Assembly: GCF_963675585.1 (NCBI RefSeq)
Contig: NZ_OY776413.1
Span: forward strand, 62,001 to 126,000
From: an uncultured Draconibacterium sp.
GTDB taxonomy: Bacteria; Bacteroidota; Bacteroidia; Bacteroidales; Prolixibacteraceae
DNA length: 64,000 bases
Direction of reading: 5' to 3'
Position 1 is the stretch's first letter. Each line of letters starts with the position of its first letter. A program made the translations under genes and the position numbers. The notes under the pieces were generated by a model, which saw nothing but the letters and a program-made list of their open reading frames with translations, ran no database searches and was not told where the DNA came from. Shown piece after piece: positions 1 to 64,000 of the stretch.

Positions 1-701
1 TCGGAGAAAAACTCGTCGCCCAGTTCGCGCGAACCTGCGGCCACTAAATTCACAACACCCTCGGGCACGTTGTTTGCTTTTAAAACTTTTGCAATAATGT
101 TGTGCACGGCCACTGCGCATAAAAATACTTTCGACGAAGGTTTCCAGATAACCACATCGCCGCTAATTAAAGCGATCATTGTATTCCATGCCCAAACTGC
201 AACCGGAAAGTTAAAAGCCGAAACCACCCCTACAATTCCCAGCGGATGATACTGATCGTACATCCGGTGTTTTTCGCGCTCCGAGTGCATAGTCGATCCG
301 TACAACTGGCGCGACTGGCCAACAGCAAAATCGCAGATATCGATCATTTCCTGCACTTCTCCCAAACCTTCCTGGTAAATTTTACCCATTTCGTACGAAA
401 CCAGTTTACCCAGCGGCTCCTTGTATTTTCTCAATTCCAAGCCCATTTGGCGGACTACTTCTCCGCGTTTTGGCGCCGGAATCATTCGCCAAACTTTAAA
501 TGCATTTTTGGCCTTTTCAACAACCTCGCGGTAATCGGCAGCAGTTGCCTGATTCACTTTGGCAATTAATGCACCATCCGATGGAGAAAAAGATTCAACA
601 ACACTGCCTGCTGTTTCTTTCCATACCGTTCCGGTGCAAACCCCATTGTTAACTTCTCTAATTCCTAACTCTGCTAATTCTTTCGAAATATCAATTTTCA
701 T
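1..701 (-). CDS. ALDH7/antiquitin-type aldehyde dehydrogenase, N-terminal part (probable 2-aminoadipate semialdehyde dehydrogenase)
   Basis: This reading frame is open from an ATG at 701-699 to the window edge, so about 233 N-terminal residues are visible and the catalytic Cys lies outside. The protein starts MKIDISKELAELGI and has the NAD-binding-fold stretch AFNFPVAVWAWN followed by VVIWKPSSK. These match the ALDH7 (antiquitin/AASADH) subfamily rather than generic ALDHs. ALDH7 enzymes oxidise 2-aminoadipate 6-semialdehyde to 2-aminoadipate with NAD(P)+. It is the last visible gene of the minus-strand cluster, 159 bp after the thiolase stop. A Lys9-like saccharopine dehydrogenase, whose product would be this substrate, lies at the other end of the cluster. 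Subfamily call is by remembered similarity; substrate is inferred from family and context. Confidence 0.85.
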   Translation of the reverse strand, partial: MKIDISKELAELGIREVNNGVCTGTVWKETAGSVVESFSPSDGALIAKVNQATAADYREVVEKAKNAFKVWRMIPAPKRGEVVRQMGLELRKYKEPLGKLVSYEMGKIYQEGLGEVQEMIDICDFAVGQSRQLYGSTMHSEREKHRMYDQYHPLGIVGVVSAFNFPVAVWAWNTMIALISGDVVIWKPSSKVFLCAVAVHNIIAKVLKANNVPEGVVNLVAAGSRELGDEFFS

Positions 702-753
702 TGTCTTTATTTTTAGTTGTTATTAATTTCTTTTTACTCCTCACCCTTCGGGA

Positions 754-830
754 GCTCCCCTCCTGAGGGGAGCATTCTCCAATCAGCTTTTTCAGTTAAT
801 CCAGGCAGTTTTCCCCTTTTAAAGGGGAAA
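754..830. repeat. Two adjacent GC-rich inverted repeats between thiolase and ALDH7 genes
   Basis: The 159-bp gap contains two perfect hairpins. At 754-773 the arms GCTCCCCT/AGGGGAGC enclose a 4-nt loop; at 810-830 the arms TTTCCCCTTT/AAAGGGGAAA enclose one base. A small GCC-GAAA-GGC hairpin follows at about 832-841. None has a clean U-tract in the direction of the operon (minus). They could be an attenuator or mRNA-processing site separating ALDH7 expression from the upstream genes, or a dispersed intergenic repeat. Function is not known. Confidence 0.6.
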
Positions 831-860
831 TGCCGAAAGGCAAAGGGGTATACTTATTGT

Positions 861-2066
861 TTAAACTTTCTCCAAAACCATGGACAAACCCTGCCCAACA
901 CCGATACACATTGTACAAAGCGCGTATTTGCTACTACTATTTTGTAACTGATAAAATGCCGTTGTCACCAGTCTTGCTCCTGACATTCCAAGCGGGTGCC
1001 CCAGTGCAATTGCACCACCAAGCGGATTAATCCTCGGATCGTCATCTGCCAAACCCAACTCGCGGGTACATGCCAGCGACTGGGCAGCAAATGCCTCATT
1101 CAATTCAATGATATCCATTTGTTCGATTGTCATTCCCAAACGTTTTAGCAACTTATTGGTAGCCGGAACAGGACCAATTCCCATAATTCGTGGCGGCACA
1201 CCGGCTGCCTGCGTTCCCAGAATTTTTACTCGCGGTGTTAAATTGTATTTTTTAACTGCGGCTGCCGAAGCCACTATTACTGCGGCAGCGCCATCGTTAA
1301 TTCCAGAAGCATTCCCGGCAGTTACAGTTCCTTCTTCAAGCGAAACAGGTTTTAATGTCGCTAGTTTTTCAGGCGATGTTAATCGTGGATGTTCATCCTT
1401 ATCAACCAAAATCGGATCGCCTTTTTTTTGTGGAATAGAAACAGGAACAATTTCACGTGCCAGCATTCCGTTGTTTATGGCTGTAGCAGCTTTTAACTGA
1501 CTGGAATGCGCAAATGCATCCTGATCTTCTCTGCTTATTTTATATTCGCTGGCAAGATTTTCTGCTGTACAAATCAGCGGATCGGTTCCAAATTGTGTAT
1601 GAAATTTATCGTTTACGAAGCGCCAGCCAATGGTAGTATCGAACAATTCAGGTGCACGCGAAAAAGCTGTTTCTGATTTTGCCATTACAAAAGGAGCACG
1701 CGACATACTTTCAACTCCACCGGCGATAATTATATCAGCTTCGCCTGCTTTAATGGCCCGGGCGGCAATACTAATTGCCTCCATTCCCGAGGCACACAAA
1801 CGATTTACGGTTACACCCGAAACACTTTCAGGGTAGCCCGCCAGCAACAATGCCATTCGGGCAACGTTACGATTGTCTTCGCCAGCCTGATTGGCGCAAC
1901 CAAGTATTACATCGTCTACAACCACATTTTTTAACTGCGGATTTCTGTCGATTAAAGTTTTTAACGGAATCGCAGCCAAATCGTCTGCTCTCACCGATGC
2001 CAAAACGCCACCGTATTTTCCAACCGGTGTTCGTATGGCATCGCATATAAAAACATCTTTGCTCAT
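861..2066 (-). CDS. pcaF: PcaF-like 3-oxoadipyl-CoA thiolase
   Basis: Thiolase-superfamily enzyme of about 401 aa that cleaves a 3-oxoacyl-CoA with CoA. The nucleophilic Cys is in the NRLCASGMEA motif; the general-base His is in GHPLGMSGARLV and the second catalytic Cys in CTMCIGVGQG near the C-terminus. Stretches such as LGCANQAGEDNRNVARMA and the SGARLVTTA region resemble 3-oxoadipyl-CoA thiolases (PcaF/PaaJ) more than short-chain acetoacetyl-CoA thiolases. The ATG at 2066 is chosen because it begins MSKDVFICDAIRTP, the usual family start; an in-frame start at 2090 would overlap the upstream gene. Only one base separates it from the aminotransferase stop, implying translational coupling. 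Predicted products are succinyl-CoA and acetyl-CoA. No protocatechuate or phenylacetate genes are nearby. Confidence 0.85.
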   Translation of the reverse strand: MSKDVFICDAIRTPVGKYGGVLASVRADDLAAIPLKTLIDRNPQLKNVVVDDVILGCANQAGEDNRNVARMALLLAGYPESVSGVTVNRLCASGMEAISIAARAIKAGEADIIIAGGVESMSRAPFVMAKSETAFSRAPELFDTTIGWRFVNDKFHTQFGTDPLICTAENLASEYKISREDQDAFAHSSQLKAATAINNGMLAREIVPVSIPQKKGDPILVDKDEHPRLTSPEKLATLKPVSLEEGTVTAGNASGINDGAAAVIVASAAAVKKYNLTPRVKILGTQAAGVPPRIMGIGPVPATNKLLKRLGMTIEQMDIIELNEAFAAQSLACTRELGLADDDPRINPLGGAIALGHPLGMSGARLVTTAFYQLQNSSSKYALCTMCIGVGQGLSMVLEKV

Positions 2067-2067
2067 T

Positions 2068-3402
2068 TTATTTTGTTTTAAGTTTATCAATTGTAGTTTT
2101 TAGCGCTGTAAATGCTGCTTTTAATCCCTCCGAAAGCCGGTCAATTTCAGTCTGAGTCATAACTGTTGAAAGCATACACGAGAAGGTATTCACCATCAGA
2201 ATTTTTTGTTTTTGATACATAAAATCCAGCAGCTGCCCAATAACTGCACTCTCCTCTTTCGACTGATAAGCCTCCCTGTACGTTTTTGGAGGATTTTCTC
2301 TTAAATGAATCCGAAACATGGAGCCGGCTCCGGTCACCGAAATCGGTAGATCTACCAATTCAATCACTTCTTTAATCTGCGAAATGGCTGTCCCGGTGAG
2401 TTTATTTAAATTTTTAACGGCATCCCTATCGAAATACTCCATTGCTTTAAAACCTGCAGTCATGGTAATTGGATTTGCCGAAAAAGTTCCTGAATGAGGT
2501 AAAAGCAGATTTTTTTCGTGCGGGTCGAATACTTTCATCACATCTGCCCTGCCGGCCACAGCACCTACCGGAAATCCTCCTCCAATAATTTTCCCCAAAG
2601 ATGTTAAGTCCGGTTTTACCGGCATATTTTGCTGTGCTCCTCCGTAATTTACCCGAAACGTAATTACTTCGTCGAAAACCATAAGTACATTGTTTCTGCG
2701 GGTCCAGTCGTACACCTCCTGAATAAAATTACGTGTACCCGGCACTAATCCCACACGATGCGGAACCGGATCGATGATAACGCAAGCAAGTTCTGAAGCG
2801 TGTTTCTCAAGTATCGAAAGTGTTCGTTCAATATCGTTGTACGGATAAATAATTACATCGTTTGATACACTAGGCGGCGTTCCGTAGGCAAGCGGCACAC
2901 TACTTGGGTTGTCAACATCGCCCCAATTGGATGGGTTTGCCGTTTGACTTACTTCGGCAAAATCGTAGGTGCCATGATATGAACCTTCGGCTTTGGCAAT
3001 TTTTGAACGTCCTGTAAAAGCCCTCGATGCTTTAATCATGGCCATCACCGCCTCGGTTCCCGAATTTACAAAACGGATGCGTTCGAAACTTTTTACCCGC
3101 TTGATCAGATGTTGTGCAAAAGCAACCTCAATTTCGGATGCAAGTGTATATGCAGTTCCTTTTCTAAGTTGTTCAATCACCGCTTCAACAATGGGTGGAA
3201 ACGAATGACCGTGGATAAGCGCTGCCATGTTATTGGCAAAATCAATCCGCTCGGTGCCTTCAATATCGGTAATATAACAGCCTGCCGCAGTGTTGGCATA
3301 ATTCGGGTATGGTTGTCTGAAAATCGTATTTCTGCTCACTCCTCCGGCAAGCACTTTTTCTGCCTTCCGATACAATTTTTCACTATTACTTTTCTTTGTC
3401 AT
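2068..3402 (-). CDS. Class III PLP aminotransferase, GSA-aminomutase-like (candidate beta-amino acid transaminase)
   Basis: 444 aa, fold-type I class III aminotransferase. Visible features are the GTEAV phosphate-binding turn near residue 116, the pyridine-nitrogen Asp244 in VFDEVITF, the Schiff-base Lys271 in TSLGKIIGGGFPVGA, and HSGTF at about 303-307. It resembles glutamate-1-semialdehyde aminomutases, but the gene sits in a catabolic operon without heme genes. The same subgroup includes beta-amino acid transaminases such as beta-phenylalanine aminotransferase, with a similar length and a similar HSGTF stretch. It lies 17 bp after the CoA-transferase B gene and 1 bp before the thiolase. 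I infer that it converts 3-aminoadipate plus 2-oxoglutarate to 3-oxoadipate plus glutamate. The fold is certain; the substrate is a hypothesis. Confidence 0.85.
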   Translation of the reverse strand: MTKKSNSEKLYRKAEKVLAGGVSRNTIFRQPYPNYANTAAGCYITDIEGTERIDFANNMAALIHGHSFPPIVEAVIEQLRKGTAYTLASEIEVAFAQHLIKRVKSFERIRFVNSGTEAVMAMIKASRAFTGRSKIAKAEGSYHGTYDFAEVSQTANPSNWGDVDNPSSVPLAYGTPPSVSNDVIIYPYNDIERTLSILEKHASELACVIIDPVPHRVGLVPGTRNFIQEVYDWTRRNNVLMVFDEVITFRVNYGGAQQNMPVKPDLTSLGKIIGGGFPVGAVAGRADVMKVFDPHEKNLLLPHSGTFSANPITMTAGFKAMEYFDRDAVKNLNKLTGTAISQIKEVIELVDLPISVTGAGSMFRIHLRENPPKTYREAYQSKEESAVIGQLLDFMYQKQKILMVNTFSCMLSTVMTQTEIDRLSEGLKAAFTALKTTIDKLKTK

Positions 3403-3419
3403 TTTATTCGTATTGAATA

Positions 3420-4055
3420 TTAAGATCGGTGAAGTATTGCTTCGGTTTGTTGCTGCAATTCCTCGAAACTCACATTCGGTGCCAGTTCCTTAACCACCAG
3501 TTTTTTATCAAGCACATCGATTATGGCCAAATCGGTATAAATGCGGCTAACAACATTTTTCCCTGTAACCGGATAGCTGCATTCTTTTACAATTTTAGAA
3601 GCCCCGTTTTTTGTACAGTGTTTGGTAATTACATAGATGGTTTTTACACCTGCCACTAAATCCATTGCACCGCCAACCGCAGGAATATCGTTTGGATTAC
3701 CTGTTGACCAGTTCGCCAGATCGCCTTCTTCTGAAACCTGATACGCACCAAGCACGCAAATGTCGATGTGTCCGCCACGAATCATGGCAAAACTATCAGC
3801 ATGGTGAAAATAGGCCGCCCCGGGTATGGCCGTAATGTATTTTTTACCTGCGTTTACCAACTCAGGATCCTGATTCGCTTCGGTGGCTACTTTTCCCATC
3901 CCAAGCAAACCATTTTCAGTATGATAAATTACTTCGCGTCCTTCAGGAATAAAATCTGCCACAAGCTCAGGTATTCCAATTCCCAGATTTACATATGCGC
4001 CGTCAAAAATATCCATGGCTACCTTTTGTGCCATTTCGTTTGTACTCCACCCCAT
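3420..4055 (-). CDS. pcaJ: 3-oxoacid CoA-transferase subunit B, PcaJ-like
   Basis: Beta subunit of a family I CoA-transferase. The catalytic Glu is in HTENGLLGMG, and the GAYVNLGIG, FHHADSFAMIRGGH and SRIYTDLA stretches resemble PcaJ (3-oxoadipate CoA-transferase). The start at 4055 (MGWSTNEMAQ) is preferred because it lies 4 bp after the subunit A stop; an in-frame ATG at 4076 would add seven residues and overlap subunit A. With subunit A it transfers CoA from succinyl-CoA to 3-oxoadipate, or to acetoacetate if it is Sco/Ato-like. In this operon the product would feed the thiolase two genes downstream. Family is certain; 3-oxoadipate specificity rests on remembered similarity and the adjacent PcaF-like gene. 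Confidence 0.88.
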   Translation of the reverse strand: MGWSTNEMAQKVAMDIFDGAYVNLGIGIPELVADFIPEGREVIYHTENGLLGMGKVATEANQDPELVNAGKKYITAIPGAAYFHHADSFAMIRGGHIDICVLGAYQVSEEGDLANWSTGNPNDIPAVGGAMDLVAGVKTIYVITKHCTKNGASKIVKECSYPVTGKNVVSRIYTDLAIIDVLDKKLVVKELAPNVSFEELQQQTEAILHRS

Positions 4056-4059
4056 ATTT

Positions 4060-4782
4060 TTATGATTTAATTGCATGGTACCTCACTTTATCCGCTACTA
4101 ATTTCGATTCATCAGCCGGATGTGTTACCTCCACCACCCGGTGTACAAATATTCCCGGTGTTACCACATGTTCCGGATTTATTTCACCAAGTTCAAGAAT
4201 TTGTTTTGCCTGAACAATTGTAGTTTTGGCAGCTGTACACATTACCGGCCCAAAATTTCGCGCTGTTTTGTTGTAGATCAAATTGCCGTATTTATCGGCT
4301 GCAGCACATTTAACCAACGAAAAATCTGCCCGAATTGCGGGCTCCAACACGTAAGTTTTTCCATCAAAAGTGCGCTGTTCTTTGCCATCAGCAAGTGGTG
4401 TATGTACCGATGCCGGCGTATAAAATGCAGGAATACCTGCTCCTCCAGCCCGAATCCTCTCGGCGAGTGTTCCCTGCGGAACCAGTTCCAGTTCAATTTC
4501 TCCGGCTCTGTACAATTCGGGAAAAACAACCGAAATAGCAGTGCGCGGAAACGAACAGATAATTTTACGGACCTGCCTGTTTTCGATTAATGCAGCCAGT
4601 CCCACATTGCCACTGCCTGCATTGTTGCTTACCACAGTAAGATTCTTTGCTCCCTGATCAATCAATGCATGAATCAATTCAATGGGGCTGCCCGCTTCGC
4701 CAAATCCACTGATCATAACAGTGGCTCCGTCAAACACATCACTTACCGCTTCTTTTGCCGATGTTACAACTTTGTTGATCAT
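4060..4782 (-). CDS. pcaI: 3-oxoacid CoA-transferase subunit A, PcaI-like
   Basis: Alpha subunit of a family I CoA-transferase, 240 aa, normal length. It starts MINKVVTSAKEAVSD and has ISGFGEAGSPIELI, SNNAGSGNVGLAALI, CSFPRTA, VPQGTLAERIRAGG and TPGIFVHRVVEV. This run of motifs resembles PcaI of the beta-ketoadipate pathway closely. Its ATG overlaps the stop of the upstream radical SAM gene by 4 bp (ATGA), so the two are probably translationally coupled. It should form a heterotetramer with subunit B and activate a 3-oxo acid with succinyl-CoA. Acetoacetate is the alternative substrate. Confidence 0.9.
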   Translation of the reverse strand: MINKVVTSAKEAVSDVFDGATVMISGFGEAGSPIELIHALIDQGAKNLTVVSNNAGSGNVGLAALIENRQVRKIICSFPRTAISVVFPELYRAGEIELELVPQGTLAERIRAGGAGIPAFYTPASVHTPLADGKEQRTFDGKTYVLEPAIRADFSLVKCAAADKYGNLIYNKTARNFGPVMCTAAKTTIVQAKQILELGEINPEHVVTPGIFVHRVVEVTHPADESKLVADKVRYHAIKS

Positions 4783-6359
4783 GACTCTTTTGCTTTTGTC
4801 ATTTGTTTTTCCAAAGCCTCCGAAAGTGTGTTCTCTATTCGGGATAACTCATCTTCATAGAAATAGTGAGTAGCACCGTATGGTTTTAGTTTTTCAATCG
4901 TGTTTTCCTGCTCATCGTACTCAGCAAAATATACGGTATCCATCCACTCCATGTTTCTTGCTTCGTTAAACTTGAGGGCAAAAACCTTTTCACCATTAAT
5001 TTCTGCAGTTCCCATTAATGATGTTTTTCCGGCCGAAGATGTCATTGTAATATAGCGCGACGGACGGTTAATGGAAGCCAGGCTTCGGTACACTTTGCTG
5101 AATATTTTAGTGATATCGGCCAATGGCGCTGTAAAATAGTGATGTTCGCCGGTTGGTCGGGCGCAGTACATCGAATGAAAACCAATACCTAAAATGGCCA
5201 TTATGTTCCCCAGATCAATCCAGTTTTGCGCAGACCGGTCAACATCCACTTTCCCGTTTTCGTTTCGGTATAAACTAATGTGATTCATTATCGGGCTTTG
5301 ACTTTTAACTGTAATTCCAAAGCTTTTTAAACGTTTAACTGCCGCAACAGCGCCCGGATTCAACAATTCGTACGGAGTAGAAATATGAGCCATCCAAACC
5401 ACCTGAATGCCACTGTTGATGGTGTATTTTAACAGCTCCAGTATTTTTGTGAATTTATCGCTTAAAATCAGCTCGGGATGGAAAGTGATGGCTCGCGATC
5501 CGATTCGCAGTGTGCGAATATGCATTAAGTCCGGATCTTCAATTAATGGAGTAACATACTCGAGCAATCGCTCAAAAGGAATGTAACCCCCATCGCCACC
5601 GGTTATTAAAACATCGCTGATTTCGTTATGACGTTTTAAATAGTTGTGCACCTGTGCTACGCTTCGCTGTACAAACATATCTTCGTCGCCCCGCACCTGC
5701 GCATGCCTGAAACAATAGGTGCAAAACGCAAAACAACTTTGTGTTGAACTGTCAAGAATCAGTTTTACCGGAGGATATTTGTGCTGACTTCCGTCCAAAA
5801 TTTCAAGTTGCCCCTCATCGTTTACATACCAGGGTTTATTTAGCTTCTGCTTGCCATCATGCGGATTTGTTTTTAACAGATACGCCTCTACAACATTTTT
5901 TCTTTCATCATCGCTGCCTGCCACCAAATACAACTTTACATCTTCCGGATTCATCATTCCGGCCTGTGGAAATACCAGGTGATAATTGGAATCCTGTTCG
6001 TAATTGCTCCAGTTTATGGTATTCAGAATGTGTTTTGTAACCATAAAACGGTACACTTCAATAAAAAACTCGCGTTCTTTTATGTCCTTAATTTCAATGC
6101 CGTTCTCTTTTAATTTCTGAATAATTTCGCGAAAACCTTTTAAGCCGGAATAATGTGTTTTATCGGTAAAAATGGCCTTGTCTGTTTTTAAAAATCCGGT
6201 ATACTGAGGGTAACAATTTTGCAGACGGTTAACCACACCTTCAGAAAGCAATTCTTCTGTTTGAATGGTTTTAATACTTTCTGAACTAAAGTCGTACTTC
6301 TGCATCAACTCTACCAAACCTGAGGCTGGCACCAACGTTTTTTTTATCTGTGAATTCAT
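4779..6359 (-). CDS. Radical SAM enzyme of the lysine 2,3-aminomutase (KamA) family, substrate probably not lysine
   Basis: 526 aa, about 100 residues longer than clostridial KamA because of an N-terminal extension. It has the 4Fe-4S cluster motif C209-x3-C213-x2-C216, the following Arg218 (KamA uses the equivalent Arg to bind the substrate alpha-carboxylate), a glycine motif TGGDGG at about 253-258, and a PLP Lys at K445 in SSAGKTSLMG. KamA binds the lysine epsilon-amino group with two Asp residues. At the equivalent places I see CARP (399-402) and TMTSSAGK instead, so both acids seem absent and an Arg is nearby. That fits a carboxylate side chain such as 2-aminoadipate. It is the first gene of the minus-strand operon. 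An oxygen-sensitive enzyme is expected. Family confident; substrate inferred. Confidence 0.85.
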   Translation of the reverse strand: MNSQIKKTLVPASGLVELMQKYDFSSESIKTIQTEELLSEGVVNRLQNCYPQYTGFLKTDKAIFTDKTHYSGLKGFREIIQKLKENGIEIKDIKEREFFIEVYRFMVTKHILNTINWSNYEQDSNYHLVFPQAGMMNPEDVKLYLVAGSDDERKNVVEAYLLKTNPHDGKQKLNKPWYVNDEGQLEILDGSQHKYPPVKLILDSSTQSCFAFCTYCFRHAQVRGDEDMFVQRSVAQVHNYLKRHNEISDVLITGGDGGYIPFERLLEYVTPLIEDPDLMHIRTLRIGSRAITFHPELILSDKFTKILELLKYTINSGIQVVWMAHISTPYELLNPGAVAAVKRLKSFGITVKSQSPIMNHISLYRNENGKVDVDRSAQNWIDLGNIMAILGIGFHSMYCARPTGEHHYFTAPLADITKIFSKVYRSLASINRPSRYITMTSSAGKTSLMGTAEINGEKVFALKFNEARNMEWMDTVYFAEYDEQENTIEKLKPYGATHYFYEDELSRIENTLSEALEKQMTKAKES

Positions 6360-6584
6360 AAAAATGTTTTAAAAAATTCATGTAGTAAATAATCTGAAGC
6401 TTTTTTGTGCCTTCTGAAAGAGTAGAGCAGCCCTAAATTACGCGCTCAAACACAGGAATTAATTATTGACAAACAATTTAAATCCGAAATCAGAACAGAA
6501 CCACAACAGGTTGACTACCTTCAAAAAAACACATAAAAGCGCTGAAAACACAAGCAACAAATGAACGTATTGCTTGCAAAAACG

Positions 6585-6600
6585 AGCTACGAACGTAGCT
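6585..6600. promoter_or_regulatory. Perfect palindrome, candidate operator
   Basis: Inverted repeat AGCTACG-AA-CGTAGCT, with 7-bp arms and a 2-bp centre, in the middle of the divergent control region. The short spacer suits a dimeric DNA-binding protein rather than an RNA hairpin. The regulator is unknown; none is encoded nearby. Confidence 0.45.
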
Positions 6601-6663
6601 AATGCGACATTGTATCATCGTCGAGACACTCTGGCATCCCGAGGTAAAAAAATACCGGACATT

Positions 6664-6682
6664 GATACGATTGAATCATATC
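6664..6682. promoter_or_regulatory. Near-perfect palindrome, candidate operator
   Basis: GATACGATT-G-AATCATATC: 9-bp arms with one mismatch around a single central base, on the saccharopine dehydrogenase side of the control region. It differs from the 6585 palindrome, so two regulators or two modes of control are possible. Confidence 0.4.
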
Positions 6683-6876
6683 ACTAAAATACGAACTTTT
6701 AGAGGGAATAAAATGATTTTTGACCTGTTTTAAAAAACAAGAGAATGTGTAAGAATCTTACATAAATCAGTTGTTATTCGAATAATAAACACCACCTTTA
6801 GAGACGAGAAAACAAAAGGAACGATTTTTGTTAACAATTGGTGCACCCACCGATTTTAAATTTAGAAAACAAGAAC

Positions 6877-8208
6877 ATGATTAAAGTATTATTACTTGGC
6901 GCCGGGATGGTTGCCAAACCCATTGCGAATTATTTACTACAAAACAATATAGCACTTACCATTTGCAGCCGCACTTTATCGAAAGCCGAAAAATTAATAA
7001 ATGGCCACCCTAACGGAAAAGCTTTTGCCTGGACCATTGACGATTTTGACACACTCGACAAAATGATTGCAAACCATGATTTAACAGTCAGTTTGTTGCC
7101 TTTTGCACATCATGTAACAGTGGCGCAACTGTGCATAAAGCACAAAAAAAACATGGTAACTACATCGTATGTTTCCGATGCCATGAAAGAGCTTGACACA
7201 GAAGCCAAAGAAGCCGGAATTATTATACTAAATGAGATTGGTCTTGATCCGGGTTTTGACCACATGACTGCCATGCACATTATTGACAAAGTGCAGAGTC
7301 AGGGAGGAAAAATAAAGGAATTTTATTCTTTATGCGGCGCACTTGCAGCTCCTGAAGAAACTGACAATCCGTTAAAATATAAATTCTCGTGGTCGCCCAA
7401 AGGAGTTATAATGGCCGGAAACAATGGGGCTAAATTCAAAAAGGATGGACAAATTGTGGAGATTTCAAGCAAAAACCTTTTTAAAAATCCCCTGCAAATT
7501 AGTTTCCCGGAAGTTGGACCAATGGAAGTTTATCCAAATCGCGATTCTTTGGCTTATATCGATTTGTATAATTTGCCCAACGTAGAAACAATGTACCGCG
7601 GAACTTTTCGCTATAAAAACTGGTGCGAAACCATGGATGCCATAAAAGCACTGGGGATGGTAAACTACGAAAAAAAGGATTTTAAAGGGAAATCGTACAA
7701 AGAAGTTGTTGCCGAACAAATTGGAGTTTACCCGGCCAACGTAAAGGAAAAGGTTGCCGAACGACTTGGTTTGCAATTAGACAGCCCTGCAATTGTTGCC
7801 ATGGACTGGCTGGGACTTTTCAGCAAGTTTAAAGTGCATTTAGAAGAAGGATCAACTTTTGACCTCACTTCTGATTTAATGCTTGAAAAAATGATGCTGC
7901 CCGAAGGAGCCCGCGACATGGTTATTATGTTACACTCCTTTTTAATTGAAACTGCTGACGGAAAAAAAGAAGTAATAAAATCGCGACTTTTGGATTTTGC
8001 AAACGAAGAAGATACATCGATTGCCAGAACCGTTGCGTTACCAGCAGCTATTGCAGTACAATTAATTTTGGAAGGAAAAATTACCGATACCGGCGTTCAT
8101 ATTCCAATCGCGAAGACCATTTACGAACCGGTTTTAAGCGAACTGAAAAAAATGGGCATCGCTATGGTTGAAGAATGGGGATTGCCTGAAAGTGAGAAAT
8201 TGGGATAA
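6877..8208 (+). CDS. Saccharopine dehydrogenase, Lys9-like (L-glutamate-forming)
   Basis: 443 aa from the ATG at 6877. An upstream in-frame TTG at 6838 would add 13 residues that precede the conserved start MIKVLLLGAG. An N-terminal Rossmann motif GAGMVAKP is followed by NEIGLDPGFDHM, APEETDNPLKYKFSWSPKG and YPNRDS, all hallmarks of the fungal Lys9/animal AASS C-terminal saccharopine reductase. The enzyme splits saccharopine into 2-aminoadipate semialdehyde and glutamate with NAD(P)+. It is divergent from the operon that ends with an ALDH7 enzyme able to use that semialdehyde. The partner lysine-ketoglutarate reductase (saccharopine-forming) is not in this window. Confidence 0.88.
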   Translation: MIKVLLLGAGMVAKPIANYLLQNNIALTICSRTLSKAEKLINGHPNGKAFAWTIDDFDTLDKMIANHDLTVSLLPFAHHVTVAQLCIKHKKNMVTTSYVSDAMKELDTEAKEAGIIILNEIGLDPGFDHMTAMHIIDKVQSQGGKIKEFYSLCGALAAPEETDNPLKYKFSWSPKGVIMAGNNGAKFKKDGQIVEISSKNLFKNPLQISFPEVGPMEVYPNRDSLAYIDLYNLPNVETMYRGTFRYKNWCETMDAIKALGMVNYEKKDFKGKSYKEVVAEQIGVYPANVKEKVAERLGLQLDSPAIVAMDWLGLFSKFKVHLEEGSTFDLTSDLMLEKMMLPEGARDMVIMLHSFLIETADGKKEVIKSRLLDFANEEDTSIARTVALPAAIAVQLILEGKITDTGVHIPIAKTIYEPVLSELKKMGIAMVEEWGLPESEKLG

Positions 8209-8224
8209 CATGAGAATGCTATTA

Positions 8225-8244
8225 GCGAATTTAACTTTATTCGC
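8225..8244. terminator. Small hairpin between convergent genes
   Basis: Arms GCGAAT (8225-8230) and ATTCGC (8239-8244) sit between the saccharopine dehydrogenase stop and the convergent 8237 gene, overlapping its stop codon. The stem is short and there is no strong U-tract, so terminator function is only plausible. Confidence 0.3.
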
Positions 8245-8980
8245 GGTAGCGTTTTTCGTTTTGTTTATAACGTTTCTCAAAGTTGTAATCATTTGAGTCG
8301 GCGTGCGCTTTAATCACTTTCTTTTTTGTTGTATCGGTGTCGTCGCTCAGGTACACTGCATCATTAGGAGGAGAAGTAATTTCAAGAATCCGGCCATACT
8401 CTGCCGGCAATTTTAACTGAGTTGCATCTTTCCATACTCCATGTCCAAAAACGGCTATTTCTTCGTCTTTCTCTAAAACGCCCTCGTTAAATCGAAGTGT
8501 TTTATTCATTCCCAAAAAGCCTTCACTTTCATGTCCTCTGCTATGAAGGTATTGTTCCAGATTTTCAGTGGCATCGTTCATAAAACCAACAGAATAATTT
8601 CGGTCTTGTACAATGTAGCTTTTCAAATTATTATCGTTTATATAGGCACAACTATCTTCTTCCCGTATTACAAACCGGCAAGAAAGCTCCTCTTTTACAA
8701 GTGTTTTCCAGTATGAACTTTTTCCCGACGAAACTTTTTGTTCAACATGAATATAATAATAGGCACATTCACGTTTCGATAGCGGAGCAATAAGCGCTGC
8801 ATCAACAAATTCAACTTTCCCAACAATTTTTGCTACATCGCCGGCCTTGAACTCCACTATTCTTTTTTTCTCTGTCTTTTTTAGTTTCCGTTTAATAATA
8901 GCCTTTTTGCTAAAAAACCATTTAACAATAATAATTGATACGATTACTACAACAATAAAATAGAAGATCGGATTTTTCAT
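8237..8980 (-). CDS. Membrane protein with GIDE-like (MUL1-type) domain
   Basis: 247 aa. One hydrophobic segment at residues 4-24 is followed by a Lys/Arg-rich stretch, giving an N-terminally anchored protein with a large cytoplasmic domain. The core (AALIAPLSKRECAYYYIHVE, then WKTLVKEELSCRF and DSCAYI) resembles the GIDE domain of eukaryotic MUL1/MAPL and its bacterial relatives. No RING finger is present at the C-terminus, so ligase activity is not expected. Function in bacteria is unknown. It is convergent with the saccharopine dehydrogenase gene and has no obvious functional link to it. Confidence 0.55.
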   Translation of the reverse strand: MKNPIFYFIVVVIVSIIIVKWFFSKKAIIKRKLKKTEKKRIVEFKAGDVAKIVGKVEFVDAALIAPLSKRECAYYYIHVEQKVSSGKSSYWKTLVKEELSCRFVIREEDSCAYINDNNLKSYIVQDRNYSVGFMNDATENLEQYLHSRGHESEGFLGMNKTLRFNEGVLEKDEEIAVFGHGVWKDATQLKLPAEYGRILEITSPPNDAVYLSDDTDTTKKKVIKAHADSNDYNFEKRYKQNEKRYRE

Positions 8981-9326
8981 TTTATGGGATATTGAATATT
9001 AGTTGCAAACATCGTACTCCGTTTTTTTCTTAATCGCACAATAAACATTTAAAACCGGGAGTACGATTAAACAATGCAAATCATAAAAATTTTGTCGGAT
9101 TTAAAGGTCTCTAAAAATAATACCATAATTATAAATATGAAAATATTGCCACGCATTAATGTGAAAGTATTCTTTTACCAATCGCATGGCATTCGCATTT
9201 GAAATCTCAGTTCCTTGAAATTTATAGAAGATCACAAATAAATCGATCCTGCCACACAACAAATAAAATAAATACCGCCGCAAAGCTTTTCAAAAATTTG
9301 TATTTTGCAGCTTAAACAGTTCCAAA
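8981..9326. other. Divergent intergenic region with a distant inverted repeat
   Basis: 346 bp between the GIDE-like gene (minus) and the AI-2E family gene (plus). A perfect 10-bp inverted repeat is present: ATCGTACTCC at 9011-9020 and GGAGTACGAT at 9058-9067, 37 bp apart. A weak -7-like TATTTTG lies at about 9301-9307, upstream of the 9327 start. No gene is seen; the short frames here look random. Confidence 0.4.
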
Positions 9327-10358
9327 ATGGATAACGCAAAAAAAATCTATATTTTTTTAATTCTGGTTACAGTAGTTGTGGTGTGTATATATGCGCAGTC
9401 CATAATCATACCCTTTATTCTGGCCATACTTTTCTGGTTTTTAATCCGGGTGATAAAAAAACTTCTGCTGAAAATTAAATACATCGGGAAACTTCCAAGA
9501 TGGATACTTACCCTTTTTTCAACGCTGGTACTATTGGGATTTCTTGTTTTTGCAGGCACCATGATCTCAAATAACATTGCCGATCTGTCGAAAACGCTTC
9601 CGGCTTACCAGGCCAATGTAACTAAAATGACAACAGCTATCGATCAAAAATTCAACATCGACATTATGTCGCAGGTTGGCGATTTTGCGAAGGGATTAAA
9701 CTTTGCAAGCCTTTTGTCATCGTTATTGTCAACGTTAACCAGCCTTTTTGGAAACACATTCACTGTTTTGTTGTATTTGCTGTTTTTACTTTTAGAGGAA
9801 CCTATATTCCCGAAAAAAATAAAAGCCATGTACCCCGACCCAAAAAAATACGAACACATGAATGATTTGATCAGTAAAATAGACCACTCCATTGGAAACT
9901 ATATTGCTCTGAAAACACTTACCAGTCTGGTTACCGGATTTGTAAGTTACTTTGCCTTATTGTTTATCGGCATCGACGCGCCGGTATTTTGGGCATTTTT
10001 AATTTTTATCCTGAATTTTATTCCAACAATCGGATCGCTAATTGCGACTCTGTTTCCGGCCATGTTTGCAATATTGCAGTTTGGTGAATTTACTCCCGGT
10101 ATTTTAGTGCTGTCAATTGTAGGTGCCATCCAAATGATTGTTGGAAATATTATCGAACCCCGACTAATGGGAAACACCCTAAATATAAGCCCGCTTGTGG
10201 TTTTCCTTACACTTGCCATTTGGGGAGTTATTTGGGGAATTTCAGGAATGCTGCTAAGTGTTCCGATTACCGTAATTCTCATCATTATCATGTCGGAGTT
10301 TCCGGGCACACAGCCCTTTGCCATTTTATTAAGTCAAAGCGGCAAATTAAACAAGTAG
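9327..10358 (+). CDS. AI-2E family (PerM-type) membrane transporter
   Basis: 343 aa polytopic protein with about seven or eight hydrophobic segments and the family layout: two N-terminal helices, a hydrophilic stretch at about residues 85-125, and a C-terminal helical block with NFIPTIGSLIATLFPA and GNIIEPRLMGNTLNISPLVV. The family includes the E. coli AI-2 exporter TqsA and Na+/H+ antiporters, so the substrate cannot be assigned. A second member is at 26756-27817. It is followed by pepD with 87 bp between, no clear link. Confidence 0.88.
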   Translation: MDNAKKIYIFLILVTVVVVCIYAQSIIIPFILAILFWFLIRVIKKLLLKIKYIGKLPRWILTLFSTLVLLGFLVFAGTMISNNIADLSKTLPAYQANVTKMTTAIDQKFNIDIMSQVGDFAKGLNFASLLSSLLSTLTSLFGNTFTVLLYLLFLLLEEPIFPKKIKAMYPDPKKYEHMNDLISKIDHSIGNYIALKTLTSLVTGFVSYFALLFIGIDAPVFWAFLIFILNFIPTIGSLIATLFPAMFAILQFGEFTPGILVLSIVGAIQMIVGNIIEPRLMGNTLNISPLVVFLTLAIWGVIWGISGMLLSVPITVILIIIMSEFPGTQPFAILLSQSGKLNK

Positions 10359-10445
10359 TGAAACTACAGAAGCCAACAATCGTCAGAAAAAAGCTCGTTA
10401 AGTTTTTACAACTTTGACGGTGAGTTTGAAAACAGAAAGAATACT

Positions 10446-11900
10446 ATGAAAAAATTAAGTACACTCGTACCCCAGCCACTGTTTAACTATTTCGAGGACA
10501 TTTGTCAGGTACCACGCCCTTCGAAAAAAGAAGAAAAAATACGTGCCTTTTTGCTCGATTTTGCCGGCAAAAACAATTTGGAAAGCAAAACCGATGAAAT
10601 TGGAAATGTACTAATTCTTAAGCCGGCTACTCCGGGAATGGAAACAGCACCAACTGTAATATTGCAAACGCACATGGATATGGTTTGCGAAAAAAATTCG
10701 GATAAAGTTTTTGATTTCGATAACGATGCCATCGATCCGCGAATTGTGGATGGTTGGGTAAAAGCAAATGGAACTACTTTAGGTGCCGACTGCGGAATTG
10801 GGATTGCAGCTCAAATGGCAGTTCTTACTTCAAACAATATAAAACACGGGGCTATTGAATGTTTGATAACCGTGGATGAAGAAACCGGGTTAAGCGGAGC
10901 ATTCGCCTTACAACCCGGATTTCTAAGCGGAACGGTTTTGTTAAACCTTGACTCGGAAGACGAAGGAGAAATTTTTATAGGTTGCGCCGGCGGAGTTGAT
11001 ACCCTTGCCACATTCAACTATGTTTCGGAATCGGTTCCGGAAAATTCAGCAGCCTTAAAAATTAGCGTAGCCGGATTACTTGGAGGCCACTCGGGAGATG
11101 ACATTCACAAAAACCGGGGAAATGCCAATAAAATTCTAAACCGTGTACTATGGAATGCGACCAAGAAATTTGGAGCTAAACTAGCCGATTTTAACGGAGG
11201 AAATTTAAGGAATGCCATTGCCCGCGAAGCTTTTGGAGTTATTACAATACCCGAATCAGTTAAGGACCAGGTAATTTCAGACATACAAACGCTGAGTAAA
11301 GCGATTCAGGTAGAATTTGAAATTTCGGAGCCGGGCTTACAAATTACATGCGAAACAATTGAATGTCCTGCGACTTGCATCGATTTGGATACGCAGCAAA
11401 AACTTGTAAACTCGATTTATGCCTGTCCGCATGGAGTATTGGAAATGAGTTCGCGCATGGAAGGAATGGTCGAGACATCAACCAACCTGGCCTCAGTAAA
11501 ATTTATCGGCGACAATAAAATTCAGGTTACTACCAGCCAACGCAGCGAAATTGAGAGCAGAAAAAAATATGCTGCCGAAACCATTGAATCGGTTTTCACT
11601 TTGGCGGGTGCCGAAGTAAAACATTCGGATGGCTATCCGGGATGGGCACCAAATCCTAATTCCGAAGTATTAAAAACTACGGTTGATTCGTATAAAAAAC
11701 TTTTTGGTGTTGAGCCTGTTGTTCGCTCGATCCATGCTGGATTGGAATGTGGACTTTTCCTCGAAAAATATCCAAAACTCGACATGGTATCATTCGGACC
11801 AACCATCCGCGGAGCACACTCTCCCGACGAACGTTTGGATATTGCCACTACCGGCAAATTCTGGAATCATCTGGTTGATGTTCTTGCAAATATTAGATAA
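10446..11900 (+). CDS. pepD: Cytosolic beta-alanyl/aminoacyl-histidine dipeptidase (PepD, M20 family)
   Basis: 484 aa, normal length for PepD. Co-catalytic zinc ligands and catalytic acids are visible: QTHMDMVCEKN (His76, Asp78), LGADCGIGIAA (Asp115), and VDEETGLSGA with the catalytic Glu145 next to metal ligand Glu146. The lid/dimerisation domain with GLLGGHSGDDIHKNRGNA follows, and the C-terminal ligand region ends with SFGPTIRGAHSPDERLDI. It hydrolyses Xaa-His and other dipeptides in the cytoplasm. It stands alone on the plus strand and ends just before a 12-bp hairpin. Confidence 0.93.
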   Translation: MKKLSTLVPQPLFNYFEDICQVPRPSKKEEKIRAFLLDFAGKNNLESKTDEIGNVLILKPATPGMETAPTVILQTHMDMVCEKNSDKVFDFDNDAIDPRIVDGWVKANGTTLGADCGIGIAAQMAVLTSNNIKHGAIECLITVDEETGLSGAFALQPGFLSGTVLLNLDSEDEGEIFIGCAGGVDTLATFNYVSESVPENSAALKISVAGLLGGHSGDDIHKNRGNANKILNRVLWNATKKFGAKLADFNGGNLRNAIAREAFGVITIPESVKDQVISDIQTLSKAIQVEFEISEPGLQITCETIECPATCIDLDTQQKLVNSIYACPHGVLEMSSRMEGMVETSTNLASVKFIGDNKIQVTTSQRSEIESRKKYAAETIESVFTLAGAEVKHSDGYPGWAPNPNSEVLKTTVDSYKKLFGVEPVVRSIHAGLECGLFLEKYPKLDMVSFGPTIRGAHSPDERLDIATTGKFWNHLVDVLANIR

Positions 11901-11925
11901 CAAAATCCAAAAGATATATTTAAAA

Positions 11926-11960
11926 AGAATCCGATTAATCTTATAGACTAATCGGATTCT
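11926..11960. terminator. Strong hairpin after pepD
   Basis: Perfect 12-bp stem AGAATCCGATTA/TAATCGGATTCT with an 11-nt loop, 25 bp after the pepD stop. There is no run of T after it on the plus strand, but an AAAAA run precedes it, giving a U-tract for minus-strand transcripts too. Confidence 0.55.
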
Positions 11961-11963
11961 CAA

Positions 11964-12012
11964 CGTTGAACGTTACACTCTAAATCCTAAACTCTGAACT
12001 CTGAATCCTGAA
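11964..12012. repeat. Degenerate 7-bp tandem repeat, seven units
   Basis: Seven consecutive 7-mers of the type CTCTGAA (CGTTGAA, CGTTACA, CTCTAAA, TCCTAAA, CTCTGAA, CTCTGAA, TCCTGAA), in phase without gaps, directly after the pepD hairpin. The same heptad recurs at 22237-22285 and 63813-63847. Confidence 0.7.
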
Positions 12013-12016
12013 CTTT

Positions 12017-12592
12017 CTATTCTATCCACTCCATTTTTCCTGCCAGTTCGCCTCTGCCGGGCGAAGGATAATCCATCATAATTTCGCCCACATAAAAAAA
12101 GCCCAAACACTTTTGATCTTCTTTAATATCCAACAAATCGTCAAACAATTCGATAAATGCAGGAGTTGCCCAAAATGCGCCCAATCCTAATTCGGTTGCA
12201 TGCAACCACATATTTTGTACAGCCATAGCAACGGCGGCAATTTCTTCCCACTCCGGTAGTCGTTTAGCGGCGTCATTTTGTAAAACAATGGCTATGGCAA
12301 CGGGCACACGTTCCATTGTACTTGCAAATTTCTCCATTTTTTCCGGTGCCACCGGATAACCTTCAGTTTGTTTTTGTTTTAGAAGTTCGAATGCATCGTT
12401 TGCCAACTTATTTTTTGCATCACCTCGAAAAATTTTGAATCGCCAGGGTTCTGTTTTCTTGTGGTTGGGTGCCCAGGTTGCACTTTCCAAAAGCGCTTCA
12501 ATAGTTTCTCTTGAAATCTCTCTTTTAGCAAATAAACCTGGTGGTGTTGCTCTTCTGTTTTTTATAATATCTGAAATGGATGAATTGCCCAT
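12017..12592 (-). CDS. Nitroreductase family protein
   Basis: 191 aa FMN-dependent nitroreductase-like protein, close in length to the YdjA type. The N-terminal IIKNRRATPPGLFAKREI carries the R-R/S phosphate-binding region, WAPNHKKTEPWRFKIFRGDA the FMN-contact segment, and VAMAVQNMWLHATELGLGAFWATP the dimer-interface helix. These enzymes reduce nitro compounds or quinones with NAD(P)H; the natural substrate is unknown. Monocistronic on the minus strand, about 110 bp from the next gene. Confidence 0.88.
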   Translation of the reverse strand: MGNSSISDIIKNRRATPPGLFAKREISRETIEALLESATWAPNHKKTEPWRFKIFRGDAKNKLANDAFELLKQKQTEGYPVAPEKMEKFASTMERVPVAIAIVLQNDAAKRLPEWEEIAAVAMAVQNMWLHATELGLGAFWATPAFIELFDDLLDIKEDQKCLGFFYVGEIMMDYPSPGRGELAGKMEWIE

Positions 12593-12705
12593 AATTTAAA
12601 AGTTAGTTGATTTAACCGGAACCTATTTTATTATTATATCTGAAGCTAAAGTTACAAATGATGGATTGAAATTGTACAAGCAAATGGTATTTTCTGACTG
12701 CGTAT

Positions 12706-14004
12706 TTAAGGTAAGTCTTCAAATTTAACTACTGGTGCCATTCCCCCTTCTTCTCGCTCAAAATACGAATCGATAGTAGTGGTTTCACTAAAAAAGCCAC
12801 AATTTTTCAGGAAGAATTGATTACCATTAACACCTCCGGCGTAATCCATACGCGATTTCTTGCGCGCAGTGGCATCCGCAGTAAATTTAACCGTTGTGAT
12901 TTCTACCCACTCGTTATTTGAAGTGTAAATCCATTGATTGGCAAAATTCCCAAGCCGTGTAATATTTCCTGTTTCTGTATAAAAATTCTCAAGGAAAGAA
13001 TACAAGTTTGTCAGATAAGTATTGGTTTTGGGACGGCTAAAACTGGCAATTAATTTCCATTCATTTACTTCGGGAGCATAAAACCAGGCAGTATAATCAG
13101 TAAAATTATTTCCCGCCGGTGTTCCTTTTAACAGAAATTTGTAGCTTGTCCCGGCCTTCCACATAAACTTATAATAACTTTGCCCGCCTGATCCTTCGTT
13201 TCCAAATTCGCCGGTGTGAACACCTTCTCCCTTTTTTAACAATTTTATTTGCTGATCCTCGGGAATCTCAGTTGGATCATTTGTTTCATAAGGACTCCAC
13301 ACAGAAAATAATACCCGGCGTTCGTCTTCTGAATTGACCTGAATCCCAAAATAACCTTGTCCGAATCCATTGGCCATAAAATATGATCCCAGAACATCGT
13401 TTCCTTCCGGAACGTTAATTTCGTTATAAAAATAAACAACATTTCCTGCGTTCTCCGGCACCTGAAATCCTAAATGAACCGATGGTCCGCGCCTGCCCCA
13501 GTAAAAATCTTCTTTTGCAAACCAAACATTTCCTGTTGTAGCTTCCCCTCCAATCAGAAATGATTCGATTGCAGGAAAAGAAGTTCCTTTCTTTTCTACT
13601 CCTTCAACTTCAATAAAATGATAACCGGGCTCCACAATTTCAAAACGCCCAACTTCTACAGTATCAAAGTTTGCACTATTCGCTTCAACAATTTTTGAAT
13701 TTCCATTTAAAGTCACCTTAATTTTAGCAGCAGCTTCTGAACGGGCAATTAAACCAATATCGAGTGTGCCTGTTTTTTCAGTTTTAAAATAGGTCCTGAT
13801 TTTCGTTTCTCTGTTCGTCCAGCCTTTTATTCCCTGATCTCCGATTAAATCATCGTTTTTAACAGCATTGTCAACCACCCAGCTGTTTCCTTCTGTCGGG
13901 ATCGAAAAATCAAACTGAAGATCGGGTTGGAACTCCTTATCAGAATGACTGCAAGCAGCGTTTAAAACAAGCAAAAGGAGCAAATACACACATTTATTCT
14001 TCAT
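12706..14004 (-). CDS. DUF3472 (with DUF5077-like N-terminus) lipoprotein
   Basis: 432 aa. The N-terminus LLLLVLNAACSHSDKEF is a lipoprotein signal with Cys18, so the protein is lipidated and probably outer-membrane or periplasmic. Residues of about 30-150 form a beta-rich DUF5077-like module and the rest matches DUF3472 (VYFYNEINVPEG, GYFGIQVNS, FSVWSPYETNDP, YAGGVNGNQFFLKNCGFF). This family is common in Bacteroidota near polysaccharide-utilisation genes and may bind carbohydrate; no activity is known to me. The start is 2 bp after the nth stop, an odd operon partner. Confidence 0.8.
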   Translation of the reverse strand: MKNKCVYLLLLLVLNAACSHSDKEFQPDLQFDFSIPTEGNSWVVDNAVKNDDLIGDQGIKGWTNRETKIRTYFKTEKTGTLDIGLIARSEAAAKIKVTLNGNSKIVEANSANFDTVEVGRFEIVEPGYHFIEVEGVEKKGTSFPAIESFLIGGEATTGNVWFAKEDFYWGRRGPSVHLGFQVPENAGNVVYFYNEINVPEGNDVLGSYFMANGFGQGYFGIQVNSEDERRVLFSVWSPYETNDPTEIPEDQQIKLLKKGEGVHTGEFGNEGSGGQSYYKFMWKAGTSYKFLLKGTPAGNNFTDYTAWFYAPEVNEWKLIASFSRPKTNTYLTNLYSFLENFYTETGNITRLGNFANQWIYTSNNEWVEITTVKFTADATARKKSRMDYAGGVNGNQFFLKNCGFFSETTTIDSYFEREEGGMAPVVKFEDLP

Positions 14005-14006
14005 AT

Positions 14007-14660
14007 CTATTTCGTTTTTCCGGCCACTTCCTTTTTATAAAACTTACAAACTTCGGTTAATCCGCATTTCGTACACTTTGGCTTTCGGGCAATACAGGTA
14101 TATCTCCCATGCAAAATCAGCCAGTGATGTGCCTTTGGAACAAGCTCGTCAGGTATGTATTTCATTAGTTGCTGTTCGGTTGCCAGCGGAGTTTTTGCAT
14201 TGGTACTTAATCCAATTCGGGCAGCCACCCTAAAAACATGCGTATCAACTGCCAAAGCCGGTTTATTGTATACAACCGATGCAATTACATTGGCCGTTTT
14301 TCGTCCCACTCCCGGCAATTTTTGCAAATCATCCACATCGCTCGGAACTTCTCCATCAAACAGTTCAATTAATTTTTGGGCCATTCCAACCAGGTGCTTC
14401 GCTTTGTTGTTCGGATACGAACACGATCGTATGTAATCGAATACCTCAGCAGGTTCTACTTCTGCCATTTTTTGAGGATTTGGAAACCGTTTTAATAAAT
14501 CGGGAGTAATCTGATTTACTCGTTTATCGGTGCACTGTGCCGAAAGGATAACTGCCACAATTAATTCAAACGGATTGCCGTAATCCAGTTCTGTTTCGGC
14601 AATCGGCATTGATTCTTCAAAATACTGAATGATAAAGTCGAATAGTTCTCGTTTTCTCAT
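14007..14660 (-). CDS. nth: Endonuclease III, DNA glycosylase/AP lyase
   Basis: 217 aa, typical size. The helix-hairpin-helix LPGVGRKTA (115-123) contains the catalytic Lys121, and Asp139 is in AVDTHVFRV. The 4Fe-4S ligands are Cys189, Cys196, Cys199 and Cys205 (C-x6-C-x2-C-x5-C). It excises oxidised pyrimidines and nicks at abasic sites. Transcription continues into the DUF3472 lipoprotein gene 2 bp downstream. Confidence 0.96.
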   Translation of the reverse strand: MRKRELFDFIIQYFEESMPIAETELDYGNPFELIVAVILSAQCTDKRVNQITPDLLKRFPNPQKMAEVEPAEVFDYIRSCSYPNNKAKHLVGMAQKLIELFDGEVPSDVDDLQKLPGVGRKTANVIASVVYNKPALAVDTHVFRVAARIGLSTNAKTPLATEQQLMKYIPDELVPKAHHWLILHGRYTCIARKPKCTKCGLTEVCKFYKKEVAGKTK

Positions 14661-14811
14661 TGGATTCTAATTTTATTCGAAAATAAGCGATTTTTTTTTC
14701 CTGCAAAGTGTAACAAAATCAAAATTGGTCAGTCTTATTCAATGTAACACTTAAGCAACATTTCTCCCCTTTATAGAAATGGTTTTAAGTTAGCAAATTA
14801 AACAGACGTAT

Positions 14812-14837
14812 AAAAAGCCGGTGTTGACCGGCTTTTT
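14812..14837 (+). terminator. Orphan intrinsic terminator in a divergent intergenic region
   Basis: Perfect 11-bp stem AAAAAGCCGGT/ACCGGCTTTTT with loop GTTG. It resembles a textbook terminator, usable in either direction, but it lies between two divergently transcribed genes (nth minus, serine hydrolase plus), where no annotated transcript should end. It may end a small RNA from 14661-14840. Confidence 0.7.
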
Positions 14838-14928
14838 GTTTTACCAACTTTTGCTTTATTAAAAAGTGCCGGTGGATAAAATTTAGAAGATTAAATGTCG
14901 TTCACCTGAAAATCAATGATATTAATTT

Positions 14929-14936
14929 TATTTTTG
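14929..14936 (+). promoter_or_regulatory. Candidate -7 box (TATTTTTG) for the serine hydrolase gene
   Basis: Matches the Bacteroidota -7 consensus TAnnTTTG and lies 20 bp before the ATG at 14956. No clear -33 TTTG was identified. Confidence 0.5.
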
Positions 14937-14955
14937 TGTCAAATTCGGAAGGAGA

Positions 14956-16224
14956 ATGATAGAGATGATGAAGAAAAAATATTACTTCATAGTAGTTATT
15001 GTGGCGTTGGCGGTGTTTGCTTTTACCTTAAAATCGTTTGTTCGAACACCAATTGAAAAAGAACAAGTTGAGGTAGTAAAAGAAGAACCCGAATACAATC
15101 CTGCTGTAGAAATACAAACTACCCTTTCGCAATTCGATAGCATTTTAGATGTAAACTTAAAACAATCGGGAACGGTTGGAGCTGCTGCAGTAGTTACTTA
15201 TAAAGGAAAAATTGCATTGATAAAATGTTATGGTGTACGTAAAGCCGGCGAAAAAAATGCGGTTGACCAAAACACCGTTTTCAGACTGGCTTCGGTTTCA
15301 AAATCGATTACCGGAGTATTAGCAGGTATTTTAGACGATGAACACGTTATCGACCTGGATGACAAGGTTACAAAATACCTTCCTGACTTTGAATTAAAAA
15401 CACCGGAAAGTACACGACAATTAACTGTTCGACATCTACTTAGTCATACTTCGGGTTTGGTTCCACACACCTACGATTTAATGGTGGAAGACCATGTACC
15501 GCTCGATAAAATTATGGATCGTTTGGACGAGGTTGATATTACAGCTCCTCCCGGACAATTGTATGGTTACCAAAATGTACTTTACAGTATTTACGATCCA
15601 ATAACTGAATCGAAAACCCATAAAAGTTTTAATGCAGTAATTAAAGAAAAAGTTTTCACTCCTTTTGGAATGACAAATGCTTCAACCGGATTTGAAGCTT
15701 TTAAAAATAACGAGAATAAAGCTTATCCGCATTACAACCGCGGGCACAACCATTACAGTCCGATGCGTTTGAACGATCGTTATTACAACACCACTCCGGC
15801 TGCCGGAATCAATGCAAGCATTTCAGATCTTGGTCAGCTTTTGATGGCGCTTACCGACGAAAATTCAAAAGTAATTTCAGCCGATGCACGCGAAACCATT
15901 TTTACACCGCAAGTAAAATCGCCTTTAAAACGAACTTATTTCAGAAGCTGGGGACGAGGAATTCAATCAAAACAATATTCCATTGGCTGGCGAATTGTTG
16001 ATTACAAAGGCAGAAAAGTAGCCTACCACGGTGGTTACGTTTTAGGATACAAAGCCGAAATTGCACTTTGCGAAGAAGAAGAAATTGGAATAGCCTTATT
16101 AACCAATTCACCCAATAGTAGCTCAGCCCAAAATATTCCCGCATTTTTAAATATGTTGTTTCAGGAGAAAGACAAACTGGCGCTGGAAAACAAAACCAAA
16201 AACGATTCAGCAGACAAATCATAA
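14956..16224 (+). CDS. Membrane-anchored serine hydrolase (class C beta-lactamase/PBP-like fold)
   Basis: 422 aa. A single hydrophobic helix (residues 11-25) anchors it to the membrane with the domain outside. The catalytic SxxK is Ser113-V-S-Lys116, the second motif is Tyr205-Q-Asn207, and the third is probably YHGGYVLGY (HGG replacing KTG). The family includes D-Ala-D-Ala peptidases, esterases and beta-lactamases; resistance function should not be assumed. A second in-frame ATG at 14968 would also keep the helix. It is followed 26 bp later by the ABC-F gene. Confidence 0.88.
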   Translation: MIEMMKKKYYFIVVIVALAVFAFTLKSFVRTPIEKEQVEVVKEEPEYNPAVEIQTTLSQFDSILDVNLKQSGTVGAAAVVTYKGKIALIKCYGVRKAGEKNAVDQNTVFRLASVSKSITGVLAGILDDEHVIDLDDKVTKYLPDFELKTPESTRQLTVRHLLSHTSGLVPHTYDLMVEDHVPLDKIMDRLDEVDITAPPGQLYGYQNVLYSIYDPITESKTHKSFNAVIKEKVFTPFGMTNASTGFEAFKNNENKAYPHYNRGHNHYSPMRLNDRYYNTTPAAGINASISDLGQLLMALTDENSKVISADARETIFTPQVKSPLKRTYFRSWGRGIQSKQYSIGWRIVDYKGRKVAYHGGYVLGYKAEIALCEEEEIGIALLTNSPNSSSAQNIPAFLNMLFQEKDKLALENKTKNDSADKS

Positions 16225-16250
16225 GCTGAACTGACATTTAATTTTTTCTC

Positions 16251-18137
16251 ATGAAACCATTTTTACAAGCTGAAAATCTTTCGAAACGCTGGGGCGAGTT
16301 AATGTTGTTTGAAGACATTTCGTTTACCATTTTTGAAGGAGCCAAAGTTGCATTAATTGCAAAAAACGGAACAGGTAAATCAACTTTACTAAATATACTT
16401 GCCGGAAAAGAATCGCCCGATGGAGGAATTACAACCTTAACCAACGATGTTGAGGTTGGTTACTTCGAGCAAATTCCAAACTTAAATCCTGCACATACAG
16501 TAATTGAAGAAGTTTTTGAAACCGACAATGAAAAACTTAAAACGGTAAAAGCTTTTGAGTTGGCCGTTGCCCACAACAATCAGGAAGAAATAGCAAGTAT
16601 TTCGGCTAAAATGGACGAGTTAAATGCCTGGGCCATCGAGGTTGAAATAAAACAGATTCTTACCCAGTTAAAAATCAATTTCCTTGATCAGAAAGTAGCT
16701 GAACTTTCCGGAGGTCAGCAAAAACGTTTGGCACTTGCAAAGGTGTTGATCAACCAACCCGATTTACTCATTCTGGATGAGCCAACCAACCACCTCGACC
16801 TTGAAATGATTGAGTGGCTTGAAACTTATCTGGAAAAAACAAAATCGACACTTTTAATGGTTACGCACGACCGCTATTTTCTCGACCGCGTATGCAACGA
16901 GATTATTGAAATGGAAGACAACCAGATTTACCGTTATCAGGGCAACTACTCGTATTTTCTTGAAAAACGCGACGAACGTATTCAAATGCAACAAGCCACG
17001 GTTGCCAAAGCTAAAAACCTGCTTCGAACCGAAATAGAATGGATGCGCCGAATGCCAAAAGCACGCAGCCACAAAGCAAAATACCGCGTTGATTCATTTC
17101 AGGATTTAAAAGAAAAAGCCTCGCAGAACTTAAATAACGACCAGGTTGAATTGAATGTAAAATCGGCTCGCCTTGGTAAAAAGATTGTTGAACTCGATCA
17201 CATTTCCAAGTCGTTTCCGGGAGTGAATCTGATTGAAGATTTTTCATACAAATTTCAGCGTTTCGAAAAAGTTGGGATTGTGGGTAAAAACGGAACCGGA
17301 AAATCAACTTTTTTGAACCTGATTACCGGCACCTTGTCGCCTGATTCGGGAACCATTGACATTGGACAAACCATAAAATTCGGTTATTACCGCCAGGAAG
17401 GAATTTCATTTGATCCAAAGGAAAAGGTAATTGAAGCCGTACAAAAAATTGCAGAATACATTCATTTTGAGGATGGGACAAAAATGAGTGCCACTCAAAT
17501 GCTCACCCGCTTTTTGTTCCCACCCGAAACGCAGTACAATTTTATTGAAAAGCTTAGCGGTGGCGAGCAGCGGCGCTTGTACCTTTGCACGGTACTAATG
17601 CAAAATCCAAATTTCCTTATTCTGGATGAGCCCACCAACGATTTGGATATTATGACTTTGAATGTTCTTGAAGAGTATCTGAAATCGTTTGCGGGCTGTG
17701 TTATCGTAGTTTCACACGATCGCTTTTTTATGGACAAGATTGTAGACCACCTTTTTGTTTTTGAAGGTGAAGGTAAGGTTTCTGACTTTCCTGGGAATTA
17801 TACCGTTTACCGCAATAAAGTTGAGGAGGAAGAACAAGCAAAAGCAAAAGCCGAATCAAAAATAAAAGCCGAAGAAAAAGCGGAGGCCAAAGCAAAAGAG
17901 GATAAAACTACAGTTCAGGTTAAAAAGAAACTTTCGTACAAAGAACAGCGCGAATTCGACGAACTGGAAAAAGAAATTCCGGAACTGGAAAGTAAAAAAT
18001 CGGAGTTGGAAGATTTAATGAATGCCGGAACTTTACCGCACGATGAATTGTATGAAAAATCGCTCGAATTGGATAAAGTAAAATCACTACTCGACGAAAA
18101 GGAATTACGCTGGCTCGAATTAAGCGAACTGGTTTAA
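16251..18137 (+). CDS. ABC-F family ATPase (Uup/EttA-like ribosome-associated type)
   Basis: 628 aa with two ATP-binding cassettes and no membrane helices. The first Walker A is AKNGTGKST (Lys43), the first signature LSGGQQKRLALAK and Walker B LLILDEPTNHLD; the second cassette has GKNGTGKST, LSGGEQRRLYL and LILDEPTNDLD. A Lys/Glu/Ala-rich linker and a C-terminal coiled coil (about 545-628) resemble Uup. ABC-F proteins act on the translating ribosome or, for Uup, affect DNA and ribosome functions. Nothing marks it as an antibiotic-resistance type. Confidence 0.9.
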   Translation: MKPFLQAENLSKRWGELMLFEDISFTIFEGAKVALIAKNGTGKSTLLNILAGKESPDGGITTLTNDVEVGYFEQIPNLNPAHTVIEEVFETDNEKLKTVKAFELAVAHNNQEEIASISAKMDELNAWAIEVEIKQILTQLKINFLDQKVAELSGGQQKRLALAKVLINQPDLLILDEPTNHLDLEMIEWLETYLEKTKSTLLMVTHDRYFLDRVCNEIIEMEDNQIYRYQGNYSYFLEKRDERIQMQQATVAKAKNLLRTEIEWMRRMPKARSHKAKYRVDSFQDLKEKASQNLNNDQVELNVKSARLGKKIVELDHISKSFPGVNLIEDFSYKFQRFEKVGIVGKNGTGKSTFLNLITGTLSPDSGTIDIGQTIKFGYYRQEGISFDPKEKVIEAVQKIAEYIHFEDGTKMSATQMLTRFLFPPETQYNFIEKLSGGEQRRLYLCTVLMQNPNFLILDEPTNDLDIMTLNVLEEYLKSFAGCVIVVSHDRFFMDKIVDHLFVFEGEGKVSDFPGNYTVYRNKVEEEEQAKAKAESKIKAEEKAEAKAKEDKTTVQVKKKLSYKEQREFDELEKEIPELESKKSELEDLMNAGTLPHDELYEKSLELDKVKSLLDEKELRWLELSELV

Positions 18138-18208
18138 GAGAAGTTGCCAGTCGCAGTTTTCAGCGGAAAAGAAATTATCTACAATAAACAGGCGTTCGAC
18201 CAGAATTA

Positions 18209-18601
18209 CTAAATATCCTCAAAGTCAACGTTGGTATAGTTTTTAACCGATTCGGTTTCTTCAACCAACACTTCTTCCCGGGTATCTGCATTCTCTTCCT
18301 GTGCGGTAATTTCTTCGGGCTGTTTCTCGTGAATATAATCCACCACTTCCTGTAAACTGTCCATAAATTTTGCAAAGTCCTCTTTGTACAAAAAGATCTT
18401 ATGCTTTTCGTATGAAAACTTACCATTATCGCCGAAACGTTTTTTACTTTCAGTTATGGTTAAATAATACTCGTCGTTGCGGGTACTTTTTACATCAAAA
18501 AAATAAGTTCTTTTGCCTGCTCGGATTACTTTTGAATGAATTTCCTGTTTGAATTTGCTATCAATTTTCTTAACCCCCTCCTTACTTTCAGCACTTTCCA
18601 T
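18209..18601 (-). CDS. DUF3276 (PUR-alpha-like) nucleic-acid-binding protein
   Basis: 130 aa. One PUR repeat-like domain is seen: EIHSKVIRAGKRTYFFDVKS then DEYYLTITESKKRF and HKIFLYKEDFAKFMDSL, followed by an acidic tail. The DUF3276 family is nearly confined to Bacteroidota, and PUR domains bind single-stranded DNA or RNA. The cellular role is not established. Convergent with the ABC-F gene. Confidence 0.85.
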   Translation of the reverse strand: MESAESKEGVKKIDSKFKQEIHSKVIRAGKRTYFFDVKSTRNDEYYLTITESKKRFGDNGKFSYEKHKIFLYKEDFAKFMDSLQEVVDYIHEKQPEEITAQEENADTREEVLVEETESVKNYTNVDFEDI

Positions 18602-18745
18602 TCCTATTTTTTTTGGTTTTTGACTTAGTTTGATTCAAAAATAGAAAAATAATTTAGAAATTCTGACAAATGGTCAACAAGCTCATAAAATCCTGTGGTT
18701 TTCAGGTTATTTAAACTCATTCTATAAAATACATATGGCTGCAAT

Positions 18746-18783
18746 AAAAAAGGGAAACCTTCTTCTGATGGCCTCCCTTTTCC
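18746..18783 (-). terminator. Terminator of folD
   Basis: Read on the minus strand, a 12-bp stem (AAAAGGGAGGCC/GGTTTCCCTTTT, two G-U pairs) with a 10-nt loop is followed by a T-run, about 20 bp after the folD stop. Confidence 0.75.
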
Positions 18784-18802
18784 TTGAAAATAGTGTATGT
18801 TA

Positions 18803-19678
18803 CTATTTATAGATTTCCTTTTTTGCAGACAACAGGGTATTTAATAATAACGAAGTACGTGTCATTGGTCCTACACCTCCCGGAACAGGAGTGATATACG
18901 AACACTTTGGTGCAACCTCATCAAACAATACATCGCCTTTTAATTTAAAGCCTGATTTTGTTTGATCCGATTTTACACGCGTAGTACCCACGTCAATTAC
19001 AACAGCACCTTCTTTTACCATGTCGGCTTTTACAAATTCAGGGTAGCCCATTGCAACAATTAAAATATCGGCATTGGCACAAACTTCTTTCAAATTCTCG
19101 GTACGACTGTGTGCCACTGTAACCGTAGCATTAATCGACTTTTGCGACATTAATACGCTCATTGGACGACCAACAATATTACTGCGGCCCAAAACAACAC
19201 AGTTTTTACCACTGGTTTCGATGTTGTAGCGTTTTATCAACTCCACAATTCCGTAAGGTGTTGCCGAAACAAACGATGGCATACCAATTACCATCCGTCC
19301 AACATTTATCGGGTGAAATCCATCCACATCTTTTTTAGGATCGATCGCCTCAATTATTTTTTCTTCCGAAATGTGCTTTGGCAAAGGCAACTGAACGATA
19401 AATCCATCTAAATCAGCGTCGTTATTTAGCTCATGTACTTTTGCCAAAAGTTCTTCTTCGGTAACATCGTCTTCGTAACGAATCAACGACGATTTAAAAC
19501 CAACCGCCTCGCAGTCTTTAATTTTGTAGGCAACATAAGTTTCGCTACCTCCATCGTGGCCCACCAAAATGGCAGCCAAATGAGGTTGTTTCCCTCCATT
19601 TGCCATTAAAGTTTTTACCTCCTCAGCTATTTCCAGCTTAATTTCTGCTGCTATTTTTTTCCCGTCAATTAATTCCAT
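18803..19678 (-). CDS. folD: Bifunctional methylenetetrahydrofolate dehydrogenase/cyclohydrolase
   Basis: 291 aa from the ATG at 19678 ([14 protein letters not shown]), the usual FolD start; an upstream in-frame start at 19702 adds eight unconserved residues. Visible signatures are [17 protein letters not shown] with the catalytic Lys, [34 protein letters not shown] for NADP and [12 protein letters not shown]. It interconverts methylene-, methenyl- and 10-formyl-tetrahydrofolate in the cytoplasm. It lies downstream of ffh on the same strand with a gap of about 144 bp. Confidence 0.96.
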
Positions 19679-19822
19679 TATTGTATTTTTTTCTCTTGTC
19701 AAAAGCTAATTGTCATTTCATCATCACAGGAGGAGAAACCGTTAATCTGATATAAATTTCTCTCTGCCGTTTAACGAATAGAAACGAAACCAAAAGCATG
19801 CCGTGGCTTCGCGAGACTTCCC

Positions 19823-21163
19823 TTAGAATTTCCGTCCCTGACGTTGCATTCCGGACATCATTCGCTGTACGTTTTTACCTTGCGAAACCATTTTCATCAT
19901 CTTACGGGTTTCAGTAAATTGTTTTAACAACCTGTTTACTTCCTGAATGTTGGTACCCGATCCCGATGCAATTCGTTTCCGGCGACCACCGTTAATGATC
20001 GAAGGATTTTCGCGCTCTTCAGCAGTCATCGAAAATATAATGGCTTCAATGTGTTTAAATGCATCGTCCTCAATTTCAACACCTTTCATGGCTTTTCCCA
20101 TTCCGGGTATCATTCCAACCACATCTTTCAGATTACCCATTTTTTTAATCTGGTTAATCTGTTTCAAAAAGTCGTTAAAATTGAAGGTATTTTTTGCCAG
20201 TTTGGCTTGTAATTTTTTGGCTTCTTCTTCGTCGAATTGTTCCTGTGCTTTTTCAACCAGCGAAACAATATCACCCATTCCCAAAATACGGTCGGCCATC
20301 CTGTCGGGGTGGAAAACATCGAGTGCATCCACTTTTTCGCCGGTACCAACGAACTTAATCGGTTTATCAACTACCGAACGAATTGAAATGGCAGCACCAC
20401 CTCGTGTATCACCGTCGAGTTTGGTAAGAACAACACCATCAAAATCTAAGCGATCGTTAAATTCTTTGGCTGTATTTACCGCATCCTGACCCGTCATCGA
20501 GTCAACCACAAACAAAATTTCATCCGGATTGATGGCTTTTTTAATGGCAGAAATTTCATTCATCATCTGCTCGTCAACAGCCAAACGACCTGCGGTATCC
20601 ACAATTACAACATCGTGGCCGTTTTCTTTTGCCAGTTTAATTGCGGCTTTGGCAATTTTTACCGGATCCATGTTGCCTTCTTCGGTATAAACAGGAACTC
20701 CAATTTGCTCGCCCAACACTTTCAACTGATCGATTGCCGCCGGACGATAAACGTCGCCGGCTACCAAAAGAGGATTTTTACCCTTTTTGGTTTTAAGCAT
20801 GTTTCCAAGCTTCCCTGAGAAAGTAGTTTTACCGGAACCTTGTAAACCCGACATTAAAATAACAGCCGGTTTGCCTTCCAGTTTTATGTCGGTAAAAGTA
20901 CCACCCATTAACATGGCCAGTTCGTCTTTTACGATTTTTACCATCAACTGGCCTGGTTTTACGGCAGTTAAAACCTCTTGCCCAAGGGCTTTGGTTTTTA
21001 CATCGTCGGTAAATTTCTTGGCAATTTTAAAGTTGACATCGGCATCCAACAATGCACGACGAATATCTTTTAGCGTCTCCGCCACGTTAATCTCGGTAAT
21101 TTGTCCCTGTCCTTTTAATATCTTAAAGGACTTCTCTAACCTGTCGCTTAAATTCTCAAACAT
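19823..21163 (-). CDS. ffh: Signal recognition particle protein Ffh (SRP54)
   Basis: 446 aa. N domain at residues 1-90, then the GTPase G domain with P-loop [10 protein letters not shown] (about 105-114), [17 protein letters not shown] and [12 protein letters not shown], then the Met-rich M domain (about 325-446) that binds 4.5S RNA and signal peptides. Co-translational targeting of membrane proteins. The gene is monocistronic or shares a transcript with folD. Confidence 0.97.
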
Positions 21164-21479
21164 GCGTTTTAACTTCTTTTGAAAATGAGGTGCAAAAATA
21201 GGAAAAAAATGGCAAAGGGAAAGACCTAGTCAAAGAGAAAAAACGGTAAGTCGTAAGTTATCAGCAAATAATCGAAAAGAGCCATGCAAAACCTGAACAA
21301 AACTTCGTGAACAAACTTATTATTCAGCATGTCATAAATATTTTTAATGTTAAAAAGAATGACGTAAATTGTTAAAGATTCGTTCAAAACGATTTTAATA
21401 TAGAAGTTCATCAACCACAAAAAAAAATGAAATAGAATACTGACAACTATGCTTTTACAAACATCAAAAAGATAAAAAA
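21164..21479. other. Divergent intergenic region, ffh and outer-membrane protein
   Basis: 316 bp, AT-rich. On the minus strand TATTTTTG (plus-strand 21193-21200) matches the -7 consensus TAnnTTTG 30 bp before the ffh start and is a candidate promoter, though no TTTG sits at the expected spacing upstream. I see no gene or strong hairpin. Confidence 0.4.
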
Positions 21480-22163
21480 ATGAAAAAATTACTTCTTCTA
21501 TTTAGCCTTGTACTAGTAACAACCGTTTCATTTGGGCAAACCATCGACAATCAATTCTATTTTCGTGTGGGATACTCCAGTCCGTCTTGGTCGCAATTCG
21601 ACCTAAGTGAAGATTTATGGACAAATACTGGAATTGACAGCAAAGTTGGAGCCCATTTTGAACTCGGTTCAATTTTTATGCTGAAACGAATTTTAGATGC
21701 AGATAACATGTCGTTCGGGATCAATGTGGATTACCTGTATGCCAATTACAATAACTTTTCGGGGCAGGAAGGATCGCAGGAGATTAATCTCGGGCATTTG
21801 AAAGTTGGTTCCAAAATTGGCCCTTCGTTTACCTACAGTCCTGTGGATAACATGGCCTTTGACATTTATGTAAAAGCCGATTTTGGCTGGGCTGCGGCTG
21901 CTGTAATATACGAAGAAGAACCGGGCGATGCGGACGATTATTATGTTGCTAGTCCTTCGGTTGGAGTATCAACCGGATTAAACTTCCGATACGGAGTACT
22001 TATTCTCGGTGCCGAGTTTAACACCATTAACAAAGAACTGGAAAGCGACGATTACAGCGGATTGTATTTGCAGGAAATAATTGACGAAGGTTTTGGAACA
22101 GGTGGCAACACGACAAAATCAAAATTACCGGTCATGAATTTCACCATCGGACTGAGCTTTTAG
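21480..22163 (+). CDS. Outer-membrane beta-barrel protein
   Basis: 227 aa with signal peptide MKKLLLLFSLVLVTTVSFGQ, then alternating hydrophobic strands rich in Tyr, Phe and Gly and the C-terminal MNFTIGLSF ending in Phe, typical of barrels inserted by BAM. It resembles generic small porin-family (OmpW/OprF-like barrel) proteins in Bacteroidota. No specific function can be assigned. A strong terminator follows 19 bp after the stop. Confidence 0.8.
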   Translation: MKKLLLLFSLVLVTTVSFGQTIDNQFYFRVGYSSPSWSQFDLSEDLWTNTGIDSKVGAHFELGSIFMLKRILDADNMSFGINVDYLYANYNNFSGQEGSQEINLGHLKVGSKIGPSFTYSPVDNMAFDIYVKADFGWAAAAVIYEEEPGDADDYYVASPSVGVSTGLNFRYGVLILGAEFNTINKELESDDYSGLYLQEIIDEGFGTGGNTTKSKLPVMNFTIGLSF

Positions 22164-22181
22164 ATTACAAAATACGGGAAG

Positions 22182-22221
22182 AAAAAGGTTTATTCAGTAC
22201 AAAGAGAATAAACCTTTTTTT
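22182..22221 (+). terminator. Terminator of the outer-membrane protein gene
   Basis: Stem AAAAAGGTTTATTC/GAATAAACCTTTTT (14 bp, loop 10 nt) followed by T residues on the plus strand. Confidence 0.85.
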
Positions 22222-22236
22222 ATTCCTCTTTATTTT

Positions 22237-22285
22237 CCCTGAACTCTATACTCTGAACTCTGAACACTGAACTCTAAACTCTAAG
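22237..22285. repeat. Degenerate 7-bp tandem repeat, seven units
   Basis: CCCTGAA, CTCTATA, CTCTGAA, CTCTGAA, CACTGAA, CTCTAAA, CTCTAAG in exact phase, between the terminator and the tex promoter. Same heptad as at 11964-12012 and 63813-63847. Confidence 0.75.
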
Positions 22286-22295
22286 CTACTTTTCC

Positions 22296-22303
22296 TACCT
22301 TTG
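22296..22303 (+). promoter_or_regulatory. Candidate -7 box (TACCTTTG) of tex
   Basis: Exact match to TAnnTTTG, 21 bp before the ATG at 22325. It supports 22325 rather than the earlier in-frame start at 22301, which would lie inside this box. Confidence 0.6.
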
Positions 22304-22324
22304 CCTTCCTACAAAAACAAAACA

Positions 22325-24457
22325 ATGCAAAACAAAATAATTGATATAATTGCCCAAAACCTTGGACTGAAAACCATTCAGGTTTCAAATACCATTCAGC
22401 TTTTTAGCGAGGGTGCCACTGTTCCTTTTATATCGCGTTACCGAAAAGAACGTACCGGAAGTCTGGATGAAGTTCAGATTCAGCAAATAAAAGAACAAAA
22501 TGAAAAGTTTGTTGAACTTGAAAAGCGAAAAGAAACCATTTTAAAAACCATCGATGAACAAGGCCAATTATCAGCTGATTTAAAAGCCCGGATTGTGGCT
22601 TGTTTTGACAGTGTTGAACTGGAAGATATTTACCTGCCATACAAACCAAAGCGAAGAACAAAAGCTACCATAGCCCGCGAAAAAGGATTGGAACCATTTG
22701 CCAAAATACTAATGAAACAAGTGGAACGCGACCCTGAATTTCGTGCCAACTCGTTTTTAAACGACGAAGTAACAAATGCAGAAGAGGCTTTGGCCGGAGC
22801 ACGCGATATTATTGCAGAATGGGTAAGCGAAAACGAACGTGCCCGAAACATCGTTCGAAGAGGATTTGATTTGGGCGCCGTAATCACTTCAAAAGTAGTA
22901 AAAGGGAAAGAAGAAGACGCTGCCAAATACCGCGACTATTTCGACTGGAAAGAACCCTTAAAAAAATGTCCGTCGCACAGGTTGCTTGCCATGCGACGCG
23001 GCGAAAATGAAAGTTTTTTAAGGGTTTCTATTGCTCCTGACGAAGAACGCGTTTTGGAAAATCTCGACCGTTTTTTTGTAAAAGGAAACAACCAAAGTTC
23101 GGAGCAGGTATTTCTGGCCGTGAAAGACAGTTTAAAACGTTTGATACAACCTTCGATTGAAACTGAATTTGCGAACTTGTCAAAAGAAAAAGCAGACGAC
23201 GAAGCCATAAAAGTATTTGCCGAAAACCTAAAACAACTTTTACTGGCTCCCCCACTGGGTCAAAAACGGACACTGGCCATCGATCCCGGCTACCGAACCG
23301 GCTGCAAAGTGGTTTGCCTCGACGAACAGGGAAACCTGCTACACAACGAAAACATTTACCCGCACAAACCGCAGGAAGAGCGAAAAATGGCCGCAAAAAA
23401 AATCAGCTCGATGGTGGAAATGTACCAGATTGAAGCCATTGCAATTGGAAACGGAACAGCCAGTCGCGAAACTGAATATTTCATCAAGAAATTACACTTT
23501 AATCGCGAGTTGCGTATTTATGTGGTTAGCGAAGATGGTGCCTCGGTTTATTCAGCATCAACAGTTGCCCGGCAGGAATTTCCGCAGTACGATGTTACTG
23601 TTCGCGGAGCCGTTTCAATTGGCCGGCGTTTAATGGATCCACTGGCCGAGTTGGTAAAAATCGATCCGAAAAGTATTGGCGTTGGACAGTACCAACACGA
23701 CGTAGATCAGAAAAACTTAAAAAGCAGCCTTGATTCGGTGGTTGAATTGAGTGTAAACTCGGTAGGTGTAAACCTGAATACTGCCAGCAAACATCTGTTA
23801 ACCTATATTTCAGGACTTGGCCCGCAACTGGCGGAGAACATAACAAATTACAGAAAAGAAAACGGAATGTTTGAATCGCGCGAGGCTTTAAAAAAAGTCC
23901 CCAGAATGGGACCAAAAGCCTTTGAACAAGCCGCAGGTTTTCTCCGGATTCCTGAAGCTGTTAATCCGCTTGACAATTCAGGAGTGCATCCTGAGTCGTA
24001 CAAAATTGTAAAACAAATTGCCAAAGATCTGAAATGCACACTGGCCGATTTAATCCGAAACGAAGAGTTGGTTTCAAAAATTGATTTTCAGAAATATGTA
24101 ACTGCCGAAATTGGTTTACCTACTTTAAACGACATTAAAGCAGAACTTTTAAAACCCGGTCGCGACCCGCGAAAACCGATTAAAGTTTTTGAATTTGCAG
24201 ATGGAATTTTCTCGATAAATGATTTGCACGTGGGAATGGTTCTGCCCGGAATTGTAAACAATATTACCAAGTTTGGAGCTTTTGTTGATGTGGGAATTAA
24301 AGAATCGGGCTTAATACATGTTTCCGAAATGGCCGATCGGTTTATTTCCGATCCAAACGAAATAGTAAAACTGCACGAACACATTAAAGTGCGTGTAAAA
24401 GAGGTCGATATTCCGCGTAAACGGATTCAACTTTCGTTAAAAGGAGTGGAACAATAA
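22325..24457 (+). CDS. tex: Tex family RNA-binding/transcription accessory protein
   Basis: About 710 aa from the ATG at 22325. Domain order is the Tex N-terminal helical region (VPFISRYRKERTGSLDE), the YqgF-like RNase H fold (TLAIDPGYRTGCKVVCLD), the helix-hairpin-helix region (LNTASKHLLTYISGLG) and a C-terminal S1 domain (GIVNNITKFGAFVDVGIKES). Tex binds nucleic acid and affects transcription. Standard family length and no disruption. Confidence 0.95.
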   Translation: MQNKIIDIIAQNLGLKTIQVSNTIQLFSEGATVPFISRYRKERTGSLDEVQIQQIKEQNEKFVELEKRKETILKTIDEQGQLSADLKARIVACFDSVELEDIYLPYKPKRRTKATIAREKGLEPFAKILMKQVERDPEFRANSFLNDEVTNAEEALAGARDIIAEWVSENERARNIVRRGFDLGAVITSKVVKGKEEDAAKYRDYFDWKEPLKKCPSHRLLAMRRGENESFLRVSIAPDEERVLENLDRFFVKGNNQSSEQVFLAVKDSLKRLIQPSIETEFANLSKEKADDEAIKVFAENLKQLLLAPPLGQKRTLAIDPGYRTGCKVVCLDEQGNLLHNENIYPHKPQEERKMAAKKISSMVEMYQIEAIAIGNGTASRETEYFIKKLHFNRELRIYVVSEDGASVYSASTVARQEFPQYDVTVRGAVSIGRRLMDPLAELVKIDPKSIGVGQYQHDVDQKNLKSSLDSVVELSVNSVGVNLNTASKHLLTYISGLGPQLAENITNYRKENGMFESREALKKVPRMGPKAFEQAAGFLRIPEAVNPLDNSGVHPESYKIVKQIAKDLKCTLADLIRNEELVSKIDFQKYVTAEIGLPTLNDIKAELLKPGRDPRKPIKVFEFADGIFSINDLHVGMVLPGIVNNITKFGAFVDVGIKESGLIHVSEMADRFISDPNEIVKLHEHIKVRVKEVDIPRKRIQLSLKGVEQ

Positions 24458-24475
24458 TGAATAAGAATGTTGCAG

Positions 24476-24512
24476 GTTACAGGTTGCAGGTTTAAAACTT
24501 GTAACCTGTAAC
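24476..24512. terminator. Long hairpin between convergent genes
   Basis: Outer arms GTTACAGGTT (24476-24485) and AACCTGTAAC (24503-24512); with two G-U pairs the stem continues inward almost to a 2-nt loop. It is built from GTTGCAGGTTACAGG-type direct repeats and probably ends both tex and the minus-strand 24526 gene. Confidence 0.65.
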
Positions 24513-24525
24513 ATGAAAAAAACAA

Positions 24526-24774
24526 TTACTCGTCTTCGTCGGCAAGCAACTCTTCGTTTTCAAATTCTTTTTCAAGAAATTCTTCAGCTGCTTCAACCAT
24601 TTCGGTAATCATTTCTTCATCTCCCGGTTCACCATCAATCCAATGTATTACCTGGTTGCTCCAGAAATCATCGATATCGGCTTCAACAATAAATCGCGGA
24701 GTTTCGGTATGAACAACAAAAATAGTGTCCGGTGTTTCTTGCGAATTGTCGGCTAACAGAAATTTTGGTAACAT
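24526..24774 (-). CDS. Small acidic conserved hypothetical protein
   Basis: 82 aa, strongly acidic C-terminal half (EEFLEKEFENEELLADEDE). No signal peptide or membrane segment. FIVEADIDDFWSNQVIHWIDG is its most structured part. I do not recognise a function. It is convergent with tex and its codon use looks like that of real genes; I believe it is expressed. Confidence 0.6.
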   Translation of the reverse strand: MLPKFLLADNSQETPDTIFVVHTETPRFIVEADIDDFWSNQVIHWIDGEPGDEEMITEMVEAAEEFLEKEFENEELLADEDE

Positions 24775-24991
24775 GCTTAATTGTTTTTAAGTTTATTCTT
24801 TGCGAATTTACAACTTTATCGCATCAAGTGGTTCACATCGCCAAAAGATTACAAAAAAGTAATAAACAAAGCCATATCCGGCCTTTTGTCTAAAAAGTTC
24901 CAAACACTCTCCTCTTTTATCCGAAAGCTGATTTTTCTCACAAAATGATAACATAATCAAAATAAAAACACTCAATTTTTAACAAATTGAA

Positions 24992-24999
24992 TAGGTTTG
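24992..24999 (+). promoter_or_regulatory. Candidate -7 box (TAGGTTTG) of the AGCS symporter gene
   Basis: Matches TAnnTTTG 35 bp before the ATG at 25035. It lies inside the longer frame that starts at 24987, which argues for the later start. Confidence 0.55.
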
Positions 25000-25034
25000 T
25001 TATTTTTAACGGAATTTCTGAAAAACGGCAAATA

Positions 25035-26714
25035 ATGAATAAACTAAACGACATTCTTTCTCTTATTGATGGTTACATTGGCGGATCGCAGTGGTTCGTA
25101 TTCCTTTTATTGGGCACAGGTATCTTTTTTACCATCTATTTAAAATTTCCGCAATTTCGTTATTTGAAACATTCACTTCGTATCGTCCGTGGGAAATTTG
25201 ACAAAGAGGGAGACCAGGGAGATACTTCCCATTTTCAGGCGTTAACAACTGCTTTGTCGGGTACGGTAGGAACAGGAAATATTGCAGGAGTTGCCCTGGC
25301 CATTCACCTGGGAGGACCGGCAGCACTCTTTTGGATGCTGGTAACTGCAGCAGTGGGTATGACCACCAAATTTGTTGAAGTAACATTGTCGCATAAATAC
25401 CGCGAAGTGGCCAGCGACGGCTCCATTTCCGGTGGCCCCATGTACTACATGAAAAACCGCTTGAACATGAAATGGCTGGCCGGAATATTTGCAGTAGCCA
25501 CTGTACTTTCTTCGTTTGGAACAGGAAGTTTACCTCAAATAAACAGTATTTCCAATTCACTTTTTCAAACCTTTGGCATTAACCACATGTTAACCGGTGC
25601 GGTACTTGCTGTGCTTTTAGGATTGGTTATTATTGGAGGTATTAAACGCATCGCAAAAGTAACTTCAACACTGGTTCCGCTTATGGCAGGAATTTATTTT
25701 ATTGGTGCACTTGCCGTTATACTTTACAATTACGAAAATATTATTCCATCGTTAGTGGCCATAATCGGACAGGTGTTTACAGGTTCGGCAGCCGTTGGTG
25801 GCTTTTTAGGCGGAAGTATTGCTTTTGCTTTTAACCGGGGAGTAAACCGCGGATTGTTTTCGAATGAAGCCGGACAAGGATCGGCTCCGATTGCACACGC
25901 TGCAGCACGGGCACACGAACCTGTTTCGGAAGGATTGGTTGCGCTTTTGGAACCATTTATCGATACCATTATTATTTGTTCGCTAACCGGATTGGTTTTG
26001 CTTTCATCGGGTGTTTGGACCGAAAAAATGGAGAATCAGTTTCAGGAAGCCGATCTTGTGGTTTTAACTGACTCGTATTCTGACAAAACTGAAACGGACA
26101 AAGCAACACTGTACAACTATTTAGCCGGTAAAAGTGAATTAGATCAATTTACAGGTAACCTGTCGGTTATTGATGGTATAATCCAAAATCAGCCCACAGT
26201 AATTCATGCCCGCTCGGTTGCCGAAGAGGTAAAAGTTTGGGTTAATAAACAGCCGTACAACGGCGAACTCGATTTTAACAACGGGAAATTAATCAATACG
26301 AACAACGTAACGCTAACCGGTAAATCACTGATGCACAGCGCACCACTTACTACAGTGGCATTTACCCGCAGCTGGTTTGGCGAATATGGAAAATACATTG
26401 TTTCCATCGGGCTACTAATGTTTGCTTTTTCCACTGCAATTAGCTGGTCGTATTATGGCGACCGCGCCATTACTTATTTATTTGGAGTAAAGGGTGTGGT
26501 TTGGTTCCGTTTGGTTTATGTTGTTGGATTTTTCTTCGCCTCATTTGCCGACACCACAATTGTTTGGACCCTCTCGGGAATTACAATTGCCTTAATGACA
26601 ATTCCAAACTTATTTGGAATCCTTTCACTATCAAAAGAAATGAAAACAGAAGTGAAGCTTTTCTGGAAAGAATACGCCACTCGTTTTCCGGGAGAAAAAG
26701 TTCCAAAAGGATAA
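25035..26714 (+). CDS. Sodium:alanine/glycine symporter (AGCS family) with a large soluble insertion
   Basis: 559 aa from the ATG at 25035 ([20 protein letters not shown]). The AGCS core is clear: [45 protein letters not shown] and [24 protein letters not shown]. It imports small amino acids with Na+. Between about residues 327 and 440 there is an extra hydrophilic segment of roughly 110 aa ([14 protein letters not shown] to [13 protein letters not shown]), where most AGCS proteins (about 450 aa) have a short loop. The core resumes with [11 protein letters not shown]. The insertion likely lies on one side of the membrane and its role is unknown. Confidence 0.92.
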
Positions 26715-26734
26715 AATTTGGTGAATAAAATACG

Positions 26735-26761
26735 GGCTGAAAAACACTGACTTTTTCAGCC
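26735..26761. terminator. Bidirectional terminator shared by two convergent genes
   Basis: GGCTGAAAAA/TTTTTCAGCC with a short loop, followed by a T-run on the plus strand. It overlaps the stop codon of the minus-strand gene ending at 26756, so it lies within that gene's last codons as well. Confidence 0.75.
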
Positions 26762-27817
26762 TCTTTTTTTTACGATTTTTATTTGTGGTTTTGTACCCGA
26801 CATTAAATCGGCAATAACCTTTGTTCGCGGAAACTGTTCCAGCACAATTTTTATAAATACCGTGAGTGGAATGGACATAATTAAACCCGGAACATTCCAA
26901 AGATACCCCCACAACATAAGCATAACCAACACTGTTACAACATTTAGCGCAAATGTTTTGCCCATCATTATTGGTTCAATAACGCCACCCAATACCACCT
27001 GAACAAAGATTATGCTAAACACAAATAACAGCAATGTTCCCGATGGGTCGAGTTCGATAAAAGCAAAAAGAGCCAGCGCCAGTACCGAAATTATGGAGCC
27101 GATCATTTGTACAAAGTTGAATACAAAAGCAAACAAACCCCAGAAAATAGGATAGCTGACATCAAAAATCAAACAGGCAATACTAAAACCAATTCCGGTA
27201 AAAAGACTGATAATAAACTTTACCTTAATAAATTTGAGAATATCCCTTTCGATGTGCATAAAGGTGCGCACTGAGGCATGCTTAAGTTTAAATAAAGTAC
27301 TGTTTAATATTTTCTGAAAGTTAATGGACTCGCTCAACAACAAAATCACAAAAAAGGCAGTCATCAATGTCATACTCAACATATTACTCAAAAAACCAAT
27401 GGTCGACCCAAACTTTTTAGCATACGTATCTTCGTTTAAATAATGATGCAAAATTGTTTCTCCCTGCACTCGTTCGATGCCAAAAAAATCTTCTACAATT
27501 AAAACCAGATCTACAATTTTTGTTTCTGCTTTTTTGAAAAAAACATCCTCGGTAGCACGAATTTCTGCACTCGAAATTTTTACCAACTCACCGCCAATTT
27601 TAAAAACTCCGATAAAAATTATAATCACTATCAGAATACTTATTATTTGCGGCACGCGACGCTTTTTTAACCAGCGCATTAAGGGCAGAAACAAGATGGA
27701 AATAAACATTGCCATTATTAGCGGGATAAAAATGAATGACAATATTTTCAGGATGTAAAATACAAGTGGAATTACGATAATCAGTAAAAGGATATTTGTT
27801 GTTCTCAGATCTTTCAT
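26756..27817 (-). CDS. AI-2E family (PerM-type) membrane transporter, second copy
   Basis: 353 aa polytopic protein. N-terminal paired helices (residues 8-40 and 60-78), a hydrophilic region at about 85-145, and a C-terminal block with NFVQMIGSIISVLALALFA and GGVIEPIMMGKTFALNVVTV, the family signature. Its sequence is clearly diverged from the 9327 paralogue. Substrate unknown. Convergent with the AGCS symporter. Confidence 0.87.
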   Translation of the reverse strand: MKDLRTTNILLLIIVIPLVFYILKILSFIFIPLIMAMFISILFLPLMRWLKKRRVPQIISILIVIIIFIGVFKIGGELVKISSAEIRATEDVFFKKAETKIVDLVLIVEDFFGIERVQGETILHHYLNEDTYAKKFGSTIGFLSNMLSMTLMTAFFVILLLSESINFQKILNSTLFKLKHASVRTFMHIERDILKFIKVKFIISLFTGIGFSIACLIFDVSYPIFWGLFAFVFNFVQMIGSIISVLALALFAFIELDPSGTLLLFVFSIIFVQVVLGGVIEPIMMGKTFALNVVTVLVMLMLWGYLWNVPGLIMSIPLTVFIKIVLEQFPRTKVIADLMSGTKPQIKIVKKRG

Positions 27818-28135
27818 TTGTTCTTTTTAAGAAAGTTACATTCTTCTGCACTTAAACACAAAAGAAACATTTAGGTTGCATCTAATACTATCCGATTATA
27901 ATTTTTTAATAACAATAAATTTTAACCCTAAGCAGGAAACTGATTTGTTGCCATTCTTTTCACTATTCGATTAGTGATTTCAAAAATAAACTGAGTTTCG
28001 AAAGGTTAACCATTTGTTAGTACTATTTTCCTTCGCGTATATTTTTCAGCAACAACATTTATATGGAAACTCAAATTACTACATTTGAACCACACCACTG
28101 TGTTTATCACATTCAACTATTAAAGCATTAAGTAA
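27818..28135. other. Divergent intergenic region, nothing recognised
   Basis: 318 bp, AT-rich, between the second AI-2E gene (minus) and the BNR lipoprotein gene (plus). I see no gene, no strong inverted repeat and no consensus -7 box. Confidence 0.4.
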
Positions 28136-29194
28136 ATGAAAGCTCAATTATTGGTCATATTCACAATTATTATTTTAACAGTTTGCTCGTGTAAACCGTC
28201 AACCCGGGATAAAAAACAAGTAGAAGTCGAGATTCTGTCTACTGAGTTTGTATCCGACAGTACACAATATGCGCAATGCCATGCCTCAACCATTATTGAA
28301 ACCAAAGATGGTTTTTTAATGGCCTATTTTGGAGGTACACACGAGCGTCATCCCGATGTTAGCATTTACACCTCAGAATATAAAAACGGACAATGGGGAA
28401 TTCCCGTAAAAGTCGCAGATGGAGTAATAAACGACTCGCTTTCCTATCCAACCTGGAATCCGGTTTTGTTTAGAGGTGCCGATAAACGCATTTCTCTTTT
28501 TTACAAAATTGGACCAAGTCCGAACGATTGGTGGGGAATATTTATGTATTCCGACGATGAAGGTCGAACATGGTCGGAACCCGAAAAACTTCCTTCAACT
28601 ATTCTGGGCCCGATTCGGAATAAACCACTTCTGTTAAAATCGGGAATTATACTCAGCCCTTCAAGCACCGAAGAAACTCACGAATTGTGGAAGTCGCACA
28701 TCGAGCGATCGGAAGACGAAGGAAAAACCTGGGAAAAAATCGCAATTCCTTCGCCCGACTCAGTAAAAGTAATACAGCCTGCTTTGCTGTATTATTCCGA
28801 TACTAAAATTCAGGCGCTTTTGCGAAGTAACCAAAATGTAATTATGGAAAGCTGGTCAACCGACGAAGGTAAAACCTGGAGTGAGGTGGCAGTAACGGGC
28901 ATTTTGCATCCCAACTCCGGTATTGATGCAGTTGGTTTACAATCGGGAGCAAAACTTCTGGTAAATAATCCGATGGAAAGTGGCAAATCGTGGGAAGCAG
29001 GCCGCAACAAACTCGACCTTTATTATTCGGAAGACGGTAAAAACTGGGCCAATATTTATTCGCTCGAAAATCATCCGGAGGGAGAATTCAGCTATCCTGC
29101 AATTATTCAAAGTAACAATGGCGAGGTGCACATTACCTATACCTACAACCGGAGTAAAATAAAACATGTTCGCCTTAAAATCACCCATAAATAG
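28136..29194 (+). CDS. BNR/Asp-box (sialidase-fold) lipoprotein
   Basis: 352 aa. The N-terminus IILTVCSCKPS indicates a lipoprotein signal (Cys at about 17-19), so it is envelope-located. It has a six-bladed propeller of the BNR_2 type with Asp-boxes SDDEGRTWSEP, SEDEGKTWEK, STDEGKTWSEV and SEDGKNWAN. The conserved HASTIIET and YFGGTHERHPDVSI near the N-terminus belong to the non-classical sialidase-like group that includes polysaccharide lyases and hydrolases. It probably acts on a carbohydrate; true sialidase activity is uncertain because the Arg triad cannot be identified. Confidence 0.8.
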   Translation: MKAQLLVIFTIIILTVCSCKPSTRDKKQVEVEILSTEFVSDSTQYAQCHASTIIETKDGFLMAYFGGTHERHPDVSIYTSEYKNGQWGIPVKVADGVINDSLSYPTWNPVLFRGADKRISLFYKIGPSPNDWWGIFMYSDDEGRTWSEPEKLPSTILGPIRNKPLLLKSGIILSPSSTEETHELWKSHIERSEDEGKTWEKIAIPSPDSVKVIQPALLYYSDTKIQALLRSNQNVIMESWSTDEGKTWSEVAVTGILHPNSGIDAVGLQSGAKLLVNNPMESGKSWEAGRNKLDLYYSEDGKNWANIYSLENHPEGEFSYPAIIQSNNGEVHITYTYNRSKIKHVRLKITHK

Positions 29195-29256
29195 GAAAAG
29201 AAAGAGCAAAAACCGGCTTTGAAACCGCACTTCTTTTTAACTCTAAACATCTTTAC

Positions 29257-29264
29257 TATTTTTG
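29257..29264 (+). promoter_or_regulatory. Candidate -7 box (TATTTTTG) of mutS2
   Basis: Matches TAnnTTTG 19 bp before the mutS2 ATG at 29283. No -33 TTTG at the expected distance. Confidence 0.5.
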
Positions 29265-29282
29265 CGCTGAATAAAATTCGAT

Positions 29283-31775
29283 ATGCAAAATATTTATCCA
29301 AATAACTTCGAGGCAAAAATTGGTTTCGACCGTATTCGTGAAATGCTGACAAACAAATGTATCAGCACTATGGGAAACGAATGGGTTGAAGAAATGCATT
29401 TTCAAACGGCATACGAAACAATTTCTGCTCAATTGGGTGAAGTAGAAGAATTTTGCATTATCGTTAGGGAGTTCGACAGTTTTCCGGCTTCTCATTTTTA
29501 TGATCTTCGCGAAGCACTCAAGAAAATTAAAATTGAAGGTCGATTTTTGGAACCTGCTGAACTTTTTGATTTAAAACGTTCGCTGGAATCGGTCCGTGCA
29601 ATTGTTAACTTTTTCAACAAACAGGAAGACGAACGTTTCCCTACACTAAAAGCCAAAACAAAAAACATTCAGGTTTTTCCGTACATATACGATCGTATTG
29701 ACACCATCATCAATAAACTTGGAAAAATCCGCGACAACGCATCGCCGGAGTTGGCACAAATCCGGAAGAATATTTTTTCCATGCAGTCGAACATGTCGAA
29801 ACGCTTGCATGCCATTTTAAAACAGGCACAAAAAGATGGTTTGGTTGAAGAGGATGCTTCGGTTTCCATTCGTGATGGCAGGGCTGTAATTCCAATAGCA
29901 GCAGGAAACAAACGCAAAATAAAAGGAATTGTTTACGACGAGTCTTCCACCGGAAAAACATCGTATATCGAACCCAACGAAATTGTTGAAATGAACAACG
30001 AAATCAGGGAACTCGAATACGCCGAACGCCGCGAAATCGTAAAAATCCTGACTGATTTTTCAAATGACATTCGTCCGTATCTGGAAGATCTTTTTTACTC
30101 GTACGACTTTTTAGGTGAAATTGATTTTATTCGTGCTAAAGCATTGTTGGCAGTAGAGTTTGATGCTCAGAAACCAGATTTCAGGGATGAAGCCATAATT
30201 GAATGGTACCATGCCATTCACCCGCTGCTGCTAAAAACACTACAAAAAGAAAAACGCAAAATTGTTCCTTTAGATATTAAACTAACGGAAGAAAAACACA
30301 TATTATTGATTTCGGGTCCAAATGCCGGAGGGAAATCGGTTTGTTTAAAAACCACGGGTTTGTTGCAATACATGTTACAATGTGGATTGCTGATTCCTGT
30401 AAACGATGGCAGTAAAACGGGTATTTTTCATCAACTTTTTATCGATATTGGCGACGAACAATCCATGGAAAACGACCTGAGTACCTACAGTTCTCACCTT
30501 ATGAACATGAAACATTTTGTACGGAACTGCGATCAGAAGACACTGGTACTTATCGACGAATTTGGAACCGGAACAGAACCGATGCTGGGTGGTGCCATTG
30601 CCGAGTCTATTCTCGACAAGCTTACGCAGCTGGGCACATTTGGCGTAATTACCACCCACTACACCAACTTAAAACACTTTGCCTCTTCGGCCGATGGAAT
30701 TGCCAACGGTGCCATGTTGTACGATGCACAAAACATGAATCCGCTGTTTAAACTCGACATTGGAAAACCGGGTAGTTCGTTTGCTTTTGAAATTGCCCGC
30801 AAAATTGGCTTACCCGAAGACATTCTTGAAAAAGCCACTGAAAAGGTTGGGAAAGACCACATTGATTTTGACCGAAATTTACGTCAAATTAACCGCGACA
30901 AACGCTATTGGGAAACCAAACGAATGAAAATTCGTAAGGTGGAAAAAATTCTCGACGACACAGCGGAAAGCTATGAAACAGAATTGCAGGAAATTCAGAA
31001 ACAACGCAAAGAAATTCTGAAAAAGGCAAAAGAAGAAGCCGATGCTCTTTTAAAGGGAGTAAACAAGCGGATTGAGAATACCATTCACGAAATTAAAAAG
31101 GCGCAGGCCGATAAAGAAAAAACCAAACAGGCACGCGAAAATCTGGTTGATTTAAAACAGGAAGTTGACCGTACCATAAATGCTGACGACGGACAGATTT
31201 CCAGGAAAATGGACAAACTGCGCCAACGAGAAAAGAACAGGAATAAACGCCGACCCGAGGAATTTAAAAAATCCATTCAGAAAGAGAAACTGGAAGAGCG
31301 GATTGAACTAAAACCCGGCGATAAAGTGCGTATTAAAGGGCAAGATACAATTGGCGATTTAATTGAATTAAATACCAAAAATGCAGTGGTTGCATTTGGA
31401 CAGCTAATGACAACCATGCCGCGTAAAAACATTGAACGTTTAAGCAACAACGAAGCTAAAAAACTGGATAAAAAACGATACACAAAATCGACAACTTTAA
31501 CCGACAGCTTTGCACAAAAACGCCTTACATTTAAACCCGAAATTGATATTCGGGGCGAGCGCGCCGAAGATGCCATTCGGAAAATCACCGAATTTATCGA
31601 TGAAGCCATTATGTTTGAATCGGGCCAGCTTCGCATTTTGCATGGAAAAGGAAATGGAATTTTACGGCAGATAATTCGCGATTATTTACGCTCGGAACCT
31701 ATGGTTCGCAGCTACAAAGACGAACATGTTGATTTTGGCGGATCGGGAATTACATTGGTTAATCTGGCGCTTTAA
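29283..31775 (+). CDS. mutS2: MutS2 with C-terminal Smr domain
   Basis: 830 aa. MutS core and lever domain, then the ABC-type ATPase with Walker A GPNAGGKS (about 345-352), LVLIDEFGTGTEP as Walker B and a Thr/His ITTHYTNLKHFA segment. A long charged coiled coil spans about 530-680, a KOW-like stretch follows, and the C-terminal Smr nuclease domain (DIRGERAEDA ... LRILHGKGNGILR) ends the protein. MutS2 lacks the mismatch-recognition domain and acts on branched DNA or collided ribosomes rather than in mismatch repair. Confidence 0.94.
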   Translation: MQNIYPNNFEAKIGFDRIREMLTNKCISTMGNEWVEEMHFQTAYETISAQLGEVEEFCIIVREFDSFPASHFYDLREALKKIKIEGRFLEPAELFDLKRSLESVRAIVNFFNKQEDERFPTLKAKTKNIQVFPYIYDRIDTIINKLGKIRDNASPELAQIRKNIFSMQSNMSKRLHAILKQAQKDGLVEEDASVSIRDGRAVIPIAAGNKRKIKGIVYDESSTGKTSYIEPNEIVEMNNEIRELEYAERREIVKILTDFSNDIRPYLEDLFYSYDFLGEIDFIRAKALLAVEFDAQKPDFRDEAIIEWYHAIHPLLLKTLQKEKRKIVPLDIKLTEEKHILLISGPNAGGKSVCLKTTGLLQYMLQCGLLIPVNDGSKTGIFHQLFIDIGDEQSMENDLSTYSSHLMNMKHFVRNCDQKTLVLIDEFGTGTEPMLGGAIAESILDKLTQLGTFGVITTHYTNLKHFASSADGIANGAMLYDAQNMNPLFKLDIGKPGSSFAFEIARKIGLPEDILEKATEKVGKDHIDFDRNLRQINRDKRYWETKRMKIRKVEKILDDTAESYETELQEIQKQRKEILKKAKEEADALLKGVNKRIENTIHEIKKAQADKEKTKQARENLVDLKQEVDRTINADDGQISRKMDKLRQREKNRNKRRPEEFKKSIQKEKLEERIELKPGDKVRIKGQDTIGDLIELNTKNAVVAFGQLMTTMPRKNIERLSNNEAKKLDKKRYTKSTTLTDSFAQKRLTFKPEIDIRGERAEDAIRKITEFIDEAIMFESGQLRILHGKGNGILRQIIRDYLRSEPMVRSYKDEHVDFGGSGITLVNLAL

Positions 31776-31790
31776 AACAAAATACCTTCA

Positions 31791-34574
31791 TCAGTTTAAA
31801 TTAAAATATTTGTTTAACGCCGATGTTAGCACCTCTGTTTTAATCGGCTTTGTAATGTAATCGTTGCAGCCCGCATTTAAAGCTTTTAGGTTATCGCCCT
31901 CTAATGCATAGGCCGTTTGAGCGATAATTACCACTTCAGAATTAAACTTTCGAATTTCCCTGGTTGCCTGATATCCATCCATAACCGGCATTTTAACATC
32001 CATTAAAATTATATCAACATCCGGGTTATTTTTAAAATATTCAACGGTGTCGGCACCATTTGTTTTTCGAATAATATTCCGCGCATATTGGTTTAAAAGA
32101 ATTGACAAATGCAAATAGCTGTTTTCATCATCTTCAGCAATCAAAATATTTAGTTTGGCATTTGATCCCATTTTATTTGACTGATTGATGTGAGTATTTT
32201 CCTTCTGTTTTTCGATAATAAGAACATCTGACGGAAACGTTACTTTAAAAGTAGAACCTTCACCAAAAACCGATTCCAAATAAATGGAACCACCCAGCAT
32301 TTCAACATACGATTTTGTTATTGCCAATCCCAATCCCGAACCTTCAAAGGCATTTGTGTCTTCAATATCAGCTTGTTCGAACCGGTTAAAAACTGCCTCC
32401 TGACGGCTAAACGGGATACCAATTCCGGTGTCTGTAACCGAAATTTCAATCGAGTCTGCGGTTTGAGTGCAACCAATCTTAACCCATCCTTCTTCGGTAA
32501 ACTTAAGGGCATTTTTTATCAGATTTGTCAATATTGAATTTAGTTTGTTTTCATCAGTTCTGATCAGGGATGAAACGCAAACATTTTCATAAATTAACTC
32601 CAATCCTTTGCTGTTTGCCTCCGGATTAAAAAATAAAATCAGGTTCTCAATTCGCTCGTTTAAATCAACTTCGATAAAACTTACTTTTACCTGTCCGGTT
32701 TCTATTTTCGAAATCTCAATAATATCATTTACGGTGTCCAGCATTCGGGCACCACTTTTTGTAATAATATCAATGTATTGCTGTTGTTCCTCCCCTGAGA
32801 GACCTGGCTCGTTCAACAGCGATGTAAAGCCAAGAATGCCATTCATCGGCGTTCGTATTTCATGACTCATGTTTGCAAGAAAGGCTGATTTTAAGCGGTC
32901 ACTTTCCACTGCCTTTTGTTTGGCAAAAAGCAACTCCTGCTCAGCCTGCTTTCTTTTTGTAATATCCCTAAACGATAAAATCTGGGCAGGTATTCCTTTC
33001 CAGGTTGTAATTGAAGCAGCAATTTCAATCAGAATCTCATTTCCTGATTTCTGCAAAAGTGTGGCCTCAAAATGGCTCAACTCTTTGCCTTCCTTAAACT
33101 GACTCTCAATTCTTTTCTCAACTTCCGAATGCTGCCGTACAGGCGTTAATTGTTTTGTTGTAAGCAGCAACAACTCTTCCAAGGAATAGCCTGTAATTTC
33201 TGCCGCCTTTTTATTGGCATATAAATAATGCCCCTCCGGATCGCTGATTAAAATTCCATCAAACGTATTACGAACCAGCAACCTGAAATTCTCTTCGCTT
33301 TGTTTTAGGCTTTTCTCTGCTTTTAAACGCAAACTAATATCTCTCAACGACAACATATAATACGAAATATTCCCCGGGCCATCTTTTACTGAATTTACAT
33401 TTAAACTAACCTGAATTTGGCCACCGTCCTTTTTACGTATAAGTAATTCTTTGTCTTTTATTTCGTTTGGATTGGCAATCAGTAATTCCGAAATATGTCG
33501 GTTATCTGTATCGGAAGGATACGAATAATAGTTTGTGATTGGAGAGCCGACAACCTCGCTTCTCTCGTAGCCCGTTTTTTCAAGAAAGGTATTGTTACAA
33601 ACCACAACTTTAACCGCATTGGGCGAAATGGCTAAATACATATCCGGAGCATTGTCAAACAAGGCTCTGAATTTCAACTCACTTTCAATAACTTTATTTT
33701 TCTCTTCAAGCAGTTCATCCTGCGATTTTAATCCTAATTCCTGGTACCAGATCAATACACGTCCTAATATTCCACCACTCCAGAATAGGATAAAAAATGA
33801 TAAGGTATTATACGTTGAATCAATTCGTAGTTCTCTAGGAAGAAGAATAATGCCTGTTACATAAATTACAGCCCAAATAAATGTTGAAATCAAAGTACTT
33901 AAAACAAATATCCTGGTATTATTTCTCATCCACGACTGAATGGGAAGTCCCAATAAACGCCGAACCGGATTTGTTTTTACCAACGAATCGCTAAAAATTA
34001 CAAGCAGCGAAAAGTTAATTCCATCCTTTACAAAAAACTGATACAACAAAATTCGTGGATAAAAATTTGCAAACTCGCCACTTCCCGATACCGGATTCAT
34101 TTTCAGAAAAAAATTATAAATCCAAACAATACAAACATAGAGCAACAAAGTATATGAAAGTATGAACACTGTTTTTACTTTAAACAGTGAGTATTTGCGG
34201 TTATTTTTGTTGTGGTATTCGGAATAAATACCCACCAAAACAAACAAAACCAATATGTAAATTAGGGAAAGTACATTTGCCCATCCGTTTACCGGCCACA
34301 AATAAAACGGATAAATTGCTCCACCAAAAATTCCGGAAATCAAAGCATACCGAATTCCATATGCAAATGAAATAACCAGAGGAAACAGCAAAGTCCAGGG
34401 AATGTCGATTTGTACTACGGAGCCTTGCAACGAGATATGAAGTTCAGATAGCAGAATACAGAGAAATCCGGCTGCAATGGAAATAGCAACTTTAGCTGGG
34501 GTACTCTTATTTACAGTTGTACTCACAACACCTATATTTTTGCAGATACAATAATAGCATAATTTTGGATGCAA
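31791..34574 (-). CDS. Hybrid sensor histidine kinase, MASE1-like membrane sensor with two PAS domains and receiver
   Basis: 927 aa. About seven or eight N-terminal membrane segments (residues 28-270) form a MASE-type sensor; two PAS domains follow (about 297-420 and 425-545). The HisKA phospho-acceptor is His571 in ANMSHEIRTPMNG. The HATPase domain has NLIKNALKF, DTGIGIP and GSGLGLAI, and the receiver has Asp859 in ILMDVKMPVMDGY. There is no output domain, so it signals to an unlinked protein. The kinase core and receiver closely resemble those of the 51217-54387 protein. Start at 34574 is uncertain; a GTG at 34526 (VVSTTVNKS) is possible. Confidence 0.92.
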   Translation of the reverse strand: MHPKLCYYCICKNIGVVSTTVNKSTPAKVAISIAAGFLCILLSELHISLQGSVVQIDIPWTLLFPLVISFAYGIRYALISGIFGGAIYPFYLWPVNGWANVLSLIYILVLFVLVGIYSEYHNKNNRKYSLFKVKTVFILSYTLLLYVCIVWIYNFFLKMNPVSGSGEFANFYPRILLYQFFVKDGINFSLLVIFSDSLVKTNPVRRLLGLPIQSWMRNNTRIFVLSTLISTFIWAVIYVTGIILLPRELRIDSTYNTLSFFILFWSGGILGRVLIWYQELGLKSQDELLEEKNKVIESELKFRALFDNAPDMYLAISPNAVKVVVCNNTFLEKTGYERSEVVGSPITNYYSYPSDTDNRHISELLIANPNEIKDKELLIRKKDGGQIQVSLNVNSVKDGPGNISYYMLSLRDISLRLKAEKSLKQSEENFRLLVRNTFDGILISDPEGHYLYANKKAAEITGYSLEELLLLTTKQLTPVRQHSEVEKRIESQFKEGKELSHFEATLLQKSGNEILIEIAASITTWKGIPAQILSFRDITKRKQAEQELLFAKQKAVESDRLKSAFLANMSHEIRTPMNGILGFTSLLNEPGLSGEEQQQYIDIITKSGARMLDTVNDIIEISKIETGQVKVSFIEVDLNERIENLILFFNPEANSKGLELIYENVCVSSLIRTDENKLNSILTNLIKNALKFTEEGWVKIGCTQTADSIEISVTDTGIGIPFSRQEAVFNRFEQADIEDTNAFEGSGLGLAITKSYVEMLGGSIYLESVFGEGSTFKVTFPSDVLIIEKQKENTHINQSNKMGSNAKLNILIAEDDENSYLHLSILLNQYARNIIRKTNGADTVEYFKNNPDVDIILMDVKMPVMDGYQATREIRKFNSEVVIIAQTAYALEGDNLKALNAGCNDYITKPIKTEVLTSALNKYFNLN

Positions 34575-34915
34575 AAAATAATCAAATAATATTTAAATGC
34601 AATTCAAATCAATGGGCTAAAACTTCATTTTATTGTAATTTTTTATTGCGGAAAGTCTAATTCAGAATCATTCCTGAATGTAAAATCTATAGATAAATTA
34701 AGATTCAGAAATACGCACATTGCCAGAAATTGAAACATTACCGGGTAGTATTTTCCCCGAAGGACATCGGGCATAAACAAAATAAAATGTCACTCGTTCT
34801 TTAAGAAGAATTAAGCATTTGGTGGATACAATAAATCTACATTCAGCATATTGCAGAAAAGTGAATTCATCAGAAATAGAAATGACTAATTTTACAACAC
34901 GTAAATAATAAAACA
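34575..34915. other. Divergent intergenic region, nothing recognised
   Basis: 341 bp, AT-rich, between the hybrid kinase (minus) and the VOC gene (plus). No gene, consensus promoter or strong hairpin was found. Confidence 0.4.
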
Positions 34916-35332
34916 ATGAAAAAAGTAGCTGGAATTGGTGGTGTTTTCTTCAAAACAAATGATCCGGAAAAAATGAAAGACTGGTACAGTAAAAATCTGG
35001 GTTTAGTTACCAATGAGTATGGATCTGTTTTTGAATTCAGAAAATCAGACGAACCCGATGAAAAAGGATACTCAGTTTGGAGCCCGTTTAACAACGATAC
35101 AACTTATTTTGAGCCATCGGGAAAAGACTTTATGATTAACTACCGCGTTGAAAATATTGAGGACTTGGTTCAGGAATTAAAAGAGGCCGGAGTTGTAATT
35201 TGCGATGAGATTGAAACCTTCGAATATGGTAAGTTTGTACATATTCTCGATCCTGAAAATAATAAAATTGAACTTTGGGAACCTGTCGATAAGGTTTTCA
35301 CGGTAATGTACGAAGGGAAAACCACAAAATAA
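34916..35332 (+). CDS. VOC family (glyoxalase/bleomycin-resistance fold) protein
   Basis: 138 aa with two beta-alpha-beta-beta-beta units: KVAGIGGVFFKTNDPEKMKD/WYSKNLGLV at the N-terminus and YRVENIEDLVQELKEAGV ... HILDPENNKIELWEP at the C-terminus, the latter with a candidate metal-ligand Glu. VOC members include glyoxalase I, dioxygenases and resistance proteins; no substrate can be named. The GH110 gene starts 23 bp after it on the same strand, so they may be co-transcribed. Confidence 0.88.
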   Translation: MKKVAGIGGVFFKTNDPEKMKDWYSKNLGLVTNEYGSVFEFRKSDEPDEKGYSVWSPFNNDTTYFEPSGKDFMINYRVENIEDLVQELKEAGVVICDEIETFEYGKFVHILDPENNKIELWEPVDKVFTVMYEGKTTK

Positions 35333-35355
35333 TTATCTTGCAAAAAACCGTTCCA

Positions 35356-37224
35356 ATGAAGCAATTTATAAACCTTCTGATTTTTGTTACAACAATTTCG
35401 TTTGGATTTCATCAGGCAAAAGCCTCGGAAGCTTCCGATACAAGCTACATTTATTTAAAAGACTACGGACTGGCAAAAACTAAAAAGAAAAACTGTATTA
35501 AATACATCAATAAAGCAATCGAAGATTTAAAGAGCGATCAACCAACCGTTCTGGTGTTTTCGAGAGGTGAATATCATTTCTACCCCGACGGATGCCAGAC
35601 TCGTACCTATTTTGAATCAAATACCACCGACAAAAATCCTAAGGTTTGTGCCTTTCTATTCGAGAACAAAAAAAATCTCGTGATTGACGGCAGAGGCAGC
35701 ACCCTCATTTTTCATGGAATTATGCAACCATTTACGTTTGACAACTGCAGCAACATAACACTACGAAATATTAGCATCGATTGGGAAAATCCGCTAATTG
35801 CCCAGGCTGAAGTACTAAAAACAACCGAGCAATACATTGACTTAGGCATAAATCACAAAGAGTTCCCCTATCAACTGCAAGACAATCAACTTGTTTTCGA
35901 TGTATCCGGAGCTGAAGGAAATGCGTGGAAAGGCACCATGGAATTTGACAGAAAGGGACGCTATGTTGTTCCCCAAACAGGTGATATGGGATGTTTGGGC
36001 GAGGATTGGAACAATTACCAGGCTGCCACTACTATGCCGGGTGTGGTACGTTTGCAATACAATTTTAAAAGGAAACCGACAGTCGGAAATTTTCTTGTTT
36101 TAAGACATGCAGAACGAACTCATTCGGGAGTTTTTATAACAGAATCGAAAAATATCTCAATTAAAAATCTGAATTTATATCATGCCTGTGGCTTGGGAAT
36201 TCTGGCCCAGTTCAGCGAGGATTTAACTTTTTCAGAATACAGGGCAATTCCCAACAAAAACAAAAACCATTATTTTGGAGGAGGCGACGATGGTCTGCAG
36301 ATTTCAAACTGCAAAGGCAATATTACGGTAAGCAATTGCGAATTCGAGGGGCTCATGGACGATCCGATAAATGTACACGGAACAAGCGTTCAAATACAGG
36401 AAATTATTTCGGCAACTGAATTAAAATGCAAATTTATGCATCACCAAAGTGTTGGTCTCAAATGGGGACACCCAAATGATGTGATAAATTTTATTGAAAA
36501 CGAAAAAATGTATTCGCTTGGCAATGGAAAAATTGTTGCCTTTAAACCCATCGACAAGGAAACTTTCACCATCGCATTTTCAACGGCTCTTCCAAAAGGT
36601 CTGGAAGCCGGCGATGCTTTGGAAAATCTCACGTGGTCGCCAAACTTATGGGTTAAAAACACACAATTCAAAAGTTGCCGCGCGCGGGGACTGCTGGTAT
36701 CAACTCCCGGCACGGTGGTTATCGAAAATAATCATTTTGAATCGAGTGGCAGTGCGATACTAATTGCCGGCGATGTAAACGGCTGGTTCGAATCGGGAGC
36801 TGTTAGTGATGTTCTGATCAAAAACAATACTTTCACCGATTTATGCAATACAAGTTCATACCAGTTTTGTGAAGCAATTATATCAATTTATCCCAATCTT
36901 TTGTCAAGAAGCGATAACACCCAGGCATTTCATAAAAACATACGCATTGAGAACAACTCATTTGCACCATTTGATTATCCCATATTATTTGCCCTATCGG
37001 TAGATGGTTTGTTTTTTGAAAACAATATAGTAACCCAAAGCTACCAGTTTACTCCTTACCACAACCGGCAGTACAATTTCACATTTGAGAACTGCAAAAA
37101 TGTTACAGTCCTTAACAATCAGTTTTCAGAAGATCTATTGGGAAAAAATATTCTCTTAAAAAAAACCGGAAAATCTGAATTAAAATCAGACCTCGATGAT
37201 CTCTTCAAAATTGAAGTATTCTAA
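35356..37224 (+). CDS. GH110-type alpha-1,3-galactosidase (beta-helix)
   Basis: About 622 aa from the ATG at 35356, which gives a signal peptide (MKQFINLLIFVTTISFGF ... AKA); an in-frame start at 35338 adds six residues. It has right-handed beta-helix repeats throughout. GH110 features are visible in order: VIDGRGSTLIFHG, GLGILAQFSEDLTF, GGGDDGLQISNCKGNI, GLMDDPINVHGT, MHHQSVGLKWG, NLTWSPNLW, CRARGLLVSTPG and GDVNGWFESGA. GH110 enzymes remove terminal alpha-1,3-linked galactose in the periplasm or at the cell surface. No other polysaccharide-utilisation genes are adjacent. A MITE-like element begins 7 bp after the stop. Confidence 0.85.
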   Translation: MKQFINLLIFVTTISFGFHQAKASEASDTSYIYLKDYGLAKTKKKNCIKYINKAIEDLKSDQPTVLVFSRGEYHFYPDGCQTRTYFESNTTDKNPKVCAFLFENKKNLVIDGRGSTLIFHGIMQPFTFDNCSNITLRNISIDWENPLIAQAEVLKTTEQYIDLGINHKEFPYQLQDNQLVFDVSGAEGNAWKGTMEFDRKGRYVVPQTGDMGCLGEDWNNYQAATTMPGVVRLQYNFKRKPTVGNFLVLRHAERTHSGVFITESKNISIKNLNLYHACGLGILAQFSEDLTFSEYRAIPNKNKNHYFGGGDDGLQISNCKGNITVSNCEFEGLMDDPINVHGTSVQIQEIISATELKCKFMHHQSVGLKWGHPNDVINFIENEKMYSLGNGKIVAFKPIDKETFTIAFSTALPKGLEAGDALENLTWSPNLWVKNTQFKSCRARGLLVSTPGTVVIENNHFESSGSAILIAGDVNGWFESGAVSDVLIKNNTFTDLCNTSSYQFCEAIISIYPNLLSRSDNTQAFHKNIRIENNSFAPFDYPILFALSVDGLFFENNIVTQSYQFTPYHNRQYNFTFENCKNVTVLNNQFSEDLLGKNILLKKTGKSELKSDLDDLFKIEVF

Positions 37225-37231
37225 TAAAAAA

Positions 37232-37853
37232 GGATCACATTGAAATTCTGGTGGACGAATTATCAATTCACTACCTAAACCATTTTTCTCGCTTCGCTGC
37301 GACTGACTTTTTTCTTCAGCAAAAAAAGTCAGCACGAAGAAGGCATTTCTGAGCCCACCGCTGACATGAAAATTGCTAAAATTTTAGGAACTCCGCTAAA
37401 AGAAAAGAACTCCACTGACACCTCATTCTTCCGGTCAGTGTCAAACAGCTTTTCTTTCTTAACGCTGCATTCCCAAAATTTCTTAACGCATTTTCCTGAA
37501 GGCGGACTTGCGGGCTACAAACCATGCAATATTTTATAACATCCGATCGTGAGGCGGCCTCTTTTGATCAAGCACTGAATCAAAACAAAGCCTTACTGAG
37601 AGCGGGTAGCTTCGAATTTGTGAGAAGATCACCCGTCCGAAGTTAGGTTTTGTAAAGATGATGTGTGAAGGACAAAAGAAGCCTTGATCTTTCTGATTCG
37701 TCTTTGGATCAAACCAAAGATGAATGCTTCCGGCAGGAAAGAACGTACTGTTTTAAACAATATATTCGATGATGAATCTATATTTCCTTGCCAGAAGAGT
37801 AGCGAAAATATTTGCTTGAAAAAGTTAAATCCACCGGACTTTACGGGTGATCC
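37232..37853 (+). mobile_element. MITE-like element, copy 1 (622 bp)
   Basis: Non-coding element bounded by GGATCAC and GTGATCC. The inverted ends extend imperfectly to about 24 bp (both carry GGTGGA at inner position 19-24). It is flanked by a perfect 8-bp duplication ATAAAAAA (37224-37231 and 37854-37861). Inside are several local palindromes such as CTTTGG-ATCAAA-CCAAAG, but no frame beyond about 100 aa and no transposase. Copy 2 at 38205 appears identical over the full length by eye. It was inserted at the last base of the GH110 stop codon. Confidence 0.88.
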
Positions 37854-37886
37854 ATAAAAAAGACATTGCTAAAGTAAGAACATAAA

Positions 37887-37915
37887 AAAACCTGTTCACG
37901 AGAGGAACAGGTTTT
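37887..37915 (+). terminator. Intrinsic terminator, probably the original terminator of the GH110 gene
   Basis: AAAACCTGTTC/GAACAGGTTTT with a 7-nt loop and following T/A-rich tract. No gene lies between it and the MITE copy, so it likely belonged to the GH110 gene before the element inserted. Confidence 0.75.
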
Positions 37916-37930
37916 ATATTTTAAAGAAAA

Positions 37931-38022
37931 AGGGTAGAACTAATGGACGCTTTTTTTATGATGATTGATAATCTACAAACCCCTTTACACAAAACCAATC
38001 AATAATGAAGTCGCTCTACCCT
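37931..38022. repeat. 92-bp segment bounded by a 10-bp inverted repeat
   Basis: AGGGTAGAAC (37931-37940) and GCTCTACCCT (38013-38022) are inverted with one mismatch. They lie between the two MITE copies. No flanking duplication was found, so a mobile origin is not supported; a structured RNA or chance remain possible. Confidence 0.35.
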
Positions 38023-38204
38023 GTTATACAATCCTTATTTTGTATCTTCTGTTTCCCTAAAAGCAACTACCAGGCCAAAAATTTCAATTCCTGATTTTCA
38101 ACACTTTAACATAACTTAAATAAATTACACTCTCTCAGTGTGGGACAAATATCCCATATCTGGCCGTTTTCCAGCAATAAATTCAGTGCCACTATTCAAA
38201 AATC

Positions 38205-38826
38205 GGATCACATTGAAATTCTGGTGGACGAATTATCAATTCACTACCTAAACCATTTTTCTCGCTTCGCTGCGACTGACTTTTTTCTTCAGCAAAAAAA
38301 GTCAGCACGAAGAAGGCATTTCTGAGCCCACCGCTGACATGAAAATTGCTAAAATTTTAGGAACTCCGCTAAAAGAAAAGAACTCCACTGACACCTCATT
38401 CTTCCGGTCAGTGTCAAACAGCTTTTCTTTCTTAACGCTGCATTCCCAAAATTTCTTAACGCATTTTCCTGAAGGCGGACTTGCGGGCTACAAACCATGC
38501 AATATTTTATAACATCCGATCGTGAGGCGGCCTCTTTTGATCAAGCACTGAATCAAAACAAAGCCTTACTGAGAGCGGGTAGCTTCGAATTTGTGAGAAG
38601 ATCACCCGTCCGAAGTTAGGTTTTGTAAAGATGATGTGTGAAGGACAAAAGAAGCCTTGATCTTTCTGATTCGTCTTTGGATCAAACCAAAGATGAATGC
38701 TTCCGGCAGGAAAGAACGTACTGTTTTAAACAATATATTCGATGATGAATCTATATTTCCTTGCCAGAAGAGTAGCGAAAATATTTGCTTGAAAAAGTTA
38801 AATCCACCGGACTTTACGGGTGATCC
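38205..38826 (+). mobile_element. MITE-like element, copy 2 (622 bp)
   Basis: Same length and, by eye, same sequence as copy 1, exactly 973 bp further along. It is flanked by its own 8-bp duplication CAAAAATC (38197-38204 and 38827-38834), different from that of copy 1, so the copies arose by separate insertions rather than by duplication of one block. Short frames inside (up to 96 aa) have no recognisable product. Confidence 0.88.
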
Positions 38827-39065
38827 CAAAAATCCACTACTCAAGTGAAAAGAACACGAGCTTTCATTCCTTTTATTCAAATTGAAATACAATAAGCATA
38901 CAGTTTTTTGGTTACAAAAACACCATTAACATAAATTTTGTAAAAGATTACTACTTAAAATAGCGTATGATTTGTTCCAAAATGAGGATCATTTTTGGCT
39001 TACGTCCTAAAAAATAAGTAGTTACAGAGACATTTTTGCAAAAAGTTATCAACACCTTTATACAT

Positions 39066-39097
39066 AAAAAAATCCACCAGATTTCTCTGATGGATTT
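39066..39097 (-). terminator. Terminator of tRNA-Ser
   Basis: On the minus strand, AAATCCATCAGA/TCTGGTGGATTT (one G-U pair) with a 4-nt loop followed by a T-run, just downstream of the tRNA 3' end. Confidence 0.8.
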
Positions 39098-39101
39098 CCA
39101 G

Positions 39102-39186
39102 CGGAGAGAGAGGGATTCGAACCCCCGGTACCTCGCGGTACAACGGTTTTCAAGACCGCCGCATTCGACCACTCTGCCATCTCTCC
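39102..39186 (-). tRNA. tRNA-Ser(UGA)
   Basis: On the minus strand the acceptor GGAGAGA pairs with TCTCTCC and the discriminator is G. The anticodon loop CTTGAAA carries UGA, the class II variable arm has the stem GTACC-GCGA-GGTAC, and the T-arm contains GGTTCGAATCC. It is 85 nt without encoded CCA, as expected for tRNA-Ser. Confidence 0.95.
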
Positions 39187-39466
39187 TGAGCGCGACAAAA
39201 GTAGAACTTTTTTTTTTACCTCAAAATACTTTTGTGTAATTTTTTAGAAAAATACTGAAAAAAAAAAAGTTGATGCATTTGGTTTTTTAAAACATATTTC
39301 AGAATTTAGCTAAAACTTAAAAAGTACCCTGAAACTATTGGTTTTACTGAAGTTTTCAGTTTTTTACAAAAAAGGATTAAAATTAATTCATAATATACAT
39401 AAAAAAATATTAAGAAGTAAATTACTTAATTTCAATCACTTAATTAATTATTTAAAAATTTGCCTT

Positions 39467-39739
39467 ATGAACAAAGCACAATTAATTGATGCTATGGCCG
39501 AAAAATCAGGCCTAAGTAAAGCTGACGCGAAAAAAGCTCTGGATGCATTTGTAGCTGCAACAACTGACTCACTTAAAGGTGGTGACAGAGTAGCTCTTAT
39601 TGGATTCGGTTCATTCTCTGTATCTGAACGTGGTGCGAGAACTGGTAGAAACCCACAAACCGGTAAAGAAATTACTATTCCAGCTAAAAAAGTTGTTAAA
39701 TTTAAAGCTGGTGCTGAATTAGCTGACGCAGTTTCGTAA
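39467..39739 (+). CDS. HU family DNA-binding protein
   Basis: 90 aa from the ATG at 39467 ([20 protein letters not shown]); the frame is open upstream to 39338 but that part is not conserved. [24 protein letters not shown] is the beta-arm region of HU, with the DNA-contacting Arg and intercalating Pro. It compacts and bends the chromosome as a dimer. The AT-rich 280 bp upstream hold no other gene. A terminator follows. Confidence 0.95.
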
Positions 39740-39765
39740 ACATACGAATAAGAAAAAATTGACTT

Positions 39766-39790
39766 AGGGGAGCACATTGCTTCCCTTTTT
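39766..39790 (+). terminator. Terminator of HU
   Basis: AGGGGAGC/GCTTCCCT with loop ACATT and a T-run on the plus strand, about 27 bp after the HU stop. Confidence 0.75.
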
Positions 39791-39825
39791 CATTTTAGGA
39801 AGCACCGAAATTAATAAACTTGAAT

Positions 39826-40506
39826 ATGGACAAAGACTTGTTAAACCATTTATCTGAATACATTACTCCACGCAGAAACGAACTTTTTGAACGTACATTG
39901 GCCATGCGGACGAAGTACATTACAATTGTACTTGAAGATATTTTCCAACCTCAAAATGCAAGCGCAGTATTACGTACCTGCGATTGTTTTGGGATACAGG
40001 ATGTTCATATTATAGAAAACAGAAATGAATTTCAGGATGATTCTGAAGTATCGTTGGGATCGTCGAAATGGTTGAATTTGCACAAGTACAACGAAGCCGG
40101 CAACAACAGCATTGAAACCATTAAAAAGCTAAAAGAACAAGGCTACCGGATTGTTGCAACCACACCTCATACAAATGACCAGGAATTGCAGGATTTCGAT
40201 ATTTCGAAAGGAAAAACGGCGCTCGTATTTGGTTCTGAGCTTCCCGGAATAACAGACAATATATTAAACGAAGCCGACGAGTTTCTTAAAATACCCATGT
40301 ATGGATTTACCGAAAGTTTTAACATATCGGTTTCGGCTGCAGTTATTTTACATCATTTAACCTTAAAAATGCGTCAGACAGAAGGTTTAAAATGGCAACT
40401 TAGTGAAGATGAAAGAGACGCACTAAAAATGGATTGGATCAGGAAAACAATTAAACGAAGTGAATTGATTGAAAAACGTTTCTGGGAAGAACACGGAAAA
40501 AAGTAA
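39826..40506 (+). CDS. trmH: TrmH-family SPOUT RNA 2'-O-methyltransferase
   Basis: 226 aa from the ATG at 39826 (MDKDLLNHLSEYITPRR). SPOUT motifs are seen: NASAVLRTCDCFGIQDVHII (motif 1), ALVFGSELPGI (motif 2) and KIPMYGFTESFNISVSAA (motif 3, the knot with the AdoMet site). The TrmH-type C-terminal helical tail is present. It probably methylates G18 of tRNA; other RNA targets are possible in the superfamily. Confidence 0.88.
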   Translation: MDKDLLNHLSEYITPRRNELFERTLAMRTKYITIVLEDIFQPQNASAVLRTCDCFGIQDVHIIENRNEFQDDSEVSLGSSKWLNLHKYNEAGNNSIETIKKLKEQGYRIVATTPHTNDQELQDFDISKGKTALVFGSELPGITDNILNEADEFLKIPMYGFTESFNISVSAAVILHHLTLKMRQTEGLKWQLSEDERDALKMDWIRKTIKRSELIEKRFWEEHGKK

Positions 40507-40513
40507 TTGATTC

Positions 40514-41704
40514 TTATGCACGTTTAGACTTTTCCCAATTAACTGACTGTTTCCCTTTAAAATAGCGAAAGATCCCACGCACGGAAGCATAATTAATCAT
40601 TACAAAATAATAGGGAACAAAAAACACCTTTACGCGCATCTTGCGGTTTTCGAAATACCAACCAAACGCTGCCACCAAATAACAAGCCAGTTGCAGATAC
40701 AAAAACAAGGCATAAAAATGGGTTCTTGCTACAATCTCCTGATCAGAAAACATAAAAACAGACACTACAAACAATAAAAAAAGCGAAAGTGGTGCCAAAG
40801 CCCAGCGTAAAACTTTATGCGAAAAATACTGCCACGTTAAGATTCCATACTTAAACGGATTGAGCAGGCTTTTTAGTCGAAATATGGTTTGGATACCTCC
40901 AGCCGCAATCCGAACCTTACGTTTTAATTCTTCCTTTACATTTAACGATGCTGTTTCCTCTGCATACGCATTTGGAGTATATGCAATTTTATACCCCTTT
41001 TGGGCAATTCGCAACGAGATAATAAAATCATCGAGCAGCGTATCGGTTTCAACTTCCTCAAAAAGCTCGGTGCGTATTGCAAACAATTCGCCCACGGCAC
41101 CCACAGCCGAATTAAGCTCCGAATCATTTCTTTTAATCCAGGATTCCATCTTCCAGTACAAACCCTCCCCTGCTCCGGCTGCCGATTCTGATTCTTTCTC
41201 TACAATTCGTTTTTCTCCTGCCACACAACCTACCTTCGGATTACTAAAACTGTTCACAATTTCAACAATCGAATCTTTTCCCAGGACTGTATTCGAATCG
41301 GAAAAGATTACGATTGGTGCTTTTACAAATTTCATCCCGCGGTTCATGGCATGCATTTTCCCGCGTCTCTCATCCTGGTGGTAAACTTCCAGCCTGTCAT
41401 CCATTTGTTTCAGAAGGTCAGGAGTTCCGTCGTTTGAACCATCGGTAACCCAGAGATACTGTATTTTTTCTTGCGGATAATTGAGCTGAAACGAGTTTTG
41501 TACTTTTTGCTGTATATAGTCTCTTTCGTTAAAAGCGGTTACAAAAAGGCAAACATCCGGTTGGTAACCTGCTTCATTCGCAATCTTTTTTAATGCAGAA
41601 AATGACTTTTTTATTTTTACAAGGAACCAAAGAATTAGGGCATACCCCACGTACGTATAAAAAAGAATAATAAGTAAGGACCAAAACAGAATGGTTAATA
41701 TCAT
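40514..41704 (-). CDS. Membrane glycosyltransferase family 2
   Basis: 396 aa. An N-terminal helix (residues 3-25), a GT2 catalytic domain (VTAFNERDYIQQKVQNS, WVTDGSNDGTPDLL, FSDSNTVLG as DxD-like site, LLDDFIISLRIAQKG), then three C-terminal helices (about 300-375). It resembles processive enzymes of the cellulose/hyaluronan synthase type without a PilZ domain. Its ATG overlaps the stop of the GT4 gene upstream by 4 bp, so the two work together, probably on an exopolysaccharide or cell-surface glycan. Confidence 0.88.
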   Translation of the reverse strand: MILTILFWSLLIILFYTYVGYALILWFLVKIKKSFSALKKIANEAGYQPDVCLFVTAFNERDYIQQKVQNSFQLNYPQEKIQYLWVTDGSNDGTPDLLKQMDDRLEVYHQDERRGKMHAMNRGMKFVKAPIVIFSDSNTVLGKDSIVEIVNSFSNPKVGCVAGEKRIVEKESESAAGAGEGLYWKMESWIKRNDSELNSAVGAVGELFAIRTELFEEVETDTLLDDFIISLRIAQKGYKIAYTPNAYAEETASLNVKEELKRKVRIAAGGIQTIFRLKSLLNPFKYGILTWQYFSHKVLRWALAPLSLFLLFVVSVFMFSDQEIVARTHFYALFLYLQLACYLVAAFGWYFENRKMRVKVFFVPYYFVMINYASVRGIFRYFKGKQSVNWEKSKRA

Positions 41705-42903
41705 TTTGAATTCTCTTTATAAAACTCGATAAGTTTAGCTGCTGCTGCTAAATTATCAAATTTTTCGAGTATAAACTCAATTGCGTTTCTTCCTATTTTC
41801 TCGTAAAAAAACTGATCCTCGACAAGTTGAGATATTTTACTTACAAATTCAGCTGCATCCTCGGCAATTACAATATTTTCGTTGGCACTAACACCAATTC
41901 CTTCAGCTCCAATTGGAGTGGTAATAATACTTTTCCCCAAAGCCATTCCTTCAATAATTTTAATACGCATTCCACTTCCCGAGAAAAGCGGAACAAGCAT
42001 AATCGATTTTGAATTTATAAACTGGTAAGCGTCTGCAACTTCGCCTTCGAAAATTACATTTGGCAAGTTAAATCGGTTTTGCAGCCAAACAGGTGCATTT
42101 CTTCCGGCAATATAGAATCTTAACGACGGGTATTTTTGATGAATTTCGGCCCAGCAATTTTCCAAAAACCAAACCAGGCCTTCCTGATTAGGCGCCCACT
42201 CCAACGACCCGATGTGAAACAATGAAGGGTGCTCGAGATTTTTTGAATTTGGAACCAGTACCGACGCATCAATTCCGGTTTGCGAAATGTGCTTTTTACG
42301 CGTATTTCCCAAATTATCCAACAACTCTCCGTCGCGTTCCGTTATGGGCACCAATAAATCGTAATGATTTATCAGAGCTATTTCAAAACGTTTAATACGT
42401 TTCGAAAGATTGTTCAGGTAAAATTTTCGTAAGCCGGAAGCCATTTGAGCAGCCCGTTCCCATATCTCGAATTCGATATTATGCGAACGATAAACGATGG
42501 TAGCCTTCGATTTGCGTCGGATTATGGGAATATACGGACAAACATACAAACCTTCAAGTTGAATTACATCGTAGGTGTTTTCATCCAGAAGTTGCGCCAA
42601 AGCCTTTCCAAATTTTCTATCGATAAAACGAACAGCATTGTATGGTTTACCTGAAAAAATAAAATTCACAAGTGCCCCGATTATATTTATCCGGGCAGGT
42701 ACATCAACCAATTCGAATTTTGCAACATCTTTTACCGATTCCGGGATTTCATCTTCGGTAACATGATGTTTGAGCGTGTTCATAGTTAACACTGTAACAT
42801 CGTGCCCCAAATGAGCAAATCCTTTGGTAAGATTCATACAGGCAATAGCACCACCATCTTTTGTTGGATACGGCACCTTGTTTGTTACCTGTAGTATTTT
42901 CAT
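41701..42903 (-). CDS. Glycosyltransferase family 4 (GT-B)
   Basis: 400 aa, soluble. N-terminal MKILQVTNKVPYPTKDGGA with the GG acceptor loop, FHIGSLEWAPNQEG in the centre and the C-terminal donor site with SGSGMRIKIIEGMALGKSIITTPIGAEGI, the EX7E-type element of GT4. Retaining glycosyl transfer from a nucleotide sugar at the inner membrane. It lies upstream of and is coupled to the GT2 gene, and 12 bp downstream of the LptF/G-type gene. Confidence 0.9.
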   Translation of the reverse strand: MKILQVTNKVPYPTKDGGAIACMNLTKGFAHLGHDVTVLTMNTLKHHVTEDEIPESVKDVAKFELVDVPARINIIGALVNFIFSGKPYNAVRFIDRKFGKALAQLLDENTYDVIQLEGLYVCPYIPIIRRKSKATIVYRSHNIEFEIWERAAQMASGLRKFYLNNLSKRIKRFEIALINHYDLLVPITERDGELLDNLGNTRKKHISQTGIDASVLVPNSKNLEHPSLFHIGSLEWAPNQEGLVWFLENCWAEIHQKYPSLRFYIAGRNAPVWLQNRFNLPNVIFEGEVADAYQFINSKSIMLVPLFSGSGMRIKIIEGMALGKSIITTPIGAEGIGVSANENIVIAEDAAEFVSKISQLVEDQFFYEKIGRNAIEFILEKFDNLAAAAKLIEFYKENSK

Positions 42904-42915
42904 TTTAATAATGTT

Positions 42916-44397
42916 TTATTGCTCCGACTTCTTTTTGCCAATAAATGGAATATTGGTCAAACGTTTGAAAAATTTGGTATAAGTTTCAGCGGTCATAATT
43001 GATGAATCGGTGGCCGCTTTAAAAGTAAGCCATACGCCAATCGGGAAAAAGATATACGACGAAAACCACATTCCGTTAATCATATTCCATACATCCTCAC
43101 GTGCTGTTTTTTCGCCACTCATGGAAACGATGTAGTACAAAATAAAAAGAAAAATGGAGACAACAACGGGCATTCCAAGCCCACCTTTTCGAATAATTGC
43201 ACCAAGCGGAGCACCTATAAAAAAGAAAATCAACACAGCAATAGACAAGGTATACTTTCTGTGTCGTTCCATTTTATATTTATTAAGTGTTTTCTTTTTC
43301 AGGTAGAGTTGGCCTTCATACATCGATAAATTCTGAACAACGCCACGGGCATCGTTTAAGGCTGTTTTGGCTATGTCTGCTTTCACCCACTTATCAATTC
43401 GCTCAAAATGTTCGTCAAAATTAAAAATTGAATCAGCTACCTCAACCACCTCATCCCGTTTTAAAGAATCGTGTGGAACAGTTAAATTATACATCTTTTT
43501 TGAGAGATGCGGCGTTACATTTAATTGCATCATATAATTCCGAAGACGCGTGTAATAATCATCCTGAAGAGTATCTTCCATTAACATCAACTGACTGATG
43601 TTTAACATTCGGTATTGATTTTTAAAGATACTTTCATCTTTGCGGTCAAACTCGAAGTCTTTTACCCGAACACGAATGGTTTGGGCATCGAACTGGTTTC
43701 GCTGGTAGGCATGGTTGTCTTTGTTGTTTTTGTTTTCCGATTTTTGCTCCTGATAATTAACACCGTTGTACAAATCAAGCACCATGTATCTTTTGTCTTC
43801 GGTAATTCTCAGAAAACCTGAATCTGCCACAGTAACGCTCTCATTGGCTTTGTTGCCGGTGTGATCGTAAATTAACAGATCGTAGAGCATTTTTGTAGTG
43901 TTGTTTTTAGTCCCCACTTTAATACTGTAGCCATCCATTTCGTTTGTAAATACTCCGGCTTGTAATACCAATTCGGGCCGTTGTTTTTTTACACTATACA
44001 ACAAAGTTGAAAAACGTAAATTGGTTTCAGGCAGAACATTATTTGCAAAATAAAAGGCAACTCCGGTAATTAAAATGGCAATAACAACCAATGGTCGCAT
44101 TATTCGAACCAAAGAAATACCAGATGCTTTCATCGCTACCAGCTCGTAATTTTCGCCAAGGGCTCCAAATGTCATAATAGAAGCAAGTAACATGGCCAAA
44201 GGAAAGGCCAATGGTAGTAAAGCAAACGATGCATAAAACATCATTTCGCCCAATACGCTAAAATCGAGCCCCTTACCCACCAAATCGTCCACATATTTCC
44301 AAAGAAACTGCATGAGCAGAATAAATAGCACGATGAAGAAGGTCATAAAAAATGGCCCTAAAAAAGATCGGATAACGTATAAATGTAAACGCTTCAT
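42916..44397 (-). CDS. LptF/LptG family permease
   Basis: 493 aa. Three N-terminal membrane helices (about 12-35, 55-80, 98-118), a periplasmic beta-jellyroll region (about 125-385) and three C-terminal helices (about 390-470), the YjgP/YjgQ layout. LptF/G partner LptB in extracting lipopolysaccharide from the inner membrane. The longer periplasmic region is usual in Bacteroidota. It precedes two glycosyltransferase genes, consistent with an envelope-glycan operon. Confidence 0.9.
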   Translation of the reverse strand: MKRLHLYVIRSFLGPFFMTFFIVLFILLMQFLWKYVDDLVGKGLDFSVLGEMMFYASFALLPLAFPLAMLLASIMTFGALGENYELVAMKASGISLVRIMRPLVVIAILITGVAFYFANNVLPETNLRFSTLLYSVKKQRPELVLQAGVFTNEMDGYSIKVGTKNNTTKMLYDLLIYDHTGNKANESVTVADSGFLRITEDKRYMVLDLYNGVNYQEQKSENKNNKDNHAYQRNQFDAQTIRVRVKDFEFDRKDESIFKNQYRMLNISQLMLMEDTLQDDYYTRLRNYMMQLNVTPHLSKKMYNLTVPHDSLKRDEVVEVADSIFNFDEHFERIDKWVKADIAKTALNDARGVVQNLSMYEGQLYLKKKTLNKYKMERHRKYTLSIAVLIFFFIGAPLGAIIRKGGLGMPVVVSIFLFILYYIVSMSGEKTAREDVWNMINGMWFSSYIFFPIGVWLTFKAATDSSIMTAETYTKFFKRLTNIPFIGKKKSEQ

Positions 44398-44524
44398 TAA
44401 GTAATTTTCCTCAGTTATAGAAACGAGTACAAAACTAAGTTATTTTAGGAATTAGTAAAGTAAAAAAGGTTAAGAAACATTTAAGGTTATGGGAGAGAGG
44501 TTAAGCATTCTTAAATTCAGCGCC

Positions 44525-44902
44525 TTATGAGCCAAGAACATGTTTTAAACTCTCCACCTGCGAGCTCCATAAACTTTCAGTTTCTTCTTTTTCGTCCTCT
44601 TCGGTAAAATCGGTTACCAGCAACGAAACATCACCGGTCAGTTCATCGCGGGTGATTTTAAACTCAAAGTAAGTATCTTCTTCGTCGAGCCAAACAAAAC
44701 GTACCAATCTGTTTTCTTTGTGCAGGGTCATTTCTGCACTTTGTTCCGATCCTTCCCAAACAAAAGTATATTTTTTACCGCGTACCCGAACATCGTCGGC
44801 AAACCATTCTGTTAAACCAGAAGCAGTACTTAAACGATTGTATAAAACTTTAGGTGAGCAATTTATGATATACTCCATGTTTATTTTGATCTTGTCAGTC
44901 AT
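44525..44902 (-). CDS. START-like/SRPBCC domain protein
   Basis: About 125 aa from the ATG at 44902; an in-frame ATG at 44920 would add six residues. MEYIINCSPKVLYNRLSTASGLTEWFADDV opens a helix-grip fold, followed by strands FVWEGSEQSAEMTL and RLVRFVWLDEEDTYFEF. AHSA1/START-like proteins bind hydrophobic ligands; this compact Bacteroidota version has no assigned role. Confidence 0.82.
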   Translation of the reverse strand: MTDKIKINMEYIINCSPKVLYNRLSTASGLTEWFADDVRVRGKKYTFVWEGSEQSAEMTLHKENRLVRFVWLDEEDTYFEFKITRDELTGDVSLLVTDFTEEDEKEETESLWSSQVESLKHVLGS

Positions 44903-45019
44903 AAGTTCGATTTTCGGCAATATAATTAATAAGTATGGAACTTACAACTCGGAAAATAAACCGGATTAAACTTCTTCGGAAATTTTATTCAAAAATGGAT
45001 TGGAAATAAAAATAAATAC

Positions 45020-45027
45020 TATATTTG
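45020..45027 (+). promoter_or_regulatory. Candidate -7 box (TATATTTG) of tRNA-Met
   Basis: Exact TAnnTTTG match 23 bp before the tRNA 5' end; an ATTG at 44999-45002 could be the -33 element at a slightly short spacing of 17 bp. Confidence 0.6.
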
Positions 45028-45050
45028 CACCGCAATTTTGAAAAACAAAT

Positions 45051-45124
45051 GGCGAGGTAGCTCAGCTGGTTAGAGCGCATGATTCATAATCATGAGGTCG
45101 GCGGTTCAAGCCCGCCTCTCGCTA
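45051..45124 (+). tRNA. tRNA-Met(CAU)
   Basis: 74 nt without CCA. Acceptor arm GGCGAGG/TCTCGCT with two terminal G-U pairs and discriminator A. D-arm GCTCAGCTGGTTAGAGC, anticodon loop TTCATAA with CAU, T-arm GGCGG-TTCAAGC-CCGCC. It lacks the initiator C1-A72 mismatch, so it is elongator-type Met; tRNA-Ile2 with lysidine-modified CAU cannot be excluded from sequence alone. Confidence 0.93.
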
Positions 45125-45132
45125 CAAAAAGC

Positions 45133-45172
45133 AAAAGGGTTCGCAACCAAATTAAGTTGTGAGCCCTTTTTT
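45133..45172 (+). terminator. Terminator of tRNA-Met
   Basis: AAAAGGGTTCGCAAC/GTTGTGAGCCCTTTT stem with two G-U pairs, an 8-nt loop and a T-run. Confidence 0.8.
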
Positions 45173-45209
45173 ATTTGCACAAAATTCCCATAAAATACCT
45201 CGTCTTATA

Positions 45210-45719
45210 GGCTCACCCGTAAAATCCGGTGGATTTGAATATTTATATATCAAAAGTACATGGGCACACTAAAAGTCAATTTGACCTTTAGTCGATTTTA
45301 AAATTGCTGCCGCAGGCCTTCAACCTGATTCAATCGGGACGAAGCAGAAAAATCCAGGCTACTTTTGATCCTTGCCTTCCGTTATCATAAAGACCAAAAG
45401 AGGCCGATCCTCTGATCTGGGGAGGCAAACCAAAGACCTTATTCGAAGCTTCGGCCTCGTTCGGTGAGCCGGAAAACAAGTGGTGTCGGCGTTAAAAAAT
45501 TACCGCTGTTTGAGGAGGTACGACGAGTTTCAGGAATTTTAGCCGGCATCGCGTAGCTTTTCCGAGTGAAGCGGGCGCAGCCTTGGGTTTTCTGTCTACT
45601 CTTTGGGCCAAACCAAAGAGTAGAATCGGCCTGATAAGGCAAAGGCGCATTATAATATCTATTGTTGCAGGATTATACAAACTTCGAAAAATTACTCCAC
45701 CTGAAATTTCATGTGATCC
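45210..45719 (-). mobile_element. MITE-like element, copy 3 (510 bp, divergent, inverted)
   Basis: The left end (GGCTCACCCGTAAAATCCGG) matches the reverse complement of the right end of copies 1 and 2; the right end, read inward, resembles their left end (GGATCAC...AGGTGGA). A perfect 8-bp duplication GTCTTATA flanks it (45202-45209 and 45720-45727). The interior shares short blocks with copies 1 and 2 (ATTCGAAGCT; TTTGG-CAAACCAAAG palindrome) but is otherwise different and 112 bp shorter. It has no coding frame of interest. It sits 38 bp past the tRNA-Met terminator. Confidence 0.82.
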
Positions 45720-45877
45720 GTCTTATATCAATCGATAAGGCATATTCAAATTCAATATTGTTTTAAATACATGTAAAACAATAATATTAGATTCCTAAGA
45801 TCCGGATATCTGACCGCTATACTGCTTCACTGTTAAATGCAGTACTACAAAAATCAAATCTATGACAACTGTCAGTA

Positions 45878-48562
45878 TCACCTAAGTTCAATCACATAAC
45901 TTCCTGCCTGCAACTTGTAAATACCGTTTTCATTCACTGTAAGATTTACCTTTTTACCGCTGGCAGCCTCACTGGCCTTTTGAATGCTGTAACCAGAAGG
46001 CACGTAAAAATCGGCAACAGAATTGGCAGGAAGTGTAACCGAATAAAGAATCGCTTTGCCTTTGTGTTGCCACGCCGAAATTATTTCGCCATAAGGAGAT
46101 TTATGTGACACTTTAATGTTTTCTAACGACGATATAAAGTTAGGTTTAAGAATCACATTTTTAAATCCGGGATGGTTCTCATCCGGATAGATTCCACCCA
46201 ATCCTCTGTAAAACCATCCTCCCACTGCACCAAACATCATATGGTTATCGGAAATATCTCTTGGTGCTTCCAGGTCCCAGTTCTCGAGCAGCGTAGTTGC
46301 TCCGTTTACAATCCACCAGCCCCACGAAGGGTATTTATCCTGAACAGCCACTTTATAAGCAGTTTCTGCATGTCCGTTTTCACTCAAGGCAAATAAAAGT
46401 GCCTTTGCTCCGTGTACACCAACATCTAAATGGAAACCGTTTTCTTCTACCTTTTTTGCCAAATTATCGGCAACTAGTTTTCGCATATCTGCCGGTACCA
46501 CATTCCACATCAGTGGCATACTCTGTTCGGTCTGTGTCCCATTGGCATAAGTACCGGTTTCCTCGTTCAGGTATTTTTCATTAACAGATTGCTTTATTTT
46601 TTGCGCCAGCGTTGAATACCGGGTGTGGTCATCCTGTTTGCCAAATAATTTAGCAGCATCAGCAAGAATCTGCGTATCTACATAATAGTAAATGGAAGAC
46701 ATCAATTCTTTGGTTGACTGCGATTTAACTGGCACCCAGTCGCCACGCCCCCACGAGGTTAAACCGTCCGGGCTTCGCGAATCGATGTAGTTCACATAAC
46801 GTTTAATGTTGTCGTAACAGTCGGCAAGTAATTTACTGTCGCCATAATACATGTAAATATTCCATGGAATAATGGCAATTGTACTGGTCCAGTCTACCCC
46901 GTTATCGGTTCCATAGCCCCAGCCACCTGTAGGAATAATATCCGGAAGCACTCCGTTTGGTTGTTGTTCATCACGATGATCGGCCAGCCATTTTTCATAA
47001 ATGGTAATTCCATCATAATTGTAAAGTCCCGTTTCAATGGCAAAATGAGCATCTCCGGTCCAGCCGTTTTTTTCGCGTTGCGGACAGTCGGTTGGGTAGC
47101 CAATAAAATTGGATAAATAAGAATTGTTTGTAGCCCACCATAACTTATTGATCAACGGATTTGATGCTTCAATACTGCCGGCTTGCGGCACATCGCTGTG
47201 CATAAAATATCCCTTCAGATTGTCTTTTTTCAAATCGATTGGATGGCTGCAGGTAACTTCAACATAACGAAATCCCTTGTAGTTAAACTTTGGCATAAAC
47301 TGCTCCTCTCCTTTTCCACTAAGGATAAAAATATCAGTTTGAAAAGGATCAGTTACTTTATCTCCTCTGTAATACACATCGATGTTCGAAGCATCAGCTC
47401 TACCATCGACAGACAATCTTTCAGTATGTTTTAATTTAATAATTGTGCCTTCTTTACCTCGTACACTGATTTGACTAACACCCGCAATATTTCTTCCCAG
47501 ATCGTACAAATAGGTTGTATCATTTATTTTTGTCATTTGTTGAGGAACAATCTCTTCCACATTTCGGATGGGATGCAACAATTGAGAAACAATATTCTGA
47601 GAAGGAGTTGGCCGGTATTTAACTCCCTGCCATTTGCTATCGTCAAATCCGGGAGTATTCCATCCTTGCTTTTCTTTTCGTGCATCGAAATGTTCTGCCG
47701 TATAAATGCTGTTAAAAACAACACCTCCGGTCGAAGTTTTCCAGTCGCGCTCTGAAACAATGGTTTCCACAGTTCCATCCTCATAGGTAATTCGAAGGTC
47801 GAGGCAAAATGCCGGCCGGTTTCGCCAGGGTGCATTATGAAAATCCCAAACACCCATTGATTGGTGATTGTACCAGCCATTGCCGAGCAGAACTCCAATG
47901 GCATTTCTACCACTTTTTAGCTGAGCAGTAACATCAAATGTTACATACAGATTACGACGATCGAAACGGGTGTACATCGGATCGAGCCTGTGGTTACCAA
48001 CTTTTTCGCCATTTAGATACAACTCAAACAAACCTGCAGCAACCATATAAGCACGCGCCGACTTGATTTTCTTTTCTGTTTCAAACTCCTTTCTGAAATA
48101 GGGCGCAGCTTTTTCGTTTATATCCTTGTAATCGCTAATCCAACTCCCTTTCCAGTTGTGCTTACCCATCATTCCTGTTTCAAACGAAGCGACGGCAGAA
48201 CTTTCCTTTTCATTCTTTTGGTTCCAGACCGAAACCAACCAGAAATATTTGGTAAAAGGCTTTAGATCTTTCCCTGCGAATTGAGTAAGAATGGCATCGG
48301 AATTTCTTTTTCCCGAATCCCAAACATCGCCTGTACCTTGTGCAACTTTTGCCGAATCGGTTGAAACCAGAATTTGATAAGCCTGCTGGCTCGCCCCGGA
48401 TTCCGGATCTGATAACATCCATGTGAAACGAGGATTTGGCGAATCAACACCTAAGGGATTTTCCAGATACTCGCAACGCAAATTTTCAACCCGGGTACTA
48501 TTTTGCCCCAACAAATAAAAAGACAGAAATGAAAGAAGTAAAGTGGTTAATATAATTCTCAT
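45878..48562 (-). CDS. Secreted alpha-L-rhamnosidase (GH78)
   Basis: 894 aa. Signal peptide MRIILTTLLLSFLSFYLLGQ. Domain order follows GH78: N-terminal beta-domains (LRCEYLENPLGVDSPNPRFTW, QAYQILVSTDS), the second N-terminal domain with MGVWDFHNAPW, the (alpha/alpha)6 catalytic domain with PTDCPQREKNGWTGDAHFA (acidic catalytic residues in that region) and GHAETAYKVA, then a C-terminal beta domain. It releases terminal alpha-L-rhamnose from polysaccharides or glycosides in the periplasm or outside. No SusC/D pair in the window. Confidence 0.93.
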   Translation of the reverse strand: MRIILTTLLLSFLSFYLLGQNSTRVENLRCEYLENPLGVDSPNPRFTWMLSDPESGASQQAYQILVSTDSAKVAQGTGDVWDSGKRNSDAILTQFAGKDLKPFTKYFWLVSVWNQKNEKESSAVASFETGMMGKHNWKGSWISDYKDINEKAAPYFRKEFETEKKIKSARAYMVAAGLFELYLNGEKVGNHRLDPMYTRFDRRNLYVTFDVTAQLKSGRNAIGVLLGNGWYNHQSMGVWDFHNAPWRNRPAFCLDLRITYEDGTVETIVSERDWKTSTGGVVFNSIYTAEHFDARKEKQGWNTPGFDDSKWQGVKYRPTPSQNIVSQLLHPIRNVEEIVPQQMTKINDTTYLYDLGRNIAGVSQISVRGKEGTIIKLKHTERLSVDGRADASNIDVYYRGDKVTDPFQTDIFILSGKGEEQFMPKFNYKGFRYVEVTCSHPIDLKKDNLKGYFMHSDVPQAGSIEASNPLINKLWWATNNSYLSNFIGYPTDCPQREKNGWTGDAHFAIETGLYNYDGITIYEKWLADHRDEQQPNGVLPDIIPTGGWGYGTDNGVDWTSTIAIIPWNIYMYYGDSKLLADCYDNIKRYVNYIDSRSPDGLTSWGRGDWVPVKSQSTKELMSSIYYYVDTQILADAAKLFGKQDDHTRYSTLAQKIKQSVNEKYLNEETGTYANGTQTEQSMPLMWNVVPADMRKLVADNLAKKVEENGFHLDVGVHGAKALLFALSENGHAETAYKVAVQDKYPSWGWWIVNGATTLLENWDLEAPRDISDNHMMFGAVGGWFYRGLGGIYPDENHPGFKNVILKPNFISSLENIKVSHKSPYGEIISAWQHKGKAILYSVTLPANSVADFYVPSGYSIQKASEAASGKKVNLTVNENGIYKLQAGSYVIELR

Positions 48563-48841
48563 AGCGTAAAACTAATTTTTACAAAGAAAAACTATTTTCC
48601 CCCGGCTGCAAAGGATTAGTCTTGCCCTTACGTAAAAAAGAGTTGTATCTTATATCCGGAAAGTCTTAAAACATTTTTGAATAGGCTTGAGTTAGCAAAT
48701 TCGAACTGATCGAAATAAACTCCTGCAACAAAATTGTGGTAATCTTTTCTTTTTTGTTGCAAAACAGTTTTTAGGTTGATTAATAACATAAAATCTCCCC
48801 TTGCTTTTCTGTAAATTTATAGAAAACCAAAATCGTTCGTC

Positions 48842-51124
48842 ATGCCTAAAATTCGTAGAGTTGATGCGCTCAACTACCACAAAAAAAACCGACCGGGTAA
48901 AATCGAAGTAGTTCCAACAAAACCACACAACACTCAGTATGATTTATCGCTGGCTTATACTCCGGGAGTTGCTCAGCCTTGTCTCGAGATCAACAAAAAT
49001 GTGGACAATGTCTACAAGTATACATCAAAAGGAAACCTGGTAGCTGTAGTTTCGAACGGAACTGCGGTATTAGGTTTGGGCGACATTGGCCCCGAAGCAG
49101 GCAAGCCGGTTATGGAAGGAAAAGGTTTGCTGTTTAAAATTTTTGCCGATGTTGATGTGTTCGACATTGAAGTAGATGAAAAAGATCCGAAAAAATTAAT
49201 TGAAGTAGTAAAGGCCATTGCCCCAACTTTTGGAGGAATTAACCTGGAAGATATAAAAGCTCCCGAATGTTTCGAAATTGAAGAAACGCTGAAAAAAGAA
49301 CTGAACATTCCGGTGTTTCACGACGACCAGCACGGTACTGCCATCATTTCTTCTGCCGGGTTGCTGAATGCGCTAGAAATAAACAACAAACTCATTGAAA
49401 ATGTAAAAGTGGTTGTGAGTGGTGCCGGGGCAGCTGCAATCTCATGTATAAAACTCTACATACGTTTGGGTGTTGAACCCGAAAACGTGGTTATGCTCGA
49501 CAGTAAAGGGGTGCTAAACCGCGAACGAACCGACCTTAATCCAATAAAACAACAATTTGTTACCAACCGGAAAATCAATACGCTTGAAGAAGCCATGAAA
49601 GGAGCCGATGTATTTCTTGGACTTTCGGTGGAAGGCGTGGTAACCAAAAAAATGATAAAATCGATGGCCAAAAACCCAATTGTGTTTGCCATGGCCAATC
49701 CAAATCCTGAAATTTCATACGAAGACGCAACCTCGGTCCGGAACGACATAATTATGGCTACCGGACGAAGCGATTACCCCAACCAGATAAACAATGTGCT
49801 GGGATTCCCGTTCATTTTCAGAGGAGCACTGGACGTTCGTGCAACAACCATCAACGAAGAAATGAAGATTGCAGCCGCCAAAGCCCTTGCAAAGCTGGCC
49901 AAAGAATACGTTCCGGAAATGGTTGCCAAAGCGTACAACCTTAAAAATATTGTGTTCGGAAAAGAATACATTATACCGAAACCGCTTGATCCAAGATTGA
50001 TTACCACCGTATCTACCGCGGTTGCCCATGCGGCTATGGAATCGGGTGTTGCCCGCAAACCCATAAAAAGCTGGGCAGCTTATGAGCGTGAATTAACCGG
50101 CAGGCTCGGAATCGACAACAAGCTAATAATGGCCATTCGGAACAAAGCCAAACAAGATCCTAAAAAAATTGTATTTGCCGAGGCCAACAGTTTCCGCATA
50201 CTAAAAGCGGTTCAGTTTGTTGTGCGCGAAGGAATTGCAAAACCTATTTTGTTGGGTAACAAAGAAAAAATAAAGGAGCTAATTAAAGAAAATCAACTGG
50301 AACTGGACAATGTTCCGATTATTGACTTACACCAATCGGTAAGTGATGAAAAGCGGCATCATTACGCAAAAATCCTATACGAAAAACGCAGACGTAAGGG
50401 TATGACCTACAATGAAGCCGTTGAAAACATGTACAACCGTGATTATTTTGGATCGATGATGGTAGAAACCGGCGAGGCAGATGCATTTATTTCCGGCTTC
50501 TCACGAAATTATTCATCCACCATACGGCCAGCATTGCAAGTGGTTGGTGTAAAACAAGATTTTAATCACATTGCAGGAATGTATATTTTAATGACCAAAC
50601 GCGGTTCAATGTTTTTGGCCGATACAACTGTAAACATGAATCCATCGGCACAAACTTTGGCCGACACGACCCTATTAACGGCAGCCGAGGTGAGACGGTT
50701 TAATATTGAGCCCAAAATTGCACTGCTCTCCTACTCCAACTTTGGAGCTTATAAAGGAGAAGGAAGTCCGGTGCGCGTTAAAGAAGCCGTTAAAATTCTC
50801 CACGAAAAATACCCCGACTTAATTGTTGATGGCGAAATGCAGGCCAACTACGCCTTAAATGGTAAATTGCGTTACTCGCGTTACCCCTTTAACAAATTGG
50901 GCGACCAGGATGCCAACACACTTATTTTTCCGAATTTAAGCTCGGGCAACATTACCTATAAAATTTTGCAGGGGCTTGGCACTGCCGAAGCAATTGGCCC
51001 GGTTTTAATGGGGATGAAAAAGCCGATCCATATTTTACAACGCGACAGCACCGTTCGCGAAATTATTAATATGACCGCCATTGCAGTAATCGATGCACAA
51101 GCCAACACTTCGGAGGAGTTGTAA
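48842..51124 (+). CDS. maeB: NADP-dependent malic enzyme with phosphotransacetylase-like domain (MaeB)
   Basis: 760 aa, the length of E. coli MaeB. The malic enzyme half (1-420) has [24 protein letters not shown] with metal ligands, [13 protein letters not shown] for NADP and [11 protein letters not shown]. The C-terminal half (about 430-755) has the phosphotransacetylase fold ([34 protein letters not shown]), which is usually regulatory. It converts malate to pyruvate plus CO2 and NADPH. Monocistronic. Confidence 0.95.
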
Positions 51125-51128
51125 CAAC

Positions 51129-51163
51129 AAAGCCATCTCTGTTTACCGGCAGAGATGGCTTTT
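51129..51163. terminator. Terminator between convergent maeB and hybrid kinase
   Basis: AAGCCATCTCTG/CAGAGATGGCTT with an 8-nt loop and T-run, 5 bp after the maeB stop. Confidence 0.8.
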
Positions 51164-51216
51164 AAAAAAGGTTGTATGAAATTAGAAATATACCTTCATT
51201 TACTGGAAGCCTTTCG

Positions 51217-54200
51217 TTACAGGTGCTTATCGATCAATTCTAATAATTTTGGTTTGCTTACAGGTTTTGCAATGTAATCATTGCACCCTGCTTCAAGCGC
51301 TTTATCACTATCGCCTTCAAGAGCATAGGCGGTTTGTGCAACAATAACCACATCCTTGTCGAATTTTCGTATTTTCTTTGATGCTTTATAACCATTCATC
51401 AATGGCAATTTAATGTCCATTAAAATAAGACTAACATCTTTGGTATTCTTCATATGCTCAACGGCTTCCTTTCCATTCACTGCCCTGTCAACTCTGCTGG
51501 CTACTCCTCTAAGAATTACATCCAGATATTTAAAGCTGATATCGTCATCTTCTGCAATTAAAATATTCAATTGTTTTTTGGATTTGTTATTCACACCCGA
51601 ATCACTAGGTTCAATTTCAGGTGTATTTTTGGGCTTAATCCACGGAATTTTAAAACAAAAGGCAGAGCCTTTCCCAAATTCTGATTCAACAGAGATAGTA
51701 CCACCTAACATTTCGGCATAGGCTTTTGCAATGGTAAGCCCAAGTCCCGATCCTTCAAATGCTCTTCTATCTTCAATGTCGGCCTGCTCGAAACGATTAA
51801 AGATTGAATCAATCCGATTTGGCGGAATTCCAATTCCCGTATCAACAATTTTAAATTCAAAATTTGAATCCTCAATTTTACAAAACAGCTTAATTGATCC
51901 TTTGTCGGTGTATTTAATGGCATTTTTAATAAGATTTGTAAAGATGGAATTCAGCTTTACTTTATCTGAAATGACAAAAGAATTTTTTGCAGGTAATTTT
52001 TCAGCAAATCTTAATTCTATTCCTTTCGATTCGGCTTCTCTGGCAAAGAAATTAACCAGCGATTCCAGTTCATCGTTTACATCAAAAGGTGTTTTTGTGA
52101 CTTCAACCAGCTTGGCATCAATCTTAGAAATATCGATAATGGCATTTACTGTATCCAACATCCTATTTCCACTTCTTTCGATAATGTCAACAAAACGTTG
52201 CTGGTCTCTCCCATCAAGCCCGGGTTCTTTTAACAAACTGGTAAAACCTAAAATACCATTCATTGGAGTACGGATCTCGTGACTCATATTAGCCAGAAAT
52301 GCAGATTTTAAGCGGTCGCTTTCTTCTGCCTTTTCTTTGGCTTTAATTAATTCTTCTTCGTATTTCTTAATCTTAGTGATATCTACATTAAATCCATACC
52401 AGGTTATACTTCCATCTGCCAGTTTCTCCGGATTTGAACGGGAATAAATCCATTGGATATCTCTTCCCGGTATTTTCACACGAAACTCGCAGGTAAAATA
52501 AGCAAGATGTTTTGCCGAGTTCTCAATGTCTTCAATTACTCTTTGCGCATCATCGGGGTGTATTACACGGGCTATTGGTTCAAAACTATCAACAACATCT
52601 TCCGGCGAACATCCAAAAATATTCTTAATTCCTTCAGATGCAATGGGAACAACATAACTTCCATCAGGGCGTCGAGTAAACTGAAAAATCAGATCGGGAA
52701 CATTTGCCGAAAGTTTTCTAAACTCGATGTCTTTTAAACGAATTTTCTCTTCGGCAAGTTTTCGCATTGTAATATCCTGGGTAAAACCAATCGCAAATAT
52801 CGGTTCTCCTTTTTTATTGTACGATACATCTGCTTTTTCCCTAACCCATTTCACCTGCCCATTAACCAGTAATCTGTGTTCTATATCGTAATTGTTGGTC
52901 ATCATTTTCGAATTCCATTCCTTCGCAACAAACTCTTTATCGTCAGGGTGAATGCAATTCATAAAAGTTTCAAAAGTCAGAGGAGTTCCGGGTACTACAC
53001 CAAATATTTTATAGTTTTCTTCAGTCCATAGAAGTACGCCGGAAACAATATCGAGTTCCCATGTTCCTATTTTTCCCAACTCCTGGGCCTTTTTTAAAAA
53101 GAACTCGTTATCCGATAATTTTTTCTGAATTCTTTTGCTTTCAGAAATATCTTGTGCTGCCCCCCACAAACCAATTATTTCATTCTTATCATTAAAAACG
53201 GCTTCTCCCCGCACCCACATCCAACCGTTCGTTTTATCAATCCGAACGGTTTCCAATTCCAGTTCGTAGGGTACTCCGGTTTCACTGGTTTTGGCAAGCG
53301 ATGATGATAAAAGATTCCAACTTTCGGGGGTGAATAATTTCATGTGCTCGGTATAAGGCGGAACAGGCTTATCGGGGTCAAAGCCATACATTTTATACAA
53401 CTCTTCGGTCCAGGTAACTTCATTTGTTTTTGTATTTAAATACCAGCTTCCAATGTGTGTAATTTCCTGTGCTCTGTTAAGGTCTCTTTCATTTCGTTCG
53501 GCTCGTTCCTTTGCTTCCAACAATTGCTTTTCAGCTTTTTGTAATGATGCCCCCAGAATTCGTGAAATAAAAATAATGATAAAACTAACCACTATAATTG
53601 CAATAATTAGTTCAATGGCCGAAACGAGTGCATAATTGTGATATTGCTCAATAAAAGTTGCTTTTAAATAACTATCAAGAATCAAAAAAACAATAACAAT
53701 GGGAAGAAAAGTAGTTGCTATTTTCTTTTGTGGAGTACTTTTTAGGAACAACGAAAAAGGCCAGAAATTAAAACTAATGCTGTGAATTATGGCAATTCCG
53801 ATAAGCGCAAAACAAATGGCCGTTGGCAATGCAACCGGAATAATTGTCCCTCCATACAAAAGAGGTGTTTTATACAGATAGCCGATTATCAGTATCAAAC
53901 TAATCATAACCGACAAAATCAGGATTATTCCTAAAGTGTGTCGTAGCAACTTAATATTTCTTTTTTTATACAGAAGAACAGCCGTGGCCTCCAGAATAAA
54001 CAAGAGTGCGGTTAACGGAGACATACGCCCAATTACAACTTCGCCAAAAGAATCCGGATTTTTGATAAAGATTTTTTCGATATCCCATTTAAAATTAAAA
54101 AGGATATCGACTAAAATAGCAAGTGTGAAAAGTAGTATAATAAAGAGTATTGATACCGAGACCGTTTCAAATGCTTTCCATTTAAAATTGAACAAGTATG

Positions 54201-54387
54201 CTAACAACACTGCCGATAGTAATAAGAATGAGAAGGCCGTGGAGGGTGCAATAGGAATGTAAAGAACTGACAACTTTGCAAGAAACAACTTGCCGGTAAA
54301 CCAGCCCAACAAACCAATTATGGAAATTAAAATGGCAAAAATAACCAGTGATTTTGATACAATATTGTTTACTTTTTGTCCTTCCAT
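51217..54387 (-). CDS. Hybrid sensor histidine kinase with three PAS domains and receiver
   Basis: 1056 aa. About eight N-terminal membrane segments (residues 10-275), a short coiled coil, three PAS/PAC units (about 300-415, 420-540, 550-670; HIGSWYLNTKTNEVTWTEEL and KIGTWELDIVSGVLLWTEEN are the first two), HisKA with His703 in ANMSHEIRTPMNG, HATPase (NLIKNAIKY, DTGIGIP, GSGLGLTI) and a receiver with Asp991 in LILMDIKLPLMNGY. No DNA-binding output. The PAS domains suggest sensing by small ligands or redox. It is paralogous to the 31791-34574 kinase in its last 350 residues. Confidence 0.92.
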   Translation of the reverse strand: MEGQKVNNIVSKSLVIFAILISIIGLLGWFTGKLFLAKLSVLYIPIAPSTAFSFLLLSAVLLAYLFNFKWKAFETVSVSILFIILLFTLAILVDILFNFKWDIEKIFIKNPDSFGEVVIGRMSPLTALLFILEATAVLLYKKRNIKLLRHTLGIILILSVMISLILIIGYLYKTPLLYGGTIIPVALPTAICFALIGIAIIHSISFNFWPFSLFLKSTPQKKIATTFLPIVIVFLILDSYLKATFIEQYHNYALVSAIELIIAIIVVSFIIIFISRILGASLQKAEKQLLEAKERAERNERDLNRAQEITHIGSWYLNTKTNEVTWTEELYKMYGFDPDKPVPPYTEHMKLFTPESWNLLSSSLAKTSETGVPYELELETVRIDKTNGWMWVRGEAVFNDKNEIIGLWGAAQDISESKRIQKKLSDNEFFLKKAQELGKIGTWELDIVSGVLLWTEENYKIFGVVPGTPLTFETFMNCIHPDDKEFVAKEWNSKMMTNNYDIEHRLLVNGQVKWVREKADVSYNKKGEPIFAIGFTQDITMRKLAEEKIRLKDIEFRKLSANVPDLIFQFTRRPDGSYVVPIASEGIKNIFGCSPEDVVDSFEPIARVIHPDDAQRVIEDIENSAKHLAYFTCEFRVKIPGRDIQWIYSRSNPEKLADGSITWYGFNVDITKIKKYEEELIKAKEKAEESDRLKSAFLANMSHEIRTPMNGILGFTSLLKEPGLDGRDQQRFVDIIERSGNRMLDTVNAIIDISKIDAKLVEVTKTPFDVNDELESLVNFFAREAESKGIELRFAEKLPAKNSFVISDKVKLNSIFTNLIKNAIKYTDKGSIKLFCKIEDSNFEFKIVDTGIGIPPNRIDSIFNRFEQADIEDRRAFEGSGLGLTIAKAYAEMLGGTISVESEFGKGSAFCFKIPWIKPKNTPEIEPSDSGVNNKSKKQLNILIAEDDDISFKYLDVILRGVASRVDRAVNGKEAVEHMKNTKDVSLILMDIKLPLMNGYKASKKIRKFDKDVVIVAQTAYALEGDSDKALEAGCNDYIAKPVSKPKLLELIDKHL

Positions 54388-55078
54388 AGGTTAACTTTTA
54401 AATGTTTACTTTTTCTTTTCCCCGGCAAGTAGAAAACCTAACAGCATCAGTTCATTTTGGGAAACTACGCACAACAAGCGTTTCAATACAACTGTACACC
54501 CATTAAATATATATAATTTTTTTAGCTGAAACCCGAAAGTGGCAATTAAAAATGTTTGAAAGCATAAATCCTCTTTTTGAGTGTGTTGCACAAAACAGGA
54601 AAAACATATGATTGATAAAATTACAATTCAATTTTCGAATAATTTTTCCCCGCCATACTGCTTGGTAGAGCAAACGAATACAAAAAAAATCCGCCTACTA
54701 AAAAAGCGTGCAGCCTTACCTTAAGCTTCCCTGCCACAAACAAAAATGGCGAAAGCTTACCATAAGGTTTGTTCACCCAACACAAAATGACATAAGCTTA
54801 CCATAAGCCTGCTTCAAAAAATAAAAAGAGATGAAAGCTTACCATAAGCCTGCTTCACGCATCGGCAGTTTGGCTAAAATTACCATAAGCCTGCTTCACC
54901 AACCGCCGGGTTGATTCGAATTACCCTACGATTTTTATGCATGGTTGCACAACATAAAAACATACTTGGCTCTTTCAAACAAATGATTGTAACTTACTAA
55001 CAATTAACAACCACAAGCACTTACAAAAATCAACAAGTTGCACTGGTTAACCTATTAACAAACAAAAAATTATCAGTT
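54388..55078. other. Long intergenic region carrying a 41-bp-period array
   Basis: 691 bp between the hybrid kinase (minus) and the DUF6261-like gene (plus). The middle holds the tandem array 54712-54934 (separate entry). The 150 bp between the array and the ATG are A/C-rich with no TAnnTTTG. Short frames here look random. Confidence 0.5.
54712..54934 (+). repeat. Six-unit tandem array, exact 41-bp period
   Basis: TTACC begins at 54716, 54757, 54798, 54839, 54880 and 54921, i.e. exactly every 41 bp. The core in the best units (3rd and 4th) is AAGCTTACCATAAGCCTGCT plus TCA, about 23 bp, containing the palindrome GCTTA-CCA-TAAGC; the first and last units are degenerate. The remaining 18 bp per period are not conserved. 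Four helical turns of spacing put all cores on the same DNA face. Confidence 0.85.
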
Positions 55079-55795
55079 ATGATTGAAAAATTAATGACAG
55101 CAAGCCTTGTTACAGAAGTTGACTCGGTAAGTATGCGTTTTATTGGCGCCTACAAAACCACCGGTTTAAACACCGATCCGCATCTGGCAAACATGTTTAC
55201 AACGCTTGAGCCGCTTTCGCTGACTTTAACCTCATCCATCAACCGGATAAAATCGGAGAGTATTCTGGAAGAAAAAGATGCCGACCGCGACATGCAGGTT
55301 CGCTCCTTGTTTTACCTTGTTATGGGATTTATCCATCATCCCGATCCTGCTGTTAAAGCCGCCGCCCAGGTCGTTGAAAAAGTGCTCGATCATTACGGGC
55401 TAAGCATTACAGGCGAGAGTTATTCAACCGAATCGTCGCTGATTAGCTCCATGCTCAACGATTTGTCGAAACAAAAACTACTCGATGCCATTGCGCTTCT
55501 GTCGGGTTGTGCCGAAACTATTGTAGCCCTACAATCTGCACAAAACGAATTCGAAGCTGCCCGTATAATCTGGGAACAGGAAAAAGCCATGGAATCGACA
55601 CAACAAACGGCAACAACAATCAAAAAAGAGATTCTGTCGCTTATCAACGATAAATTAGTGATCTATTTGCGCGCCATGGAAGTGGTTGACGAAGCAGTTT
55701 ACGGAGATTTTGCCCGTACCATTGCCGAAATTATTGCCGAAAATAACGAGGTAGTAAAAAAACGGTACAAAAAAGAAGAACCTGCCGGTTTGTAA
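55079..55795 (+). CDS. DUF6261-like protein
   Basis: 238 aa, soluble, mostly alpha-helical by composition with no signal peptide. The order of features (KDADRDMQVRSLFYLV, HHPDPAVKAAAQVV, LDHYGLSITGESYSTE, EAARIIWEQEKA, then the C-terminal IYLRAMEVVDEAVYGDFART) resembles DUF6261 proteins of Bacteroidota as I remember them. Function unknown. It sits directly downstream of the 41-bp-period array and is closed by a strong hairpin, so it forms its own unit with the array. Confidence 0.7.
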   Translation: MIEKLMTASLVTEVDSVSMRFIGAYKTTGLNTDPHLANMFTTLEPLSLTLTSSINRIKSESILEEKDADRDMQVRSLFYLVMGFIHHPDPAVKAAAQVVEKVLDHYGLSITGESYSTESSLISSMLNDLSKQKLLDAIALLSGCAETIVALQSAQNEFEAARIIWEQEKAMESTQQTATTIKKEILSLINDKLVIYLRAMEVVDEAVYGDFARTIAEIIAENNEVVKKRYKKEEPAGL

Positions 55796-55832
55796 ATTAC
55801 GGCGGGAAAAGTAAGAGGGACATAACAAGAAG

Positions 55833-55861
55833 ATGCCGCCGGTTGAACTAACCGGCGGCAT
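55833..55861. terminator. Bidirectional terminator, DUF6261-like gene and outer-membrane protein
   Basis: GC-rich 12-bp perfect stem ATGCCGCCGGTT/AACCGGCGGCAT with loop GAACT, followed by TTCTT on the plus strand, between two convergent genes. Confidence 0.85.
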
Positions 55862-55885
55862 TCTTATTTATATCCTTTCCTTTTA

Positions 55886-56479
55886 TTAAAAACCTACGCC
55901 AATACCCACACTAAAGTAGGGTTCCCAGTCTTTGTAAGGCGAATTTTCGTCGTTAATTACATCAAACAACACCTGCGCCGTAAACCAGGTATTTTTGGTA
56001 ATGGGCTGACTGTAACCTCCACCCAGCCATAAAAAAGGCACCCACTCGCGGCTGCTGCTTCCGTTAAACGAATACAGTTTGTAGTTCATCTCCGAAAATT
56101 CGGCGTGTAAATAAAGCTGCGGAACAACCCTAAGCCGGCTAAAAACACTCAACCCGTAATTGGAAGTTTCGTAATCGGTACTGTAGCGTTTGTCTTTTAC
56201 ATATTCGTACGACAACTGCCCTCCCACCGAAAATTTTGGTGTTAGTTTGTAACCCACCATGGGAGTTGCACCAATTACAGTGTAACTGCCAATCGACAAA
56301 TTTAAATACCCGCCGTAATACAATTTACTTTTGTCGATTTTGGGTTTTTGAACCACCGGTTCTTCCTGAACCATTGTCTCTTCAACCATTGTCTCCTCAA
56401 CTGTTGTAGTATCGGGTACCTGAGCAAAAGCAAGCACCGAAACAAAAAGTGCGATTATAAAAATGCCTGTAAACTTCAT
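55886..56479 (-). CDS. Outer-membrane beta-barrel protein
   Basis: 197 aa. Signal peptide MKFTGIFIIALFVSVLAFAQ, a Val/Glu/Pro-rich linker with a repeated VEETMV unit (residues about 26-45), then a barrel with GGYLNLSIGSYTVIGA, GGQLSYEYV and C-terminal YFSVGIGVGF ending in Phe. Specific role unknown. Monocistronic. Confidence 0.78.
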   Translation of the reverse strand: MKFTGIFIIALFVSVLAFAQVPDTTTVEETMVEETMVQEEPVVQKPKIDKSKLYYGGYLNLSIGSYTVIGATPMVGYKLTPKFSVGGQLSYEYVKDKRYSTDYETSNYGLSVFSRLRVVPQLYLHAEFSEMNYKLYSFNGSSSREWVPFLWLGGGYSQPITKNTWFTAQVLFDVINDENSPYKDWEPYFSVGIGVGF

Positions 56480-56639
56480 ACTTGTAAATTTTGTTTTTTA
56501 TTGGGAACAAAAAGATAAGTAAAAATCGATTATAAAACATAAAATTGCAACTATTTAATCGCAAGCGAAGTACTTTATCACACTTAGCCCGAGCAAATTT
56601 TTAATTGATTTTTGAATTCCGGCATTCAAATAATACTGC

Positions 56640-56647
56640 TATTTTTG
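56640..56647 (+). promoter_or_regulatory. Candidate -7 box (TATTTTTG) of recR
   Basis: Matches TAnnTTTG but ends only 4 bp before the recR ATG at 56652, so a transcript from here would be leaderless or nearly so. Confidence 0.4.
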
Positions 56648-56651
56648 AGGC

Positions 56652-57278
56652 ATGAATATCGACAAATATCCATCGCGTTTATTGGAGAATGCGGTAAACG
56701 AGTTTTCAAAACTACCGGGCATTGGCCGAAAAAGTGCACTTCGACTGGTTTTGCACCTGCTACGCCAGGACGTTGAAGACGTTACTGTTTTTGGAAACAG
56801 CCTGATTCAGTTGCGCAGCGAAATACAACATTGCAAAGTTTGCCACAACATTTCGGATACCGAAACCTGCCAGATTTGCGCCAATCCTGCACGAAACGAA
56901 AGTGTGATTTGTGTGGTGGAAAATATTCGTGACGTAATGTCGATTGAAAACACACAACAATTTAACGGTTTGTACCATGTGCTGGGTGGTATTATTTCGC
57001 CAATGGATGGAATTGGCCCATCCGATCTGGAGATAGAATCGCTGATAAATCGTGTTGATTCAGGCAAAATAATTGAAGTTATCCTGGCGCTTTCTACCAC
57101 CATGGAAGGCGACACCACCAACTTTTACATTTTCAGAAAATTAAAGGATAAAAACGTAAAGGTATCTACTTTGGCTCGTGGCGTTTCCATTGGCGACGAA
57201 CTGGAATATACCGACGAAATTACGTTGGGACGCTCGTTAACCAACCGTGTTCCGTATGAAAGTTCAGTGGGAAAATAA
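56652..57278 (+). CDS. recR: Recombination mediator RecR
   Basis: 208 aa. N-terminal helix-hairpin-helix ([15 protein letters not shown]), C4 zinc finger Cys61, Cys64, Cys73, Cys76, a Toprim domain ([31 protein letters not shown]) and the C-terminal Walker-B-like segment [20 protein letters not shown]. It works with RecO to load RecA on single-stranded gaps. Confidence 0.97.
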
Positions 57279-57441
57279 GTCAGTTGAATCACATTTTTCT
57301 TTTTTTTCCGTTATCCAAAAAGGATTGCTATTTTTGGCTATCAGTACAAATAAAAGTTAAGGTATTAACAAAAGGTTGACGCAGGATCAGGAAAGTGGTT
57401 TTACTTCCGCTGTCCAACTTCCGTCTTCCAACTTTCGTTAC

Positions 57442-59400
57442 ATGAAACTTTCAATAATTATAGTCAACTACAACGTAAAACATTTTTTAGAGCAGTGCCT
57501 GCACTCGGTACTAAAGGCTGTAAAAAATTGTTCTGCCGAAATTTTTGTAGTCGATAATAATTCCGTTGACGGTTCGGCCCAGCTTATTCGCGAAAAGTTT
57601 CCAAACATTCAGTTTATACACAACACACAGAATGTTGGTTTTTCGAAGGCCAACAACCAGGCTATAAAACTGGCAAAGGGCGAATATATTTTGCTTTTAA
57701 ATCCGGATACGGTTGTTGAAGAAGATACCTTTAAAAAGGTTGTTGATTTTATGGACGGGCATCCTGAAGCAGGCGGACTGGGGGTAAAAATGATTGATGG
57801 GAAAGGAACCTTTTTGCCCGAATCGAAACGTGGGTTACCAACTCCGTGGGTGGCTTTTTACAAAATGTTTGGTTTATCGAAACTGTTTCCCCAATCGCAC
57901 AAATTTGGCAAATACCACCTTTCGTATTTAAACGAAAACGAAATTCACGAAATTGATGTTTTGGCCGGTGCGTTTATGTTAATGCGCAAAACTGCACTCG
58001 ACAAAGTGGGTTTGCTTGATGAAACATTTTTTATGTATGGCGAAGACATTGATCTGTCGTACCGCATTCAGCAAGGTGGGTTTAAAAATTATTATTTCCC
58101 CGAAACCACAATTATTCATTACAAGGGTGAGAGCACAAAAAAAGGTTCATTAAATTATGTAAAGGTATTTTACAATGCAATGATCATTTTTGCTAAAAAA
58201 CACTTCCCCGGAGGGAAAGCCGGAATTTTTGCCTTGCTCATACAGCTGGCCATTTATTTCAGAGCGCTTATTTCGATTTCGAAACGGATCATCGAAAAAA
58301 TAGTTGTACCGCTAATTGATGGACTTCTGATATTTGCAGGCTTTTGGTTAATTACACCCATTTGGGAAAACCTGCATTTTGGTCGTGCCGATTATTATCC
58401 AAAGGAGTTTTTACAATTTGTTGTACCCGTTTATATCCTTTTCTTTTTGTTTGGAATTTTATTTTCGGGAGGATACAAAAAACCGGTAAGCTTGTACAAA
58501 ATACTTCGTGGAATTGTTTGGGGCCTCATCTCCATTCTGCTGGTTTATTCGCTGGTTGACGAGAAGTTCCGTTTTTCGCGGGCTTTAATTTTATTGGGAA
58601 CTACCTGGTCGTCGTTTGCCGTAATTACATTCCGCCTGTTATTTCACTGGTTTAAAATTAAAGGATTCAGGCTCGACATAAAAAGTGCGCGAAAAATTGC
58701 CATTGTTGGCCACTCAAAAGAAGCCGAAAGAGTAAAACAAATACTCGAAAAAACACAAATAGAATCGGAACTGGCAGGTTTTATTGCACTCGACAACAGC
58801 GACAAAGGCAAAAACTACATTGGAGAATTAAATCAGTTGCGCGAAATTATTCGCATTAACCGAATTGATGAAATTATTTTTTGTGCCGAAAACCTGAGCT
58901 CCGCCGAAATTATTCGCGCTATGCTCGACCTTACTCAGCTAGACATTGATTATAAAATTGCACCCCCCGAAAGTATTAGTATTATTGGAAGCAATTCAAT
59001 ACACACTGCCGGCGATTTGTATGTTGTAAATGTAAATGCCATTTCAAAAACTTCGAACAAACGTAAAAAGCGGCTTATTGACATTGAATTTGCGCTTATA
59101 TTTTTGATAAGCAGCCCGCTGCTAATTTGGTTTTACAAACAAAAAGCCAACTTTCTGAAAAACATTGCTGGAGTTTTATCGGGTAAAAAATCGTGGATCG
59201 GTTACATTCCTGAAAGCGAAACCTTTGAAACATTGCCGTGCCTAAAAAGTGGCGTTTTAAATCCGGCCGACATGTTCCCTGAACTAACTTTAGACAAAGA
59301 AAAAATAACTCAGTTAAATATTTTGTATGCCCGGGATTACAGGGCTTTAACCGATGCCGGGCTTTTACTAAAAGCATGGAAAAATTTAGACCGCAAATGA
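57442..59400 (+). CDS. Glycosyltransferase family 2 fused to a degenerate sugar-phosphate-transferase-like membrane module
   Basis: 652 aa from the ATG at 57442 (MKLSIIIVNYNVKHF); the open frame upstream is unconserved repeat-like sequence. Residues 1-280 are a GT2 rhamnosyltransferase-type domain (VVDNNSVDGSAQ, LLLNPDTVVEED, GEDIDLSYRIQQGG). Four to five helices follow (about 270-400), then a Rossmann-like domain (KIAIVGHSKEAERV from about 417, EIIFCAENLSSAEI). The C-terminal KKRLIDIEFALIFLISSPLL to GKKSWIGYIP resembles the ends of polyprenyl-phosphate sugar transferases, but their catalytic FRTM/Asp-Glu segment is missing. So only the GT2 part is expected to be catalytic. Confidence 0.85.
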   Translation: MKLSIIIVNYNVKHFLEQCLHSVLKAVKNCSAEIFVVDNNSVDGSAQLIREKFPNIQFIHNTQNVGFSKANNQAIKLAKGEYILLLNPDTVVEEDTFKKVVDFMDGHPEAGGLGVKMIDGKGTFLPESKRGLPTPWVAFYKMFGLSKLFPQSHKFGKYHLSYLNENEIHEIDVLAGAFMLMRKTALDKVGLLDETFFMYGEDIDLSYRIQQGGFKNYYFPETTIIHYKGESTKKGSLNYVKVFYNAMIIFAKKHFPGGKAGIFALLIQLAIYFRALISISKRIIEKIVVPLIDGLLIFAGFWLITPIWENLHFGRADYYPKEFLQFVVPVYILFFLFGILFSGGYKKPVSLYKILRGIVWGLISILLVYSLVDEKFRFSRALILLGTTWSSFAVITFRLLFHWFKIKGFRLDIKSARKIAIVGHSKEAERVKQILEKTQIESELAGFIALDNSDKGKNYIGELNQLREIIRINRIDEIIFCAENLSSAEIIRAMLDLTQLDIDYKIAPPESISIIGSNSIHTAGDLYVVNVNAISKTSNKRKKRLIDIEFALIFLISSPLLIWFYKQKANFLKNIAGVLSGKKSWIGYIPESETFETLPCLKSGVLNPADMFPELTLDKEKITQLNILYARDYRALTDAGLLLKAWKNLDRK

Positions 59401-59924
59401 ACAAGCAACTAAAATATGGAAGAATAAGCTTGCGACCACTGGAACCGGGCGACATAGATTTGCTTTACAAATGGGAAAACAACATTGAAATTTGGGAAGT
59501 CAGCAACACCAAAACCCCTTTTTCAAAACATATTCTGGCTCAATACTTAGTTGAAGCTGCAAAAGACATTTACGAAACAAAACAACTGCGTTTAATCATA
59601 CAAAACGAAAAGCTTGAAGCCGTTGGAGCAGTTGACATTTTCGACTTCGAACCTTATCATCAACGTGCTGGTGTTGGAATTTTAATTCATGACGAAGCCG
59701 ACCGAAACAAAGGTTATGCTGCCGATGCCTTGCAGGCTTTATCGGCTTATGCGCTCGAGATTATTGGCTTAAAACAACTTTACGCAAACATTACGGCCGA
59801 CAATACAAAAAGTATACATGTATTTGTAAAATCGGGATTTGTGCAATGCGGAGTTAAAAAAGACTGGATTAAAACCCTGTCGGGCTGGAAGGATGAAATT
59901 TTGTTCCAGAAAATTCTCGCCTAA
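59397..59924 (+). CDS. GNAT family N-acetyltransferase
   Basis: 175 aa from the ATG at 59397, which overlaps the stop of the preceding glycosyltransferase gene by 4 bp (ATGA). RimJ/RimL-like GNAT fold with ISLRPLEPGDIDLLYKWENN, the acetyl-CoA loop around DEADRNKGYAADALQAL (motif A, R-x-x-G-x-A), and NTKSIHVFVKSGFVQCG (motif B). The coupling suggests acetylation of a sugar or peptide linked to the same glycan pathway; a ribosomal-protein target is the alternative. Confidence 0.88.
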   Translation: MNKQLKYGRISLRPLEPGDIDLLYKWENNIEIWEVSNTKTPFSKHILAQYLVEAAKDIYETKQLRLIIQNEKLEAVGAVDIFDFEPYHQRAGVGILIHDEADRNKGYAADALQALSAYALEIIGLKQLYANITADNTKSIHVFVKSGFVQCGVKKDWIKTLSGWKDEILFQKILA

Positions 59925-59938
59925 AGCTCATTTATAAG

Positions 59939-59959
59939 ATTCCGAAATAAATTCGGAAT
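59939..59959. terminator. Hairpin between convergent genes
   Basis: ATTCCGAA/TTCGGAAT with a 5-nt loop, after the GNAT gene. No strong U-tract; it may be a dispersed intergenic palindrome. Confidence 0.5.
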
Positions 59960-59989
59960 GACGAAATTGAACGTAATTTGATTGAGAAT

Positions 59990-60442
59990 TTACTTCCCTT
60001 CTTTAAATTCAGGTATTCCCTGTAAAAAACTGTACGAGTTATTCGGGTAATCGATTTCGCAGGCGTAATGCTGCAAACCATTCGAAACAAGCACCCGCTC
60101 AACACGCAATGCCATGTTGTAACGCACTACCTGGTCGAAAGTATCCTGCGTTATTTTTACATTTGGCGCTTTAAACTCTGCAATTAAAAAGGGTTGCCCG
60201 TTCTTAAGATAGATCAGCAAATCAAAACGGCGTTGTTTTCCATTCACCATCACTTGTTTTTCAACCGCCATCAGATTTTCCGGATACTTTTTTTCTGTTT
60301 TCAGATACTGAATAAAATTCTGACGCACCCATTCTTCGGGAGTCAGCACCACAAATTTCTTTCGTATCGAGTCAAAAATCAATGTTTTACCGTTTTCCGT
60401 TTTGGTTCTGAAGTTGTATTCTGGTAAATTTAATTTTTCCAT
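59990..60442 (-). CDS. Stand-alone HsdR-N-like (PD-(D/E)XK) nuclease-fold protein
   Basis: 150 aa. LTPEEWVRQNFIQYL then FDLLIYLKNGQPFLIAEFKAPN, the D-x(n)-E-x-K core of type I restriction HsdR N-terminal domains. No helicase or specificity subunit is nearby. Its conservation in Bacteroidota next to AMP nucleosidase and holA suggests a housekeeping DNA role, which is inference. Divergent from the AMP nucleosidase gene. Confidence 0.8.
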   Translation of the reverse strand: MEKLNLPEYNFRTKTENGKTLIFDSIRKKFVVLTPEEWVRQNFIQYLKTEKKYPENLMAVEKQVMVNGKQRRFDLLIYLKNGQPFLIAEFKAPNVKITQDTFDQVVRYNMALRVERVLVSNGLQHYACEIDYPNNSYSFLQGIPEFKEGK

Positions 60443-60472
60443 AAAACAGATTCTTTTTCCTTGCTAAATCAT

Positions 60473-60504
60473 TTTGGCTGGCGACGCTGAAAAATGTACA
60501 TTTG
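60473..60504 (+). promoter_or_regulatory. Full consensus Bacteroidota promoter of AMP nucleosidase
   Basis: TTTG at 60473-60476, a 20-bp spacer, and TACATTTG at 60497-60504: both the -33 and the -7 element match the consensus. The predicted start is about 38 bp before the ATG at 60549. It lies inside the longer frame that opens at 60474 and so favours the later start. Confidence 0.75.
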
Positions 60505-60548
60505 TCTCAACCTTAAACTTAATCGACAAAGGTAAAACAATTCGGTTT

Positions 60549-61319
60549 ATGAAGACAAAAAAAGAAATTGTAGACAACTGGCTTCCGCGTTATACGGGGA
60601 AAGAACTGGACGATTTTGGGAAACACATTTTGCTCACCAACTTTCAGGGTTACGTTGAACGTTTTGCCAAAAAATTTGAAGTGCCAATTGACGGAGCCGA
60701 TAGAAATATGCCAAGTGCGACTGCCGAAGGAATTACAATGATAAACTTTGGAATGGGCAGCCCAAACGCCGCTACCATTATGGATTTATTAAGTGCAATT
60801 CATCCGCGCGGTGTACTCTTTTTGGGTAAATGTGGCGGATTAAAACGCAAAAACAAATTGGGAGACTTAATTCTTCCCATTGCAGCCATTCGCAGCGACG
60901 GTACTTCCGACGATTATTTACCCCCTGAAGTTCCGGCACTTCCCGCATTTAATTTGCAACGAGCCGTATCACATATTTTGCGAAACAAAGAACAGGATTA
61001 CTGGACCGGAGTGGTTTTTACAACCAACCGCCGCGTTTGGGAATACGACGAGCGCTTTAAAAAGTACCTCAAAAAAACACGGGCCATGGCCATCGATATG
61101 GAAACGGCTACTTTATTTACCGTAGGATTTGCCAATCAGATTCCAACAGGGGCATTGTTGCTGGTATCTGATCAGCCCATGATTTCGACCGGTGTTAAAA
61201 CCGAGGCCAGCGACAAAAAAGTAAGTTCTACCTTTGTGGATTTACACATCCAGGCTGGAATAGATGCCTTGCTCGAAGTTAAAAATAACGGTTTATCGGT
61301 AAAACACTTAAGATTTTAG
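60549..61319 (+). CDS. amn: AMP nucleosidase, short form
   Basis: 256 aa from the ATG at 60549 (MKTKKEIVDNWLPRYTGKEL). It belongs to the nucleoside phosphorylase fold: FGMGSPNAATIMDLL, FLGKCGGLKRKNKLGDLI, AIDMETATLF and LLVSDQPM with the base-contact Asp. E. coli Amn has about 480 aa; this Bacteroidota type lacks the N-terminal regulatory domain. It hydrolyses AMP to adenine and ribose 5-phosphate. It is followed 1 bp later by holA. Confidence 0.88.
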   Translation: MKTKKEIVDNWLPRYTGKELDDFGKHILLTNFQGYVERFAKKFEVPIDGADRNMPSATAEGITMINFGMGSPNAATIMDLLSAIHPRGVLFLGKCGGLKRKNKLGDLILPIAAIRSDGTSDDYLPPEVPALPAFNLQRAVSHILRNKEQDYWTGVVFTTNRRVWEYDERFKKYLKKTRAMAIDMETATLFTVGFANQIPTGALLLVSDQPMISTGVKTEASDKKVSSTFVDLHIQAGIDALLEVKNNGLSVKHLRF

Positions 61320-61320
61320 A

Positions 61321-62322
61321 ATGGAGTTTGCAGATATTTTACAAAATCTAAAAAAGCAAATTTATCACCCCATTTACTTGCTTCAGGGTGAAGAACCTTA
61401 TTTTATTGACCAGCTTTCGAATTACATTGAAAAAAATGTATTAACAGATGCTGAAAAAGGATTTAACCAAACCGTTTTTTACGGAAAAGATTCGGATGCG
61501 CTCACCATTGCAGAAAGTTCATTGCGTTTTCCGATGATGGCGAACAAGCAGGTTATTGTGGTAAAAGAAGCACAAAGTCTGAGTAAAATAGACACACTGA
61601 CTTCTTATGCCGAGAAACCGCTGGCATCAACCATTCTTGTATTAAATTACAAGTACAAAAATCTCGACTCGAGAACCAAACTGGTAAAAGCCATTAAAAA
61701 GAACGGGGTGGTTTATACTTCAAAAAAGTTATACGAAAACAAAATACCCAACTGGATAGATGCATACCTGAAAAATCACAATTACAGTATTACACCCCAG
61801 GCAGCCATGTTGCTTACATCGTATCTCGGAACCGACCTGAGCAAAATTGCAAACGAGCTGGACAAACTGGTGATTGCGGTAAAAGGCAGCACAAAAATTA
61901 CACCCGAGCACATCGAAAAAAACATTGGATTAAGCAAAGATTTTAATGTATTGGAACTGCAAAATGCGCTGGGTGAAAAAGATATTTTAAAGGCCAATAA
62001 AATCATACAGTACTTTGGGGCCAATCCCACATTAAATCCGGTTCAAAAAACCATTGCCGGACTGTATTTCTATTTTTCGAAGCTATTTACCTATCATTTT
62101 CTAAACGATAAATCGGAACGAAATGTGGCCGCCGAATTACGTGTTCACCCGTTTTTTGTGCGCGAATATGTGGCAGCGGCGAAAAAATACTCGCCCACAA
62201 AACTGTATGAAATTATGGGTATTTTGCGCGAGTACGACATGAAAAGCAAAGGCTTTAATGTTTCAACAATGGTTGAAACGGGCGATTTACAAAAAGAAAT
62301 GATTTATAAAATTTTACACTAA
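61321..62322 (+). CDS. holA: DNA polymerase III subunit delta
   Basis: 333 aa. YLLQGEEPYFIDQLSNYIEK at the N-terminus replaces the AAA+ P-loop, and AMLLTSYLGTDLSKIANELDKL is the hallmark of HolA, followed by the collar domain. It opens the sliding clamp as part of the clamp loader. It is packed between AMP nucleosidase and the rhomboid gene with gaps of one base or less. Confidence 0.93.
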   Translation: MEFADILQNLKKQIYHPIYLLQGEEPYFIDQLSNYIEKNVLTDAEKGFNQTVFYGKDSDALTIAESSLRFPMMANKQVIVVKEAQSLSKIDTLTSYAEKPLASTILVLNYKYKNLDSRTKLVKAIKKNGVVYTSKKLYENKIPNWIDAYLKNHNYSITPQAAMLLTSYLGTDLSKIANELDKLVIAVKGSTKITPEHIEKNIGLSKDFNVLELQNALGEKDILKANKIIQYFGANPTLNPVQKTIAGLYFYFSKLFTYHFLNDKSERNVAAELRVHPFFVREYVAAAKKYSPTKLYEIMGILREYDMKSKGFNVSTMVETGDLQKEMIYKILH

Positions 62323-62937
62323 ATGATTACATGGTTTATTATCGGCGTTACTGCCGTTATTTCTTATGTTGCTTTTCAGAACCACGAACTGGCAAACAAA
62401 CTGCAATTTAATGCAGCCCAAATAATTCACCGCAAAGAATATTACCGGCTAATTTCGCATGCCTTTATTCATGCCAACTGGCCCCACCTTGTTGTAAACA
62501 TGATGGTTTTGTATTTTTTTGGACGAAATATTGAATATTATTTTAAGCTAGAATTTGGGAAACACACTTCTACTGCCTATTTTTTACTGCTCTATTTTGG
62601 CGGAATTTTAGCTTCAAACATCTGGAGCCTGATAAAAAATAAAAACAATTACTATTACAATGCAGTTGGTGCTTCGGGTGCTGTTTCTGCCGTACTTTTT
62701 GCAACCATATTTTTTCAACCCTGGGAACCACTCTATTTATTTGCCATTCTTCCCATTCCCGGAATTTTATTTGCCTTCGGATATCTTTTTTACTCGTATC
62801 AAATGAGCAAAAAGCAAAAAGACAATGTGGCACACGACGCGCACTTTTTGGGAGCAGTGTTTGGTTTTGTATTCCCGATCCTGTTAAAACCTGAATTGTT
62901 CGATCGTTTTATCGATAATTTATTTTCGTTTTTATAA
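62323..62937 (+). CDS. Rhomboid family intramembrane serine protease
   Basis: 204 aa with six hydrophobic segments. H55-x3-N59 is in loop/TM2, the catalytic serine is Ser118 in VGASGAVS, and His174 is in HDAHFLGAVFGF. The catalytic dyad is complete. It cleaves membrane-embedded substrates. Its start codon follows directly after the holA stop. Confidence 0.93.
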   Translation: MITWFIIGVTAVISYVAFQNHELANKLQFNAAQIIHRKEYYRLISHAFIHANWPHLVVNMMVLYFFGRNIEYYFKLEFGKHTSTAYFLLLYFGGILASNIWSLIKNKNNYYYNAVGASGAVSAVLFATIFFQPWEPLYLFAILPIPGILFAFGYLFYSYQMSKKQKDNVAHDAHFLGAVFGFVFPILLKPELFDRFIDNLFSFL

Positions 62938-62939
62938 GA

Positions 62940-63767
62940 ATGGATTTTATTATAATAAATGGCAAAGTCGTTTCGAAACACGAAGCGAACCTCACTGAAT
63001 TTCTGTGGGACGAGCCATTTATTCTTTCTCAAAAAGTATGGTTTGGCTTTGGTGGCATTCCGCTTTTCCACGAAAATATCGATTCCATTGAAAGGCAACT
63101 TAACTCCTTTCATCTTACGCTCCCGGCTTTGTTTAAAAACAAAAGAGAACTGTTTCGCCTCACAAAGCGCATGCTGAATAAAAACAAGTTCTACCGCTCG
63201 GGATTTATTGATTACCGTTTTTTTATTTCGGGAACAAAAATCGACACGCTCATCAGCAGTTCGGCTTTTGCTGAATTCGATTTTCCATTTACGGCAGCGG
63301 GCAAACTCGTTCAGTTTTCATCGTTTAAAAAAAGTACGCAGTCCATTTCCGGTCGCTTTAAAATTCACAACCAGATTTTATGGGAAGCCGCAAGTGCACA
63401 AACGCAAAATGCCGGTTTGCAAGGAACAATTATTCTAAACGAAAAGGATTGCATCTGCGAAGGAGTGGCGGCAAATATTTTTATGGTGAAAAAAGATGTA
63501 CTCATCACTCCATCACTCGATTCGGGTTGTTACGAGGATGTTCTGCGTCTTGTAATTCTTGAACTTGCAAAATCATCCGGTCTTAAAATAATTGAAACTC
63601 CGGATATTTCAAAAGAACATATTTTTAGCATGAATGAGTTGTTTTTTGCCAGCGAAGAAAAAGGAATCGAGTGGGTTTTGGGTCTAGAAACAAAACGTTA
63701 TGTACACGAATATTCTGATGAGATCCACCACAAACTCAACGAATTTTTAAAACATAAAATTATTTGA
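62940..63767 (+). CDS. Class IV PLP aminotransferase (aminodeoxychorismate-lyase-like)
   Basis: 275 aa fold-type IV protein. Lys141 in SGRFKIHN is the Schiff-base Lys and Glu174 in ICEGVAANIF contacts the pyridine nitrogen; LITPSLDSGCYEDVLRLVI is the phosphate and substrate loop. Its size and motifs fit PabC (4-amino-4-deoxychorismate lyase, folate synthesis) or a related transaminase. The substrate is not decided. It follows the rhomboid gene by 2 bp. Confidence 0.85.
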   Translation: MDFIIINGKVVSKHEANLTEFLWDEPFILSQKVWFGFGGIPLFHENIDSIERQLNSFHLTLPALFKNKRELFRLTKRMLNKNKFYRSGFIDYRFFISGTKIDTLISSSAFAEFDFPFTAAGKLVQFSSFKKSTQSISGRFKIHNQILWEAASAQTQNAGLQGTIILNEKDCICEGVAANIFMVKKDVLITPSLDSGCYEDVLRLVILELAKSSGLKIIETPDISKEHIFSMNELFFASEEKGIEWVLGLETKRYVHEYSDEIHHKLNEFLKHKII

Positions 63768-63812
63768 TTTAATGAAAAGCTGCATGCCACAAGCTTCAAG
63801 CTTATTCCCGAT

Positions 63813-63847
63813 TACTGAACACTGAACACTGAACACTGAACACTGGT
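63813..63847. repeat. Degenerate 7-bp tandem repeat, five units
   Basis: TACTGAA, CACTGAA, CACTGAA, CACTGAA, CACTGGT in exact phase after the class IV aminotransferase gene. Same heptad as at 11964-12012 and 22237-22285. An AAGCTTCAAGCTT direct/inverted motif lies just before it (63791-63803). Confidence 0.75.
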
Positions 63848-63852
63848 CTTTT

Positions 63853-64000
63853 CTAATTCAACAATGGATTTTCAGGGAAATTTTCCCAAAAAGAATACCG
63901 CGAACCCGCCTTTTTAACAAAATCAACCCACGACGATTCGCTCAAATCGCGCATAATGGCATCTTGCTCAACATCTGTAACCAGCCACGAATCTTCTTTT
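63853..64000 (-). CDS. Unknown protein, C-terminal 48 residues
   Basis: An open frame enters from the right edge and ends at a TAG (63855-63853). The end of the protein reads VDFVKKAGSRYSFWENFP, then ENPLLN. It shares codon preferences with its neighbours. I do not recognise the family from this fragment. It is convergent with the class IV aminotransferase gene. Confidence 0.6.
   Translation of the reverse strand, partial: KEDSWLVTDVEQDAIMRDLSESSWVDFVKKAGSRYSFWENFPENPLLN

Follow-up and report, generated by a model that had tools for sequence, protein, structure and literature searches.

We identified a gene cluster that quite probably encodes an oxygen-independent route of lysine catabolism in which all six carbons of the amino acid would be kept. 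It lies at the left end of the 64,000-nucleotide stretch of DNA analyzed here (the window), and the initial annotation had read it as leading from lysine through 3-aminoadipate to 3-oxoadipate, a reading that our computational tests, which were favorable or neutral, support as an interpretation of sequence. In the proposed scheme, an unlinked reductase would convert lysine and 2-oxoglutarate to saccharopine, from which one or more saccharopine dehydrogenases would release glutamate and 2-aminoadipate semialdehyde; the semialdehyde would be oxidized to L-2-aminoadipate by an ALDH7 enzyme, and a KamA-like radical SAM/PLP enzyme may then shift the amino group to give 3-aminoadipate. A HemL-like transaminase would pass the amino group of 3-aminoadipate, its presumed substrate, to 2-oxoglutarate, CoA would be added from succinyl-CoA by PcaIJ either before or after transamination, and cleavage of 3-oxoadipyl-CoA by PcaF would yield succinyl-CoA and acetyl-CoA, for a predicted net conversion of lysine to succinate, acetyl-CoA, and two glutamates. 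A new radical SAM enzyme, L-2-aminoadipate 2,3-aminomutase, is probably the centerpiece of a mobile cassette of five genes, found in several bacterial phyla, by which 2-aminoadipate would be taken to succinate and acetyl-CoA with no need for oxygen or ferredoxin and no loss of carbon. Protein families, gene order, conservation, and the presence of the reductase are read from the sequence; from these we infer the substrates of the aminomutase and the transaminase, the order of the last steps, and flux. Our searches of an open-access library listed no report of such a route, and to our knowledge a lysine route via 3-aminoadipate is in no reference pathway.

All seven genes that the initial annotation had assigned to one divergent cluster are present where it had placed them, and the cluster is larger than first described: a second saccharopine dehydrogenase-type gene (L009:4756-6126) and the rest of the ALDH7 gene, which it follows, lie just beyond the left end of the window. 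The N-terminal part of ALDH7, an L-piperideine-6-carboxylate (P6C)/2-aminoadipate-semialdehyde dehydrogenase, occupies positions 3 to 701 on the minus strand and runs past that end, the full gene spanning L009:6160-7701, or approximately −840 to 701 of the window. On the same strand lie the genes for PcaF, the 3-oxoadipyl-CoA thiolase (861 to 2066; frame open to 2090), a class III, HemL/GSAM-like aminotransferase (2068 to 3402; PF00202), CoA-transferase subunit B, PcaJ/ScoB (3420 to 4076), CoA-transferase subunit A, PcaI/ScoA (4060 to 4782), and a divergent KamA-like radical SAM aminomutase (4779 to 6359). The likely start of PcaF is the ATG at 2066, which leaves a 1-bp gap to the aminotransferase gene; a 17-bp gap separates the latter from PcaJ, PcaJ and PcaI overlap by 17 bp (or have a small gap between them should the second Met be the true start of PcaJ), and PcaI overlaps the KamA-like gene by 4 bp. 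An intergenic region, defined by position only (6360 to 6876) and presumably holding promoters, lies between this operon and the plus-strand gene for a saccharopine dehydrogenase of the L-glutamate-forming, Lys9 type (6877 to 8208; frame open from a TTG at 6838), the divergent genes being 478 bp apart when the longest frames are taken. No Rfam model matched positions 1 to 9500 of the window at an E value of ≤1, and thus no lysine riboswitch was detected.

For the segment from lysine to 2-aminoadipate, the full ALDH7 protein passes NF050084 (798.2 versus a cutoff of 730), and the saccharopine dehydrogenase has PF03435 and PF16653 domains and full-length similarity to solved enzymes (phmmer E value of 2.2e-91 to the fungal saccharopine reductase 1e5l). 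A saccharopine-forming reductase, whose absence from the genome the initial annotation would have counted against the pathway, is encoded at an unlinked locus (C4:3395532-3396737), and its similarity is to the lysine-ketoglutarate reductase (LKR) half of human AASS (phmmer E value of 3.8e-42, versus 7.9e-5 to alanine dehydrogenase). The genome has no match to intradiol dioxygenase PF00775, an enzyme that would place PcaIJF in an aromatic pathway and for which 4 of 14 control genomes were positive. The sole BKACE (kce-like) match in the genome sits in a polysaccharide cluster, and lysine 5,6-aminomutase (PF09043) was found neither in this genome nor in any control genome.

The core cassette, KamA-like/PcaI/PcaJ/class III aminotransferase/PcaF, is conserved in order and strand. 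We analyzed the best 80 of 180 related loci; all five genes occurred in order in 60 of the 61 that had at least 4.3 kb of downstream sequence, and the cluster is therefore not a product of chance. By the names in the sequence records, the cassette occurs in Bacteroidota, Ignavibacteria, Balneolales, Cloacimonadota, Deltaproteobacteria, Shewanella, and Photobacterium, and the distances of its five proteins covary (Mantel r of 0.66 to 0.79 for 10 pairs across 51 loci; top shuffled value, 0.25). Genes for the conversion of lysine to 2-aminoadipate (LKR, saccharopine dehydrogenase, or ALDH7) were present in the examined flanks of 16 of the 80 loci, from three lineages, Bacteroidota (Prolixibacteraceae), Cloacimonadota, and Deltaproteobacteria, and none of those tested was present in the examined flanks of the other 64. 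A saccharopine dehydrogenase-type gene lies in these flanks in 12 Bacteroidota loci of the window's kind, 11 of which have ALDH7 too; saccharopine dehydrogenase and reductase genes lie upstream in two Cloacimonadota loci, and in one of the two, L084, they are closely packed on the strand of the aminomutase gene and lead directly into it. ALDH7 and polar-amino-acid-type ABC transporters adjoin two Deltaproteobacteria loci (one with Desulfuromusa as its record name), the transporters having substrate-binding proteins, as in the uptake kind, and scoring below the cutoff of any named substrate.

Genome-wide co-occurrence, proposed in the initial annotation as a test, is not informative. A clear reductase was found in 36 of 50 carrier genomes versus 78 of 296 phylum genomes, and also in 55 of 70 genomes of the same class and 0 of 2 of the same order, none with a close ortholog of the aminomutase; the figures for ALDH7 were 28 of 50 and 153 of 296. 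This comparison is confounded by relatedness and carries little weight as evidence. Neither a clear reductase nor a P6C dehydrogenase was found in any of the seven gammaproteobacterial carriers that we examined (six Shewanella and one Photobacterium), whose single weak reductase match had an E value of 4.1e-9, and the reductase was absent from all four Deltaproteobacteria examined. Twelve of the 50 carriers, among them both Cloacimonadota with a linked reductase, have a reductase and no NF050084 aldehyde dehydrogenase, and another aldehyde dehydrogenase would therefore be needed there; a further 10 lack both reductase and P6C dehydrogenase.

We propose that the KamA-like protein is an L-2-aminoadipate 2,3-aminomutase. 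It scored under the cutoff of each KamA-type model that it matched; the values for TIGR00238 (81.4 bits versus 199.2) and PF04055 (22.4 bits versus 29.5) are those of a divergent outgroup. It likewise falls short of the cutoffs for lysine 2,3-aminomutase (LAM; KamA/AblA; TIGR03820, 56.9 bits versus 525.4) and glutamate 2,3-aminomutase (TIGR04368, 51.7 bits versus 650). In the wide sense the protein is of the KamA type, with CX3CX2C, the carboxylate Arg134, the PLP Lys337, and a LAM-like fold: LAM is its only solved relative by sequence at an E value of ≤1 and its only fold match at ≤0.001, the best Foldseek match being 2a5h (E value of 7.7e-13; TM of 0.51/0.65) for a predicted model that cannot be relied on around the active site (pLDDT of <50 at 208-228 and 402-406). 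Among the aminomutases of the best 80 of 180 loci, the FeS cysteines of CX3CX2C, R218 (R134 in LAM), and K445 (K337) are kept in all 80, LAM D293 is replaced by arginine (R401) in all 80, and D330 is replaced by threonine in 66 and serine in 14. In LAM, Asp293 and Asp330 hold the side-chain amine of lysine; charge reversal at the one and loss of the other, while the Arg for the carboxylate and the Lys for PLP are retained, would suit an acidic substrate. Hhalign profile alignment sets Ala400, not Arg401, opposite D293, a shift of one residue. The invariant Arg is common to all 28 distinct aligned paralogs without assigned function, and it therefore points to an acidic substrate and not to 2-aminoadipate in particular.

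The aminotransferase, which we propose to be a 3-aminoadipate (or 3-aminoadipyl-CoA):2-oxoglutarate transaminase, has 6k8h as its best solved relative (E value of 1e-113), followed by ForI, GSAM, and the beta-amino-acid transaminases 4ao9/2yku; it scores under the cutoff for HemL (glutamate-1-semialdehyde aminomutase; TIGR00713, 338.1 bits versus 527.3). PcaJ (TIGR02428, 300.3 versus 243.55) and PcaI (TIGR02429, 355.6 versus 128.5) pass models that cannot tell PcaIJ from ScoAB, and the best solved relatives of PcaI are succinyl-CoA:3-ketoacid CoA-transferases. PcaF passes the curated cutoffs of NF006551 (686.4 versus 605 bits) and TIGR02430 (671.5 versus 597 bits), computed on a query of 861 to 2072 with two additional N-terminal residues, and a scan of 34 thiolases from cassettes gave matches to both of these models for every one of them at E values of ≤1e-100, bits against cutoff being given for the first of the 34 only. 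It is possible, if the less likely course, that PcaIJ acts first to form 3-aminoadipyl-CoA and that this CoA ester is what the transaminase uses, in the manner of Kat with 3-aminobutyryl-CoA, a variant of the same pathway rather than an exclusive alternative. This order would sidestep an unstable free beta-keto acid, fits the succession of CoA-transferase, transaminase, and thiolase genes in 60 of 61 loci, and has a precedent in Kat of Cloacamonas, a HemL-like class III enzyme characterized as an acyl-CoA beta-transaminase, whose gene adjoins a thiolase gene (PMC3149608); however, PcaIJ homologs are known for beta-keto acids, and 6K8H acts on free beta-amino acids (PMC10589169).

An improbable alternative is that the aminomutase acts on glutamate and that the cassette degrades beta-glutamate via 3-oxoglutarate. 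Arginine at LAM D293 would fit any side-chain carboxylate, and the 10 carriers with neither reductase nor P6C dehydrogenase agree with it, but the TIGR04368 score, the presence of lysine genes next to the cassette in three lineages, and the match of all 34 thiolases to 3-oxoadipyl-CoA models, where 3-oxoglutaryl-CoA would give malonyl-CoA, argue against it. Fainter again is the prospect that the cassette runs in reverse, from succinyl-CoA and acetyl-CoA to 3-amino- or 2-aminoadipate, for example, for osmolyte or lysine synthesis: the thiolase, CoA-transferase, and transaminase could in principle work in either direction and Lys1/Lys9 are biosynthetic in fungi, but ALDH7 is oxidative by its NF050084 match, and the transporters at the two deltaproteobacterial loci, under named-substrate cutoffs, are of the uptake kind. 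Least probable of all is conversion of lysine by the aminomutase, with the transaminase, CoA-transferase, and thiolase taking beta-lysine to 4-aminobutyryl-CoA and acetyl-CoA, which the KamA-like fold, LAM as the only solved relative by sequence at an E value of ≤1, and the adjoining lysine genes would favor but which is opposed by the specificity of PcaF, by the cluster's saccharopine dehydrogenase and ALDH7, which it would make pointless, by the change of both lysine-binding Asp residues in all 80 sequences, and by a separate true LAM gene elsewhere in the genome (TIGR03820, 763.9 versus 525.4 bits) that adjoins a beta-lysine acetyltransferase gene (TIGR03827, 311.5 versus 205.1); the last two features also speak against an aminomutase acting only on lysine, which the initial annotation had regarded as fatal to its proposal.

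If the route through 3-aminoadipate is correct, one new aminomutase joins two textbook pathways, radical SAM/PLP aminomutases gain a new substrate, genes scoring under curated models receive their right names, and it becomes clear how sediment Bacteroidota and their relatives might oxidize lysine without oxygen or loss of carbon; a chain of enzymes that connects lysine with 3-oxoadipate, a C6 compound, could also be of use in chemical synthesis. Lysine catabolism as taught follows the glutaryl-CoA, 5-aminovalerate/2-hydroxyglutarate, or clostridial fermentation routes. The mammalian-type saccharopine/2-aminoadipate/glutaryl-CoA pathway shares LKR, saccharopine dehydrogenase, and ALDH7 as far as 2-aminoadipate, whereas here the amino group would be moved to C3 rather than removed at C2, with no decarboxylation of 2-oxoadipate and no loss of CO2. 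In the lower beta-ketoadipate pathway, too, 3-oxoadipate receives CoA and is then split by thiolysis into succinyl-CoA and acetyl-CoA, but 3-oxoadipate would here derive from an amino acid and not from an aromatic ring. The kamA-yodP-yodQ-yodR-yodS-yodT operon of Bacillus subtilis likewise combines an aminomutase with a CoA-transferase and a class III aminotransferase; unlike the cassette, it has a true KamA, an acetyltransferase, and a deacetylase and lacks PcaF. Glutamate 2,3-aminomutase, which is substituted at both LAM Asp positions, is, like the putative aminoadipate enzyme, an aminomutase of the radical SAM/PLP kind with an acidic amino acid as its substrate, but the context here is of lysine-to-aminoadipate genes. 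Clostridial lysine fermentation (KamA, KamDE, Kdd, Kce, and Kal or Kat) also starts with a KamA-type 2,3-aminomutase, and its Kat variant also has a HemL-like beta-transaminase (PMC3149608); that fermentation acts on lysine itself and requires 5,6-aminomutase and Kce, whereas the aminomutase of the present cluster is without the lysine-binding residues.

The divergent cluster of seven genes recognized by the initial annotation is present at the left end of the window (positions 62001 to 126000 of contig C3), and all of its members were recovered. The minus strand carries, from the edge inward, an ALDH7 gene that is cut by the edge, PcaF, a class III aminotransferase, PcaJ, PcaI, and a 526-residue KamA-like radical SAM protein (4779 to 6359), referred to here as the aminomutase; a saccharopine dehydrogenase gene lies on the plus strand, divergent from this operon. 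The tight spacing described for the operon stood with respect to a 4-bp overlap and a 17-bp gap, but a further junction is either a 17-bp overlap or a small gap; PcaF most likely starts at 2066. Sequence to the left of the window, within a source genome of 6.03 Mb in four contigs, completed ALDH7, and the full-length protein scored above the cutoff for L-piperideine-6-carboxylate (P6C) dehydrogenase (NF050084; 798.2 against 730). A second saccharopine-dehydrogenase-type gene (L009:4756-6126), located 33 bp beyond ALDH7, resembles the saccharopine dehydrogenase half of AASS over its full length (E = 2.6e-65), and such a gene is retained after ALDH7 in the clusters of relatives. The divergent saccharopine dehydrogenase most closely resembles fungal saccharopine reductase (E = 2.2e-91). 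PcaF exceeded the cutoffs of 3-oxoadipyl-CoA thiolase models (686.4 against 605 and 671.5 against 597), and all 34 cassette thiolases scanned matched these models at an E value of ≤1e-100, score being set against cutoff for the first only; PcaI and PcaJ were above 3-oxoacid CoA-transferase subfamily cutoffs, which cannot tell 3-oxoadipate from acetoacetate enzymes. No lysine riboswitch was found in positions 1 to 9500 at an E value of ≤1 or, at the gathering threshold, in the loci of six relatives, where two tRNAs and one DUF805b RNA were the only hits.

We suggest that these enzymes would join the upper part of lysine degradation to the lower beta-ketoadipate pathway. Lysine and 2-oxoglutarate would form saccharopine, which would yield glutamate and 2-aminoadipate semialdehyde and, from the latter, 2-aminoadipate; the aminomutase would convert 2-aminoadipate to 3-aminoadipate, transamination would generate 3-oxoadipate and then 3-oxoadipyl-CoA, and thiolysis would release succinyl-CoA and acetyl-CoA. 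The net products would be succinate, acetyl-CoA, and two glutamates, with no CO2 and with one succinyl-CoA spent by PcaIJ; no step would use oxygen, and the aminomutase should be oxygen sensitive. The route follows from the established enzymology of the enzyme families, and within it we infer the aminomutase and transaminase steps. The saccharopine-forming enzyme that the scheme demands, lysine-ketoglutarate reductase (LKR), was located in the source genome on a contig other than that of the cluster: of four AlaDh_PNT_N matches, one (L013) most resembled the LKR half of human AASS (E = 3.8e-42 to 5.7e-40, versus 7.9e-5 for alanine dehydrogenase). The CoA ester may also be formed first, in which case 3-aminoadipate would pass through 3-aminoadipyl-CoA to 3-oxoadipyl-CoA. 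The aminotransferase fell below the HemL cutoff (338.1 versus 527.3), and the solved structure closest to it is 6K8H (E = 1e-113), that of a Sphaerobacter omega-transaminase described as accepting a gamma-amino acid as well as several beta-amino acids (PMC10589169). Kat of Cloacamonas, a HemL-like protein, is described as an acyl-CoA beta-transaminase acting on 3-aminobutyryl-CoA (PMC3149608). Thus, there is precedent for free-acid and CoA-ester transamination alike.

The aminomutase, PcaI, PcaJ, the aminotransferase, and PcaF constitute a conserved cassette. Relatives were drawn from a scan of genome contigs, from which the best 80 of 180 were retained (56 to 74% aminomutase identity); the named records with the closest aminomutase are Maribellus, a member of the Prolixibacteraceae, and Draconibacterium. 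At least 4.3 kb was available downstream of the aminomutase in 61 of the 80 loci, and the other four genes followed on the same strand and in the same order in 60 of these, the exception (L124) being without PcaF; the 19 loci with less than 4.3 kb maintained the same order to their ends. Judged by record titles, the cassette occurs in Bacteroidota, Ignavibacteria, Balneolales, Cloacimonadota, Deltaproteobacteria (including one Desulfuromusa and one Desulfuromonadales), Shewanella, and Photobacterium and, by record labels only, in metagenome-assembled genomes (MAGs) assigned to Acidobacteria, Edwardsbacteria, and Chlorobiota. Among 296 genomes of the phylum, a close aminomutase orthologue (E ≤ 1e-20) was confined to the source genome and one other (64% identity), the remaining matches having 30 to 42% identity. 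Distances between the five cassette proteins covaried across 51 loci (Mantel r of 0.66 to 0.79; shuffled maximum, 0.25), as expected of a unit inherited or moved together.

A saccharopine dehydrogenase, reductase, or ALDH7 gene lay within the examined flanks of 16 of the 80 cassette loci, 12 of them of the window's own kind, and no tested lysine gene was found within those of the other 64. In both L077 and L084, from Cloacimonadota, the aminomutase is preceded by genes for saccharopine dehydrogenase and the reductase; in L084 the three are spaced by 12 and 13 bp and an AA_permease/SLC12-family gene follows PcaF, and in L077 a 680-residue gene separates reductase from aminomutase. Two deltaproteobacterial loci, L112 and L127, have ALDH7 near the cassette (794.9 versus 730 in L112), together with an ABC transporter of the polar-amino-acid type, the binding proteins of which scored below every named-substrate cutoff, and L112 additionally has saccharopine-dehydrogenase-type genes. 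That three unrelated groups connect the five genes to one and the same upstream pathway is the strongest evidence for entry at 2-aminoadipate. Regulatory genes, grouped by clustering, also recur: a gene for a small HTH-cupin protein immediately precedes the cassette in eight loci (L064, L068, L070, L071, L080, L105, L118, and L131; domains verified in L064), and nine loci (L112, L113, L116, L120, L122, L127, L130, L132, and L133; verified in L122) have a LysR-type regulator gene nearby on the opposite strand, which adjoins ALDH7 in L112 and L127. Both are candidate sensors of lysine or 2-aminoadipate. Five Shewanella loci (L113, L120, L122, L132, and L133) carry tandem small proteins upstream of the cassette, and the one examined, L120:7380-7811, belongs to the universal stress protein family (PF00582).

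The initial annotation proposed a search for genome-wide co-occurrence. Among 50 carrier genomes that we chose from the 80 loci, the reductase was clear in 36 (E ≤ 1.5e-32, with one partial match), weak in 1, and not found in 13, compared with 78 of the 296 phylum genomes; the rate in genomes ranked in the same class, however, was 55 of 70, and ALDH7 was not enriched (28 of 50 carriers versus 153 of 296), so genome-wide co-occurrence adds little. Reductase and/or P6C dehydrogenase was present in 40 of the 50; all seven Shewanella and Photobacterium genomes had neither, bar one weak reductase match, and 12 carriers, both Cloacimonadota included, had the reductase without an NF050084 aldehyde dehydrogenase. 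Of 30 reductase loci from carriers, 16, including L077 and L084, had a saccharopine-dehydrogenase-type gene in their short flanks, and one further locus had ALDH7. A different entry to the pathway, through a lysine 6-dehydrogenase-like protein encoded in L077, was considered and rejected: the best solved relative of this protein is 3abi, a lysine 6-dehydrogenase, and matches (E ≤ 1e-8) were obtained in 18 of 27 carriers tested, but several were weak, of the kind given by saccharopine dehydrogenases, and none occurred in the seven gammaproteobacteria among them.

The aminomutase scored below every curated KamA-type model that it matched (TIGR00238, 81.4 against 199.2; lysine, 56.9 against 525.4; glutamate, 51.7 against 650). 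Lysine 2,3-aminomutase (LAM; 2a5h) was its sole sequence match among solved structures at an E value of ≤1 and the best match of its predicted fold (E = 7.7e-13). An AlphaFold model (mean pLDDT, 81.5; below 50 at residues 208 to 228 and 402 to 406) confirms, as a prediction, the overall aminomutase fold but does not define the loops around the cluster and the substrate well enough to position the Arg that stands in place of Asp293 of LAM. Numbered as in LAM, by transfer through the source genome's own LAM, Cys125, Cys129, Cys132, Arg134, and Lys337 were conserved in all 80 aligned proteins (79 orthologues and the window protein), Asp293 was replaced by Arg in all 80, and Asp330 was replaced by Thr (66) or Ser (14). 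In 2a5h, Asp293 and Asp330 hold the side-chain amine of lysine and Arg134 holds the carboxylate. Support for the register at position 293 comes from three sets of sequences aligned with MAFFT and from a stretch, without gaps, of a BLASTP match that pairs a paralogue with LAM; when a single LAM was compared by profile, the register moved by one, with Ala facing Asp293 and Arg adjacent, and in either register the alignments indicate that the acidic residue is lost. Lysine as the substrate was rejected in view of the two lost aspartates and of a separate, genuine LAM (L014; TIGR03820, 763.9 versus 525.4; E = 1.5e-145 to 2a5h) that is encoded next to a beta-lysine N-acetyltransferase (TIGR03827, 311.5 versus 205.1) at L136:7123-9268 on contig C1, likely the AblA/AblB osmolyte pair for N-acetyl-beta-lysine synthesis. 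The Arg argues for an acidic side chain rather than for 2-aminoadipate specifically and is not diagnostic of the latter, because paralogues carry it too. These paralogues form a second KamA-like subfamily (L015:1255-2550, at 587474 to 588649 of the window's contig, C3, with relatives in L019 to L046; TIGR00238, 141.6 against 199.2), with Arg at Asp293 in all 28 distinct members among 32 aligned rows and Ser at Asp330 in 31 of the 32 rows; no cluster gene adjoined in five regions examined, and this subfamily, too, may consist of aminomutases that act on an acidic amino acid.

With regard to Kce-type fermentation, the one beta-keto acid cleavage enzyme (BKACE) match in the source genome (L135:11563-12438, contig C4) is surrounded by genes for glycosyltransferases, polysaccharide synthesis, and DegT-type aminotransferases, an odd setting for the family. 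In a deltaproteobacterial MAG, a BKACE gene (L108:8356-9183) lies approximately 0.75 kb upstream of the cassette, and we speculate that its product could bypass PcaIJF by cleaving 3-oxoadipate with acetyl-CoA. An aromatic pathway was rejected, as no intradiol dioxygenase was found in the source genome.

No paper on the proposed route through 3-aminoadipate came up in searches of 5.39 million open-access papers in PubMed Central, and subscription papers may describe it; 3-aminoadipic acid came up in one meteorite paper and beta-aminoadipic acid in one review. Every enzyme belongs to a known family except the aminomutase, which is a divergent relative of one; what is new is this subfamily of aminomutases, together with the substrate proposed for it, and the linking of two half-pathways that were each known already.
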